Source: Halomonas rhizosphaerae
Lineage (GTDB): Bacteria; Pseudomonadota; Gammaproteobacteria; Pseudomonadales; Halomonadaceae
Direction of reading: 5' to 3'
DNA: 64,000 bases
Assembly (NCBI RefSeq): GCF_030010555.1
Contig: NZ_JASCQP010000011.1
Location: 124,001 to 188,000, forward strand
A model generated the notes under the pieces. That model saw only the letters and a program-made list of their open reading frames with translations, was not told the origin of the DNA and did not search any database. Positions 1-64,000 of the stretch are shown here, piece by piece. The translations under genes were made by a program, and so were the position numbers. Each line of letters starts with the position of its first letter. Position 1 is the stretch's first letter.

Positions 1-1
1 C

Positions 2-5649
<5,648 letters not shown>

Positions 5650-5761
5650 CGGCGAGCCGTTCCTCACGCCCACTCAGCGCCCCGGCCAACGTCGGGGCGT
5701 CTGCATTGCGGCGGGACGCTTCATCTAGACTCTTCCCATAGCCATTGCTCAGGAGGCGTTC

Positions 5762-6316
5762 ATGGAGACGACGCTGGCCACCCTGGGGCTTGCAGCGGCG
5801 GAAAGCGGGCCGCTCGCGCCTGAACGGATGACGTTCGCCGATGATGGGAGCATCCCCAATACACTGTTGGCGACGCTGCTGTTTCGCTCGCGGGGGCTCG
5901 ATTCGCGGCTCGACCGGGAGGCCGTGGCCCACGGCTTCGAGCGGGTCTTTGCCACCAGTGGCTGGCGGCCGAGCTGGCGCGGCGGCGTCTATCCCTATCA
6001 CCACTATCATTCCATCGCCCACGAGGCCTTCGGCGTGCTGTCGGGGTGGGGCCGGTTGCGACTGGGCGGTGAGCAGGGAGAGGACGTCGACATCCGTGCC
6101 GGCGATGCGCTGGTGCTGCCGGCGGGCACCGGGCATTGCCACCTCCAGGCGAGCGATGATTTCCTGCTGCTCGCCGCCTATCCCGAGGATCAGCGCGAGC
6201 TCGACCTGATCCGTGCCGACCCCGCCGAGCATGATGCGGCGGTGTCACGCATCACCAAGGTGTCACGCCCCGAGCGCGACCCGCTGGGTGGCGAGATGAG
6301 GCACTGGTGGCCATGA
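5762..6316 (+). CDS. Cupin-domain protein, YjlB-like
   Basis: 184-residue protein of the cupin superfamily, resembling the uncharacterised YjlB group. The double-stranded beta-helix core is visible as HHYHSIAHEAFGVLSG (likely metal-binding histidines), followed by RAGDALVLPAGTGHCHL. No signal peptide or membrane segment is seen, so it is cytoplasmic. The ATG at 5762 has a near-perfect AGGAGG Shine-Dalgarno. It stands alone between gltD (112 bp upstream) and pyrG (about 216 bp downstream). The fold call is secure but substrate and role are unknown; sugar or small-metabolite binding would be only a guess. Confidence 0.8.
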   Translation: METTLATLGLAAAESGPLAPERMTFADDGSIPNTLLATLLFRSRGLDSRLDREAVAHGFERVFATSGWRPSWRGGVYPYHHYHSIAHEAFGVLSGWGRLRLGGEQGEDVDIRAGDALVLPAGTGHCHLQASDDFLLLAAYPEDQRELDLIRADPAEHDAAVSRITKVSRPERDPLGGEMRHWWP

Positions 6317-6403
6317 TGGCACCCCTCCGGTAGGGCTATCGCCGTCAGCGGCATGAGGCGAGGGCGTTCCGGCGCCGCCCATCGCGTGGGCGCTGATTGA
6401 TGA

Positions 6404-10387
<3,984 letters not shown>

Positions 10388-10417
10388 GCGAACAGCGTTG
10401 CCTTCTGCGTGACCTCC

Positions 10418-10435
10418 TGTAGGAGATCGCCTACA
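10418..10435. promoter_or_regulatory. GacA/UvrY-type response-regulator box
   Basis: The palindrome TGTAGGAGATCGCCTACA has the same N6-spaced architecture as the GacA/UvrY/SirA operator (TGTAAG-AGATCT-CTTACA) and differs from it at three of 18 positions. It lies about 180-200 bp upstream of the inferred 5' end of the GGA-rich RNA at 10616, the distance typical for the upstream activating sequence of Pseudomonas rsmZ genes. It also forms an 8-bp hairpin (10416-10437), so a post-eno RNA hairpin is an alternative reading. Confidence 0.6.
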
Positions 10436-10473
10436 GGGTAGCGAAGAGATCCGCCATCCCTGCGTCGGAAAGG

Positions 10474-10503
10474 CCCGACCCTTCACGGGGTCGGGTATTT
10501 TCA
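10474..10503 (+). terminator. Intrinsic terminator after eno
   Basis: An 8-bp perfect stem (CCCGACCC / GGGTCGGG, 10474-10481 with 10488-10495) is followed by a T-rich tail (TATTTTCATTT). It lies 86 bp after the eno stop. Confidence 0.75.
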
Positions 10504-10615
10504 TTTCATTGATTTACAAGGGTTTTTCCCAGACAGCGCTGACAGGGCGGGCCGGGATGTCCCTGGCGGACGCGTTACGGGCGGGGTTGTGCTGCAATGC
10601 GGCTATGCCACACTG

Positions 10616-10791
10616 CACTCGGGATGTGGGAGAGCGGGGATGCTCTTCCGGCAGGATGCAACGGGATGCGTCAAGTGATGCGCTCGGTGCGGCAGGAGGC
10701 CGCTCCCGGGCAGGGAAGGCATCACGGGAGTCGGGCGGAGGGAGCCGCCCGAGGATCGGCTGGGAGCGGGCGGCCTGCGGGCCGCCTTTTT
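10616..10791 (+). ncRNA. Candidate RsmZ/CsrB-family CsrA-sequestering small RNA
   Basis: This stretch has no convincing gene but about a dozen GGA motifs within about 170 nt. Several sit in hairpin loops: loop GGGGAT on an 8-bp stem (10628-10635/10642-10649), loop AGGGAG on an 8-bp stem (10731-10738/10745-10752) and an AGGGAAGG-containing loop closed by CTCCCG/CGGGAG (10703-10730). It ends in a strong terminator (10769-10791). GGA in hairpin loops is the CsrA/RsmA binding signature. In Pseudomonas aeruginosa rsmZ lies next to fdxA, and here the RNA also directly neighbours fdxA. A GacA/UvrY-type box lies upstream at 10418. The 5' end is a guess based on a weak -10-like TATGCC at 10604. csrA itself is at 20684. 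Confidence 0.7.
10769..10791 (+). terminator. Intrinsic terminator of the candidate RsmZ-like RNA
   Basis: GGCGGCC-TGCG-GGCCGCC (10769-10786) is followed by five T (10787-10791). It has no upstream protein gene on the plus strand other than eno, which already has its own terminator, so it implies a separate short transcript. Confidence 0.8.
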
Positions 10792-10828
10792 GCCGAGTGT
10801 TCTCCTTCTTCGCTCAGGGCAGAAACGT

Positions 10829-10860
10829 CGACGCCGGATGTCATGTGACATCCGGCGTCG
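10829..10860 (-). terminator. Terminator after fdxA
   Basis: A perfect 15-bp inverted repeat (10829-10843/10846-10860) lies 23 bp downstream of the fdxA stop. Read on the minus strand it is followed by a short T-rich stretch (CGTTTCT). It could also stop readthrough from the plus-strand RNA. Confidence 0.75.
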
Positions 10861-10883
10861 TCGTGTCCGGCCGTGGCGGCGGT

Positions 10884-11207
10884 TCAGCGCTCGAGCAGTT
10901 CCAGCTTGCCCGGCTTGCCGTCCCACTCCTCGGCATCCTCCGGCGGATCCTTCTTCTCGCTGATATTCGGCCAGACCTCGGCCAGCTCGGCGTTGATCTC
11001 GATGAACGCCTCCTGGCCATCAGGGAGCTCATCCTCCGAGAAGATCGCTTCGGCGGGGCACTCCGGCTCGCACAGGGCGCAGTCGATGCACTCGTCGGGG
11101 TGGATCACCAGGAAGTTGGGGCCTTCGTAGAAGCAGTCCACCGGGCAGACCTCGACACAGTCGGTGTACTTGCACTTGATGCAGTTCTCGGTGACGACGA
11201 ATGTCAT
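10884..11207 (-). CDS. fdxA: Seven-iron ferredoxin (3Fe-4S/4Fe-4S), FdxA type
   Basis: 107-residue low-potential electron carrier that aligns without gaps over its N-terminal half with Azotobacter ferredoxin I. C9, C17 and C50 are the expected 3Fe-4S ligands; C21, C40, C43 and C46 are the expected 4Fe-4S ligands. The extra C12 and C25 of that family are also present. The C-terminal extension ([13 protein letters not shown]) is characteristic. It is transcribed on the minus strand downstream of mutS, separated from it by 163 bp that hold an AT-rich operator-like palindrome, so it probably has its own promoter. A 15-bp hairpin terminator follows. Confidence 0.96.
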
Positions 11208-11268
11208 GCCAGTCTCCCATTCTCTGGCCGTGGCAGGGCGCGGCCGGTAGTCGATGATTCAATATTCG

Positions 11269-11292
11269 TTATAAGAAAGAAAATTCTTATAA
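11269..11292. promoter_or_regulatory. Operator-like palindrome upstream of fdxA
   Basis: TTATAAGAA-N6-TTCTTATAA is a perfect 9-bp inverted repeat in a strikingly AT-rich patch, 62-85 bp upstream of the fdxA start. Its TATAA elements may double as a -10 region. The regulator is not identifiable by eye; symmetry and spacing suggest a dimeric activator or repressor. Confidence 0.45.
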
Positions 11293-11370
11293 TTTCCAGG
11301 ATTTGATCGAGCCATTCTAGTCGTCGCGGGGGTGGCCTCGCAAGCCAAGCTCGGCGCCATTGTCGGCCAT

Positions 11371-13959
11371 TCACAGGGCCTCCTTCCAGCGGTAGAGCAG
11401 CTCCAGGGCCTGGCGGGGCGACAGTGCGTCGGGGTCCAGGCCGCCCAGTTGCTCGACCAGCGGGTGGGGCGTGCTGGCGAAGAGGTCGGCCTGGCGGGGC
11501 GCGGCCGACCGCTCCCCGTCGCCCGCCGTGACGGACGGCAGCCGGCTGCCCTGGTCGATCTCCTGCTGCTCCAGGGTGGCGAGCTTCTGTCTGGCGCGGG
11601 CGATCACGCCCTGGGGAACGCCGGCCAGCTGGGCCACCTGCAGGCCGTAGCTCTGGCTGGCCGGGCCGTCCTCCACCCGGTGCATGAAGACGATCCCGTC
11701 GCGATGCTCCGCGGCCGTCAGGTGCACGTTGGCCACCCCCTCGGCCTGCTCGGCCAGCGCCGTCATCTCGAAGTAGTGGGTGGCGAACAGCGTGAAGGCA
11801 CGGGTGCGAGTCAGGTGCTCGGCGCTGGCCCAGGCCAGCGAGAGGCCATCGAAGGTGCTGGTGCCGCGGCCGATCTCGTCCATCAGCACCAGGCTTTCGT
11901 CGGTGGCATTGTGCAGGATGCTGGCGGTCTCGGTCATCTCCACCATGAAGGTGGAGCGCCCGCCGGCCAGGTCGTCCGAGGAGCCGATGCGGGTGAAGAT
12001 GCGGTCCACCGGTCCGATGGCGGCCGCATCCGCCGGCACGAAGCTGCCGGTGTGGGCGAGCAGGGTGATCAGCGCGGCCTGGCGCATGTAGGTGGACTTG
12101 CCGCCCATGTTGGGGCCGGTGATGACCAGCATGCGGCGCGCATCGTCCAGCACCAGGTCGTTGGGCACGAAGGGGGCCTCGGTGACCTGTTCGACCACCG
12201 GGTGGCGGCCGCCGCGGATGTCGATGCCCGGTGTCTCGGGCAGCGCCGGACGCACGAAGTCCAGGGCCCGGGCGCGCTCGGCGAAGGCGCACAGCACGTC
12301 CAGTGCCGCCAGCGCCCGGCCGGTCCCCTGCAGCGCGGCGAGCTCGGCGTTCAGGGTGTCGAGCAGGCCATCGTAGAGCAGCTTCTCGCGGGCCAGGGCG
12401 CGGGACTTTGCCGAGAGGGCCTTGTCCTCGAACTCCTTGAGCTCGGGGATGATGAAGCGCTCGGCATTCTTCAGGGTCTGGCGGCGGACATAGTCGACGG
12501 GGGCATCCCGGGCCTGGGCGCGGGGGATCTCGATGTAGTAGCCGTGGACCCGGTTGTAGCCCACCTTGAGGCCGGGCAGCCCGGTCCGCTCGCGCTCCCG
12601 GGTCTCCAGGCGAATCAGGTAGTCGCCGGCATGCTCGGCGAGCCCGCGGTGCTCGTCGAGTTCGGCGTCGAAGCCCTCGGCGATCACCCCGCCGTCACGG
12701 ATCACCACCGGCGGGTTCTCCACCAGGGCGCGGGTCAGGGTGTCGGCCAGCGACGGGAAGGGATGGATATGGTGGCGGAGCTCGTCGAGCGTGCTGCCCT
12801 CGCCGTAGGCCTCGAGCTCGGCCTGGAGGTCGGGCAGAGCGACCAGGGCGTCGCGCAGGCGGGCCAGGTCGCGGGGGCGCGCGCTGTAGAGGGCCACTCG
12901 GGCTAGGATGCGTTCCACGTCGCCGATCGCCTTGAGCGACTCGCGCAGTGCCACGAAACCCTCGTCGTCGAGCAGCAGCGCCACCGCCGCCTGGCGGCCA
13001 CCGACCTGGGCACGGTCGCGCAGCGGGCGATTGAGCCAGCGCTTGAGCAGCCGCGAGCCCATGGCGGTAGCGGTGGTGTCGAGCACGCTGGCCAGGGTGT
13101 TGTCGGCGCTTCCGCCGAGGTTGACGTCGATCTCCAGGTTGCGACGGCTGGCGGCATCGATCACCACGGCATCGTCGCGGTTCTCCACGCCGATGGCGGT
13201 GACATGGGGCAGGGCCGTGCGCTGGGTGTCCCGGGCATAGTCGACCAGCACGCCAGCGGCGGTGATGGCGGCCTCCAGATGGGCGCAGCCGAAGCCGCGC
13301 AGGTCCTGGACCTGAAACTGGTCGCACAGGGTGCGGGTCGCGCTCTCGCGGTCGAACAGCCAGTCGCTCTGGCGACGCAGGCCGCGACGCCCCTCCAGGG
13401 CGGCCGGCAGGGCCAGGCTCTCGGCGACCAGCAGCTCGGCGGGGTCGAGGCGCTGGAGTTCGGCGAGCATCTCGCCCTCGCCCTCGACCTCCAGCACGTT
13501 GAAGCGACCGCTGGAGAGCTCCAGCCAGGCCAGCCCCCAGCGCTCGCCGAGCGGGGCCACGGCGACCAGCAGGTTGTCGCGGCGGGCATCCAGCAGCGCC
13601 TCGTCGTAGAGGGTGCCGGGGGTGACGATGCGCACCACGCGGCGCTCCACCGGGCCCTTGCTGGTGGCCGGGTCGCCGATCTGCTCGCAGATCGCCACCG
13701 ACTCGCCGGCAGTGACCAGGCGGGCCAGGTACCCTTCGGCGCTGTGGTAGGGCACCCCGGCCATGGGAATCGGCTTGCCGGCGGACTGGCCGCGCTGGGT
13801 CAGGGTGATGTCGAGCAGGGCGGCGGCACGCCGGGCGTCGTCGAAGAACAGCTCGTAGAAGTCGCCCATGCGATAGAAGAGCAGCACGTCGGGGTGCTCG
13901 CGCTTGATCTTCAGGTACTGGCTCATCATGGGGGTATGCTGGGCACTGGCCTGTGACAT
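11371..13959 (-). CDS. mutS: DNA mismatch repair protein MutS
   Basis: 862-residue mismatch-recognition ATPase that recruits MutL. The N-terminal mismatch-binding domain contains the Phe-x-Glu wedge ([10 protein letters not shown], about residues 32-41). The C-terminal ABC-type ATPase has the Walker [16 protein letters not shown] and the Walker B/signature region [16 protein letters not shown]. Length is close to the E. coli protein (853). The ATG on the minus strand at 13959 is preceded by a GGA-type ribosome site. It is divergent from pncC, and fdxA is next downstream. Confidence 0.98.
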
Positions 13960-14103
13960 CGGGTTCCTGCTCTGACGGATGACGGATGGCTGGCGTCGAA
14001 TGCGCCATGCATGTCGCTGGCAAAGCCGTTATTGTACGGAAAAGTCATCGCTCACGCGCGGCCGACGTCGTCTCGGCCGCTGCGAAAGCCCAGGAGTCAT
14101 GCC

Positions 14104-14616
14104 ATGTCCCTCCGCGCCTCCCGCCTGGCCGACCTCGACCTCGTGGCCCTCGCCGAGCGTCTTGGCGAACTGTGCCGCGAGCGGGGCATCACGGTCACCG
14201 CGGCCGAGTCCTGCACCGGGGGCGGGGTGGCCAGCGCCATCACCGCCGTGGCCGGCAGCTCCGACTGGTTCGAGACCGGCTACGTGACCTATGCCAACGG
14301 TGCCAAGACCCGCCTGCTGGGCGTGTCGGAAGCGCTGCTGGCCGAGCAGGGGGCGGTCAGTCGCGAGGTGGTCGAGGCCATGGTCGCCGGCGCCTGCCAC
14401 GACAGCGGCGCCGAGCTGGGCGTGGCGATCAGCGGGGTAGCCGGCCCCGGCGGCGGCAGTGCCGACAAGCCCGTAGGCACCGTCTGGCTGGCCTGGGGCG
14501 ACACCGAACGGGTCGAGGCGGCGTGCCACCACTTCGCGGGCGACCGGGCAGCGGTGCGCGAACAGGCCGTGCGCGAGGCGCTGATCGGCCTGGTGCGGCG
14601 GCTGGCGTCGGACTGA
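14104..14616 (+). CDS. pncC: Nicotinamide-nucleotide amidase (CinA C-terminal family)
   Basis: 170-residue PncC/CinA C-terminal-domain protein that deamidates nicotinamide mononucleotide to nicotinate mononucleotide in NAD salvage. Characteristic segments are [34 protein letters not shown] and [20 protein letters not shown]. The frame is open upstream to 14011, but the ATG at 14104 has AGGAG at a 7-nt spacing and gives the family length. It lies just upstream of recA, as in many gammaproteobacteria, but recA has its own SOS promoter in the gap. Confidence 0.93.
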
Positions 14617-14680
14617 CCCCCTGGTCCGGTCGTGCTGCCACGACTGCAATGCTGGTCGCGCCGGGATTTTTTCGCCATAC

Positions 14681-14700
14681 TACTGTGCAGTCATACAGTG
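14681..14700. promoter_or_regulatory. LexA (SOS) box upstream of recA
   Basis: TACTGTGCAGTCATACAGTG matches the gammaproteobacterial SOS box (CTGT-N8-ACAG core perfect). It lies 48 bp upstream of the recA ATG, where it would overlap the promoter and give DNA-damage induction. Confidence 0.93.
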
Positions 14701-14748
14701 GTTACCGGCCATCGTCATCTTCATTCGCTACCTCTCAGGAGTTCCTTC

Positions 14749-15816
<1,068 letters not shown>

Positions 15817-15819
15817 GGC

Positions 15820-16308
15820 ATGCTGGGACAGTCCTCCGGCAGCGAGTCGTCGCCCCGGGACGATGCCATTCGCCTGCTGGCCCGGCGGGAGCACTCGCGC
15901 CAGGAGCTGGCCGAGCGCCTGGCGGCCAAGGGCTACGCGCCCGAGCGCATCGCCGAGTGCCTGAACGACCTGGCCGAGCAGGGGCTGCAGTCTGACGCCC
16001 GCTTCGCCGAGAGTTTCCTGCGCTCACGCATCCTGCGGGGCCAGGGGCCGCTGAAGATCCGGCTGGAGCTGGAGCGACGCGGCCTCGACCGGGAGGCGGT
16101 CCGTCACGCCTTCGCCGAGAGCGAGCAGGCCGGCGAGGGCGACTGGCTCGCCCTGGCCTGCGAGGCGCTCTCGAGGCGCTTCACCGGACCCGGCGAGTCG
16201 CCCCGCGAGCGCGCCCGCCGCGAGCGCTTCCTGGCCCAACGCGGCTTCGACTTCGACCAGGTGCGCCACGCCCTGGAGCACGCCTGGGATTCGACACCAG
16301 ATCAGTAG
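15820..16308 (+). CDS. recX: Regulatory protein RecX
   Basis: 162-residue inhibitor of RecA filament extension. The protein is mostly helical and Arg/Glu-rich, with the RecX repeat pattern: AIRLLARREHSRQELAERL near residues 16-34, then ECLNDLAEQGLQSDARFAES and GPLKIRLELERRGLD. Length fits the family (~150-165). It starts 3 bp after recA, so it must be co-transcribed and SOS-induced with it. The start codon is chosen from the short AAGG upstream and the absence of better alternatives. Confidence 0.92.
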   Translation: MLGQSSGSESSPRDDAIRLLARREHSRQELAERLAAKGYAPERIAECLNDLAEQGLQSDARFAESFLRSRILRGQGPLKIRLELERRGLDREAVRHAFAESEQAGEGDWLALACEALSRRFTGPGESPRERARRERFLAQRGFDFDQVRHALEHAWDSTPDQ

Positions 16309-16383
16309 TCCTCCAGGTCAGCCCCCGCATCAGCCATGAGGGGTGCTGGCGCTGGCGCCCCTTCAGTCCCTTGACAACTGCGC

Positions 16384-16389
16384 TATAAT
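16384..16389 (+). promoter_or_regulatory. Perfect -10 hexamer upstream of alaS
   Basis: TATAAT lies 130 bp upstream of the alaS start. A consensus TTGACA occurs at 16371-16376 but only 7 bp away, far from the 16-18 bp a sigma70 promoter needs. The real -35 for this -10 is therefore weak (about 16361), or the two hexamers belong to different promoters. Confidence 0.4.
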
Positions 16390-16518
16390 GGCTTCCTTTG
16401 CGAACGCCCCGGGTGGCATCCCGCGGCACCACGATGCGGCTGGAGACCGCGCGTCGTGGTACCCGCCTCGAGCCAGCGTCGCCCGCCGGGTCACCCCGTT
16501 CATCGCCACGGATACCCC

Positions 16519-19128
<2,610 letters not shown>

Positions 19129-19136
19129 GGGCTACC

Positions 19137-19165
19137 AGGGCCGGCGGCAGCGATGCCTCGGCCCT
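19137..19165 (+). terminator. Hairpin after alaS, possible weak terminator
   Basis: AGGGCCG (19137-19143) pairs with CGGCCCT (19159-19165). The following sequence is pyrimidine-rich but not a clean T-tract, so it may be an attenuating or processing hairpin between alaS and lysC. Confidence 0.35.
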
Positions 19166-19233
19166 CGTCATCTTCACTCACCTTTCACTCATCCGAGCGC
19201 GATTCGCACTCGACGCACGAGGGAAATCGGCAT

Positions 19234-20484
19234 ATGGCACTATACGTACAGAAATTCGGCGGCACCTCGGTGGGCTCCGTGGAGCGCATCAAGGCCGTGG
19301 CCGAGAAGGTCAAGGGCTTTCGCGACAACGGCCACCAGGTCGTCGTCGTGGTCTCCGCCATGAGCGGCGAGACCAATCGCCTGATCGGCATGGCCAACGA
19401 GATCAACGACGAGCCGACGCCGCGCGAGATGGACATGCTGGTCTCCACCGGCGAGCAGGTGACCATCTCGCTGCTGGCCATGGCCCTCCACAAGATCGGC
19501 GTGCCGGCGACCTCCTATACCGGTTCCCAGGTGGGCATCCGGACCGACAGTGCCCACACTAAGGCGCGCATCCAGCGCATCGAGACCGATGAGCTGCAGG
19601 CCGATCTGGACGACGGTCAGGTGGTGGTGGTCGCCGGCTTCCAGGGCGTCGACGAGGAGGGCAACATCACCACCCTCGGCCGCGGCGGCTCCGATACCAC
19701 CGGCGTGGCGCTGGCAGCGGCGCTGAAGGCGGACGAGTGCCAGATCTATACCGACGTCGACGGCGTCTACACCACCGATCCACGGGTCTGCTCCAGGGCC
19801 CAGCGTCTCGACACCATCACCGTCGAGGAGATGCTGGAACTGGCGAGCCTGGGCTCCAAGGTCCTGCAGATTCGCGCCGTCGAGTTCGCCGGCAAGTACA
19901 ATGTCCCGCTGCGCGTGCTGTCCAGCTTCGAGGATGGCCCCGGCACCCTGATCGTTGCAGACTCCGACCAAGACGAGGATTCCATGGAAGAACCGCTGAT
20001 CTCCGGCATCGCCTTCACCGCCAACGAAGCCAAGCTGACCCTGCTCAACACCCCCGACGTGCCGGGCGTGGCCTCGCGCATCCTGGGGCCGATCGCCGAT
20101 GCCAACATCGAGGTCGACATGATCGTCCAGAACGTGGCACCGGCCGGTGACTACACCGATTTCACCTTCACGGTGGCCAAGGGCGACTACAAGCAGACCA
20201 TGAAGATCCTCCAGGAGCAGGTGATCCCCGACCTGGGGGGCGGCGATCTGCGCGGGGACGACAACATCGCCAAAGTCTCGCTGGTCGGGGTGGGCATGCG
20301 CTCCCATGCCGGGGTGGCCTCGAAGTTCTTCCGCGTGCTGGCCGACGAGAACATCAACATTCGCATGGTCTCCACCTCCGAGATCAAGATCTCCGTGGTG
20401 ATCGACGAGAAGCACATGGAGCTGGCGGTCAAGGCGCTGCACAAGGCCTTCGGCCTCGACAAGAGCGACATCGAGGCCGAATAA
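19234..20484 (+). CDS. lysC: Aspartate kinase, monofunctional, ACT-domain regulated
   Basis: 416-residue aspartokinase catalysing the first step toward lysine, threonine, methionine and diaminopimelate. The kinase domain begins [20 protein letters not shown], and [15 protein letters not shown] and [12 protein letters not shown] complete the active site. Two ACT domains (about residues 260-416) provide allosteric feedback by lysine and/or threonine. The ATG at 19234 has a GAGGGA site and gives the family start, although the frame is open from 19153. An in-frame ATG at 19984 with GAGGA upstream could produce a separate ~166-residue beta subunit made of the ACT domains, as known in related aspartokinases. 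Confidence 0.96.
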
Positions 20485-20597
20485 GGCTCTCTCGGGGCGA
20501 CGACACCTTCTACGCTTGTAGGGAAGGCCGCGACCCCCGTGCCACAGGGCTTCCTTTCAACGTGGCGCGGGCGTCTCATGGGTCGGCGCCATTGGTC

Positions 20598-20638
20598 AGG
20601 GACGACGACTTGTCGCACAATGTAACTTCGTCGTCCCT
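20598..20638. repeat. 11-bp inverted repeat in the csrA upstream region
   Basis: AGGGACGACGA (20598-20608) and TCGTCGTCCCT (20628-20638) are perfectly complementary across a 19-nt spacer, 45-86 bp upstream of the csrA start. It could be an operator or a leader-RNA stem; the left arm carries a GGA. Confidence 0.5.
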
Positions 20639-20683
20639 GCCGGCGAGCATCCCGTAGCCAGAAGTCTGAGAAGGAGATCAGTC

Positions 20684-20878
20684 ATGCTCATCCTGACCCG
20701 CCGTGTCGGCGAAACCCTGATGATCGGTGACGACATCACCGTGACCGTCCTTGGCGTCAAGGGCAATCAGGTCCGCATCGGCGTCAATGCCCCGAAGGAT
20801 GTCGCCGTGCATCGCGAGGAGATCTACCAGCGCATCCAGCGCGAGAAGGCCGATTCCGGTCTCGAGAGCGATGACTAG
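20684..20878 (+). CDS. csrA: Carbon storage regulator CsrA (RsmA)
   Basis: 64-residue RNA-binding global regulator that binds GGA motifs in mRNA leaders and is titrated by CsrB/RsmZ-type RNAs. The full family sequence is visible: [18 protein letters not shown], then [18 protein letters not shown] and the basic helix [16 protein letters not shown] lies upstream of the ATG at 20684; this also resembles a CsrA site and would allow autoregulation. The position between lysC/alaS and a tRNA-Ser gene is conserved in gammaproteobacteria. Confidence 0.97.
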
Positions 20879-20943
20879 CACGCGGCCGGTGCGCGAAGCG
20901 GGAGCGCCATCGCGGGGCCAGGGCGAAAAATTGCCCGGGTTGC

Positions 20944-20972
20944 TGGACAATGGCCTTCTAAAACGGTAGGAT
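20944..20972 (+). promoter_or_regulatory. Promoter candidate of the tRNA cluster
   Basis: TGGACA (20944-20949), a 17-bp spacer and TAGGAT (20967-20972) lie 18 bp upstream of tRNA-Ser. The GC-rich stretch after the -10 (ACGCACCG) is compatible with a stringently controlled stable-RNA promoter. Confidence 0.5.
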
Positions 20973-20990
20973 ACGCACCGTGTCGATGAG

Positions 20991-21085
<95 letters not shown>

Positions 21086-21104
21086 GTCGTCACGCGAAGG
21101 TCAA

Positions 21105-21181
21105 GCGCCCGTAGCTCAGCTGGATAGAGTACCTGACTACGAATCAGGTGGTCGGAGGTTCGAATCCTCCCGGGCGCGCCA
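21105..21181 (+). tRNA. tRNA-Arg (anticodon ACG), copy 1
   Basis: 77-nt tRNA with acceptor stem GCGCCCG/CGGGCGC, anticodon loop CTACGAA (anticodon ACG, wobble A expected to become inosine) and encoded CCA. It reads CGU/CGC/CGA. It is 21 nt after tRNA-Ser and probably in the same transcript. Confidence 0.97.
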
Positions 21182-21252
21182 CCTTCACTTCGGATGTGAT
21201 CGGCGGTGTAGCGCTTGATTGATCCCCGCAACGAACCTGCTTGTTGCCTTAC

Positions 21253-21329
21253 GCGCCCGTAGCTCAGCTGGATAGAGTACCTGACTACGAATCAGGTGGT
21301 CGGAGGTTCGAATCCTCCCGGGCGCGCCA
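21253..21329 (+). tRNA. tRNA-Arg (anticodon ACG), copy 2
   Basis: Identical over all 77 nt to the copy at 21105, 71 nt further downstream, with encoded CCA. This is a tandem duplication like the argV/Y/Z/Q cluster of E. coli. Two hairpins follow. Confidence 0.97.
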
Positions 21330-21335
21330 GATCTC

Positions 21336-21370
21336 GACCCGTCCTCCCTGCGAGGGCGGGTCTTCTGCTT
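21336..21370 (+). terminator. Terminator after the tRNA cluster
   Basis: An 11-bp stem with one G-U pair (21336-21346/21352-21362, loop CCTGC) starts 6 nt after the second tRNA-Arg and is followed by a T-rich tail (TTCTGCTTT). Confidence 0.7.
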
Positions 21371-21428
21371 TCCGGGCCCGCTGATCCGAGTCTTCCATCG
21401 GTGTGTCGGGGGCAGTGTGCTGCTGCTA

Positions 21429-21505
21429 GCCGGGTCGGCGCGTCTCGCGTGCCGACCCGGCGATCGTTTGAGGCGCCGTCGTGATGCGACGAGCGCCTCT
21501 TTTTT
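21429..21505 (+). terminator. Tandem hairpins, the second with a T6 tail
   Basis: An 11-bp inverted repeat without a T-tail (21429-21439/21451-21461) is followed by a longer stem (GAGGCGC plus CGTCG arms, 21470-21499) ending in TTTTTT (21500-21505). It provides back-up termination facing the convergent dusC gene. Confidence 0.75.
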
Positions 21506-21536
21506 GTGGGCGCCTGTCGCCTGCTGGTGATCCGCG

Positions 21537-22559
21537 TCAGGCCATCTCGGCGCGATGGCCGGCGTGATCGGGGAGAGGGAGCTCGAGGCCCGCCAGCAGG
21601 TCGTCCAGGTCGCGCAACCGCTTCACGGCCTGGAAGCGGCGGGCCGCCTCGTGGTCGCGCTGGCGCATATGGTTGAGCCACTGCTTGATCAGGGCAGTGA
21701 CGACGCGCGCCGGAAGTGTGCTACGCTGCAATGCAGCAAAGTCGACGAGGATCTGTGCCCGGGCCTGCCAGGGCGTGTCGGGCAATTGCTTACCGGTTGC
21801 CTGCCAATGGCGGATGCGTGCCGCCAGCCAGGGGTCGGCCAGGGCGCCGCGGCCGAGCATCACGTCGCGACACCCGGAGAGGGTGCGGGCCTTCCAGTAG
21901 TCCTCCAGGGTCCAGATGTCGCCGTTGGCGACCACCGGGATGGAGAGGCGCTGGTGGATGCGGCCGATCCACTCCCAGTGGGCCGGCGGGCGGTAGCCCT
22001 CGTCGCGGGTACGGCCATGGACCACCAGGCGCCGGGCGCCGGCGTCCTGGGTGGCCAGGGCGCAGGCCAGGGCCAGGCGGCGATCGGAGAAGCCCAGGCG
22101 AATCTTGGCCGTCACCGGGATCTCGTCGCCCACGGCCCGGGACACCGCCGACACGGCGGCGTGAACCCGTCGCGGGTCACGCAGCAGCGAGGCGCCGCCA
22201 TCGTGACGGTTGACCAGCTTGGCCGGGCAGCCGAAATTGAGGTCCAGGCCGGTGGCGCCGAGGCTCAGGGCCTGGCGGGCATTGGCCGCGAGGGCCTCCG
22301 GGTCGGAGCCCAGCAGTTGCAACTGCACGGGGACGCCACTCGGCGTAGTGACGCCGGGGCGCGCCAGTTCCGGGCAGTGCCGATGGAAGACGCGGGGCGG
22401 CAGGCGGGCGTCCACCACGCGCACGAATTCTGTCACCACCCAGTCGAAACCGGGGGTGCGGGTCAGGAGGTCGCGAGTCACCGCATCGATGACTCCCTCC
22501 ATGGGCGCTAGGCCGATCCGCCCGTTATGTAGTAAATTAACAACGCTGACTTCCACCAT
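21537..22559 (-). CDS. dusC: tRNA-dihydrouridine(16) synthase
   Basis: 340-residue FMN enzyme reducing a uridine in the tRNA D-loop. The DusC-subfamily opening IGLAPMEGVIDAVTRDLL and the block TEFVRVVDARLPPRVFHRHCPEL closely resemble E. coli DusC rather than DusA/B. The catalytic Cys is in DLNFGCPAKLVNRHDGG. FMN-site residues lie in VTAKIRLGF and VVHGRTRDEGY. The minus-strand ATG at 22559 gives a short N-terminal extension before the barrel; no strong ribosome site is obvious, so a slightly later start is possible. It is divergent from oadG. Confidence 0.92.
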   Translation of the reverse strand: MVEVSVVNLLHNGRIGLAPMEGVIDAVTRDLLTRTPGFDWVVTEFVRVVDARLPPRVFHRHCPELARPGVTTPSGVPVQLQLLGSDPEALAANARQALSLGATGLDLNFGCPAKLVNRHDGGASLLRDPRRVHAAVSAVSRAVGDEIPVTAKIRLGFSDRRLALACALATQDAGARRLVVHGRTRDEGYRPPAHWEWIGRIHQRLSIPVVANGDIWTLEDYWKARTLSGCRDVMLGRGALADPWLAARIRHWQATGKQLPDTPWQARAQILVDFAALQRSTLPARVVTALIKQWLNHMRQRDHEAARRFQAVKRLRDLDDLLAGLELPLPDHAGHRAEMA

Positions 22560-22673
22560 GACGCCATTGCAATCTGTCGGGGATGTGGCAGGTTATAGCA
22601 TCCTAAAAAATGCGCAAGCCGGGTTTTCTCGTGAGATCGAGCCCAACTAAGCGCAAGAAGCAGGAGAATTCGC

Positions 22674-22925
22674 ATGCAGGACACGCAGCTGCTCAACGAG
22701 GGGCTTGCCCTGATGGGGCTCGGCATGGGCTTTGTCTTTGTTTTTCTTACCGTGCTGGTGATCGTCACCACCCTGATGTCCAAGGCCATCGGTCGCTTCT
22801 TCCCCGAGCCGCCCGCGCCTGCCGCGACCGGCAACCGCCGCCCGCCGGCGCCTCGCCAGGACGATGACGTGATGGTCGCCATCACCGCCGCGGTGCATCG
22901 CTATCGCCGCCGCCACCGCCGCTGA
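22674..22925 (+). CDS. oadG: Oxaloacetate decarboxylase gamma subunit
   Basis: 83-residue small membrane subunit of the Na+-pumping oxaloacetate decarboxylase. One N-terminal membrane helix ([20 protein letters not shown], about residues 15-34) is followed by a Pro-rich linker and a basic, His/Arg-rich tail (HRYRRRHRR), which in the family binds zinc and contacts the alpha subunit. GGAGAA precedes the ATG. First gene of oadGAB. Confidence 0.9.
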
Positions 22926-22972
22926 GGCGACTCCCCCTTTCCCCTTCCATCCATAACGACAAGGTCACGACC

Positions 22973-24802
22973 ATGACTGACAAGACACGCCCGCTTGGCA
23001 TCACCGATGTCGTCCTGCGCGATGCCCACCAGTCGCTGTTCGCCACCCGCATGCGCCTCGATGACATGCTGCCCATCGCCGAGAAGCTCGACCGCGTCGG
23101 CTTCTGGTCGCTGGAGTCCTGGGGCGGGGCCACCTTCGACGCCTGTATCCGCTACCTCGGCGAGGATCCGTGGGAGCGGATACGGGCGTTGAAGGCGGCC
23201 ATGCCCAACACCCCCCAGCAGATGCTGCTGCGCGGCCAGAACCTGCTCGGCTACCGCCACTACGCCGATGACGTGGTGGACCGTTTCGTCGAGCGGGCCA
23301 GGACCAACGGCGTCGACGTCTTCCGCGTCTTCGATGCCATGAACGACCCGCGCAACCTCGAGCGGGCCATCCAGGCGGTCCGCAAGGTCGAGGGGCACGC
23401 CCAGGGCACGCTCTCCTATACCGTGAGCCCGGTGCACACCCTGGACGGCTGGGTCGAGCTCGGCAAGACCATCGCCGCCATGGGCGCCGACTCCCTGGCC
23501 ATCAAGGACATGGCCGGCCTGCTCAAGCCCTACGATGCCTATGAGCTGGTCACCAAGCTCAAGGCCGCCGTGGACATCCCCATCCACATGCAGTGCCACG
23601 CCACCACCGGCATGTCCACCGCCACCGCCCTCAAGGCCGCAGAGGCGGGCATCGACAACGTCGATACCGCCATCTCCTCGATGTCCATGACCTATGGCCA
23701 TAGCCCCACCGAGTCGGTGGTGGCCATCCTGGCGGGCACCGAGCGCGACACCGGCCTGGACCTCGAGCTGCTCGAGGAGATCGCCGCCTACTTCCGCGAG
23801 GTGCGCAAGAAGTACGCCGCCTTCGAGGGCTCGCTGAAGGGCATCGACTCGCGCATCCTGATCGCCCAGGTGCCGGGCGGCATGCTCACCAACATGGAAG
23901 GCCAGCTCAAGGAGCAGGGCGCCGGCGACAAGCTCGACGATGTTCTGAAGGAAATTCCCAGGGTACGGGAAGATCTGGGCTTTATCCCGCTGGTCACCCC
24001 CACCTCGCAGATCGTCGGCACCCAGGCGGTGATGAACGTGATGATGGGCGAGCGCTACAAGTCGATCTCCAAGGAGGTCCAGGCGCTGCTCAAGGGCGAG
24101 TACGGTGCCGCCCCGGCGCCGTTCAACAAGGAGCTTCAGGCGCGCGTGCTGGAGGGGGGCGAGCCGATCACCTGCCGCCCCGCCGACCGGCTGGAGCCGG
24201 AGATGGACCGTCTGACCGCCGAGCTCAAGGAGAAGGCCAAGGCCGAAGGCATCCGCCTGGCCGAGGGCGAGCGCGAGATCGACGACGTGCTGACCTATGC
24301 GCTCTTCCCGCAGATCGGCCTGAAGTTTCTCAAGAACCGCGACAACCCCGACGCCTTCGAGCCCGCGCCCCAGGCCCCCGGGAAGGAGACCCCCGACGCC
24401 AGTGCCAGCCTGCCGGCGAAGGCCGAGGCCAGGGCCCCGGCCACCCAGGGCACGGCGCCGGCCGGCCCCGAGACCTACACCGTCAAGGTCAACGGCAAGG
24501 CCTACGTGGTGGAGGTCGCCGAGGGCGGCGAGGTCGGTGCTGTCCAGGAGCAGGCCGCGCCCGCCCAGCCCGAGGCCGCGCCGGCCGCGAGCGGTGAGGC
24601 GATCACCGCGCCGCTGGCCGGCAACATCTTCAAGGTCAACGTGCGCGAGGGCGACAGCGTCGAGGCGGGGGACGTGGTGATCATCCTCGAGGCCATGAAG
24701 ATGGAGACCGAGGTGCGTGCCACGGGCGCCGGCACCGTCTCCGCTGTCAAGGTCAGCGAGGGCGACAGCGTCGCCGTCGGTGACGTCCTGATCGAGCTCT
24801 AA
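22973..24802 (+). CDS. oadA: Oxaloacetate decarboxylase alpha subunit (biotin protein)
   Basis: 609-residue carboxyltransferase subunit. The TIM-barrel domain begins [19 protein letters not shown] (metal-site Asp), with [12 protein letters not shown] and [15 protein letters not shown]. The conserved carboxylase domain follows to about residue 450, then a Pro/Ala-rich flexible linker. The C-terminal biotinyl domain carries the biotinylated Lys at about residue 576 in EAMKMETEV. It moves CO2 from oxaloacetate to biotin; decarboxylation on OadB drives Na+ export. Order G-A-B with short gaps indicates one operon, fitting a salt-adapted bacterium that uses a sodium gradient. Confidence 0.96.
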
Positions 24803-24812
24803 GGGCCCCCTC

Positions 24813-26135
24813 ATGGAGAAACTACTGACACTCTGGCACGGCTCGGGGCTCTACAACCTGAATCTGGGCCAGGCCGTGATGATCCTGGTGGGGCTGGTGC
24901 TGCTCTACCTGGCGATCCGCAAGAAGTTCGAGCCGCTGCTGCTGGTGCCGATCGGCTTCGGCGGCATCCTGGCCAACATTCCCGAGGCGGGCCTGGCGCT
25001 GTCGGCGCTGGACCAGGCCATCGAGGTGGCCAGGCCCGCCGTGCTCCAGCAGCTCGGGACCGCCCTCGGTGCGAGCCTGGACCCGCTGGCCGACGCCGAG
25101 ACGTGGCGCCAGACCCTCAAGGGGCTGGCCCATGACGGGGCCTCGCCGGAGGCGCTGCGTGCCGCCCGCGACGTGGCGGTCGGCGTCGGCTACGGCGACG
25201 GCATGCTCTACAGCTTCTACGCCGTGGCCATCGCCTCGGGCATCGCCCCGCTGGTGATCTTCATGGGCGTGGGGGCGATGACCGACTTCGGCCCGCTGCT
25301 GGCCAACCCGCGTACCCTGTTCCTGGGCGCGGCGGCCCAGTTCGGCATCTTCGCCACCCTGTTCGGCGCGGTAGGGCTCTCGGCCCTGGGCGTGATGGAC
25401 TTCTCGCTCAACCAGGCCGCCGCCATCGGCATCATCGGCGGTGCCGACGGCCCCACCTCGATCTATGTGTCGAGCGTGCTGGCCCCGGAGCTGCTGGGTG
25501 CCATCGCCGTGGCCGCCTATGCCTATATGGCGCTGGTTCCGCTCATCCAGCCGCCGATCATGAAGCTTCTCACTTCGAAGCGGGAGCGCGAGATCACCAT
25601 GACCCAGCTGCGGCCGGTGTCGAAGCTCGAGAAGGTGGTCTTCCCGATCGCGATCCTGCTGCTGGTGGCCTTCTTCCTGCCGGATGCGGCGCCGCTGCTG
25701 GGGATGTTCTGCTTCGGCAACCTGATGCGCGAGTGTGGCGTGGTGGAGCGGCTCTCGGACACGGCCCAGAACGCGCTGATCAACATCGTGACCATCTTCC
25801 TGGGCCTCTCGGTGGGCTCCAAGCTGATGGCCGACAGCTTCCTGGCGGTGGAGACCTTGGGGATCCTCGGCCTGGGCATCGTGGCCTTCGGCATCGGCAC
25901 CGCCGCCGGGGTGCTGATGGCCAAGCTGATGAACGTGATGAGCAAGATGCCGATCAACCCGCTGATCGGGGCCGCCGGGGTCTCGGCGGTGCCCATGGCG
26001 GCGCGGGTGGCCAACAAGGTGGGGCTGGAGTCCAACCCCCACAACTTCCTGCTGATGCACGCCATGGGGCCCAACGTGGCCGGGGTGATCGGTTCGGCGG
26101 TGGCCGCCGGGGTGATGATCAAGTATCTGGGGTGA
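24813..26135 (+). CDS. oadB: Oxaloacetate decarboxylase beta subunit (Na+ pump)
   Basis: 440-residue polytopic membrane protein that decarboxylates carboxybiotin and couples this to Na+ export. Conserved features are [34 protein letters not shown] (the Asp-containing Na+ site region) and [14 protein letters not shown] long hydrophilic loop sits near residues 60-130. It begins 10 bp after oadA with an AAGGG site. It ends convergently with the yigZ-like gene, with a GC-rich hairpin between. Confidence 0.95.
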
Positions 26136-26151
26136 GGCGCCCTCGGGCGCC
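26136..26151. terminator. GC hairpin between convergent oadB and yigZ-like genes
   Basis: GGCGCCC-TC-GGGCGCC directly after the oadB stop. There is no good T-tract on either side; it is probably a transcript end or an RNA-stabilising hairpin for the convergent pair. Confidence 0.45.
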
Positions 26152-26170
26152 GTTCCTCGTGCTGGCGGAG

Positions 26171-26788
26171 TCAATCGTCCAGCAATGCGAGCCGGCCCCG
26201 CAGGCGTGTCTCGAGGGCGGTCAGGTCGGCAGGGGCGTCGCTTGGCCAGCCCACCGTGAGCCGCACGCCGTCGGCGCCGTACTCGGCCTGCTCGACCGGC
26301 ACCTCCTGGCCGGCCAGCCAGGCGCGGGCCTCGGCCTCGCCGGCGAAGTCGACCCGCAGGCGCAGCGGAGTGCGCTCGACCACCGTGCGGCGCGGCAGGG
26401 CCTCCAGGCCCTCGGCCACGGCGCGGGAGTAGGCGCGCGCCAGGCCCCCGGTGCCGAGCTTGGTGCCGCCGAAGTAGCGCGTGACCACGCAGCCCACCTC
26501 GCCGAGGCCGGCGCCCTCCAGCACCTGGAACATGGGACGCCCGGCGGTGCCGCCGGGCTCGCCGTCGTCGGAGAATCCGATGGCGGTCTGCTCGCCGGGT
26601 GGGCCGGCGATGAAGGCGCTGCAGTGGTGGCTGGCGCCGGGGTGGGTTCGGCGTGCCTCGGCCAGCAGTGCCTCGAAGGCGGCCGTATCCGGCGAATGGC
26701 AGAGCCAGGTGATAAAGCGGCTGCGCTCGACGTCGGTCTCGGTTTCCCGCCACTCTCCGGGCAGCAGGTCGGGTACCGGATAGCGCAT
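26171..26788 (-). CDS. IMPACT/YigZ family protein
   Basis: 205-residue YigZ/IMPACT-family protein of uncertain biochemical role; the eukaryotic relative IMPACT modulates GCN2. Family signature segments are SRFITWLCHSPDTAAFEALL, HHCSAFIAG, FSDDGEPGGTAGRPMFQVL and the hallmark VTRYFGGTKLGTGGLARAY. The start on the minus strand at 26788 overlaps the stop of the LexA-like gene as TGATG, so translation is probably coupled and the gene should share that gene's SOS-type promoter. A much longer open frame continues upstream but is antisense noise over the LexA-like and ccmA region. Confidence 0.9.
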   Translation of the reverse strand: MRYPVPDLLPGEWRETETDVERSRFITWLCHSPDTAAFEALLAEARRTHPGASHHCSAFIAGPPGEQTAIGFSDDGEPGGTAGRPMFQVLEGAGLGEVGCVVTRYFGGTKLGTGGLARAYSRAVAEGLEALPRRTVVERTPLRLRVDFAGEAEARAWLAGQEVPVEQAEYGADGVRLTVGWPSDAPADLTALETRLRGRLALLDD

Positions 26789-27258
26789 CAGGCGGCCAGC
26801 TCCGCCTGACGCACCACGCCCATCACCAGGCCGATCACCTGGATGTCGTCGTTGCGCAGGTAGATGGGGGCCATGCGCTCGTTGGCCGGCTGCAGGCGCA
26901 CGCCTGACTTCTCGATGTAGAGCTTCTTCAGGGTGACCTCCTGATCGTTGATCATCACCACCGCGGTCTCGCCGTTCTCGGCACTCTCGCGGCGCTCGAT
27001 GATGATCACATCCCCGTCGAAGATGTTGCAATCGACCATGGAGTCGCCGCGCACTCGCAGGGCATAGGTGTTGCGGCGCACCATGCGCGTGGGTACCTGG
27101 ATGCTGCCGGCCTCGGGGCAGGCCTCGATGGGCATTCCCGCCGAGACGCGGCCGAGCAGCGGGATCTCGGTCAGGTCGTCCGCCTCGATGGCCGCCCAGG
27201 CCTGGGCCAGCGGAAGGTTGCGGCGGCGCTCCAGGTACTGCGGTGTGACGTTGGGCAT
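26788..27258 (-). CDS. LexA-like S24 peptidase without DNA-binding domain
   Basis: 156-residue protein with a complete S24 (LexA/UmuD) autopeptidase domain. It has an Ala40-Gly41 cleavage site in GRVSAGMP, the Ser73 nucleophile in VRGDSMVDCNIFDGD and the Lys111 general base in EVTLKKLYI. Full-length LexA is about 200 residues with an N-terminal winged helix; here only about 30 residues precede the cleavage region, and no helix-turn-helix is visible. An SOS box lies 24-43 bp upstream and a GGGAG site precedes the ATG, so the short form is the real start and not a mis-annotation. It may act as a UmuD-like protein, but no umuC is adjacent. It overlaps the yigZ-like gene. Confidence 0.85.
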   Translation of the reverse strand: MPNVTPQYLERRRNLPLAQAWAAIEADDLTEIPLLGRVSAGMPIEACPEAGSIQVPTRMVRRNTYALRVRGDSMVDCNIFDGDVIIIERRESAENGETAVVMINDQEVTLKKLYIEKSGVRLQPANERMAPIYLRNDDIQVIGLVMGVVRQAELAA

Positions 27259-27281
27259 GCGATGTCTCCCCTGTCGTCGAA

Positions 27282-27301
27282 ACCTGTCGATACGTACAGT
27301 G
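27282..27301. promoter_or_regulatory. LexA (SOS) box upstream of the LexA-like gene
   Basis: CTGT-CGATACGT-ACAG (core 27284-27299) has the perfect CTGT-N8-ACAG architecture. It is placed 24 bp from the start of the minus-strand S24 peptidase gene, so that gene and yigZ should be SOS-regulated. Confidence 0.88.
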
Positions 27302-27358
27302 TTTCACGAGCATAGCAGGGGGCCGGAATCTGGCAAGGGATGGCTGTCCACGCAAGGC

Positions 27359-27372
27359 TTGATCCAGGGCAA
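27359..27372 (+). promoter_or_regulatory. Possible Anr/Fnr-like site upstream of ccmA
   Basis: TTGAT-CCAG-GGCAA has one perfect half-site (TTGAT) and a 3/5 match to the other half (ATCAA), 92 bp upstream of the ccmA start. Oxygen control of cytochrome c maturation would make sense, but the match is weak. Confidence 0.2.
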
Positions 27373-27463
27373 GTGCGACCGGCTGACGCAGACGGCTCGA
27401 CTGGTAGCCAGGGCCCTTTCCGTGTAGAGTTCCGGGCGAAATTACCCATGCCGGGAGAGTGCC

Positions 27464-28108
27464 TTGAGCCTGCGGCTGCAAGCCCGAAAGCTGGCCTGTG
27501 AGCGGGACGATCGCTGGCTGTTCAGAGACCTTGACCTGGACATCCATGCCGGCGAGATCGTGCGTGTGGAAGGCCCCAACGGCAGCGGCAAGACCACCCT
27601 GCTGAAGATCCTTTCCGGGCAGCTGGCCGACTTTCAGGGAGAGCTCTACTGGAACGACCACCCCATGCGACGCACGCGCCAGGACTTCCTGGCCAACCTG
27701 CTCTACCTGGGCCATGCGCCGGGGGTCAAGGCGGCGCTGACGCCACTAGAGAACCTGGCCTGGTACCAGGCCCTGGCGGGCGAGCCCGATGATGAGGCCG
27801 CGCGCTTCTCGGCGCTCTCGGCCGTGGGGCTCGCCGGCTTCGAGGACCTGCCCGCCGGCCAGCTCTCCGCCGGCCAGCAGCGCCGGGTGGCCCTGGCCCG
27901 GCTGGAGCTGATTCCGCGTCCGCTCTGGGTGCTCGACGAGCCCTTCACCGCCATCGATCGCGACGGCGTGGCGGCCCTCGAGGGGCGCCTGGCGGCCCAT
28001 GCCCGGCGCGGCGGCTGCGTGCTGGTCACCACCCACCACGAATTGGCCGACTCTCCGGCACTGCGGCGCATCCGGTTGGGGCAGGGGGGCGACGATGCCA
28101 CACTCTGA
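27464..28108 (+). CDS. ccmA: Heme exporter ATP-binding protein CcmA
   Basis: 214-residue ABC ATPase of the CcmABCD complex, which drives release of heme-loaded CcmE for cytochrome c maturation. Walker A is GPNGSGKTTLLKIL (about residues 38-51), the signature is LSAGQQRRVALARL and Walker B is LWVLDEPFTAID. The most likely start is the TTG at 27464, which has GGGAGAG upstream and gives the family N-terminus; the nearby ATG at 27448 is out of frame. First gene of a complete ccmABCDEFGHI operon. Its end overlaps ccmB. Confidence 0.95.
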   Translation: MSLRLQARKLACERDDRWLFRDLDLDIHAGEIVRVEGPNGSGKTTLLKILSGQLADFQGELYWNDHPMRRTRQDFLANLLYLGHAPGVKAALTPLENLAWYQALAGEPDDEAARFSALSAVGLAGFEDLPAGQLSAGQQRRVALARLELIPRPLWVLDEPFTAIDRDGVAALEGRLAAHARRGGCVLVTTHHELADSPALRRIRLGQGGDDATL

Positions 28109-28838
28109 GTCACGCTTGGCGCAGGAGCCGGGTGACATGCCGCTGTTCCGGGAACCCGAGGGCGGTGCCGGGGTCGCAATTCGAGCGACGCTGAAGCGTG
28201 ACCTGGTGCTGATGATGCGCCGGCGCAGCGAGGTGCTCAACCCGCTGGTGTTCTTCGCCCTGGTGATCACCCTGTTCCCGATCGGCATCTCGCCGGACCC
28301 GGAGCTGCTGGCGACCATCGCCCCGGGCCTGCTGTGGGTGGCGGCGCTGCTCGCGGCGCTGCTCTCCCTGGACAGCTTGTTTCGCAGCGACTACGACGAT
28401 GGCTCCCTGGAGCAGCTGCTGCTCTCGCCCCAGCCGCTGCCGGCGCTGGCGTTGGCCAAGGTGGCGGTGCACTGGCTGCTCACCGGCCTGCCGCTGGCAC
28501 TGATGGCACCGCTGCTGGGCATCCTGCTGTCGCTGCCGGCAGGCAGCTATGCGGTGCTGGCACTGTCGCTGGCGCTGGGCAGTGCCAGCCTGAGCCTGAT
28601 CGGCGCCATCGGGGCGGCGCTGACCGTGGGGCTCTCGCGGGGCGGCGTGCTGCTGTCGCTGCTGGTGCTGCCCCTCTATATCCCGGTGCTGATCTTCGGC
28701 GCCGGGGCCGTGCAGGCGGCCATCCTCGGCGATGGCGTCTCGGCGCACCTGGCCATCCTGGGGGCGCTCCTGGCAGTGGCGCTGAGCCTCGCCCCCTGGG
28801 CGATCGCGGCGTCACTGCGCATCAGTATCAACGGTTGA
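28095..28838 (+). CDS. ccmB: Heme exporter permease CcmB
   Basis: 247-residue integral membrane subunit of the CcmABCD ABC complex, with about six hydrophobic helices. Family segments include [70 protein letters not shown] and the terminus ALRISING. The ATG at 28095 overlaps ccmA by 14 nt; an alternative ATG at 28137 with a better AGGAG would give a 233-residue protein, closer to the E. coli length of 220. The true start is therefore uncertain by 14 codons. Confidence 0.94.
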
Positions 28839-28852
28839 GGACGACAATCGGC

Positions 28853-29593
28853 ATGTGGGCCTTCATACACAAGCTCGGATCACCCAAGTGGTTCTACGCC
28901 ATCAGCACGCGCCTGCAGCCCTGGTTCTGGGGGGCGGCGGCGGTGCTGATCCTGGTCGGCAGCGCCTGGGGGCTGGCCTTCGCCCCGGCGGACTACCAGC
29001 AGGGCAACAGCTTCCGCATCATCTACGTGCACGTGCCGGCGGCCTTCCTGGCCCAGTCGATCTTCGTCAGCATGGCGGTGGCCGGCGTCATCTTCATGGT
29101 CTGGAAGATCAAGATCGCCGACATGGCGGCGGCGATGATGGCCCCCTTGGGTGCCGCCATGACCTTCGTGGCGCTGTTCTCCGGCGCGGTGTGGGGCGTG
29201 CCGACCTGGGGCACCTGGTGGATGTGGGACGCGCGTCTCACCTCGATGCTCATCCTGCTGTTCCTCTACTTCGGTGTCATCGCCCTGCGCGGCGCCTTCT
29301 CCAGTCGCGACAGCGCCTCCCGGGCCGCCTCCGTACTGGCCATGGTCGGCGTGATCAACATCCCCATCATCAAGTACTCGGTGGACTGGTGGTACACCCT
29401 CCACCAGCCGGCCACCTTCAGCGTCACCTCGCGTCCGGCCATGCCGGTGGAGATGTGGGCGCCGCTGCTGATCATGGTGCTGGGCTTCTACTCCTTCTTC
29501 ATCGCGGTGACCCTGATGCGCACCCGCAGCGAGATCCTGCGTCGCGAAGCGAGCAAGCGCTGGGTGCGTGAGCTGGCCGGGGAGGTGAGCTGA
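28853..29593 (+). CDS. ccmC: Heme exporter/handling protein CcmC
   Basis: 246-residue six-helix membrane protein that presents heme to CcmE. The WWD heme-handling signature is clear ([18 protein letters not shown]), flanked by conserved histidines in YVHVPAAF and LHQPA. The frame is open well upstream into ccmB, but the ATG at 28853 gives the family start [15 protein letters not shown]. It is 14 bp after ccmB, and its TGA overlaps the ccmD ATG (TGATG). Confidence 0.96.
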
Positions 29594-29829
29594 TGGCGTT
29601 CGATTCCCTGTCGGCCTTCCTGGCCATGGGCGGCCATGGCGTCTATGTCTGGGCGTCCTGGGGCGTCACCGGGCTGCTGCTGGTGGGCGTGGTGCTCCAT
29701 GCCCGCGCCGAGCGTCGAGCGCTGCTGCGTGACCTGCGGCGCCGGGCGCGTCGCGCGCAGCACCACGGCGCATCGGACGCCGCCGCGACACCGGTTTCAC
29801 ATCGAGAGGGCCATGCCCGTGAGAGCTAA
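29593..29829 (+). CDS. ccmD: Heme exporter small subunit CcmD
   Basis: 78-residue small membrane protein with one transmembrane helix ([21 protein letters not shown], about residues 15-35) followed by a basic cytoplasmic tail ([18 protein letters not shown]). It stabilises CcmABC and helps release holo-CcmE. The start overlaps the ccmC stop, and the 3' end overlaps ccmE by 17 nt. Confidence 0.9.
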
Positions 29830-30334
29830 ACGCAAGCAGAAGCTGTTCGTTATCCTGGGGCTGGTCTCGCTGGCCGCCATCGCCGTGGGCCTGACCCTCT
29901 ACGCCCTGCGCAGCAACATCAACCTCTTCTTCAGCCCGGTGCAGATCGCTGCCGGGGATGCTCCCCTGGAACGGCAGATCCGCGCCGGCGGCATGGTCAA
30001 GGAGGGCTCGGTGGATCGCGACAAGGAGAGCCTCGAGGTGACGTTCACTGTCACCGACTATGTCGACGACCTCGAGGTACGCTACAGCGGCATCCTCCCC
30101 GACCTGTTCCGCGAGGGGCAGGGCGTGGTGGTGGTCGGCGAACTCCAGCAGGACGGCTGGCTGCGAGCCGACCAGGTGCTGGCGCGTCACGACGAGAACT
30201 ACATGCCCCCCGAGGTGGCCCAGGCCCTGGAGGAGGCTGGCTATTCGCCGGAGGACTACCAGGCCAAGGCCGAGGAGGTGGGCAAGAAGGTGGAAGCCCA
30301 GGCGGAAGACAGCGGCGACGGCCGGACCAACTGA
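29813..30334 (+). CDS. ccmE: Cytochrome c-type biogenesis heme chaperone CcmE
   Basis: 173-residue membrane-anchored periplasmic heme chaperone. The N-terminal anchor is [20 protein letters not shown] (about residues 12-31), followed by an OB-fold domain. The heme-binding His126 and Tyr130 lie in [14 protein letters not shown]. The acidic C-terminal tail is typical. The ATG at 29813 is inside ccmD, with a GAGAGGG site. It carries heme from CcmABCD to the CcmF/H ligase. Confidence 0.95.
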
Positions 30335-30345
30335 GCGGAGTGCCC

Positions 30346-32349
30346 ATGCAGACCCTGATGATCCCTGAGATCGGCCACTATGCCCTGATCATTGCCCTGC
30401 TGATGGCACTGGTCCAGGGCGTGATGCCACTCGCCGGGGCGGCCACGCGCCGCCCGCTGTGGATGGCCTACGCGCGGCCCATGGCCACCGGCCAGTTCCT
30501 CTTCCTGGCCATCGCCTACGCCTGCCTGACCGCCAGCTACCTGCTGGACGACTTCAGCGTGGCCAACGTGGCCAACAACTCCAACTCGATGCTGCCCTGG
30601 TACTACAAGGCCAGCGCCGTGTGGGGCAACCACGAGGGGTCGGTGCTGCTGTGGAGCCTGATCCTGGCCGGCTGGAGCTTCGCGGTGAGCCGCTTCTCGC
30701 GGGAGCTGCCCCGCGACATGCTGGCGAGGGTGATGGGCGTGATGGGGCTGGTCAGCGTCGGCTTCCTGGCCTTCGTGCTGATCACCTCCAACCCCTTCGA
30801 GCGGCTGCTGCCCAACGTCCCCCAGGACGGCGCCGACCTCAATCCGCTGCTGCAGGACTTTGGCCTGATCGTCCACCCGCCGATGCTCTACATGGGCTAC
30901 GTGGGCTTCTCGGTGGTCTTCGCCTTCGCCATCGCCGCCCTGCTGGGCGGGCGCCTGGATGCGGCCTGGACCCGCTGGGCGCGGCCCTGGACCAATATCG
31001 CCTGGGCCTTCCTCACCGTGGGCATCGCCCTGGGCAGCTGGTGGGCCTACTACGAGCTGGGCTGGGGCGGCTGGTGGTTCTGGGACCCGGTCGAGAACGC
31101 CTCGCTGCTGCCCTGGCTGGCCGGCACGGCGCTGATCCACTCCCTGGCGGTGACCGAGAAGCGCGGCGCCTTCAAGAGCTGGACGGTGCTGCTGGCGATC
31201 ACCACCTTCTCGCTGTCGCTGATGGGCACCTTCCTGGTGCGCTCGGGCGTGCTCACCTCGGTGCATGCCTTCGCCAACGATCCCTCCCGCGGGCTCTTCA
31301 TCCTGGTGCTGCTGGGCATCACCGTGGGGCTCTCGCTGCTGCTGTTCGCCCTGCGCGCCCCACGGGTCAGCCACCAGGTCGGCTTCAGCTGGCTCTCCCG
31401 TGACGCCCTGCTGCTGATCAACAACATCCTGCTGGTGATCATGACCGTCACGGTGCTGCTCGGCACGGTCTACCCGCTGCTGCTCGATGCCCTGAACCTC
31501 GGCAAGATCAGCGTGGGCCCCCCCTACTTCAATGCCCTCTTCGTGCCGCTGACGGTGGTGCTCTGCCTGTTCATGGGGCTGGGTCCCCTGGCGCGCTGGA
31601 AGCATACCCCGGCCCGTGACCTCTTCCGGCGCAGCTGGCTCGCCGGCCTGGCGGCCCTGGCGATCGGCGCGGTTGCCCCGCTGCTCTATCGCGGCGAGTG
31701 GAACCTCAAGGTGAGCCTGGGCGTCGTTATCGCCCTGTGGATCGTGCTGCCCATGGCCCGCGACCTCTGGGCCAAGTCCCGGCACTCCGCCGGCCGCGTG
31801 GCCGGCATCAGGCGCCTCTCCCTGGCCTACTGGGGCATGATCCTCGGCCATCTGGGCATCGCGGTGACCATCATCGGCGTCACCGTGGTCTCCAACTACG
31901 CCATCGAGCGCAACGTGCGCATGGGCGTGGGCGACAGCGTCGAGGTGGTCGGTTACACCTTCACCATGACCGAGCTCGCCAACCGGCGTGGGCCGAACTA
32001 CCTGGCGGACACCGCCGAGATCGAGGTGCGCCGCGGCGACAGCCAGCGCAGCTTCACCATGACCCCCGAGAAGCGCCTCTACATCGCCCGTGGCATGCCG
32101 ATGACTCAGGTCGCGCTGCGCCCCGGCCTGTTCCGCGACCTCTACGTCGCCATGGGCGAGGACCTGGAAGACGGCAGCTGGGCGATGCGCATCCAGTACA
32201 AGCCCTTCGTGCGCTGGCTGTGGCTGGGGGCGCTGCTGATGGCCTTCGGCGGCGTGCTGGCCGTGGCGGATCGGCGCTATCGTCGCGCCGTGACGGCCCG
32301 CGACCCGGAACGCGCGGTGGCTGCCGAGCCTCGGGAGGCCACCACATGA
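30346..32349 (+). CDS. ccmF: Cytochrome c heme lyase subunit CcmF
   Basis: 667-residue multi-span membrane protein that ligates heme to apocytochrome c in the periplasm. The WWD domain is ELGWGGWWFWDPVENASLLPW. Other family blocks are NNSNSMLPWYYKASAVWGNHEGS and VHPPMLYMGYVG with heme-ligand histidines, plus a large C-terminal periplasmic domain. The ATG at 30346 is preferred over the GTG at 30340 because GGAG is well spaced. It ends overlapping ccmG as ATGA. Confidence 0.96.
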   Translation: MQTLMIPEIGHYALIIALLMALVQGVMPLAGAATRRPLWMAYARPMATGQFLFLAIAYACLTASYLLDDFSVANVANNSNSMLPWYYKASAVWGNHEGSVLLWSLILAGWSFAVSRFSRELPRDMLARVMGVMGLVSVGFLAFVLITSNPFERLLPNVPQDGADLNPLLQDFGLIVHPPMLYMGYVGFSVVFAFAIAALLGGRLDAAWTRWARPWTNIAWAFLTVGIALGSWWAYYELGWGGWWFWDPVENASLLPWLAGTALIHSLAVTEKRGAFKSWTVLLAITTFSLSLMGTFLVRSGVLTSVHAFANDPSRGLFILVLLGITVGLSLLLFALRAPRVSHQVGFSWLSRDALLLINNILLVIMTVTVLLGTVYPLLLDALNLGKISVGPPYFNALFVPLTVVLCLFMGLGPLARWKHTPARDLFRRSWLAGLAALAIGAVAPLLYRGEWNLKVSLGVVIALWIVLPMARDLWAKSRHSAGRVAGIRRLSLAYWGMILGHLGIAVTIIGVTVVSNYAIERNVRMGVGDSVEVVGYTFTMTELANRRGPNYLADTAEIEVRRGDSQRSFTMTPEKRLYIARGMPMTQVALRPGLFRDLYVAMGEDLEDGSWAMRIQYKPFVRWLWLGALLMAFGGVLAVADRRYRRAVTARDPERAVAAEPREATT

Positions 32350-32873
32350 AGCGTCGCCTGCTGCTGCTCCTGCCGCTGGTCGGCTTCCTGGTGCTCGGCG
32401 CCTTCCTCTACATGGGATTGTCGATCAATCCCTTCGAGCGCGACTCGGCGCTGATGGCCCGGGAGTTTCCGGCCTTCGAGCTCACCACCCTCGAGGATCC
32501 CGAGCGGGTGGTGGATGCTTCCCTGCTCGAGGGCGAGGTCACCCTGGTCAACGTCTGGGGCGAATGGTGCCCGACCTGCAAGCAGGAGATGCCGCAGCTG
32601 CTCGACCTCGCCGATCGCGGCGTGCGCCTGGTGGGGGTCGACTACAAGGATACCCGGGAGAAGGGACGCGAGTTCCTCACCGAGTTCGGCAACCCCTTCG
32701 AGGTCAACATCTTCGACCCGGAGGGCAGCCTGGGCTTCGAGCTGGGCGTCTACGGGGCCCCGGAGACCTTCCTGGTCGATCGCGAGGGCATCATCCGCTA
32801 TCACCATACCGGCTACATCCGGCCGGAGGACGTGCGCGAGACGATACTGCCGGAGGTGGAAAGATGGCGCTGA
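32346..32873 (+). CDS. ccmG: Periplasmic thiol:disulfide interchange protein CcmG/DsbE
   Basis: 175-residue membrane-anchored thioredoxin-fold reductant that keeps apocytochrome cysteines reduced. The N-terminal anchor is LLLLLPLVGFLVLGAFLYMG. The active-site C75-P-T-C78 is in WGEWCPTCKQEMPQL, and the cis-Pro is in YGAPETFLVD. It overlaps ccmF by 4 nt (ATGA) and ccmH by 10 nt, so it is tightly coupled in the operon. Confidence 0.96.
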   Translation: MKRRLLLLLPLVGFLVLGAFLYMGLSINPFERDSALMAREFPAFELTTLEDPERVVDASLLEGEVTLVNVWGEWCPTCKQEMPQLLDLADRGVRLVGVDYKDTREKGREFLTEFGNPFEVNIFDPEGSLGFELGVYGAPETFLVDREGIIRYHHTGYIRPEDVRETILPEVERWR

Positions 32874-33331
32874 TCACCCGACTGCTGCTGTGTGCCCTGT
32901 TGCTGTGGCCCACCCTGGGCCAGGCGGCGGTGGAGGTTCGCGAGTTCGATGACCCGGTCACCGAGCAGCGCTACCGCGACCTCACCGCGACCCTGCGCTG
33001 CCCCAAGTGCGAGAACCAGGCCATCGACGACTCCGACTCGCCCATCGCCGGCGACATGCGCGAACGGGTCTATCTCCAGCTCCAGGACGGCCGTTCCGAC
33101 AAGGAGATCCTCGACTTCATGGTCAACCGCTTCGGTGACTATGTGCTCTACAACCCGCGCCTCGAGGGACGCACCCTGCTGCTGTGGGGGCTCCCCGCCG
33201 GCCTGGTGCTGCTGGGCGCCTTGGTGGTGGTGCTCATGGTGCGTGCCCGCCGGCGCACCTCGGCCCGCGACCTGAGCGCCGAGGAACGGGCGCGCCTGGA
33301 TGCCCTGATCAAACGCGAGAGGACCGAATGA
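32864..33331 (+). CDS. ccmH: Cytochrome c-type biogenesis protein CcmH (thiol-reductase part)
   Basis: 155-residue periplasmic protein with a cleavable-looking signal peptide (LITRLLLCALLLWPTLGQAA), the redox motif C46-P-K-C49 (LRCPKCENQAIDDSDS) and a C-terminal membrane anchor (LLLWGLPAGLVLLGALVVVL). It is the short CcmH/CcmL form, with CcmI encoded separately, unlike the fused E. coli CcmH. It overlaps both neighbours. Confidence 0.95.
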   Translation: MALITRLLLCALLLWPTLGQAAVEVREFDDPVTEQRYRDLTATLRCPKCENQAIDDSDSPIAGDMRERVYLQLQDGRSDKEILDFMVNRFGDYVLYNPRLEGRTLLLWGLPAGLVLLGALVVVLMVRARRRTSARDLSAEERARLDALIKRERTE

Positions 33332-34572
33332 CCCTGTTATGGATCGCCCTTGCCCTGCTGCTGCTGCCGGCCCTGTGGCTGCTGGTCGCCCCCCTGCGGC
33401 GCGCCGCCGCCGTGAGTGCCGCCCAGCGTGATCATGAGGCCAACGACCGCACGACCGACCAGAACCTGGCCATCTACCGCCGCCGGCTGGCCTCGCTGGA
33501 GGCCGCCCGGGAGCGAGGCGACATCGACCCGGCGCGTTTCGAGGAGGATCGTCTCGAGCTCGAGCGCAGCCTGCTCGAGGACACCGAGCACCTGGAGCGT
33601 GCGCCCCTGAAGTCGGCCGCGTCCGGCAAGCTGGCGGTGCCGCTGGTGATGGTGGCCGTCGTGCTGGCCAGCGCCTTCTGGTATGTCCAGAAGGGGGCCG
33701 AGGGCGACCTCACCCTCTACACGGTCCAGCAGCAGGTGATGAACGACCCCGAGGCGTCATTGCCGATGCTGGTCGAGCGGCTCGAGGAACAGGCCGCCCG
33801 CCAGCCCGACAACCCCAACGTCTGGCGGGCGCTGTTCCCGCTCTACCGTGACAGCGGCCGCACCGCCGAGGCCACCCGCACCCTGGAGCGGCTGGTCGAG
33901 CTCGAGGGGCGCCAGCCCGGGCTGCTGGCCGAGCTGGCACAGATCCGCTACTTCGCCGCCGGCCGCGAGATGACCGACGAGGTCCAGACGCTGGTCGACG
34001 AGGTGCTGGCGATGGATTCCAGCCAGCCTACGGTGCTTGGCATGCTCGGCATCGATGCCTTCGACGACGGTGACTACGAGACCGCCATCGACCGGTGGCG
34101 TCGGGCCATCGCCGGCATGGATGACCCCGATACCGCCGACGCCCTGCGCCAGGGCATCCGCGTCGCCCAGCAGCGCCTGGGGATCGCGCCGGACGAGGCC
34201 GAGCAGGCCGTCGCCGAGGGGCCCGGCATCGCCGTCAGGGTTCGCCTGGCGGACGACCTCGCCGGTCGGCTCGACGCCGATGCCACCGTCTTCGTGGTGG
34301 CCCGGGACCTCGAAGGGGAGCTGCCGCCGCTGGCCGTGGCCCAGGCCCGGCTGGACGAGCTGCCGCTCACCGTGGTGCTCGATGATGGCCGCTCCATGTC
34401 CCCCCAGGCGCGGATCTCCCAGGTCGACGAGGCGCGGCTGATGGTTCGGGTTTCCGAGAGTGGCCAGGCCACGCCCCAGCCCGGCGATCTGCTCGGTACC
34501 CTCGAGGGGGTGACGGTGGGCGATACCGATGGCGAGCCCGTCGAGGTGGTGATCGACCGGGTCGTCGAGTAA
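33328..34572 (+). CDS. ccmI: Cytochrome c-type biogenesis protein CcmI
   Basis: 414-residue apocytochrome c chaperone of the heme-ligation complex. There are two transmembrane segments (about residues 3-21 and 101-117), with a coiled-coil cytoplasmic loop between them (YRRRLASLEAARERGDID). The periplasmic part has TPR-like helices (PDNPNVWRALFPLYRDSGR, YETAIDRWRRAI) and a beta-rich C-terminal domain. The ATG overlaps the ccmH stop. It is the last ccm gene; smc begins 4 bp later. Confidence 0.93.
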   Translation: MTLLWIALALLLLPALWLLVAPLRRAAAVSAAQRDHEANDRTTDQNLAIYRRRLASLEAARERGDIDPARFEEDRLELERSLLEDTEHLERAPLKSAASGKLAVPLVMVAVVLASAFWYVQKGAEGDLTLYTVQQQVMNDPEASLPMLVERLEEQAARQPDNPNVWRALFPLYRDSGRTAEATRTLERLVELEGRQPGLLAELAQIRYFAAGREMTDEVQTLVDEVLAMDSSQPTVLGMLGIDAFDDGDYETAIDRWRRAIAGMDDPDTADALRQGIRVAQQRLGIAPDEAEQAVAEGPGIAVRVRLADDLAGRLDADATVFVVARDLEGELPPLAVAQARLDELPLTVVLDDGRSMSPQARISQVDEARLMVRVSESGQATPQPGDLLGTLEGVTVGDTDGEPVEVVIDRVVE

Positions 34573-34576
34573 GCCC

Positions 34577-37500
34577 ATGCGCCTCACGTCGATCCGCCTG
34601 GTGGGGTTCAAGTCCTTTGTCGATCCGGTCACTGTGCCCTTCGACGGCAACATGACCGCTATCGTGGGGCCCAACGGCTGCGGCAAGTCCAACATCATCG
34701 ACGCGGTGCGCTGGGTGATGGGCGAGTCGTCGGCCAAGACCCTGCGCGGCGAGTCGATGACCGACGTCATCTTCAACGGCTCCACCGGCCGAAAGCCGGT
34801 GGGGCTCGCCTCCATCGAGCTGCATTTCGACAACCGTGACGGCGCCATGGGCGGCGCTTATGCCCAGTACGCCGAGATCGCCGTCAAGCGCCAGGTCACC
34901 CGCGACGCCCAGTCCAGCTACTTCTTCAACGGCCAGAAGTGCCGTCGCCGCGACATCGCCGACCTCTTCCTGGGCACCGGCCTGGGGCCGCGCTCCTATG
35001 CCATCATCGGCCAGGGCATGATCTCTCGACTGATCGAGGCACGCCCCGAGGAGCTGCGCTCGACCCTCGAGGAGGCCGCCGGCATCTCCAAGTACAAGGA
35101 GCGACGCCGCGAGACCGAGAACCGCATGCGGCGCACCCAGGAAAACCTGGAGCGCCTGGAGGACATCCGCGAGGAACTCGACAAGCAGCTCGAGCGGCTC
35201 AAGCGCCAGGCCGAGGCGGCGCGTCGCTACCAGACCCTCAAGCAGGAGGAGCATCGCCTCAAGGGCGAGCTGGCCCTGCTGCGCGGCCGCGCCCTGCGCG
35301 CCAGCCAGACCGAGGAGGAGACCCGCGTCCGCGAGCTGGAGACCGCCGTGGAGCGTGAGGTACTCGGCATGCGCCAGGCCGAGAGCCGCCTGGAGGAGGC
35401 CCGCGCCGAGCACGACCGCCTCGCCGAGGAGCTCGACGGCCGGCAGTCGAGTTTCTTCGAGACCACCACTGCCATCGCCCGCCTGGAGCAGGACCTGGAG
35501 CACACCCGCGCCCGCGACCAGCAGCTGGCCCGCGACCTCGAGGCCGCCCGTCACGAGCTCGCCGAGCTCGCTCGTCTCGGCGACGACGACGGCGAACGCC
35601 TGGCCCACCTGGACGTGCGCCTCGAGACCCTGGGGCCGGAACAGGAGGAGGTGGCGGAGCAGCTCGCCGAACTGGAGGCCGCCCTGGAGGAAGCCGAACC
35701 CCGTGCCGAGGAGGCCGACGCCGCCTGGGAGAGCTTCGGCGAGCGGTGGCAGGCGCAGAGCCGCGAGGCGGAGCGCGCCCAGGACCGGCTGCGCGACCTG
35801 GAGAGTCGACTCGAGCGCCTGGCCGCCGACGAGCGTCGTCGTCGCCAGCAGCATGAGGAGCTGCCCGACATCGCCGGCCTGGGTGATCAGCGCCGTGAAC
35901 TGGCCGAACGTCATGCCGAGCTCGAGGAGCGCCTGGCCGAGATCGAGGCGCGCCGCGGCGAGCATCAGGCCAGCCGCGACGGCGCCCGGGAGCAGGTGCG
36001 CGAGGCCGAGGGGGCCCGCGAGGCCGACCGCCAGCGGCGCAGCACCCTGCAGGGCGAGCTGGCCTCGCTGGAGGCGCTGATCCAGGCGGCCCTGGCCGAT
36101 CACGACGAGGCCCTGGATGCGCACCTGGCCGCCCATGGCCTGGGTCAGCAGCCCCGTCTCGGTGAGGCCCTCGAGGTCGAGCCCGGCTGGGAGGAGGCGG
36201 TCTCCTGGGTGCTGGCGCCCTGGCTGCGCGCGCGACTGGTGTCGCTGCCCGACACCCGCGAGGCCCTGGCCTCGCCGCCGGACGCCGAACTCGGCCTGCT
36301 CGAGGCCGCCGAGTCGTCTGCCCCGACCGACAGCCTGGCGGCTAGGGTGCGCGGTGCCGGGGCGGCCGGCCAGTGGCTGGCGGGCATCCGCTGCGTCGCC
36401 GACCGCGAGGCGGCCTGGTCGGCCCGCGAGGGCCTGGCGGGCGGCGAGAGCCTGATCACCCCTGATGGCCTCTGGCTGGGACCCGGCTGGGTGCGCCATC
36501 GTGGCGCCGGCAACGGTCCGGATGCCCTGCTGGTCAGCCGTCGCCGTGAGGCGGAGGTGCGTGATGAGCTGGCCGAGGTGGAAGCCCGCCTCGCCGACCA
36601 GGACCGCCACCTCGAGGAGGCCGCGGCGCGGGTCGAGCAGGCCGAGGCGGACCTGGAGCAGGCGCGACTCGAAGAGCGCGAGCTGGAACAGCAGCGCCAG
36701 CAGCTGGCCGTCCAGGAGAGCGGGCTGGCCAGCCGACTCGAGCACCTGGAGGGGCGTGCCGCCGAACTCGCCGAGGAGCTCGACGGCCTGGCCGAATCCC
36801 GTGAGGAGGCCCTGTTGGCCCTCGAGGAGTCGCGCGAACAGTGGCAGGCGGCGATGACACGGCTGGAGGAGGGGGCCGAGACCCGAGAGCGGCTCGAGCG
36901 GGAGCGTCGCGAGGCCCGCGAGACGCTGGCCGCGCTGCGGGCCCGGCAGCGTCCCCTGGCCGAGCAGGCGCAGCGCCTGGCCCTGGAGCAGGAGCGCACC
37001 GTGACCGAACGCAACGGGCTGGCCGAACAGCTGGGCCGCGCCGGCGAGTCGCGGGAGCGCCTCGAGTTGCGCTGTGCCGAGCTCGAGGAAGCGCGCGAAG
37101 GCCTCCATGAGCCCGACGAGGAACGTCGCGAGCGGCTCGACGAACTGCTGGAGCGCCGCGAACGCGAGGAGCGCGTGCTCAACGAGACCCGCGCCCGGGC
37201 CGCCGAACTGGTCGAGCGGCTGCGCGAGGACGAGCAGGCCCGCCAGGGCCACGAGCGCAGCCTCGAGGGCATCCGCGAGCGCCTCCAGGAGTCGCGCATG
37301 CAGGTCCAGGCCCTCTCCCTCAAGGCCGAGGCCCAGGACGAGCAGCTCGCCGAGCTGAACCACGACGCCGCGAGCCTGTCCGAGTCTCTTGACCCCAACG
37401 CCACCGAGTCCTCCTGGCAGGCCCGGCTGGAGGAGGTCGGCGAGCGCGTCCGCCGGCTGGGGGCCATCAACCTGGCGGCCATCGAGGAGTACGACCAGCA

Positions 37501-38071
37501 GGCCGAGCGCCGCGACTACCTGGAGGCCCAGCATGCCGAGCTCTCCGAGGCGCTGGAGACCCTGGACCGGGCCATCCGGCGCATCGACCAGGAAACCCGG
37601 ACGCGATTCCGCGACACCTTCGAGCGAGTCAATGCCGGCCTGCAGGCACTTTTCCCGCGGGTATTCGGCGGGGGAACCGCGTGGTTGACCCTGACCGGCG
37701 AGGATTTGCTGGAAACCGGGGTGGCCATCATGGCGCGTCCCCCCGGCAAGAAGAACAGCACCATTCATCTTCTCTCCGGTGGAGAAAAGGCGCTCACCGC
37801 CCTGTCGATGGTATTTGCCATCTTCCAGCTCAATCCGGCGCCCTTCTGCATGCTCGACGAGGTGGATGCCCCGCTGGATGATGCCAATGTGGGACGCTAC
37901 GCGAAGCTGGTGAAGGAGATGTCCGACACCGTCCAGTTCATCTACATCACCCACAACAAGATCGCCATGGAGGCATCGGAACGCTTGATGGGGGTGACCA
38001 TGCAGGAGCCCGGGGTATCACGCCTGGTGTCGGTCGGCGTCGAGGAGGCCGCGGCCCTGGCCGAGGCCTGA
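34577..38071 (+). CDS. smc: Chromosome partition protein Smc
   Basis: 1164-residue SMC ATPase for chromosome condensation and segregation. Walker A is VGPNGCGKSNIIDAVRW (about residues 30-46). Two very long Glu/Arg-rich coiled coils flank a hinge around residues 510-640. The C-terminal head has the signature HLLSGGEKALTALSM and Walker B FCMLDEVDAPLDDANVGRY. It is a true Smc rather than MukB, consistent with a non-enteric gammaproteobacterium. It starts 4 bp after ccmI with a poor ribosome site, so translation may be coupled. zipA is 226 bp downstream. Confidence 0.96.
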   Translation: MRLTSIRLVGFKSFVDPVTVPFDGNMTAIVGPNGCGKSNIIDAVRWVMGESSAKTLRGESMTDVIFNGSTGRKPVGLASIELHFDNRDGAMGGAYAQYAEIAVKRQVTRDAQSSYFFNGQKCRRRDIADLFLGTGLGPRSYAIIGQGMISRLIEARPEELRSTLEEAAGISKYKERRRETENRMRRTQENLERLEDIREELDKQLERLKRQAEAARRYQTLKQEEHRLKGELALLRGRALRASQTEEETRVRELETAVEREVLGMRQAESRLEEARAEHDRLAEELDGRQSSFFETTTAIARLEQDLEHTRARDQQLARDLEAARHELAELARLGDDDGERLAHLDVRLETLGPEQEEVAEQLAELEAALEEAEPRAEEADAAWESFGERWQAQSREAERAQDRLRDLESRLERLAADERRRRQQHEELPDIAGLGDQRRELAERHAELEERLAEIEARRGEHQASRDGAREQVREAEGAREADRQRRSTLQGELASLEALIQAALADHDEALDAHLAAHGLGQQPRLGEALEVEPGWEEAVSWVLAPWLRARLVSLPDTREALASPPDAELGLLEAAESSAPTDSLAARVRGAGAAGQWLAGIRCVADREAAWSAREGLAGGESLITPDGLWLGPGWVRHRGAGNGPDALLVSRRREAEVRDELAEVEARLADQDRHLEEAAARVEQAEADLEQARLEERELEQQRQQLAVQESGLASRLEHLEGRAAELAEELDGLAESREEALLALEESREQWQAAMTRLEEGAETRERLERERREARETLAALRARQRPLAEQAQRLALEQERTVTERNGLAEQLGRAGESRERLELRCAELEEAREGLHEPDEERRERLDELLERREREERVLNETRARAAELVERLREDEQARQGHERSLEGIRERLQESRMQVQALSLKAEAQDEQLAELNHDAASLSESLDPNATESSWQARLEEVGERVRRLGAINLAAIEEYDQQAERRDYLEAQHAELSEALETLDRAIRRIDQETRTRFRDTFERVNAGLQALFPRVFGGGTAWLTLTGEDLLETGVAIMARPPGKKNSTIHLLSGGEKALTALSMVFAIFQLNPAPFCMLDEVDAPLDDANVGRYAKLVKEMSDTVQFIYITHNKIAMEASERLMGVTMQEPGVSRLVSVGVEEAAALAEA

Positions 38072-38297
38072 TGGGCTTGAACGTGAACGGCAAACGGGTT
38101 AACAAGGAAGATAATGAATACTGCATTGCACGGAAGCACGGGGAACCTGAAGGGCGATTGCGAAGGGCCCGGTCGGGTTGCGGCACGAAAATGCCGAGCT
38201 TGACAAATAAAAAAAGTGGCCCTTTTTTTGGCAATCGCGCTATGCTGTTGACGGACAACCATCAGGCATGGCGCCTTAGCAAAAGGCATGACGACCC

Positions 38298-39857
38298 ATG
38301 GAACTAAGAGAGTGGCTGATCATACTAGGGCTGGCGCTGGTGACCCTCATCGTCATCGATGGTGTGCGTCGCCTGCAGCGTCAGCGTCGTGTTCCACGTC
38401 TCGACCAGGTCTCGGACCGGGACGAGCGTGGCCCCACGGGGAACGACGAGGACCCTGAAGCCGCGGCCCGCGCGGCCGAAATCAACTGGGAGCTGCCCAA
38501 CGGAGGGGCGCGGGTCGTCAGGCCGGCGGAAGACCGGGGGGTACAATCCAAGCCCAAGCTGCAGCGCCAGGAGCACCCCGGCCCCTCGCGGGTGCTGGCG
38601 GAGTTTCGGCGGCATGCCGAAGGCCCCGAGACATCGGGCAGCCGGCCGGCAGGTGGCGGCGAGCGTGAGCCGAGCGTCGCCCGTCCTGCCGCCGAGGCAC
38701 GGGAGACCTTCCGGCCGGTGAACCGTGAGCCTGAGTTCAGGGCGCAGCGCGATCCCGAGCGCAGTGCTCATGCCTCCACCTCCCGGGATCCGGCGGCGGA
38801 GGGGGCGATTGCTGCGCAAAACGAGGCCGACGAGCGCCGCGAGCCGGGGCTCTCGAGCCTGGATGGCCTGGACGAGAAGGCCAAGGAGACTACGGCGATG
38901 CAGGACACCCAGCCCCTGGCGGCCGACCCCGAGGATCATGACGCCTACGCCGACGAGGAGCATTACCGCCTGGTGGACCTCGAGGGCATGGGCGATTCCC
39001 TCAAGAGCGGTTCCAGGCGGGTGGGCTCCTCCATGCAGCGCTTCGGGGCCTCCCTGCAGAAGAGCCTCGCCGAGCGGCGTGAGCACAAGCGCAGCGAGAA
39101 GGTCCGCCGCGAGCAGGAGCGTGCCGAGAAGGCCGCTCGCGAGGCGGCGCGTCGGCAGCAGGCCGAGGACGAGAAGGCCGTCCAGGAGGCCGAACGGCGT
39201 CGCTTGGAGGCCGAGGCGGTCGCCTCCGCCGATGACGATGACCCGCTCTTCACGCCCTCCCGCAGCCAGCGGCAGGCGCCCGAGGAGGCGCCGGTCGAGG
39301 CCGCGATGGATGACGTGGCCCCGCGCGACGACGTGGTGCGCACCCACCCGGTGCTGGAAAGGGCCCTTCGCCATGACGTCAACGCCGAGCATGCCCGCGA
39401 GACCCTGAGCCAGGCCGACGAGATCATCGTCATCAGCGTGATGTCCCGGGACGAGGCGGGCTTCTCCGGTACGGCACTGCTCGACCTGATGCTGGCCTGT
39501 GGGCTGCGCTACGGACGCGACATGGGCATCTTCCATCGCTTCGAGACCGAGGATCCCGAGAGCCGCCTGCAGTTCTCCATGGTCAACGTGGTCAAGCCGG
39601 GGACCTTCCCCATCGAGGCCATGGACGACTTCCGGACCCAGGGCATCACCCTGCTGATGCCGCTGCCGGGCGCCAGCGATACCGCGGCCGCCTTCGAGGC
39701 GATGGTCGAGACCGCCATGGTCATCGTCCGCCACCTCGGCGGCGAGCTGAAGGACGAGAACCAGAGCGTGATGACCGCCCAGACCGTGGAGTTCGCCCGC
39801 CAGCGGGTCCAGGAGTTCGAGCGGCGCAACCGCCTCAACCGCTACCAGGTGAACTAG
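38298..39857 (+). CDS. zipA: Cell division protein ZipA
   Basis: 519-residue division protein that tethers FtsZ to the inner membrane. The N-terminal transmembrane helix is LIILGLALVTLIVIDGV (about residues 7-23). Then comes an unusually long charged linker (about 24-370) containing an Arg/Glu/Ala-rich helix, ending in the C-terminal FtsZ-binding domain (EIIVISVMSRDEAGFSG to RVQEFERRNRLNRY). E. coli ZipA is 328 residues; the extra length is all linker. An AT-rich 226-bp upstream region holds a TTGACA at 38200. ligA follows, as in E. coli and pseudomonads. Confidence 0.93.
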   Translation: MELREWLIILGLALVTLIVIDGVRRLQRQRRVPRLDQVSDRDERGPTGNDEDPEAAARAAEINWELPNGGARVVRPAEDRGVQSKPKLQRQEHPGPSRVLAEFRRHAEGPETSGSRPAGGGEREPSVARPAAEARETFRPVNREPEFRAQRDPERSAHASTSRDPAAEGAIAAQNEADERREPGLSSLDGLDEKAKETTAMQDTQPLAADPEDHDAYADEEHYRLVDLEGMGDSLKSGSRRVGSSMQRFGASLQKSLAERREHKRSEKVRREQERAEKAAREAARRQQAEDEKAVQEAERRRLEAEAVASADDDDPLFTPSRSQRQAPEEAPVEAAMDDVAPRDDVVRTHPVLERALRHDVNAEHARETLSQADEIIVISVMSRDEAGFSGTALLDLMLACGLRYGRDMGIFHRFETEDPESRLQFSMVNVVKPGTFPIEAMDDFRTQGITLLMPLPGASDTAAAFEAMVETAMVIVRHLGGELKDENQSVMTAQTVEFARQRVQEFERRNRLNRYQVN

Positions 39858-39883
39858 CGGTAAGCCTCGAGCGGCAAGCCGGA
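39856..39883 (+). repeat. Two imperfect 14-bp repeats after the zipA stop
   Basis: AGCGGTAAGCCTCG and AGCGGCAAGCCGGA (10/14 identical) directly abut the zipA stop codon and precede a terminator hairpin. They have the same AGC-N3-(A/G)-AGC layout as the repeats after pit and guaB. Confidence 0.4.
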
Positions 39884-39887
39884 AGAG

Positions 39888-39921
39888 GAACAACCCCATG
39901 AATCCATGGGGTTGTTCTGTT
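39888..39921 (+). terminator. Terminator between zipA and ligA
   Basis: A 13-bp perfect stem (39888-39900/39905-39917) with a 4-nt loop is followed by TGTTAT. The T-tract is short, but the stem is very strong. Confidence 0.65.
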
Positions 39922-39939
39922 ATCAGGGATGCGGAATGA

Positions 39940-42302
<2,363 letters not shown>

Positions 42303-42313
42303 CGCCGCATTAT

Positions 42314-44329
42314 TCACTTACCCCGGATCAGGTCGCGGATCAGCCGTCGCCCAGGGTGCAGGTGGTCCACCAGCGGCTGTTCCAGCGGCAGCGGCTCGTT
42401 GCAGATCTGTGATGCGAGAAGCTCCGCGCACAGCGGCGCGCTGGCCAGGCCCCGTGAGCCGTGGGCGGCGCTGATCCACAGGCCCGCATGGTGCCGGCCG
42501 GGCGTCTCGGGCACGCGGGTGGCATCCCTGGCCAGTGCTGCGTAGTCGGCCTGCCAGGCCTCGGCGTCGGGCACCGGGCCGGCATAGGGGGACTTGTCGG
42601 GACTGGCGGCGCGCAACGCGACCCGCCCCTCCAGATGACCGGGCTCGAGCTTCGCCCCCGTTTCGCGCAGGGCGGCCACGAAGGCGGGCAGGGTGGCCGT
42701 AAGCTCCGCCAGGTTGGCCGCGTGGTCGGCCTCACGAATGTCGGTGTCCGTCTCGCGGGGCGCGAAGGTGGCGCCGAAGGTGAGCCCGCCGTCCAGCGCC
42801 GGCGACACATAGCCGCCCGCACAGATGACCCGCTCGAGCTCGGGCGCCCCCCGGGGCAGAGCGAGCCGGCTGACCTGGCCGCGCACCGGCTGCAGCGGGA
42901 GCCGCGCGGTCTGGGCGAAGCGGTTGGCCAGCGTCGCGGTGGCGACCACCACCTGGTCGGCCGCCAGGCGCTCGCCGTCGGCCAGCGCCAGCGACCAGCC
43001 CTCATCAGTCGGGCTCATGCCGACCACCTCCGCGCGGCGAAGCTGGATGCCCGGCATGGCGGCGAGCCGGGCGCAGAGCGCGGCCGGCCGCACCCAGCCC
43101 GCCTGGGGGTACTCCAGTCCGCCGTGGGCGATCGGCGTGCCGGCCAGCCGCGAGGCCTCGTCTGCGGCCACGCCCCGCACCACGCCCTCCGGCAGGGGGT
43201 GGTGGGCCAGGAAGCGTGCCTGGCGGGCCTGCTCCTTCTCGCTCGTGGCCAGCTGCAGCACGCCGCAGGGCGCCCAGAGTTCCCGGTCGGGGTCGAGGGC
43301 CTCGAGCCAGCGTCGGCTGTGCAGCAGGCCGGCCAGATAGACCCGGCTCTGGGGGTTGGTGTCGGCGGCGAGCTTGACGTAGAGCGCCCCCTGGGCGTTG
43401 CCGGACCCGCCGCTGCCGGGCCCCTCGCGGTCGATCAGGGTGACCGTGACGCCGCGCCGCGCCAGGGCGGCGGCGGTGCTGGCACCGGCGATGCCGGCAC
43501 CGATCACCGCGACGTGGCGGGCGCGGCGCGGGGCCGGGGGCGAGAACCAGGGCGTGCGCTCGCGGCGGCGATCCTCGGCGGGCTCGGCGATCTCGCCGGC
43601 CAGCATCTCGCGCTTGCGCCCGAAGCCCGGCACCTTGCGCCAGCGGAAGCCGGCGGCGGCCAGGCCCCGCTTGACCACCCCGGCGCAGGTGAAGGTGGCC
43701 AGGGTCGCCCCGGGGCGCGAGCGGGCCGCCATGGCGGCGAACAGCTCGGGTCGCCACATCTCGGGGTTCTTCGCGGGGGCGAAGCCATCGAGGAACCAGG
43801 CGTCCACCCGCCCGTCGAGCAGCGCCAGCCGCTCGAGGGTGTCGCCGAGGTGCAGGTCGAGGGTGACGCGCGCGTCGAGCCACAGCCGGTGCACGCCGGC
43901 CACCGCCTCGGGCCACTGGGCGACCAGGCGCGCGGCCCGGTCGGCCAGGTCCGGCCAGGCGGACAGCGCCCGGGCCAGGTCGTCGCGACGCAGCGGGAAC
44001 TTCTCGGTGGAGACCAGGTGGAGTCTGGCGGCCGGCGGGGCATGGGCATCGAAGCAGGCCCAGGCACAGAGCATGTTGAGCCCGGTGCCGAATCCCGTCT
44101 CGCCGATCACGAAGGGGCGCGCCTCCTGCCAGCCGGCAAATCGCTCGGGCAGCCGGTTGGCGGCGATAAAGACATGCTCGGTCTCGGCGCGGCCGTCATG
44201 GCGCGAGAAGTAGACATCCTCGAAGGTCGTGGAGTGGGGCGCCTCCTCGCCGCCATCCTCCCGGTGCCATTCCAGGCGGGCGCTCTCCAGGCCGGACAGC
44301 GGGGGCAGGGCATCGGCGGCAGCGGTCAC
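42314..44329 (-). CDS. mnmC: Bifunctional tRNA 5-methylaminomethyl-2-thiouridine biosynthesis protein
   Basis: 671-residue fusion enzyme for the last steps of mnm5s2U at tRNA wobble position 34. The N-terminal SAM methyltransferase half has VIGETGFGTGLNMLCAW and VDAWFLDGFAPAKNPEMW. The C-terminal FAD oxidase half begins HVAVIGAGIAGASTAAALAR and has the FAD-domain end AAHGSRGLASAPLCAELLAS. The frame is open to 44476, but a GTG start at 44329 with GGAG upstream gives 671 residues against 668 in E. coli and starts at the conserved LPPLSGLESARLEW. A DnaA-box-like inverted repeat lies about 110-150 bp upstream. Confidence 0.94.
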   Translation of the reverse strand: MTAAADALPPLSGLESARLEWHREDGGEEAPHSTTFEDVYFSRHDGRAETEHVFIAANRLPERFAGWQEARPFVIGETGFGTGLNMLCAWACFDAHAPPAARLHLVSTEKFPLRRDDLARALSAWPDLADRAARLVAQWPEAVAGVHRLWLDARVTLDLHLGDTLERLALLDGRVDAWFLDGFAPAKNPEMWRPELFAAMAARSRPGATLATFTCAGVVKRGLAAAGFRWRKVPGFGRKREMLAGEIAEPAEDRRRERTPWFSPPAPRRARHVAVIGAGIAGASTAAALARRGVTVTLIDREGPGSGGSGNAQGALYVKLAADTNPQSRVYLAGLLHSRRWLEALDPDRELWAPCGVLQLATSEKEQARQARFLAHHPLPEGVVRGVAADEASRLAGTPIAHGGLEYPQAGWVRPAALCARLAAMPGIQLRRAEVVGMSPTDEGWSLALADGERLAADQVVVATATLANRFAQTARLPLQPVRGQVSRLALPRGAPELERVICAGGYVSPALDGGLTFGATFAPRETDTDIREADHAANLAELTATLPAFVAALRETGAKLEPGHLEGRVALRAASPDKSPYAGPVPDAEAWQADYAALARDATRVPETPGRHHAGLWISAAHGSRGLASAPLCAELLASQICNEPLPLEQPLVDHLHPGRRLIRDLIRGK

Positions 44330-44439
44330 GGCGGGGCTCCGGGGATAGGGTCGATGGGGGCTGGTCAGGATTTGATCGATCTCGCCACGGCGGCCTGCCG
44401 ACCGGGCTGGCGAAAGGCGTCCGCGGCGTTTCAACAGAC

Positions 44440-44476
44440 TTGTCCACAGCAGCTGTGGGAAACTCGCTGTGGACAA
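44440..44476. promoter_or_regulatory. Inverted pair of DnaA-box-like 9-mers
   Basis: TTGTCCACA at 44440-44448 and its reverse complement TGTGGACAA at 44468-44476 each differ from the DnaA box TTATCCACA at one position. They form a 10-bp inverted repeat with a 17-nt spacer in the gap between the YciI gene and mnmC. Confidence 0.4.
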
Positions 44477-44492
44477 CCCGGAAGGGCAGGGC

Positions 44493-44792
44493 TCAGGGCA
44501 GGACCTTCTTGAAGGGCTTCACGCTGGCCCGGGCATAGACGCCGGCGATCATGTAGGGGTCGGCATCGGCCCAGGCCTGGGCACTCTCCAGGTCCTCGAA
44601 CTCGGCGACCACCAGGCTGCCGGAGAAACCGGCTTCGCCCGGATCACTGCTGTCGATGGCGGGGTGGGGGCCGGCCAGCACCAGACGGCCCTCGTCGCGC
44701 AGCGCCTCGAGGCGGGCCACGTGGTCGGGACGGGCGGCCAGTCGCCGCTCCAGGCTGTTGTTCACATCTTCACTGATGATGGCGTAGAGCAT
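44493..44792 (-). CDS. YciI-family protein
   Basis: 99-residue small alpha/beta protein of the YciI/YCII family. It starts [17 protein letters not shown] and has the family His-Asp region ([25 protein letters not shown]). Members resemble muconolactone isomerase folds, and most have no assigned reaction. A GAGGAAG site lies upstream of the minus-strand start at 44792. It is upstream of mnmC on the same strand and divergent from the PHP gene. Confidence 0.85.
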
Positions 44793-44913
44793 CTCGGGTC
44801 TTCCTCGGTGGTGGGCGGCTCGCGCCGCGGGTGCGACCGGCGCCCGGCATTGACCGTCACCGGTCGGGCACGCAACATGGAAGGATATTCTGACAAAGTC
44901 ACCTGCCGGCGTC

Positions 44914-45816
44914 ATGCCCATGCCAGCACTTCCCGTGCGCTTCGAGGGCGAGCCCCTCACCATCGACCTGCACATGCACTCCACGGCCTCCGACGGCGCC
45001 CTGCCGCCGGCCGAGGTGGTGGCACTGTGTCGTGCCCGGGGGCTCACCCACATGGCGCTCACCGACCATGACACCATGGACGGCATCGCGCAGGCGCAGG
45101 CGGCCGCGAGCCGCGAGGGGATCCGGCTGATTCCCGGCACCGAGCTCTCCACCCAGTGGCGCGGCATCAACATCCACGTGGTAGGGTTGCTGCCCGATGG
45201 CCCCCAGGGCGACCTGGTGGCCGGGCTCGCCGCCCAGGCACAGGCCCGGGAGCGCCGCTCGCTGAAGATCGCCGAGCGGCTCGAGAAGGTCGGGCTCACC
45301 GATGCCCTGGTGCGGGCCCGCGAGCAGGCCGGATCACCGCGCCCGCTGGGCCGGCCGGACTTCGCCCGGGCGCTGGTCGCGGCGGGGCTGGTGCCCGATA
45401 TCGGCGCTGCCTTCAAGAAGCACCTGGGCAACGGCAAGGCCGGTGACATCAAGGCCCACTGGCCCTTCCTCTCCACGGCGGTGGCCTGGATCCTCGATGC
45501 CGGCGGAGTCGCGGTGCTGGCCCATCCGCTGCGCCACGGCCTGACCCGGCGCAAGCGCGGGCTGCTGCTGGACGACTTCGCCGCCGCCGGGGGCCAGGCC
45601 GCCGAGCTGGTCAGCGGCTTCCAGAATGCCGACGTGACCCGCGACCTGGCGCGCCAGCTCCAGGAGCGCGACCTCTACGGCTCGGTGGGCAGCGACTTCC
45701 ACTTTCCCGGTGGCCACCTGGCGCCGGGCAGCATGAGCCCGGTGCCGCGTACCGCCACGCCGCCGGTGTGGACCCACCCCCGCCTGGCCGGCCTCGCCGC
45801 TCCGGCGGCCGCCTGA
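44914..45816 (+). CDS. rnm: PHP-domain 5'-3' exoribonuclease, RNase AM/YciV type
   Basis: 300-residue PHP phosphoesterase. Metal-binding motifs are in order: [36 protein letters not shown] and [10 protein letters not shown]. This architecture matches E. coli RNase AM (Rnm/YciV, formerly called TrpH), which trims the 5' ends of rRNAs. Start codons at 44914 and 44920 are both possible. Pairing with a downstream yciO-like gene is the same as in E. coli. Confidence 0.88.
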
Positions 45817-45880
45817 GGCCGGGATCGCGACACGCTATAGTGACAGACACCTTCCACCGGCCACCGAACAGGGAGCTCGC

Positions 45881-46504
45881 ATGAGCCAGTTCTTCCAGAT
45901 CCATCCCGATAACCCCCAGAAGCGCCTGATCGACCAGGCGACCCAGATCATCCGCGACGGCGGCGTGGTCGCCTACCCGACGGATTCCGGCTATGCCCTG
46001 GGCTGCCACCTGGGCGACAAGAAGGCCATCGAGAAGATCAAGTGGCTGCGCTCGCTGGACGACAAGCACAACTTCACCCTGGTCTGCTCCGACCTCTCCG
46101 AGATCGGCACCTACGCCAAGGTGGACAACGACGTCTTCCGCCTGCTCAAGGCCCACACCCCGGGGGCCTATACCTTCATCCTGGATGCCACCAGCGAAGT
46201 GCCGCGGCTGCTGCTGCACCCCAAGCGCCGCTCCATCGGCGTGCGCGTGCCGGACCATGCCATTACCCGGTCGCTGCTCGCCGCCCTGGGCGAGCCGCTG
46301 ATGAGTGTCACCCTGATTCCGGTCGGGGAGGAGTTGCCGATGACCGACGCCGAGGAGATTCGCGAGCGCTTCGGGGCGCACCTCGACCTGATCATCGACG
46401 GCGGCGCCTGCCACCTGGAAGCCACCAGCGTGATCGACCTGCGTGACCTGCCGCCGAAGATCGTCCGCGAGGGGCGCGGCGACATCACCCCCTTCCAGCC
46501 CTGA
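45881..46504 (+). CDS. yciO: Sua5/YciO/YrdC-family protein, YciO type
   Basis: 207-residue protein with a Sua5/YrdC fold. Motifs include GGVVAYPTDSGYALGC, the Lys-rich KIKWLRSLDDKHNFTLVC and RSIGVRVPDH. YciO members resemble TsaC, the threonylcarbamoyl-AMP synthase for tRNA t6A37, but generally do not replace it. GGGAG precedes the ATG at 45881, and TATAGT at 45836 is a possible -10. It lies downstream of rnm, as in many gammaproteobacteria. Confidence 0.88.
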   Translation: MSQFFQIHPDNPQKRLIDQATQIIRDGGVVAYPTDSGYALGCHLGDKKAIEKIKWLRSLDDKHNFTLVCSDLSEIGTYAKVDNDVFRLLKAHTPGAYTFILDATSEVPRLLLHPKRRSIGVRVPDHAITRSLLAALGEPLMSVTLIPVGEELPMTDAEEIRERFGAHLDLIIDGGACHLEATSVIDLRDLPPKIVREGRGDITPFQP

Positions 46505-46522
46505 CTCCCACCCGCCGCCGGC

Positions 46523-47455
46523 TCAGCCCGCCGGCGGCGACCCTTCATCGTCTTGCTTTTCGCCGCCGTGCTTGTGCCGCCAGACCTTGCGTTCCTCCTC
46601 CGAGAGGCGTGGGTCGGGGGTGGTCTCGTCCAGCCAGGTGCCGCACTTCAGGCAGTACTTGGCGCGTTGCTCGTGGCGTTCGTGGCCGCAGCCCGGGCAG
46701 GCCTCGTCGGAGTAGCGATCCTCGCGGATCGCGCGGATCACCTGGGCGGAGAAGACCCCGGTGGGTACCGCGATGATCGAGTAGCCCGTCAGCATCAGTA
46801 CCACCGTGATGGCCTGGCCGATCGGGGTCACCGGTACGATGTCGCCATAGCCCACCGTGGTCAGGCTGACGATTCCCCAGTAGATCGCCATGGGAATGCT
46901 GGTGAAGCCGGCCTCCCGGGGCTCGATCAGGTACATCACGGCCGCGAAGATGGTCACCAGCATGAAGATGCTGAAGAAGAACAGGAAGATCTGCCGTAGG
47001 CTGCGCTTGAGGGCATCCACCAGCAGCCGTCCCTCGCCGACGAACTGCATCAGGCGCAGCACGCGGAAGATGCGCAGGGTGCGCAGTACCCGTACCACGA
47101 CCAGGGTCTGGGCGCCGGGCAGGATCAGCGTCAGCCAGGTGGGCAGGATGGCGATCAGGTCGATGATCCCGTAGAAGCTCCTGAGGTACATCCAGGGGCG
47201 CTCGAGGCAATAGAGGCGTACCGCCAGCTCGAGGGTGAAGGCGAGGGTGAAGCCCCACTCCAGCCAGAAGAACAGGGCGCCGTAGTCGGCGCGCAGGCTC
47301 GCGATGCTCTCCAGCATCACCACCAGCACGCTGGCGAGTATCGCCACGATCAGGGCGATGTCGAAGCCCTTGGCCAGCGGGGTGTCGGACTCGAAGATGA
47401 TCTGGAAGACCCGGGTGCGCAGGCCTTCGGCGGCGGGCTTGGGTAGATGATTCAC
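46523..47455 (-). CDS. Voltage-gated potassium channel with C-terminal zinc ribbon
   Basis: 310-residue six-transmembrane ion channel. The S4 voltage sensor has Arg at every third position (R122, R125, R128, R131, R134 in VVVRVLRTLRIFRVLRLM). The selectivity filter TVGYGD is at residues 200-205. After S6 the cytoplasmic tail carries a C253-P-G-C256 ... C268-L-K-C271 zinc-ribbon motif, which is unusual for the family. It probably mediates K+ flux or membrane-potential control. It is convergent with yciO and lies downstream of the CYTH gene on the same strand. Confidence 0.9.
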   Translation of the reverse strand: MNHLPKPAAEGLRTRVFQIIFESDTPLAKGFDIALIVAILASVLVVMLESIASLRADYGALFFWLEWGFTLAFTLELAVRLYCLERPWMYLRSFYGIIDLIAILPTWLTLILPGAQTLVVVRVLRTLRIFRVLRLMQFVGEGRLLVDALKRSLRQIFLFFFSIFMLVTIFAAVMYLIEPREAGFTSIPMAIYWGIVSLTTVGYGDIVPVTPIGQAITVVLMLTGYSIIAVPTGVFSAQVIRAIREDRYSDEACPGCGHERHEQRAKYCLKCGTWLDETTPDPRLSEEERKVWRHKHGGEKQDDEGSPPAG

Positions 47456-47485
47456 GAAGTTCGTCCTTGTGGTGGTCGAGGCCGG

Positions 47486-48370
47486 TCAGGCCAGGTCGAC
47501 GTCGCCGGGCAGGCGGCGGGCCAGCCGCAGCATGCGGCGGCCGAAGGCCGGGGTCAGCCAGGCCTCGGCGTCCAGCGCCTCCGCGAGGGCGCGGGCCTCG
47601 TCGCGCAGCGCCTCATCGTCTACGGCATCATCGCCCGGTTCCGACAGGCGCTGGAAGGCCTGGCGCGCCTCGTCGCGCCAGGCCGGCCGGCCGGTATCGG
47701 CCAGCGCATCCAGCGCCACGGTGGCGCGGTGCAGCCAGGCCGCGGGGGTGATGCCCTTGGGCAGGGTCCAGCCGCCACCGAGCAGCGCCCCGCCGCGGGC
47801 CGCCTTGCTGGTGTCCGAGGGGCGCAGGGCCACCTCGTCGGCCAGCGCCTCGGCCAGCGACCATAGCGCCGCCGGCTCGCCCGCCTTGAGCTCCAGCTCC
47901 AGTTCGCGGATCGCCACCGCCTGCTCCCCCGCGCGGATCTCGCCCAGGTCCAGGGCGAGTTCCACGCTCAGGCCGTCCTCCTCCAGCCACCAGGTCTCGC
48001 GCATGAAGTCGGTGGCAAAGCGAGGCACCAGGCGCTCGAGCAGGGCCGGGTCGCGCTCGGCCAGGGGGGGCAGGGCGGCCAGCCCGGGGAGGTCGAGCCC
48101 CGGGCCCGGCACCTCCCACTCCCACTCGCCGCGGGTCGAGAGGCCGCCACCCCCCTGGCCACGGGTCTTCAAGGTCTGCAGCAGGCGGTCGCCGGCACGG
48201 CGCAGGCGCAGCGCCATGCGCGCCCGCTCCAGCTCGCCCTCGGGGGTGTCGTAGTAGGTATTGCCTAGGCGCGTGAGTGCGGGAACCAGGCCGGTCAGGC
48301 GGGGGTGGCGGCGCAGGGCCTCGGGTGCCTCGGCCCCCAGGGCCAGCTTGAGCTCGATCTCGTCTGCCAT
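47486..48370 (-). CDS. CYTH-domain protein (inorganic triphosphatase family, YgiF-like)
   Basis: 294-residue protein beginning MADEIELKLAL, the ExExK signature of CYTH triphosphate-tunnel enzymes. Further tunnel residues appear in RMALRLRRAGDRLLQTLK, LSVELALDLGEI and IRELELELKAG. The C-terminal ~100 residues are helical and may be a short CHAD-like extension; E. coli YgiF is 433 residues. Likely activity is tripolyphosphate hydrolysis. It is divergent from the phosphate-related DUF47-pit pair, a sensible context. Confidence 0.85.
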   Translation of the reverse strand: MADEIELKLALGAEAPEALRRHPRLTGLVPALTRLGNTYYDTPEGELERARMALRLRRAGDRLLQTLKTRGQGGGGLSTRGEWEWEVPGPGLDLPGLAALPPLAERDPALLERLVPRFATDFMRETWWLEEDGLSVELALDLGEIRAGEQAVAIRELELELKAGEPAALWSLAEALADEVALRPSDTSKAARGGALLGGGWTLPKGITPAAWLHRATVALDALADTGRPAWRDEARQAFQRLSEPGDDAVDDEALRDEARALAEALDAEAWLTPAFGRRMLRLARRLPGDVDLA

Positions 48371-48412
48371 CGGGGCGCCACCTCGGTTGGATGAATAATG
48401 GATGATTTTTTC

Positions 48413-48441
48413 ATGACGGTGGCGGTGTCAGTCACTATACT
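48413..48441 (+). promoter_or_regulatory. Promoter candidate for the DUF47-pit operon
   Basis: ATGACG (48413-48418), a 17-bp spacer and TATACT (48436-48441). The -10 is embedded in a GTCAGT-N6-ACTGAC inverted repeat (48428-48445), which could be an operator. Confidence 0.5.
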
Positions 48442-48474
48442 GACGCCGCCATTTTCCAGGTTCACAGATGCCCC

Positions 48475-49155
48475 ATGGTGACATCCAATCCCTTCTCCGC
48501 GATGTTCGGTCGCTCGCCATTCCATCCGCTGCTGGCCCATATCGTCAAGGCCAACGAATGTGCCGACGAGCTGCTGCCCTTCTTCGAGGCCTCCCTCGTG
48601 GGCGACTGGGACACCGCCGCCCAGCATCGCGAGACCATCACGCGCCTCGAGCACGAGGCCGACGAGCTCAAGACCGACCTGCGTCTCAACCTTCCCAATA
48701 CCATGTTCCTGCCGGTGTCGCGCTCCGACCTGCTCGACCTGATCAGCGTCCAGGACAAGATCGCCAACAAGGTTCGCGACATCACCGGCATCATGCTGGG
48801 GCGCAGGATGCAGGTGCCCCAGGAGCTTGCCCAGCCGATGCGTGACTACATGCGCACCTCGGTGGCCTGCGTGGCCCAGGCGCGCCACGCCCTGGAGGAG
48901 CTCAAGGATCTGCTCGAGTCCGGCTTCGGCCGCAACGTCTCCGACGTGATGCAGAAGATGATCCGCGAGTTGCATGTGCTCGAGCAGCAGGCCGATGGCC
49001 AGCAGGTGGCCATCCGCCGCCGGCTCTTCGAACTGGAAGACCGCCTGCCGCCGGTGGACGTGATGTTCCTCTACAAGATCATCGACTGGGTGGGCGAGCT
49101 CTCCGACCGCGCCGAGCGCGTCGGCAGCCGCCTGCAGATCATGACGGCCAATTGA
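48475..49155 (+). CDS. DUF47/TIGR00153 PhoU-like protein
   Basis: 226-residue helical PhoU-like protein (MFGRSPFHPLLAHIVKANECADELLPFF, TRLEHEADELK, DLISVQDKIANKVRDI). Members are encoded next to PiT transporters and are thought to modulate phosphate uptake, by analogy with PhoU. Conserved acidic E/D-rich helices are likely metal sites. The start is the ATG at 48475, with a weak ribosome site and an alternative GTG at 48478. A 10-bp GC hairpin (49161-49185) separates it from pit. Confidence 0.9.
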   Translation: MVTSNPFSAMFGRSPFHPLLAHIVKANECADELLPFFEASLVGDWDTAAQHRETITRLEHEADELKTDLRLNLPNTMFLPVSRSDLLDLISVQDKIANKVRDITGIMLGRRMQVPQELAQPMRDYMRTSVACVAQARHALEELKDLLESGFGRNVSDVMQKMIRELHVLEQQADGQQVAIRRRLFELEDRLPPVDVMFLYKIIDWVGELSDRAERVGSRLQIMTAN

Positions 49156-49160
49156 ACGTA

Positions 49161-49185
49161 GCGGCCCCGGCATTCCCGGGGCCGC
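49161..49185 (+). other. Intercistronic hairpin between DUF47 gene and pit
   Basis: GCGGCCCCGG and CCGGGGCCGC pair perfectly around a 5-nt loop. There is no T-tract, so partial termination, RNA processing or mRNA stabilisation is more likely than full termination. Confidence 0.5.
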
Positions 49186-49228
49186 GTCGTGTCGACCTCC
49201 TTCAGACCGCAACAAGGGAACCCTCCCT

Positions 49229-50494
49229 ATGTCGATCATTGCGCAGCACGGTGAGATCTTCATCATCCTCGCCTGTCTCTTCGGCTTCTTCATGGCCTGG
49301 GGCGTGGGGGCCAACGACGTGGCCAACGCCATGGGTACCTCGGTGGGCTCGCGGGCCATCACCATCAAGCAGGCGATCATCATCGCCGTGATCTTCGAGT
49401 TCCTCGGCGCCTGGCTGGCCGGCGGCGAGGTGACCAACACCATCCGCAAGGGCATCATCGACCCCGAGCTGTTGCAGGACGACCCCCAGCTGCTGGTCTA
49501 CGGCATGCTGGCGGCGCTGCTGGCGGCGGCGACCTGGCTACTGGTCGCCTCCATGAAGGGCTGGCCGGTCTCCACCACCCACTCCATCGTCGGCGCCATC
49601 GTCGGCTTCGCGGTGGCGGGCCTGGGGGCGGGTGCCGTGGACTGGGGCTCGGTGGGCAAGATCGCCGCCAGCTGGGTGGTCTCGCCACTGCTGGCCGGTA
49701 CCATCGCCTTCACCCTCTTCAAGTCGGTGCAGCACCTGATCTTCGAGGCACGCGACCCCTTCAGCGCCGCCAAGCGCTACGTGCCCATGTACGTCTTCCT
49801 GGTCGGCTTCGCGGTGACCATGGTGACCCTCACCAAGGGCCTCAAGCATGTCGGCCTGGACCTCGGCTTCGGTGCCAGCCTGCTGTTCTCGATCCTCGCC
49901 GGCCTGGTGGTCGCGGGGCTCGGCGTGGCCATGGAGCGTCGCGTCAAGGCGTCGAGCCGCCAGTCCGACCAGTTCGGCTTCTCCGGCGTGGAGCGCGTCT
50001 TCGGCGTGCTGATGATCTTCACCGCCTGCGCCATGGCCTTCGCCCACGGCTCCAACGACGTGGCCAACGCCGTGGGGCCGCTGGCGGCGGTGATCAGCGT
50101 GGTGCAGACCGGTGGCGAGATCGAGGGCGCGGCCCTGGTGCCCTGGTGGGTGCTGGTGCTGGGCGGCGGCGGCATCGTCGTCGGCCTGGTCACCTACGGC
50201 CACAAGGTGATCGCCACCGTGGGCACCGGCATCACCGAGCTCACCCCGAGCCGCGGCTTCGCCGCCACCCTGGCGGCCGCGGTGACCGTGGTGCTGGCCT
50301 CGGGCACCGGGCTGCCGATCTCCACCACCCATACCCTGGTCGGGGCGGTGCTGGGCGTGGGCCTGGCCCGCGGCATGGCGGCGCTCAACCTGCGGGTCAT
50401 CGGCACCATCGCCATGTCGTGGCTGATCACCCTGCCGGCCGGCGCCGGCCTCGCGATCCTCTTCTTCTTCACCTTCAAGGGCATGTTCGGCTAA
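49229..50494 (+). CDS. pit: PiT-family inorganic phosphate transporter
   Basis: 421-residue low-affinity phosphate transporter with about 10 transmembrane helices. The two PiT repeats are visible as GANDVANAMGTSVGSRAIT near the N-terminus and HGSNDVANAVGPLAAVI in the middle, together with WPVSTTHSIVGAIVGF and LPISTTHTLVGAVLG. AAGGGA precedes the ATG at 49229. Second gene of the operon with the PhoU-like protein. Four perfect 14-bp repeats and a terminator follow its stop. Confidence 0.94.
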   Translation: MSIIAQHGEIFIILACLFGFFMAWGVGANDVANAMGTSVGSRAITIKQAIIIAVIFEFLGAWLAGGEVTNTIRKGIIDPELLQDDPQLLVYGMLAALLAAATWLLVASMKGWPVSTTHSIVGAIVGFAVAGLGAGAVDWGSVGKIAASWVVSPLLAGTIAFTLFKSVQHLIFEARDPFSAAKRYVPMYVFLVGFAVTMVTLTKGLKHVGLDLGFGASLLFSILAGLVVAGLGVAMERRVKASSRQSDQFGFSGVERVFGVLMIFTACAMAFAHGSNDVANAVGPLAAVISVVQTGGEIEGAALVPWWVLVLGGGGIVVGLVTYGHKVIATVGTGITELTPSRGFAATLAAAVTVVLASGTGLPISTTHTLVGAVLGVGLARGMAALNLRVIGTIAMSWLITLPAGAGLAILFFFTFKGMFG

Positions 50495-50550
50495 GCGCCG
50501 AGCTACAAGCGCCGAGCTACAAGCGCCGAGCTACAAGCGCCGAGCTACAA
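50495..50550 (+). repeat. Four perfect 14-bp tandem repeats after pit
   Basis: The unit GCGCCGAGCTACAA occurs four times without a mismatch, beginning on the base after the pit stop codon and ending at the terminator stem. Similar degenerate 14-nt repeats follow guaB and zipA. Confidence 0.95.
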
Positions 50551-50587
50551 GCAAACCCGAAGGTCGAGGCCTTCGGGTTTGCTTTTG
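50551..50587 (+). terminator. Terminator after pit
   Basis: A 13-bp perfect stem (50551-50563/50570-50582) with a 6-nt loop is followed by TTTT. A textbook intrinsic terminator. Confidence 0.9.
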
Positions 50588-50691
50588 CGGCGGCTGATTC
50601 CATGCTGCAGCTTGCAGGTGCCGCCGTTTTCGTCGCTCTGATATAGTGGTTCTCGACTCCCCCTTCGTTCACCTGCTGCCGGAGTGCGGCC

Positions 50692-52005
50692 TTGGATACT
50701 CGTTTCCCCTTCGTCGACTGGTTCCGCAATTCCTCCCCCTACATCAATGCCCACCGCGGGCGCACCTTCGTCATCCTGATCGAGGGCGAGGCCATGGCCA
50801 GCGGGCGAGGGGAGCAGCTGGTCCAGGACCTGGCGCTGCTGCACACCCTGGGCGTGCGGCTGGTGGTGGTGTTCGGTATCCGTCCCCAGGTCCAACAGGC
50901 CCTGGACGAGGCGGGCATCGTCCCCCGTCGCCACCAGGGGCGCTGGGTGGCTGACGAGGCGATCATGGCGCGGGTCGAGCGCATCGCCGCCGAGCAGCGG
51001 CTGTGGCTGGAGGCGCGGCTCTCCCCGGGGCTGCCCAACACGCCACTGCACGGCATCGAGATGACCGTGGTCTCCGGCAACCTGGTGATGGCCAAGCCGC
51101 TGGGCGTGCGCGAGGGAATCGACTTCGACCACAGCGGCGAGGTGCGTCGGGTGCGGGCGCAGGCCATCGAGGGACTGCTCGAGCGCGGGTCGCTGGTGGT
51201 GCTGCCGCCGCTGGGCTTCTCCAGCACCGGCGAGGTCTTCGACCTGGACGCCGCCGAAGTGGCCCGCCATGCCGCCACGGCGCTCGGCGCCGACAAGCTG
51301 ATCCTGCTCGGGGAAGCCAGCGGGCTGTTCGACCGCAGCGGCCAGCTGCAGCGCCAGCTGACCCCGCGTGAAGCCGAGCCGCTGCTCCTGCAGGCCGACC
51401 CGTCCGGCGAGCTGGCCCGGCACCTCGGGGCGGCCTGTGCCGCCGCGCGGCATGGCGTGGCCCGCACCCACCTGCTCTCCTGGCACGACCATGACGCCCT
51501 GCTCGGCGAACTGTTCACCCGCGACGGCGTGGGCACCATGATCACCGAGCACCGCTACGAGCAGCTGCGCGCGGCAGAACTCGGCGACATCGGCGGCCTG
51601 CTCGAGCTGCTCGAGCCGCTCGAGCGGCGGGGGATGCTGGTCCCGCGCTCCCGGGAGCGGCTGGAGTACGAGATCGACGACTATCTGGTGATCGAGCGCG
51701 ACGGCATGATCATCGGCTGCGCCGCCCTGCATACCTTCGGCGAGGCGACGATGGGGGAACTGGCCTGCGTGGCGGTCCACGACGACTACCGGGGCGGCGC
51801 ACGCGGGGAACTCCTGCTCGCCGAGATCGAGCGCCGGGCTCGGCGCCTGGGGCTCTCGGCGCTCTTCGCCCTGACCACCCACTCCACCCACTGGTTCTTC
51901 GAGCACGGCTTCCGCCTGGCCGACATCCAGGCGCTGCCACCACTGCGCCGTGACACCTACAACCATGCGCGCAAGTCCAAGATCCTGGTCAAGACCCTCG
52001 CCTGA
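50692..52005 (+). CDS. argA: N-acetylglutamate synthase
   Basis: 437-residue first enzyme of arginine biosynthesis (glutamate plus acetyl-CoA). The N-terminal amino-acid-kinase-like domain binds the arginine inhibitor (FVILIEGEAMASG, LVVVFGIRPQVQQAL, SGNLVMAKPLGVREG). The C-terminal GNAT acetyltransferase domain runs from about residue 290 (LAELGDIGG-like start, VAVHDDYRGGARGELLL acetyl-CoA loop). The start is a TTG at 50692 with GGAG upstream; the next in-frame ATG is far inside the conserved domain. Length equals the E. coli enzyme (443). Confidence 0.94.
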   Translation: MDTRFPFVDWFRNSSPYINAHRGRTFVILIEGEAMASGRGEQLVQDLALLHTLGVRLVVVFGIRPQVQQALDEAGIVPRRHQGRWVADEAIMARVERIAAEQRLWLEARLSPGLPNTPLHGIEMTVVSGNLVMAKPLGVREGIDFDHSGEVRRVRAQAIEGLLERGSLVVLPPLGFSSTGEVFDLDAAEVARHAATALGADKLILLGEASGLFDRSGQLQRQLTPREAEPLLLQADPSGELARHLGAACAAARHGVARTHLLSWHDHDALLGELFTRDGVGTMITEHRYEQLRAAELGDIGGLLELLEPLERRGMLVPRSRERLEYEIDDYLVIERDGMIIGCAALHTFGEATMGELACVAVHDDYRGGARGELLLAEIERRARRLGLSALFALTTHSTHWFFEHGFRLADIQALPPLRRDTYNHARKSKILVKTLA

Positions 52006-52015
52006 GGGCGCGCGC

Positions 52016-52033
52016 TGTCGCCATCCGGAGACG
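52016..52033. promoter_or_regulatory. GlrR-like half-sites (TGTC-N10-GACG)
   Basis: TGTC-N10-GACG matches the E. coli GlrR site TGTC-N10-GACA except for the last base. It lies about 190 bp upstream of the sigma54-like promoter at 52206, a plausible enhancer distance. Only one such site was found, so this is tentative. Confidence 0.35.
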
Positions 52034-52171
52034 CGCCAACCCGTTGAAAACAAAGACCATTCAGGAAATCCTGCGAAAGGCGTCGCCACCTGGCGACGAA
52101 AATCCTGCCATCCCCCGCCCATCGGCCGTTGCGCAGGCTGTTTCCCACCTGCTCCCTTTTTTTGTCCTGTT

Positions 52172-52184
52172 CAACCAGTTGATA
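52172..52184 (-). promoter_or_regulatory. IHF-binding site candidate
   Basis: CAACCAGTTGATA is a perfect match, on the minus strand, to the IHF core WATCAANNNNTTR. It sits 22 bp upstream of the sigma54-like -24 element, in an AT-rich patch, where DNA bending would help an enhancer-bound activator. Confidence 0.55.
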
Positions 52185-52205
52185 TGTAAAGGTTAATGCA
52201 GTTCC

Positions 52206-52221
52206 TGGCATGCCATTGGCA
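52206..52221 (+). promoter_or_regulatory. Sigma54 promoter candidate upstream of glrK
   Basis: TGGCATGCCATTGGCA has the invariant GG (-24) and GC (-12) exactly 10 nt apart and matches most of TGGCAC-N5-TTGCA. Transcription would start near 52232, just before a strong 5' hairpin. A second, weaker site with the same TGGCATGCCA core lies at 52529-52544. Confidence 0.6.
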
Positions 52222-52231
52222 ACAGTCAGGA

Positions 52232-52705
52232 CGAGCAAGGGAAAACGGTTCATTCGGCTCGAACCGTTTCCCGGTCGCCGAAGGGAGGCGGGCCATCACT
52301 GCCCTGTGCTCCCGCTCCCCGACGCGACCAGTGTCTGCTCCAAGCGATGTGTGACTTTAGGTTGCGATGAGACGGTACCGCCGCCAGGCAAGGATCGGTA
52401 TCGAGAGGGCAAGGATGCCCTGGCATGGACGCCTCTCCCCCTCCGGGGGATCGAATCGCGCAGCATCGCCGTCGGCCTCCGGTCGAGGCGGTGGTGCCAG
52501 GAACGGAGCAGGGCGGTTCGCCACGCGATGGCATGCCACCCGCATGAGGATGACCAGCCCCTGGTGGCAGATGGTGCCTCATGGCTTCGGGGCCTCCCCG
52601 GCCCATGGACATCCGGGCAATGGACGAACCAGGTCGTCGATTGATCGGATCTCCGGACCCTTCAGTTCCCTGCGTATTGGGCCGGCTCTGCCGGCCCTTT
52701 TTTTT
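52232..52705 (+). ncRNA. Candidate sigma54-dependent non-coding RNA (GlmY-like position)
   Basis: The 820-bp gap between argA and glrK contains no convincing protein gene. It has a sigma54-like promoter, a 12-bp stem-loop immediately at the predicted 5' end (52239-52251/52261-52272, one bulged A), further hairpins (AGGGCA-AGGA-TGCCCT at 52406-52421) and a terminator with eight T at 52679-52705. In E. coli the sRNA GlmY is encoded directly upstream of glrK and activated by GlrR with IHF, the same arrangement as here. From 52232 the RNA would be about 474 nt; from the second sigma54-like site (52529) it would be about 150 nt, nearer the GlmY size. No sequence homology to GlmY is claimed. Confidence 0.5.
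52679..52705 (+). terminator. Strong intrinsic terminator upstream of glrK
   Basis: GGGCCGG-CTCTG-CCGGCCC followed by eight T (52698-52705). No protein gene ends nearby (argA stops about 670 bp earlier), so it marks the end of a non-coding transcript. Confidence 0.88.
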
Positions 52706-52827
52706 CCCCTTGCGGGACCTGTCCTGCGGGGTGGTGCCGATTGGCCGCGGGGCGTTCGGCTGAACTCTGGTATCCTTGGGGATGGACGATGGTGGTTCCC
52801 GTTACCCTCCTGCAAAGAACGCTGTCC

Positions 52828-54333
52828 ATGACCTCAGCCGTTACGCGCCGCTGGAGGCCGCGCTCGCTGTTGCAGCTGGTGCTGCTGGCCTTTCTGGTAG
52901 TGATGCTGCCGCTGGCCGTGTTGATGATCCAGGCCGGTCAGGCCCTCTCCGAGCTGTCGCGCCTGGCCGATGTCAGTGCCCGCCAGGCGGTGGAGGAGAC
53001 CCGGCGTGCCCGCTCGCTGGGTGCGCTTGCGCTGGAGATGGAGCGCGGTGCCCGCCAGTATGCCGTGGTCGAGGAGGAGAGCCTGCTGGAGATCTTCGAC
53101 GAGCGCCTCGAGGAGTTCCGTGAGCTGCTGGCCCAGCAGCGCCGGCTGCTGCCCGATGATCCCGATGTGGCGGCACTGGAGGAAGAACTCGACGACCTCG
53201 CCGAACTGCCCGACCTGCCGCTCGAGGAGTTCACCGCCCGGCTCTCCGACTTCCTGCCCTTCGCCCAGCATACCGAGGCGATGCGTCGCGCCACCAACCG
53301 GCGCATCGACGAGCGCATCGAGAGCATCCGGGCCCGAGCCGAGGCGGTGCAGGTGCGCCTCTGGTGGCAGACCGCGGCCCTGGTCTCGGCGAGTCTGGTG
53401 CTGATGCTGCTTTTCACCCGGCTGATCATCCACCCGATCCGCCAGCTCGAACGGCGCATCCTGGGGATCGGCAGCGTGGGCGGCGACACGGGGCAGAAAC
53501 CGCGGCCCTTCAACGGCCCCGCGGAACTGGTCACCCTGGACGAGCGGCTGGACTGGCTGGCCTCGCGGCTCGACGAGCTGGAGGCCCAGAAGCAGCAGTT
53601 CCTGCGCCACATGTCCCACGAGCTCAAGACCCCGCTGGCCAGCGTGCGCGAGGGCTCGTCGCTGCTCGCCGACGGCGTGGCCGGCGAGGTCACGCCGCGC
53701 CAGCGCGAGATCCTCGACCTGATCGATGCCAGCGGGCGCGAGCTGCAGCAGCTGATCGAGCAGCTGCTCGATTACAACCTGCTCCAGCACAATCGCCAGC
53801 TCGACATCGAGCGGCTGGATGTCGCCACCGTGGCCAAGGAGGTGCTGGCCAAGCACCGCCTGGCCCTCGACAACAAGGAGATGCGCGTCAGCTGCTTCGA
53901 TGGCCCGCTGGCCTGGGAGCTCGACCGCACTGCCACGGCCAGGGTCCTCGACAACCTGATCTCCAATGCCGTCGCCTACGGCGAGGACGGCGGTGAACTG
54001 GAGATCCGTGCCCGTCCGCTGCGCGACCGGCTGGTGATCGAGGTAGCCAACAGCGGCGAGCCGATCGCCGAGGAGGATCGCGACCGGCTCTTCGAGGCCT
54101 TCTTCCAGGGCCGCGGGCGCCGCAAGGGGCCGCTGAAGGGCTCCGGCATCGGTCTCTCGGTGGCCGCCGACTGTGCGCGACTCCAGCACGGCAGCCTGGA
54201 GCTCGTGGACGATACCCGGCTGGCCGTGTGCTTTCGCCTGACCCTGCCGCGGATGGCCCGGGCTGCCGAACAGGATCACGATCACCCGACGCTCGCTCTG
54301 GCGGGCGCCCACTCGAGGAATGACACCCCATGA
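52828..54333 (+). CDS. glrK: Sensor histidine kinase GlrK (QseE-like)
   Basis: 501-residue membrane sensor kinase. TM1 is LQLVLLAFLVVMLPLAVLMI (about residues 15-34), followed by a helical periplasmic domain, TM2 WQTAALVSASLVLMLLF near residue 180 and a HAMP-like linker. The phosphorylated His264 is in HMSHELKTPLAS. The N box is DNLISNAVAYGEDG, and the G boxes are GSGIGLSVAADC. Partner and neighbours (qseG, glrR) identify it as GlrK. The frame is open from 52741; the ATG at 52828 is chosen because MTSAVTRRWRPRSLLQ gives a short basic leader before TM1. The ATG at 52789 is an alternative. Confidence 0.9.
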   Translation: MTSAVTRRWRPRSLLQLVLLAFLVVMLPLAVLMIQAGQALSELSRLADVSARQAVEETRRARSLGALALEMERGARQYAVVEEESLLEIFDERLEEFRELLAQQRRLLPDDPDVAALEEELDDLAELPDLPLEEFTARLSDFLPFAQHTEAMRRATNRRIDERIESIRARAEAVQVRLWWQTAALVSASLVLMLLFTRLIIHPIRQLERRILGIGSVGGDTGQKPRPFNGPAELVTLDERLDWLASRLDELEAQKQQFLRHMSHELKTPLASVREGSSLLADGVAGEVTPRQREILDLIDASGRELQQLIEQLLDYNLLQHNRQLDIERLDVATVAKEVLAKHRLALDNKEMRVSCFDGPLAWELDRTATARVLDNLISNAVAYGEDGGELEIRARPLRDRLVIEVANSGEPIAEEDRDRLFEAFFQGRGRRKGPLKGSGIGLSVAADCARLQHGSLELVDDTRLAVCFRLTLPRMARAAEQDHDHPTLALAGAHSRNDTP

Positions 54334-54902
54334 CCGCGCGCCCCTGGCTCCTGTGCCTGGCCACGGCCTGGCTGGCCGGCTGCCAGTACTTGCCCGAGCA
54401 GCTGCAGTCGCCCTCCGGCCCCTCGCCCCTCCAGAGCCCTTCGACCGGGTCGACGTTCTGCCATGCCGAGTTGCCGGACTTCGACAACCTGCCCTGCCTG
54501 CTCGACGACTGGGTGGCCTTCGGCCTGGCCTCCCAGCGCGGCGATCGGGAGTGGCGGGAAGCCACCCTGACGCGCCTCGGGGGCGAGCGTACCGAACGTC
54601 GCCTGGCGCGCGCCGTGCTGCTCTCCTGGGGCGACGAGCAGCAGTGGGACCGCGCCTCGGAGCTCTACAAGGCCGACCTGCATGGTGCGCCGCCCGAGCT
54701 GCAGCCGCTGCTGCGCTACTGGCTCAACGAGCTGGAGGGGCGCCGCCGCCTGGCCGGCCAGCTGGCCGAGAGCCGGGGCGAGCACGAGGCCATCGTGGAG
54801 GAGAACGAGGCCCTCACCGAGGAGCTCGAGGCCATGGCCGAGAAGCTCGAGCAGCTCACCGCCATCGAACAGAGCATCAATCTGCGACAGCAGAATGAAT
54901 GA
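54330..54902 (+). CDS. qseG: Lipoprotein QseG-like, partner of GlrK
   Basis: 190-residue predicted lipoprotein. The signal peptide is LLCLATAWLAGCQYL, with the lipobox LAGC and lipidated Cys at about residue 18. The mature part is helical and ends in a coiled coil (NEALTEELEAMAEKLEQL). It overlaps glrK by ATGA, is 15 bp upstream of glrR and occupies the place of QseG, the outer-membrane lipoprotein that stimulates the kinase in E. coli. Sequence identity with QseG was not tested; the assignment rests on position and architecture. Confidence 0.75.
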   Translation: MTARPWLLCLATAWLAGCQYLPEQLQSPSGPSPLQSPSTGSTFCHAELPDFDNLPCLLDDWVAFGLASQRGDREWREATLTRLGGERTERRLARAVLLSWGDEQQWDRASELYKADLHGAPPELQPLLRYWLNELEGRRRLAGQLAESRGEHEAIVEENEALTEELEAMAEKLEQLTAIEQSINLRQQNE

Positions 54903-54917
54903 ATCGGGAGAGACGAC

Positions 54918-56312
<1,395 letters not shown>

Positions 56313-56333
56313 CGGCCCCCGGGCACAACGCAA

Positions 56334-56357
56334 GACCCCCTGCCTCGGCAGGGGGTC
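56334..56357. terminator. Bidirectional hairpin between glrR and the peroxiredoxin gene
   Basis: An 11-bp inverted repeat (GACCCCCTGCC / GGCAGGGGGTC) sits between the convergent genes. The T-tract is poor on both sides, but position and stem strength support shared termination. Confidence 0.6.
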
Positions 56358-56384
56358 GTCGTGGTGCGAGCCGAATCGCGCGCC

Positions 56385-57038
56385 TTACTTGGGCAGCTTG
56401 GTCCGGCGCAGGTAGGGGAAGATGGTCTCGTATTCGCCGAACTTCGCCTTGGCATCCTCGTCGGAGACCGTCGGCGGAATGATCACGTCCTCGCCGACGG
56501 TCCAGTCGGCCGGCGTGGCCACGCCCTTGCCGTTGGCGGTCTGCAGCGCGTCCAGGGCGCGCAGCACCTCGGCGAAGTTGCGGCCGACGTTCATCGGATA
56601 GGTCATGGAGAGCTTGAGCTGCTTGTCCGGGCCGATGATGAACACCGAGCGCACGGTGGCGCTGTCGGCCGGGGTGCGGCCATCGGGCAGGTAGGCATCG
56701 GCCGGCAGCATGTCGAACAGCTTGGCGACCTTGAGGTCCTCGTCGGCGATGATCGGGAAGCCGACATCGCAGCTGGCGAAGCTGGAAATGTCATTGATCC
56801 ACTTCTTGTGATCCTCCACGCCATCCACCGAGATGCCGATCACCTTGGTGTCGCGCTTCTTCCACTCCTCGTTGAGCTTGGCCACGGCGCCGAACTCGGT
56901 GGTGCAGACCGGGGTGAAGTCCTTGGGATGGGAGAACAGGATCGCCCAGCTGTCGCCGATCCACTCGTGGAAGCGGATCGGGCCCTGGCTGGTATCGGCC
57001 TCGAAGTCGGGTACAACGTCATTGATGCGCAGTGACAT
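56385..57038 (-). CDS. 1-Cys peroxiredoxin (Prx6 family)
   Basis: 217-residue peroxiredoxin reducing H2O2 and organic peroxides. MSLRINDVVPDFEADTSQG opens the thioredoxin fold. The peroxidatic Cys lies in HPKDFTPVCTTEFG, and the Prx6-type C-terminal dimerisation arm follows (TPADWTVGEDVIIPP). The N-terminal frame is open to 57128, but the ATG at 57038 with GGGAG upstream is the family start. A TTGACG/TATACG promoter flanked by a 9-bp inverted repeat lies upstream. Confidence 0.94.
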   Translation of the reverse strand: MSLRINDVVPDFEADTSQGPIRFHEWIGDSWAILFSHPKDFTPVCTTEFGAVAKLNEEWKKRDTKVIGISVDGVEDHKKWINDISSFASCDVGFPIIADEDLKVAKLFDMLPADAYLPDGRTPADSATVRSVFIIGPDKQLKLSMTYPMNVGRNFAEVLRALDALQTANGKGVATPADWTVGEDVIIPPTVSDEDAKAKFGEYETIFPYLRRTKLPK

Positions 57039-57111
57039 GGTGTTACTCCCTGGTTGATGGGGGGATGCGTCCCCGAGCGACCCGCAGTCGGGCACGGGGA
57101 TGACTCTGGTA

Positions 57112-57147
57112 CCTTGACGTATAGGCACTGGCCTTTCGACGTCAAGG
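57112..57147 (-). promoter_or_regulatory. Promoter and flanking inverted repeat of the peroxiredoxin gene
   Basis: On the minus strand, TTGACG (57140-57145) and TATACG (57118-57123) are separated by 16 bp. A 9-bp inverted repeat, CCTTGACGT (57112-57120) and ACGTCAAGG (57139-57147), covers both hexamers and could be an operator. A second palindrome, GAATAT-CC-ATATTC, lies at 57182-57195. Confidence 0.55.
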
Positions 57148-57204
57148 CGTTCTTCGGAACAAGCTTAGATAGTATTTTTTTGAATATCCATATTCCAAGA
57201 TCTA

Positions 57205-58614
57205 TCACCCTGATGCCCTGTCGCCATGGGGCGTGGTGTCGCAGGCCTCGGTGCGGGTCACCGTGACGGCGAGCCGCCCCTCGCCCAGCCGTGCCTCGAG
57301 CGCCTGGCCGGGGGCGGTGTCAGCGGCCCGGCGGACGACGCGGCCCTGCGCGTCCTCGAGGATCGCGTAGCCGCGCCCCAGCACCGCCAGTGGGCTGACG
57401 GCCTGCAGCTCGCGAGCGAGACCGCCCAGCCGCTCGCGGTGGCGGTCCAGCGCCCGCGGCATGGCCTGGTGGAGCCGCCAGCGGGCCCGCGTCAGCCGCT
57501 GACCGGCCTGCTCCACCAGCCGGTCCGGCGAGCGCAGCGCGAGGCGCTGGCGCAGGTGGTGCTCGCGGCGTCGCTCGGTGGCGAGCCGCGCCTGCATGAC
57601 GCGCCGCAGCCGGCCCTCCAGCTGGTCCAGCTGCCGGCGGCGCGCGGCCAGCACCTCGCCGGGGTGGCGCAGCCGGGCCCGCAGGTGGTCCAGGCGCTGG
57701 GCCTCGGTCTCCAGGCGGGCGCGCTGGGCCCGACCGAGCCGTTCGGCCAGCCGCTCGAGGCGGTGGAGACGCTCGCGGCGGTCGGGCACCAGCTGCTCGG
57801 CGGCAGCCGAAGGGGTGGGAGCACGCGCATCGGCGGCGAAGTCGGCCAGGGTGACGTCCACCTCGTGGCCCACCGCCGACATCACCGGCAGCCGCGAGTG
57901 GAAGATCGCCCGGGCCAGGTGCTCGTCGTTGAAGGCCCAGAGGTCCTCCAGGCTGCCGCCGCCGCGGGTGATCAGGATGGCGTCGCGGGCCGGGTCCAGC
58001 GCCTGCTGGCGGTTGAGCAGGCCCAGCGCCGAGATCAGCGCCGGGGCGGCCTCGCGCCCCTGCACCGGCACCGGGATCAGCGTCACCTGCGTAAGCGGCC
58101 AGCGCGCCGCGAGTACCGCCAGCACGTCGCGGATCGCCGCGCCGGTGGGCGAGGTGAGCACCAGCAGGTGCCGTGGCGGATAGGGCAGGGGGCGCGCGTT
58201 GGCGAACACCCCCTCGGCGGCGAGCCGGGCCTTGAGCCGCTCGAAGGCCGCCAGCAGCTCGCCAACGCCGGCCGCCTGCACCGCCTCGACGATCAGCTGG
58301 TAGTCGCCGCGTGGCTCGAACAGCGACACCTGGCCGCGCACCTTGACCCGGTCGCCGTCGCGCATGGGGGCGGCGACGAAGCGCGCCCGGGTGCGGAACA
58401 GCGCGCAGCGCAGCTGGGCCCGGTCGTCCTTGAGGGTGAAGTAGATGTGCCCCGAGCCCGGCCGCGACACCCCGGAGAGCTCGCCCTCCACCCACACCTC
58501 GCCGACATCCTGCTCCAGCGCCTGGCGGGCGCGGCGGTTGAGCTCGCTGACGGAGAGGGCCTGGGAGGGTCCGTTGGCATCGGCGCTGGGCATCGTGGAG
58601 GCGTCCTGTGGCAT
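57205..58614 (-). CDS. xseA: Exodeoxyribonuclease VII large subunit
   Basis: 469-residue large subunit of ExoVII, which degrades single-stranded DNA from both ends. The N-terminal OB fold is VWVEGELSGVSRPGSGHIYFTLKD. The catalytic region contains LLVLTSPTGAAIRDVL, ITRGGGSLEDLWAFNDE and MSAVGHEVDVTLADFAADARAPTPSAAAE-type family segments. A long Arg-rich coiled coil precedes the C-terminal LAVLGRGYAILED. The start at 58614 has a GAGGG site; a second Met lies 7 codons later. xseB is not adjacent. Confidence 0.95.
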   Translation of the reverse strand: MPQDASTMPSADANGPSQALSVSELNRRARQALEQDVGEVWVEGELSGVSRPGSGHIYFTLKDDRAQLRCALFRTRARFVAAPMRDGDRVKVRGQVSLFEPRGDYQLIVEAVQAAGVGELLAAFERLKARLAAEGVFANARPLPYPPRHLLVLTSPTGAAIRDVLAVLAARWPLTQVTLIPVPVQGREAAPALISALGLLNRQQALDPARDAILITRGGGSLEDLWAFNDEHLARAIFHSRLPVMSAVGHEVDVTLADFAADARAPTPSAAAEQLVPDRRERLHRLERLAERLGRAQRARLETEAQRLDHLRARLRHPGEVLAARRRQLDQLEGRLRRVMQARLATERRREHHLRQRLALRSPDRLVEQAGQRLTRARWRLHQAMPRALDRHRERLGGLARELQAVSPLAVLGRGYAILEDAQGRVVRRAADTAPGQALEARLGEGRLAVTVTRTEACDTTPHGDRASG

Positions 58615-58670
58615 GTGACGCCCTCACTCTAGCATGTCACCGGCAAGATTCGCGGCGAGGTGCCAGGCAA

Positions 58671-58698
58671 CGAAAACGCCGAGCCTGTTGGCTCGGCG
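58671..58698 (-). terminator. Terminator after the CsbD gene
   Basis: A 9-bp stem (58677-58685/58690-58698, loop of 4) is followed on the minus strand by TTTTCGTT. It lies 36 bp after the CsbD-like stop and keeps this transcript separate from xseA. Confidence 0.8.
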
Positions 58699-58733
58699 CA
58701 AGGGGGCAGGGCGGCCCTAAAGGGCCTGACCCG

Positions 58734-58931
58734 TCATTGCCGGCTGGCCCAGTCATCGGCCTCCTTCTCGGCCTGTTCGCGGGCCATGCCATATTTCTGT
58801 TGCAGCTTGCCGATCAGCTGTTCCCGGTTGCCGGCGATCTCGTCCACTTCATCGTCGGTGAGTTCACCCCAGCTGGAGCGGGCCTTGCCCTTCATTTCCT
58901 TCCATTTGCCTTCGATCTGGTCCCAGTTCAT
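58734..58931 (-). CDS. CsbD-family stress protein
   Basis: 65-residue hydrophilic protein matching the CsbD family over its whole length: MNWDQIEGKWKEMKGKARSS, WGELTDDEVDEIAGNREQLIGKLQ and a helical acidic C-terminus. Family members are induced in general stress and are of unknown biochemistry. A strong AAGGAGAG site precedes the start. It is a single-gene unit between guaB (divergent) and xseA. Confidence 0.92.
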   Translation of the reverse strand: MNWDQIEGKWKEMKGKARSSWGELTDDEVDEIAGNREQLIGKLQQKYGMAREQAEKEADDWASRQ

Positions 58932-59098
58932 GTCGACTCTCCTTTCCTTGAGCGGCCTGGCTGAGGGGGTTCCTGAGCACCCTGCGAGCCAGTTCTTAGA
59001 TTAGACCAGGGCACCGGACTGTGAGGTAAGTCTTGGTCAGCGAATGTGCCCATTGCGTGAATGGCCGGCGGGCGGCGGGTGAGCTCGTGGTCAACCCC

Positions 59099-59128
59099 GT
59101 GACGCAAGCCCCCACTGGCCGTTATAAT
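59099..59128 (+). promoter_or_regulatory. Promoter candidate for guaBA
   Basis: A perfect TATAAT (59123-59128), with GTGACG 18 bp upstream (59099-59104), lies 48 bp before the guaB start. Confidence 0.55.
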
Positions 59129-59176
59129 GGGGGATTAACTTCATCCCTCCCACCAGTTCACTGGGTGTTGCCGCAT

Positions 59177-60646
59177 ATGCTACGTATGGCCCAAGAAGCT
59201 CTTACGTTCGATGACGTATTACTCGTGCCCGGGTATTCCGATGTCCTGCCCAACGACGTCAGCCTCCGGACCCGCCTGACCCGCGACCTCTTCCTGAACA
59301 TCCCGCTCGTCTCCGCCGCCATGGACACCGTCACCGAAGCCCGCCTGGCCATCGCCATGGCCCAGGAAGGCGGCATCGGCATCATCCACAAGAGCATGAC
59401 CATCGCCCACCAGGCGGCCGAGGTGCGCAAGGTCAAGAAGCATGAGAGCGTGATCGTCAAGGACCCCGTCACCGTGGGGCCCAAGGCCAAGCTGGCGGAC
59501 CTGCTGGCGATGGCCGAGGAGCACGGCTTCTCCGGCTTCCCGGTGGTGGAGGGCGAGACCCTGGTGGGCCTGGTGACTCAGCGCGACATGCGCTTCCAGC
59601 CCAACCACGGCGACAGCGTGGCCGACATCATGACCCCCGGTGAGAAGCTCGTCACCGTGCCGGTGGGCACCAGTCTCGAGATCATCAAGGGCAAGATGCA
59701 GGAGCACCGCATCGAGAAGATGCTGGTGGTGGATGACGCCTTCCGCCTGCGCGGCCTGGTCACCTTCCAGGACATCGAGAAGGCCCGCACCTTCCCCCTG
59801 GCGGCCAAGGACGCCGACGGCCGCCTGCTGGTCGGCGCCGCCGTGGGCACCGGCCCCGAGACGCCGGACCGCGTGGCCGCCCTGGCCGAGGCCGGGGTCG
59901 ACGTGGTGGTGGTCGACACCGCCCATGGCCACTCCAAGGGCGTGATCGAGCGCGTGCGCTGGGTGAAGGAGCACTTCCCGCAGATCCAGGTGATCGGCGG
60001 CAACATCGCCACCGCCGACGCGGCGAAGGCGCTCGCCGAGGCGGGAGCCGATGCCGTCAAGGTGGGCATCGGCCCCGGCTCCATCTGCACCACCCGCGTG
60101 GTGGCCGGCGTGGGCGTGCCACAGATCACCGCCGTCTCCAACGTGGCCGCGGCGCTGGAGCCCTACGACATCCCGCTGATCGCCGACGGCGGCGTGCGCT
60201 ACTCCGGCGACCTGGCCAAGGCCGTGGCCGCCGGCGCCAGCACCGTGATGGCCGGTGGCCTGCTGGCCGGCACCGAGGAATCCCCGGGCGAGATCGAGCT
60301 CTTCCAGGGCCGCACCTACAAGGCCTACCGCGGCATGGGCTCCATGGGCGCCATGTCCCAGACCCAGGGCAGCGCCGACCGCTACTTCCAGGACAAGAGC
60401 GAGGGCGCCGAGAAGCTGGTGCCGGAAGGCATCGAGGGCCGGGTGCCTTACAAGGGCATGATGAGCGCCATCGTCCACCAGCTGATGGGCGGCCTGCGCG
60501 CCTCCATGGGCTACACCGGCTGCCGCGACATCCAGGAGATGCGCACCAAGCCGCAGTTCGTGCAGATCACCGGGGCCGGCTTCAACGAGTCCCACGTGCA
60601 CGACGTGCAGATCACCAAGGAAGCCCCGAACTACCGCGCGGGCTGA
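59177..60646 (+). CDS. guaB: IMP dehydrogenase
   Basis: 489-residue enzyme oxidising IMP to XMP, the committed step to guanine nucleotides. [21 protein letters not shown] at the ATG at 59177 is the family N-terminus; the frame is open from 59033. A Bateman CBS pair occupies about residues 95-205. The catalytic Cys304 is in [15 protein letters not shown], with [11 protein letters not shown] and the flap region [11 protein letters not shown] also present. Second-gene partner guaA follows 95 bp later, with an AGC-type 14-nt repeat between. Confidence 0.97.
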
Positions 60647-60650
60647 TACA

Positions 60651-60678
60651 CGCTTGAAGCCGGAAGCTTGAAGTTGGA
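60651..60678 (+). repeat. Two imperfect 14-bp repeats between guaB and guaA
   Basis: CGCTTGAAGCCGGA and AGCTTGAAGTTGGA (11/14 identical) begin 4 nt after the guaB stop and run into a TGGAAG/CTTCCA stem (60675-60697). Layout and position are the same as in the repeats after pit and zipA. Confidence 0.5.
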
Positions 60679-60741
60679 AGTGGCCGCGCCGCTTCCAGCT
60701 TTCGTGTTTCCGGGCCGTTCGCCTCTCAAAGGAAAGGCCTG

Positions 60742-62319
60742 ATGACCGACATTCACGCCCACAAGATCCTGATCCTTGACTTCGGCTCCCAGTACACCCA
60801 GCTGATCGCCCGCCGGGTGCGCGAGATCGGCGTCTACTCCGAGGTTCGCGCCTTCGACATCACCGAGGCCGAGATCCGCGAGTACGCCCCCAACGGCATC
60901 ATCCTCGCCGGTGGCCCGGAATCCGTCACCGAGCTGGACTCGCCCCGCGCCCCCCAGTGCGTGTTCGAGATGGGCTTGCCGGTGCTGGGCATCTGCTACG
61001 GCATGCAGACCATGGCCGAGCAGCTCGGCGGCGCCGTGGAGGGCTCCCACGTCCACGAGTTCGGCTATGCCCAGATCCGCCTCGACGCCGAGACGGCGCT
61101 GTTCCGCGACATCTCGGACCATATCGACCACGAGACCGGCCGCAACCTGCTCGACGTCTGGATGAGCCATGGCGACAAGGTCTCTCGGGTGCCCGACACC
61201 TTCACCGTCACCGCCTCCACCCCGAGCTGTCCCATCGCTGCCATGGCCTGGGAGGAGAAGCGCTTCTTTGGCGTGCAGTTCCACCCCGAGGTGACCCACA
61301 CCCTCCAGGGCCTGCGCATCCTCGAGCACTTCGTGCTGGAGATCTGCGGCGCCGAGCGCCTCTGGACCCCGGCCCAGATCATCGAGGACCAGATTGCCCG
61401 CGTGCGCGAGCAGGTGGGTGACCGCCACGTGCTGCTCGGCCTCTCCGGCGGCGTGGACTCCTCGGTGGTGGCGGCACTCCTGCACAAGGCCATCGGCGAC
61501 CAGCTGACCTGCGTGTTCGTCGACAACGGCCTGCTGCGCAAGGCCGAGGGCGACCAGGTGATGGAGACCTTCGCCCGCCACATGGGCGTGAAGGTGATCC
61601 GCGTGGACGCCGAGGACTTGTTCCTCGACAAGCTGAAGGGCGAGGCCGACCCCGAGGCCAAGCGCAAGATCATCGGCAACACCTTTATCGACGTGTTCGA
61701 TGATGAAGCAAGCAAGATTGAAGGTGTCGACTTCCTGGCCCAGGGCACCATCTACCCGGACGTGATCGAGTCCGCCGCCGCCAAGACCGGCAAGGCCCAC
61801 GTGATCAAGTCGCACCACAACGTGGGCGGCCTGCCCGAGACCATGAAGCTCACGCTCGTCGAGCCGCTGCGCGAGCTCTTCAAGGACGAGGTGCGCAAGC
61901 TCGGCGTCGAGCTCGGCCTGCCCTACGACATGGTCTACCGCCACCCCTTCCCGGGGCCGGGCCTGGGCGTGCGCATCCTCGGCGAGGTGAAGAAGGAGTA
62001 CGCCGACATCCTGCGCGAGGCCGACGCCATCTTCATCGAAGAGCTGCACCGCGCCGACTGGTACCACAAGACCAGCCAGGCCTTCGCCGTCTTCCTGCCG
62101 GTGTGCTCCGTCGGCGTGGTGGGCGACGCCCGCCGCTACGAGTGGGTCATCGCCCTGCGGGCCGTGGAGACCATCGACTTCATGACCGCCCGCTGGGCGC
62201 ACCTGCCCTACGAGCTGCTGGAGAAGGTCTCCAACCGTATCATCAACGAGATCACCGGCGTCTCCCGCGTGACCTACGATGTCTCGAGCAAGCCGCCGGC
62301 CACCATCGAGTGGGAGTGA
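60742..62319 (+). CDS. guaA: GMP synthase (glutamine-hydrolysing)
   Basis: 525-residue enzyme aminating XMP to GMP. The class-I amidotransferase has the catalytic Cys85 in GICYGMQTM and [10 protein letters not shown]. The ATP-pyrophosphatase P-loop SGGVDSS begins at about residue 235, and the dimerisation domain ends in the conserved [18 protein letters not shown] precedes the ATG. The 3' end is intact and followed by a terminator, but GC content collapses right after it. guaA 3' ends are a known target of integrating islands. Confidence 0.98.
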
Positions 62320-62348
62320 TTGATGATCCCGTTCTGAGATTTTTCGGC

Positions 62349-62377
62349 AAACCCGCCCTTGTGGCGGGTTTTGTTTT
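62349..62377 (+). terminator. Terminator after guaA
   Basis: A 9-bp perfect stem AAACCCGCC-N5-GGCGGGTTT (62349-62371) is followed by TGTTTT, 30 bp after the guaA stop. It still has the high-GC character of the core genome, so the junction to AT-rich DNA lies downstream of it. Confidence 0.88.
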
Positions 62378-62588
62378 ATCTGGCTCACCTGTAGTGGTTT
62401 TCTGAATATGGTGCTCAATGATTTGCTGATCGTTCACGTAGGAAAGGCCTTGATAAAATTAAAGCCAGTTTCTTTGTAAGATATTTCTGACAACTTTGTA
62501 AGTAGGTTTCTTTTTTCTGTTGATTTTTGCTTGATCATCAGTTTTGGTATATATTGTATGCATATATTAAATAATATAGGGTGATAAT
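62378..62588 (+). other. AT-rich junction and upstream region of the ATPase gene
   Basis: This 211-bp stretch contains no gene. It is rich in A/T (TATATATT, ATATATTAAATAATATA) in sharp contrast to everything to the left. A 9-nt direct repeat CTTTGTAAG occurs twice about 30 nt apart (near 62472 and 62496). Several TTGATT/TATATT-like hexamers could be promoters, but none has clean spacing. A ribosome site (AGGGTGAT) is immediately before the ATG at 62589. An att half-site may be here, but it cannot be proven without the far end of the island. Confidence 0.55.
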
Positions 62589-64000
62589 ATGGGAGATTCT
62601 GGAGGGCAGTTTTTGATAAAAAAGAATCTGAAGCTTGGTGATCTTGATGCGGAAACTGACCAAAGACTTCTGAAAGACTGTTTTTTTGATAAAGGCGACA
62701 TGGAGGTTATAGCTGATACGGAAGAGCCCGAGTCTGTGGTTGTAGGTAGGACGGGGTCTGGAAAAAGTGCCCTTTTGTTAAAATTGGCAATTGAAAATGA
62801 CAAAGCTAGAGTTTTGGATCCAAACGACATATCGATAAAATTTCTTGAAAACTCAGATATAATAAAATTCTTTGAAAGCATTGGTGTTAAGCTGGATCTG
62901 TTTTACAAGCTCTTGTGGAGGCATATTCTGACGATAGAGTTCTTGAAGCTCAGGTATGGATTTAAAGAGGGTGAAAATAATTCTGGGATCCTGCAAAGGC
63001 TTACTGAGTTGGGCGCAAGCAAAGGAAAAAAGAAGGCGATTGAGTATTTTAATAAGTGGAATGATCAGTTTTGGGTGGAGACAGATAAACACCTTAAAGA
63101 AATTGTTGAGAAATTTACAGATGAGGTCAAGGGTGAAATTGGAGTCGGAGTAGGAGGGATTGGTGGGATAAGTGTGGCAGATGTTGAGGGCTTGACCCAA
63201 GAAAGGCGTCATGAAGTAGTTAATAAGGCGAATAGAGTGGTCAGTCAACTTCAGATAAGGAGTTTGTCTGAGGTTATTGATGTTCTTTCAGAAGAATCAT
63301 TTAAAGACTTCCAGCAAAAATATTATATTCTAATTGATAAGCTGGATGAAGACTGGGCGACTACTGAGACGAGGTGTCTTTTTGTCAGGGCGCTTATTGA
63401 AGAAGTAAAGTTTTTTAGAAAATTGAGTAACACAAAAATAGTTGTTGCGCTACGCGAAGATTTGCTTCAAAAAGTTTTTGATATGACACGAGGGTCAGGA
63501 TTTCAACAAGAGAAATATGAATCTTACTTGTACCCGCTTAAATGGGGTAAAGAGGATCTTCGGATTCTTATTGAGAAAAGGGTTTCGGAGGTTTATAAAA
63601 GGCAATATGAGAAGCGTGATGTGAAGTTTGATGAGGTATTTCCATCACCTAAGCAAGGGGTGGTCGCTTTTTCTTTTATGGTTGAAAGAACGCTTTTCAG
63701 GCCGAGAGATATATTGCAGTTTTGTAACGAGTGTTTTGTGGCATCTTATAATAAGCCTAGAGTTAGTTGGCGATCAATAAGGTCTGCAGAGCATAAATAT
63801 TCTCAGAAGAGGCTGCAGTCAATAATAGAAGAATGGGTCGATCATTATCCCTCTGTCAGGTTTGTTCCTGAACTTTTTTATGGGTTGCCGCCTAACTTGA
63901 AGAAAAGCAGTTTTGGGGATAGTAGGATAAATGAGGTGGCTTCTAGGGCGTTTGAGGTTGAAGGTAAGGATGCTTGTATAGAAGCAGCTGAGAAGATGGT
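62589..64000 (+). CDS. P-loop ATPase, Sll1717-like, 3'-truncated by the window
   Basis: At least 470 residues; the gene continues past the window. Walker A GRTGSGKS is at residues 53-60, the Walker B-like ILIDKLDEDW at 247-256, a sensor-like VVALREDL at 285-292 and FRPRDILQFCN at 370-380. Between the ATP motifs is a large helical insert, including a Gly/Val-rich stretch (GVGVGGIGGI, 185-194) that may be a loop or membrane-active segment. The pattern fits P-loop ATPases of the Sll1717 group, related to KAP/STAND-type NTPases; the family call is from memory of motifs. The ATG follows AGGGTGAT and an in-frame stop at 62577. Codon use is AT-rich (AAA, ATA, AGA/AGG) and alien to the flanking core, suggesting transfer. 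Function is unknown; defence is a guess from family habits. Confidence 0.72.
   Translation, partial: MGDSGGQFLIKKNLKLGDLDAETDQRLLKDCFFDKGDMEVIADTEEPESVVVGRTGSGKSALLLKLAIENDKARVLDPNDISIKFLENSDIIKFFESIGVKLDLFYKLLWRHILTIEFLKLRYGFKEGENNSGILQRLTELGASKGKKKAIEYFNKWNDQFWVETDKHLKEIVEKFTDEVKGEIGVGVGGIGGISVADVEGLTQERRHEVVNKANRVVSQLQIRSLSEVIDVLSEESFKDFQQKYYILIDKLDEDWATTETRCLFVRALIEEVKFFRKLSNTKIVVALREDLLQKVFDMTRGSGFQQEKYESYLYPLKWGKEDLRILIEKRVSEVYKRQYEKRDVKFDEVFPSPKQGVVAFSFMVERTLFRPRDILQFCNECFVASYNKPRVSWRSIRSAEHKYSQKRLQSIIEEWVDHYPSVRFVPELFYGLPPNLKKSSFGDSRINEVASRAFEVEGKDACIEAAEKM

Follow-up and report, generated by a model that had tools for sequence, protein, structure and literature searches.

The window, by which we mean the whole 64,000-nucleotide stretch of Halomonas rhizosphaerae DNA analysed here, contains eno (9095..10387, plus strand) and fdxA (10884..11207, minus strand), and within the gap between them lies an unannotated, predicted RsmZ-like small RNA gene of about 170 nt (10620..10791, plus strand), convergent with fdxA, whose product is predicted to sequester CsrA. 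A small RNA of the RsmZ/CsrB type between eno and fdxA had been proposed in a preliminary description of the stretch, and the proposal gains support from conserved GGA motifs and stems, from the fdxA neighbourhood and from a GacA-type box upstream. The 3' end given there agrees with ours, with an intrinsic terminator predicted at 10768..10791 (plus strand) and made of a GC stem at 10768-10787 followed by T5 at 10787-10791. The csrA gene, presumed to encode the protein partner, indeed lies 10 kb away (20684..20878, plus strand) and matches Pfam CsrA. The locus therefore has the features of the Csr/Rsm small RNA class in being non-coding, in ending at an intrinsic terminator and in belonging to a genome that has csrA.

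Predicted structure and GGA motifs

From 5' to 3' on the plus strand, the comparative structure comprises a hairpin with a variable loop (hairpin 1, 10627..10650), a block with CAGGAUG and ACGGGAUG (10652..10668), a two-storey hairpin (hairpin 2, 10675..10725), a hairpin with the loop AGGGAG (hairpin 3, 10731..10752; loop 10739-10744, GGA at 10741) and the terminator, with further GGA motifs in single-stranded linkers. The second of these is the best conserved block of the 5' half, and in it ACGGGAUG is enclosed by a helix of two pairs. The loop region of hairpin 1 reads GGGGAU in this genome, its outer G and T being able to pair, and its GGA is poorly conserved. Hairpin 2 has a covarying stem with the loop AGGAG (10694-10698) and an internal loop with GGGAA (GGA at 10714). 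Three stem loops with GGA had been named previously, and two of them, GGGGAT and AGGGAG, were recovered at hairpins 1 and 3, but the third, AGGGAAGG, is no simple hairpin loop; it forms an asymmetric internal loop beneath the hairpin with the AGGAG loop, which was itself absent from that list.

Covariation was scored on an alignment of 41 non-redundant sequences (A1), taken from 80 after eight of the 88 loci of the genus had been dropped for long insertions or extra length. RNAalifold gave 39 pairs, 21 of them with two-sided changes (shuffled mean 13.4), paired cells amounted to 96.3% against 89.4% in shuffled alignments, and the covariation score was 0.329 against 0.191 for shuffled alignments and 0.076-0.137 for slid partners, all of these scores being somewhat favoured by a consensus structure taken from the same alignment. 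Folding energy alone says little, since the complement strand folds as well as the RNA strand (z of -3.3 and -2.9 respectively, relative to shuffles). At several loci of the genus (L078, L083-L085, L087, L088 and L063) the RNA is enlarged in its 5' part by a long insertion, and the stretches measure 302-331 nt as compared with about 180.

There are 12 GGA motifs in 10616-10792, which bears out the earlier estimate of about a dozen in under 180 nt. Dinucleotide shuffles have a mean of 6.9 and only 6 of 2000 reach 12, a count that by itself is modestly above chance because the stretch is G-rich; elsewhere in the window, on both strands, a density of 12 GGA per 177 nt is found at one place only (35638), inside open reading frames. 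Nine of the 12 are exact in at least 76 of the 88 loci of the genus, and those at 10714 and 10741 are each exact in all 88. At 10753 the motif is exact in 71 and within two bases in 87, at 10629 it is exact in 34, and the weakest, at 10638 in the GGGGAT loop, is exact in eight and within two bases in 53. Several conserved GGA motifs, part of them in hairpin loops, are again what is seen in Csr/Rsm small RNAs. The preliminary description had considered that GGA motifs and stems drifting beside a conserved fdxA would speak against its proposal, and the opposite was observed, in that the stems and most of the GGA motifs persist, with drift in the intervening letters and in parts of the flanks.

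The same stretch might encode a structured small RNA of other function, either a trans-acting RNA of the Hfq type or an element of the eno 3' untranslated region, the GGA motifs then being those of G-rich hairpins. The G-richness that gives shuffles an average of nearly seven GGA would suit this explanation, and stems would be conserved whatever the function. We give it very little weight given that most GGA motifs are kept while neighbouring letters change, and the upstream region and the Pseudomonas loci described below bear on it as well.

Promoter, GacA box and neighbouring terminators

A sigma-70 promoter is predicted at 10587..10614 on the plus strand, with a -35 element TTGTGC (10587-10592), a 16-nt spacer and a -10 element CACACT (10609-10614), for which the majority sequence in relatives is CACAAT. 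A strict consensus promoter scan found no promoter before the RNA; it is from the conserved columns TTGTGC and CACACT that we place the start near 10620, and the start at 10604 in the preliminary description lies some 15 nt upstream of this predicted one.

The preliminary description did not include a GacA (UvrY) box, a palindromic upstream activating sequence, TGTAGGAGATCGCCTACA, that we found about 190 nt upstream of the RNA (10418..10435, centred some 194 nt ahead of the predicted start of transcription). When scored on the 12 defined positions of TGTARG-N6-CYTACA, 46 of the 88 loci of the genus match at all 12, 35 at 11, six at 10 and one at nine. The source genome also has a GacA-type regulator, in the order gacA-uvrC-pgsA as in E. 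coli (uvrC and pgsA by sequence reading). A GacA/UvrY box together with a GacA orthologue is usual for gammaproteobacterial Csr/Rsm small RNAs, although not universal.

Between the box and the RNA promoter lies the predicted stem of the eno terminator (10473..10496, plus strand). Both the box and this terminator, which separates eno from the RNA promoter, argue further against an RNA of other function. The terminator is also relevant to a second alternative, that the gap holds a terminator or repeat-like element between two convergent genes and has no RNA of its own. The convergence of eno and fdxA and the presence of a further inverted repeat at about 10828-10863 would fit such an element, but eno has a predicted terminator of its own, which is followed by a conserved promoter-like block, and the conserved region extends over about 170 nt and shows covariation in several of its helices, so that we regard this alternative as less probable still. 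The inverted repeat in question (10828-10863), located between the RNA and fdxA, is fairly conserved in the genus and is possibly the fdxA terminator.

Distribution in the genus and the family

Searches recovered the RNA from 89 of the 90 genus genomes, from 88 by BLAST with 10560-10800 as the query and from G034 by covariance model (82.6 bits); the only genome without a match, G062, is an assembly that is 72% complete. Conservation is high across the RNA and drops immediately beyond its ends; the upstream box and the eno terminator are conserved blocks as well. At all 88 BLAST loci eno is the upstream neighbour, and 82 of them showed fdxA on the downstream side. For two of the remaining six the sequence stops about 500 bases past eno, and in L083, L084, L085 and L087, all four with the long insertion in the RNA, fdxA was not found within the 1.1-1.4 kb read beyond eno; fdxA adjacency is therefore not universal.

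Open reading frames cross the RNA stretch on both strands, for example one of 83 codons at 10597-10848, but a short protein gene under selection is the least probable explanation of the locus and close to negligible, given the compensatory base-pair changes and the insertions and deletions among relatives, whose lengths are not divisible by three, which also agrees with the earlier claim that no protein gene is present.

A covariance model built from the new RNAs (R1) finds a single strong copy in the source genome, at 175.7 bits, the next match scoring 21.8. In the family, 111 of 151 genomes, from 16 of 24 genera, reach at least 48 bits, and the genomes that come next score at most 31.6 bits, as counted among the matches listed. 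CsrA is encoded in all 25 genomes tested, including G034 and eight of the 16 family genomes that have the RNA and no GacA.

The gap between eno and fdxA holds no such RNA in the eight genomes read from the Salinicola group (g4), where it measures 90-229 bp, in G126 (86 bp) and in G096 (144 bp). The RNA was also not found in the wider eno-fdxA gaps of G214 and G107. Among these genomes GacA is present in g4, G126 and G214, with none in G096 and G107. Among six fdxA loci read in the genus g5, those of G093 and G142 combine a perfect box with 16 GGA in 180 nt adjoining fdxA, and no eno was found within the stretch examined.

Relationship to RsmZ and other Csr/Rsm RNAs

At gathering level, an Rfam search over the window returned three tRNAs only, and no RsmZ, CsrB, CsrC or RsmY. 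Recognition by the models suggested in the preliminary description did not materialise, as the RsmZ model RF00166 gave 12.5 bits where the gathering cut-off is 44, and the CsrB and RsmY models, like that of CsrC, gave no match up to E=10 over 10380-10900. Matches around the RNA at low cut-offs were dismissed as chance, for example those of microRNA models to the inverted repeat at 10814-10877.

We then considered position, using an Rfam scan of 20 named loci, five of which are from Pseudomonas. In all five of these PrrB_RsmZ lies beyond the fdxA stop and on the opposite strand, which is the arrangement of the Halomonas RNA; the other 15 loci, including Stutzerimonas, Atopomonas and at least six Halomonadaceae records, gave no Rfam match. 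The neighbourhood of rsmZ and fdxA that had been stated for P. aeruginosa was thus seen in five other Pseudomonas species, and it appears in a figure legend of PMC4353343. The presence of RsmZ at this same place is a further argument against an RNA of other function. Four of the five Pseudomonas loci have a box that matches at 10-12 of the 12 positions, with its centre 178-183 nt ahead of the RNA start predicted by Rfam, and in the fifth, L153, there was no box at the expected place. The Halomonas RNA likewise is adjacent to and convergent with fdxA and has its box about 180-190 nt before the predicted start.

The R1 model gave at best 23.6 bits on the Pseudomonas RsmZ loci (L187) and at best 31.6 bits among 293 genomes of the order outside the family, where three weak matches (28-32 bits) were dropped as having neither eno nor fdxA within 4-5 kb. 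Given the 12.5 bits of RF00166 and the lack of a strong R1 match outside the family, kinship with RsmZ follows from position, orientation and box and not from sequence; what makes the Halomonas RNA an RsmZ is its position and wiring and not a match to the Rfam model. With RsmZ/PrrB (RF00166) it shares the adjoining and convergent fdxA, the GacA-type palindrome upstream, the many GGA motifs and the intrinsic terminator. It differs in its length of about 170 nt, as compared with about 130 nt in the Rfam scan and 133 in PMC4353343, in the half-sites of the box, which are mostly TGTAGG in the Halomonas genus and TGTAAG in Pseudomonas (the rsmZ box printed in the figure legend of PMC4353343 is TGTAAGCATTCGCTTACT), and in the upstream neighbour, which is eno here and an rpoS-like gene in Pseudomonas, as determined by sequence reading at the two loci read fully (L160 and L205).

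The CsrB and CsrC RNAs, which we take to be Rfam RF00018 and RF00084, have CAGGAUG-like repeats in common with the Halomonas RNA, and they are longer and lie in other genomic places. For these enterobacterial RNAs, the logic of a CsrA sponge and control by BarA-UvrY are also shared (PMC7366521). Several sponge copies are listed for Azotobacter vinelandii (RsmZ1-7, table of PMC7366521) and may be compared with the four units of Larsenimonas described below, which stand head to tail in one gap of genomes where no GacA orthologue was found. Transcription of RsmV and RsmW in P. aeruginosa is reported to be independent of GacS-GacA (PMC7911923), and we infer the same for the RNA of GacA-less relatives. 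RsmV and RsmW stand beside a GacA-driven set, whereas the GacA-less relatives have lost the box of the very RNA that is linked to fdxA.

Other GacA boxes and the search for a second sponge

Five exact GacA boxes were found in the source genome where 0.23 are expected from base composition, and one of them is that of the RNA. With one mismatch allowed there were 15 places and 14 in the control, and therefore only the five exact matches were used. Three of the other four begin about 100-215 bases before GGDEF genes (L093, C42:78770; L092, C26:142821; L091, C26:129212), the three downstream genes matching Pfam GGDEF with E values of 2e-40, 1e-44 and 3e-38, and two of the three have leaders that are GGA-rich by eye. 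A lead, rather than a result, is that GacA may influence cyclic di-GMP by two routes, a direct one and one that passes through the sponge. No second sponge was found in the source genome, the other four exact boxes having no such RNA and at most eight GGA per 180 nt, and a sponge unlike R1 and with no exact box is possible there.

Each of six genomes scanned from the Salinicola group has one to three exact GacA boxes, the control having none, and no convincing GGA-rich RNA was found at these boxes. At L305, L309, L314, L316 and L318 of this group an exact box precedes a conserved open reading frame with MTQSFDV(D/E)SFIRSRKQTR near its start. In G126, exact boxes lie upstream of frames that resemble PAAR and VgrG on sequence reading (L304, L311 and L317), where direct control of type VI secretion by GacA may be possible. 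In the window itself, a one-mismatch box (62475-62492) was observed after a guaA-like gene and before an open-ended NTPase-like frame (62589-63998), which has a weak, below-cut-off match to nSTAND1.

Retention of the RNA where GacA and its box are lost

Genomes fall into two groups when searched with the GacA of the source genome, with E either under 1e-63 or at best 4.8e-26, the best 20 candidates being scored in most genomes; a search with E. coli UvrY agrees with this grouping, the weaker group being at 8e-26 or worse. By this measure 20 of the 151 family genomes have no GacA, and 16 of these 20 carry the RNA. The best box match in 15 of the 16 is only 7-10 of 12, shuffles averaging 8.5, while in GacA-bearing genomes, where 59 of the 95 loci with a strong RNA were examined, 52 match at 11-12 positions and seven at 10. 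The exception is G213, which has a perfect box and no GacA among the best 20 of 53 candidates scored; a recent loss of GacA, an assembly gap or a missed gene could each account for this. Within the genus only one of the 90 genomes, G034, gave no GacA, with an E of 1.1e-19 after each of its 17 candidates had been scored. This genome is 99% complete; its eno-fdxA gap is shortened to 340 bases and its best box score is 8, and the RNA is kept. Overall the box is lost in 16 of the 17 GacA-less genomes with the RNA. PF09984 failed as a marker for GacS, matching 20 of the 151 genomes and not the source genome.

On a tree built quickly from pieces of eno and fdxA, which has many weak forks, excludes G095, G143 and G153 for their short rows and has G034 labelled as GacA-bearing, the GacA label needs two changes, one for a sub-lineage and one for G213, or three with G034. 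The 15 genomes with the RNA in this sub-lineage therefore count as one event, and the association of GacA with the box over 75 related loci (Fisher p ~1e-9) was not used as evidence, since the loci are related and the tree needs few changes. Two separate losses of GacA thus agree in that the box is gone and the RNA stays, and one, G213, goes against them. The new observation is that the RNA outlasts GacA and its box, in one sub-lineage and separately in G034.

Larsenimonas (G119) and a second genome under its genus code, G133, each have four head-to-tail units, matching R1 at 45-87 bits, between eno and fdxA (L227:2560-3900 and L228:2380-3700, minus strand), and a GacA orthologue was not found in either genome. 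A T-run follows the stem of the last unit only, and hence the four may form one long sponge. In the genus g16 (ten genomes: L247-L254, L229 and L231) the core and terminator align well without the box. The palindrome ATCAG-N5-CTGAT precedes the RNA in eight of the ten, is present with one mismatch in another and is absent from G179; it may serve as an operator or may be the RNA's own first hairpin. In g16, and in Larsenimonas as well, the eno terminator is followed by the conserved block CTTGACCC...CCACCAT.

Discussion

Conservation, covariation, neighbourhood, the box and the presence of both GacA and CsrA were computed here, and together they make it very probable that the RNA is an RsmZ-like sponge of the Gac/Rsm (BarA-UvrY/Csr) cascade and the counterpart, by position and wiring, of Pseudomonas rsmZ. 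In the mechanism that we infer, phosphorylated GacA would bind the palindrome at 10418-10435 and activate the sigma-70 promoter about 190 nt downstream, and transcription would give a structured RNA of about 170 nt with its 3' end predicted at 10791. Judging by the family, the GGA motifs in its hairpin loops and single-stranded linkers would bind several CsrA dimers, and CsrA would in this way be titrated and pulled off its target mRNAs.

In Halomonas anticariensis GacS/GacA is reported to control quorum sensing, exopolysaccharide and biofilm, and the table of a 2020 review gives the small RNA of this species as "Unknown" (PMC7366521). The binding of CsrA has been modelled for H. hydrothermalis, with sponge RNAs left to future models (PMC12889724), and Rsm RNAs have been predicted in PMC5568370, whose main text does not name Halomonas. 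In a limited search of the Halomonas literature on CsrA, CsrB, GacA, rsmZ and small RNA transcriptomes we found no report of this RNA, and an earlier prediction, for example by Kulkarni et al. 2006, may exist. The RNA is probably the missing sponge of the Halomonas Gac/Rsm pathway, ordinary in kind and missed in this window by the RsmZ model of Rfam, and we propose it, with its promoter, box and structure, as the RNA between GacA and CsrA in Halomonas.

For the GacA-less Halomonadaceae, we suggest tentatively, and with somewhat more doubt than confidence, that the sponge has been rewired and not lost, with the box gone and the CsrA-binding core and terminator still under selection, the four Larsenimonas units forming one long multivalent transcript and ATCAG-N5-CTGAT in g16 being the site of a replacement regulator. 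These relatives are a natural test of the use of a Csr sponge without its usual activator and, if the suggestion is true, they would hold a Csr sponge that has outlived its master switch.
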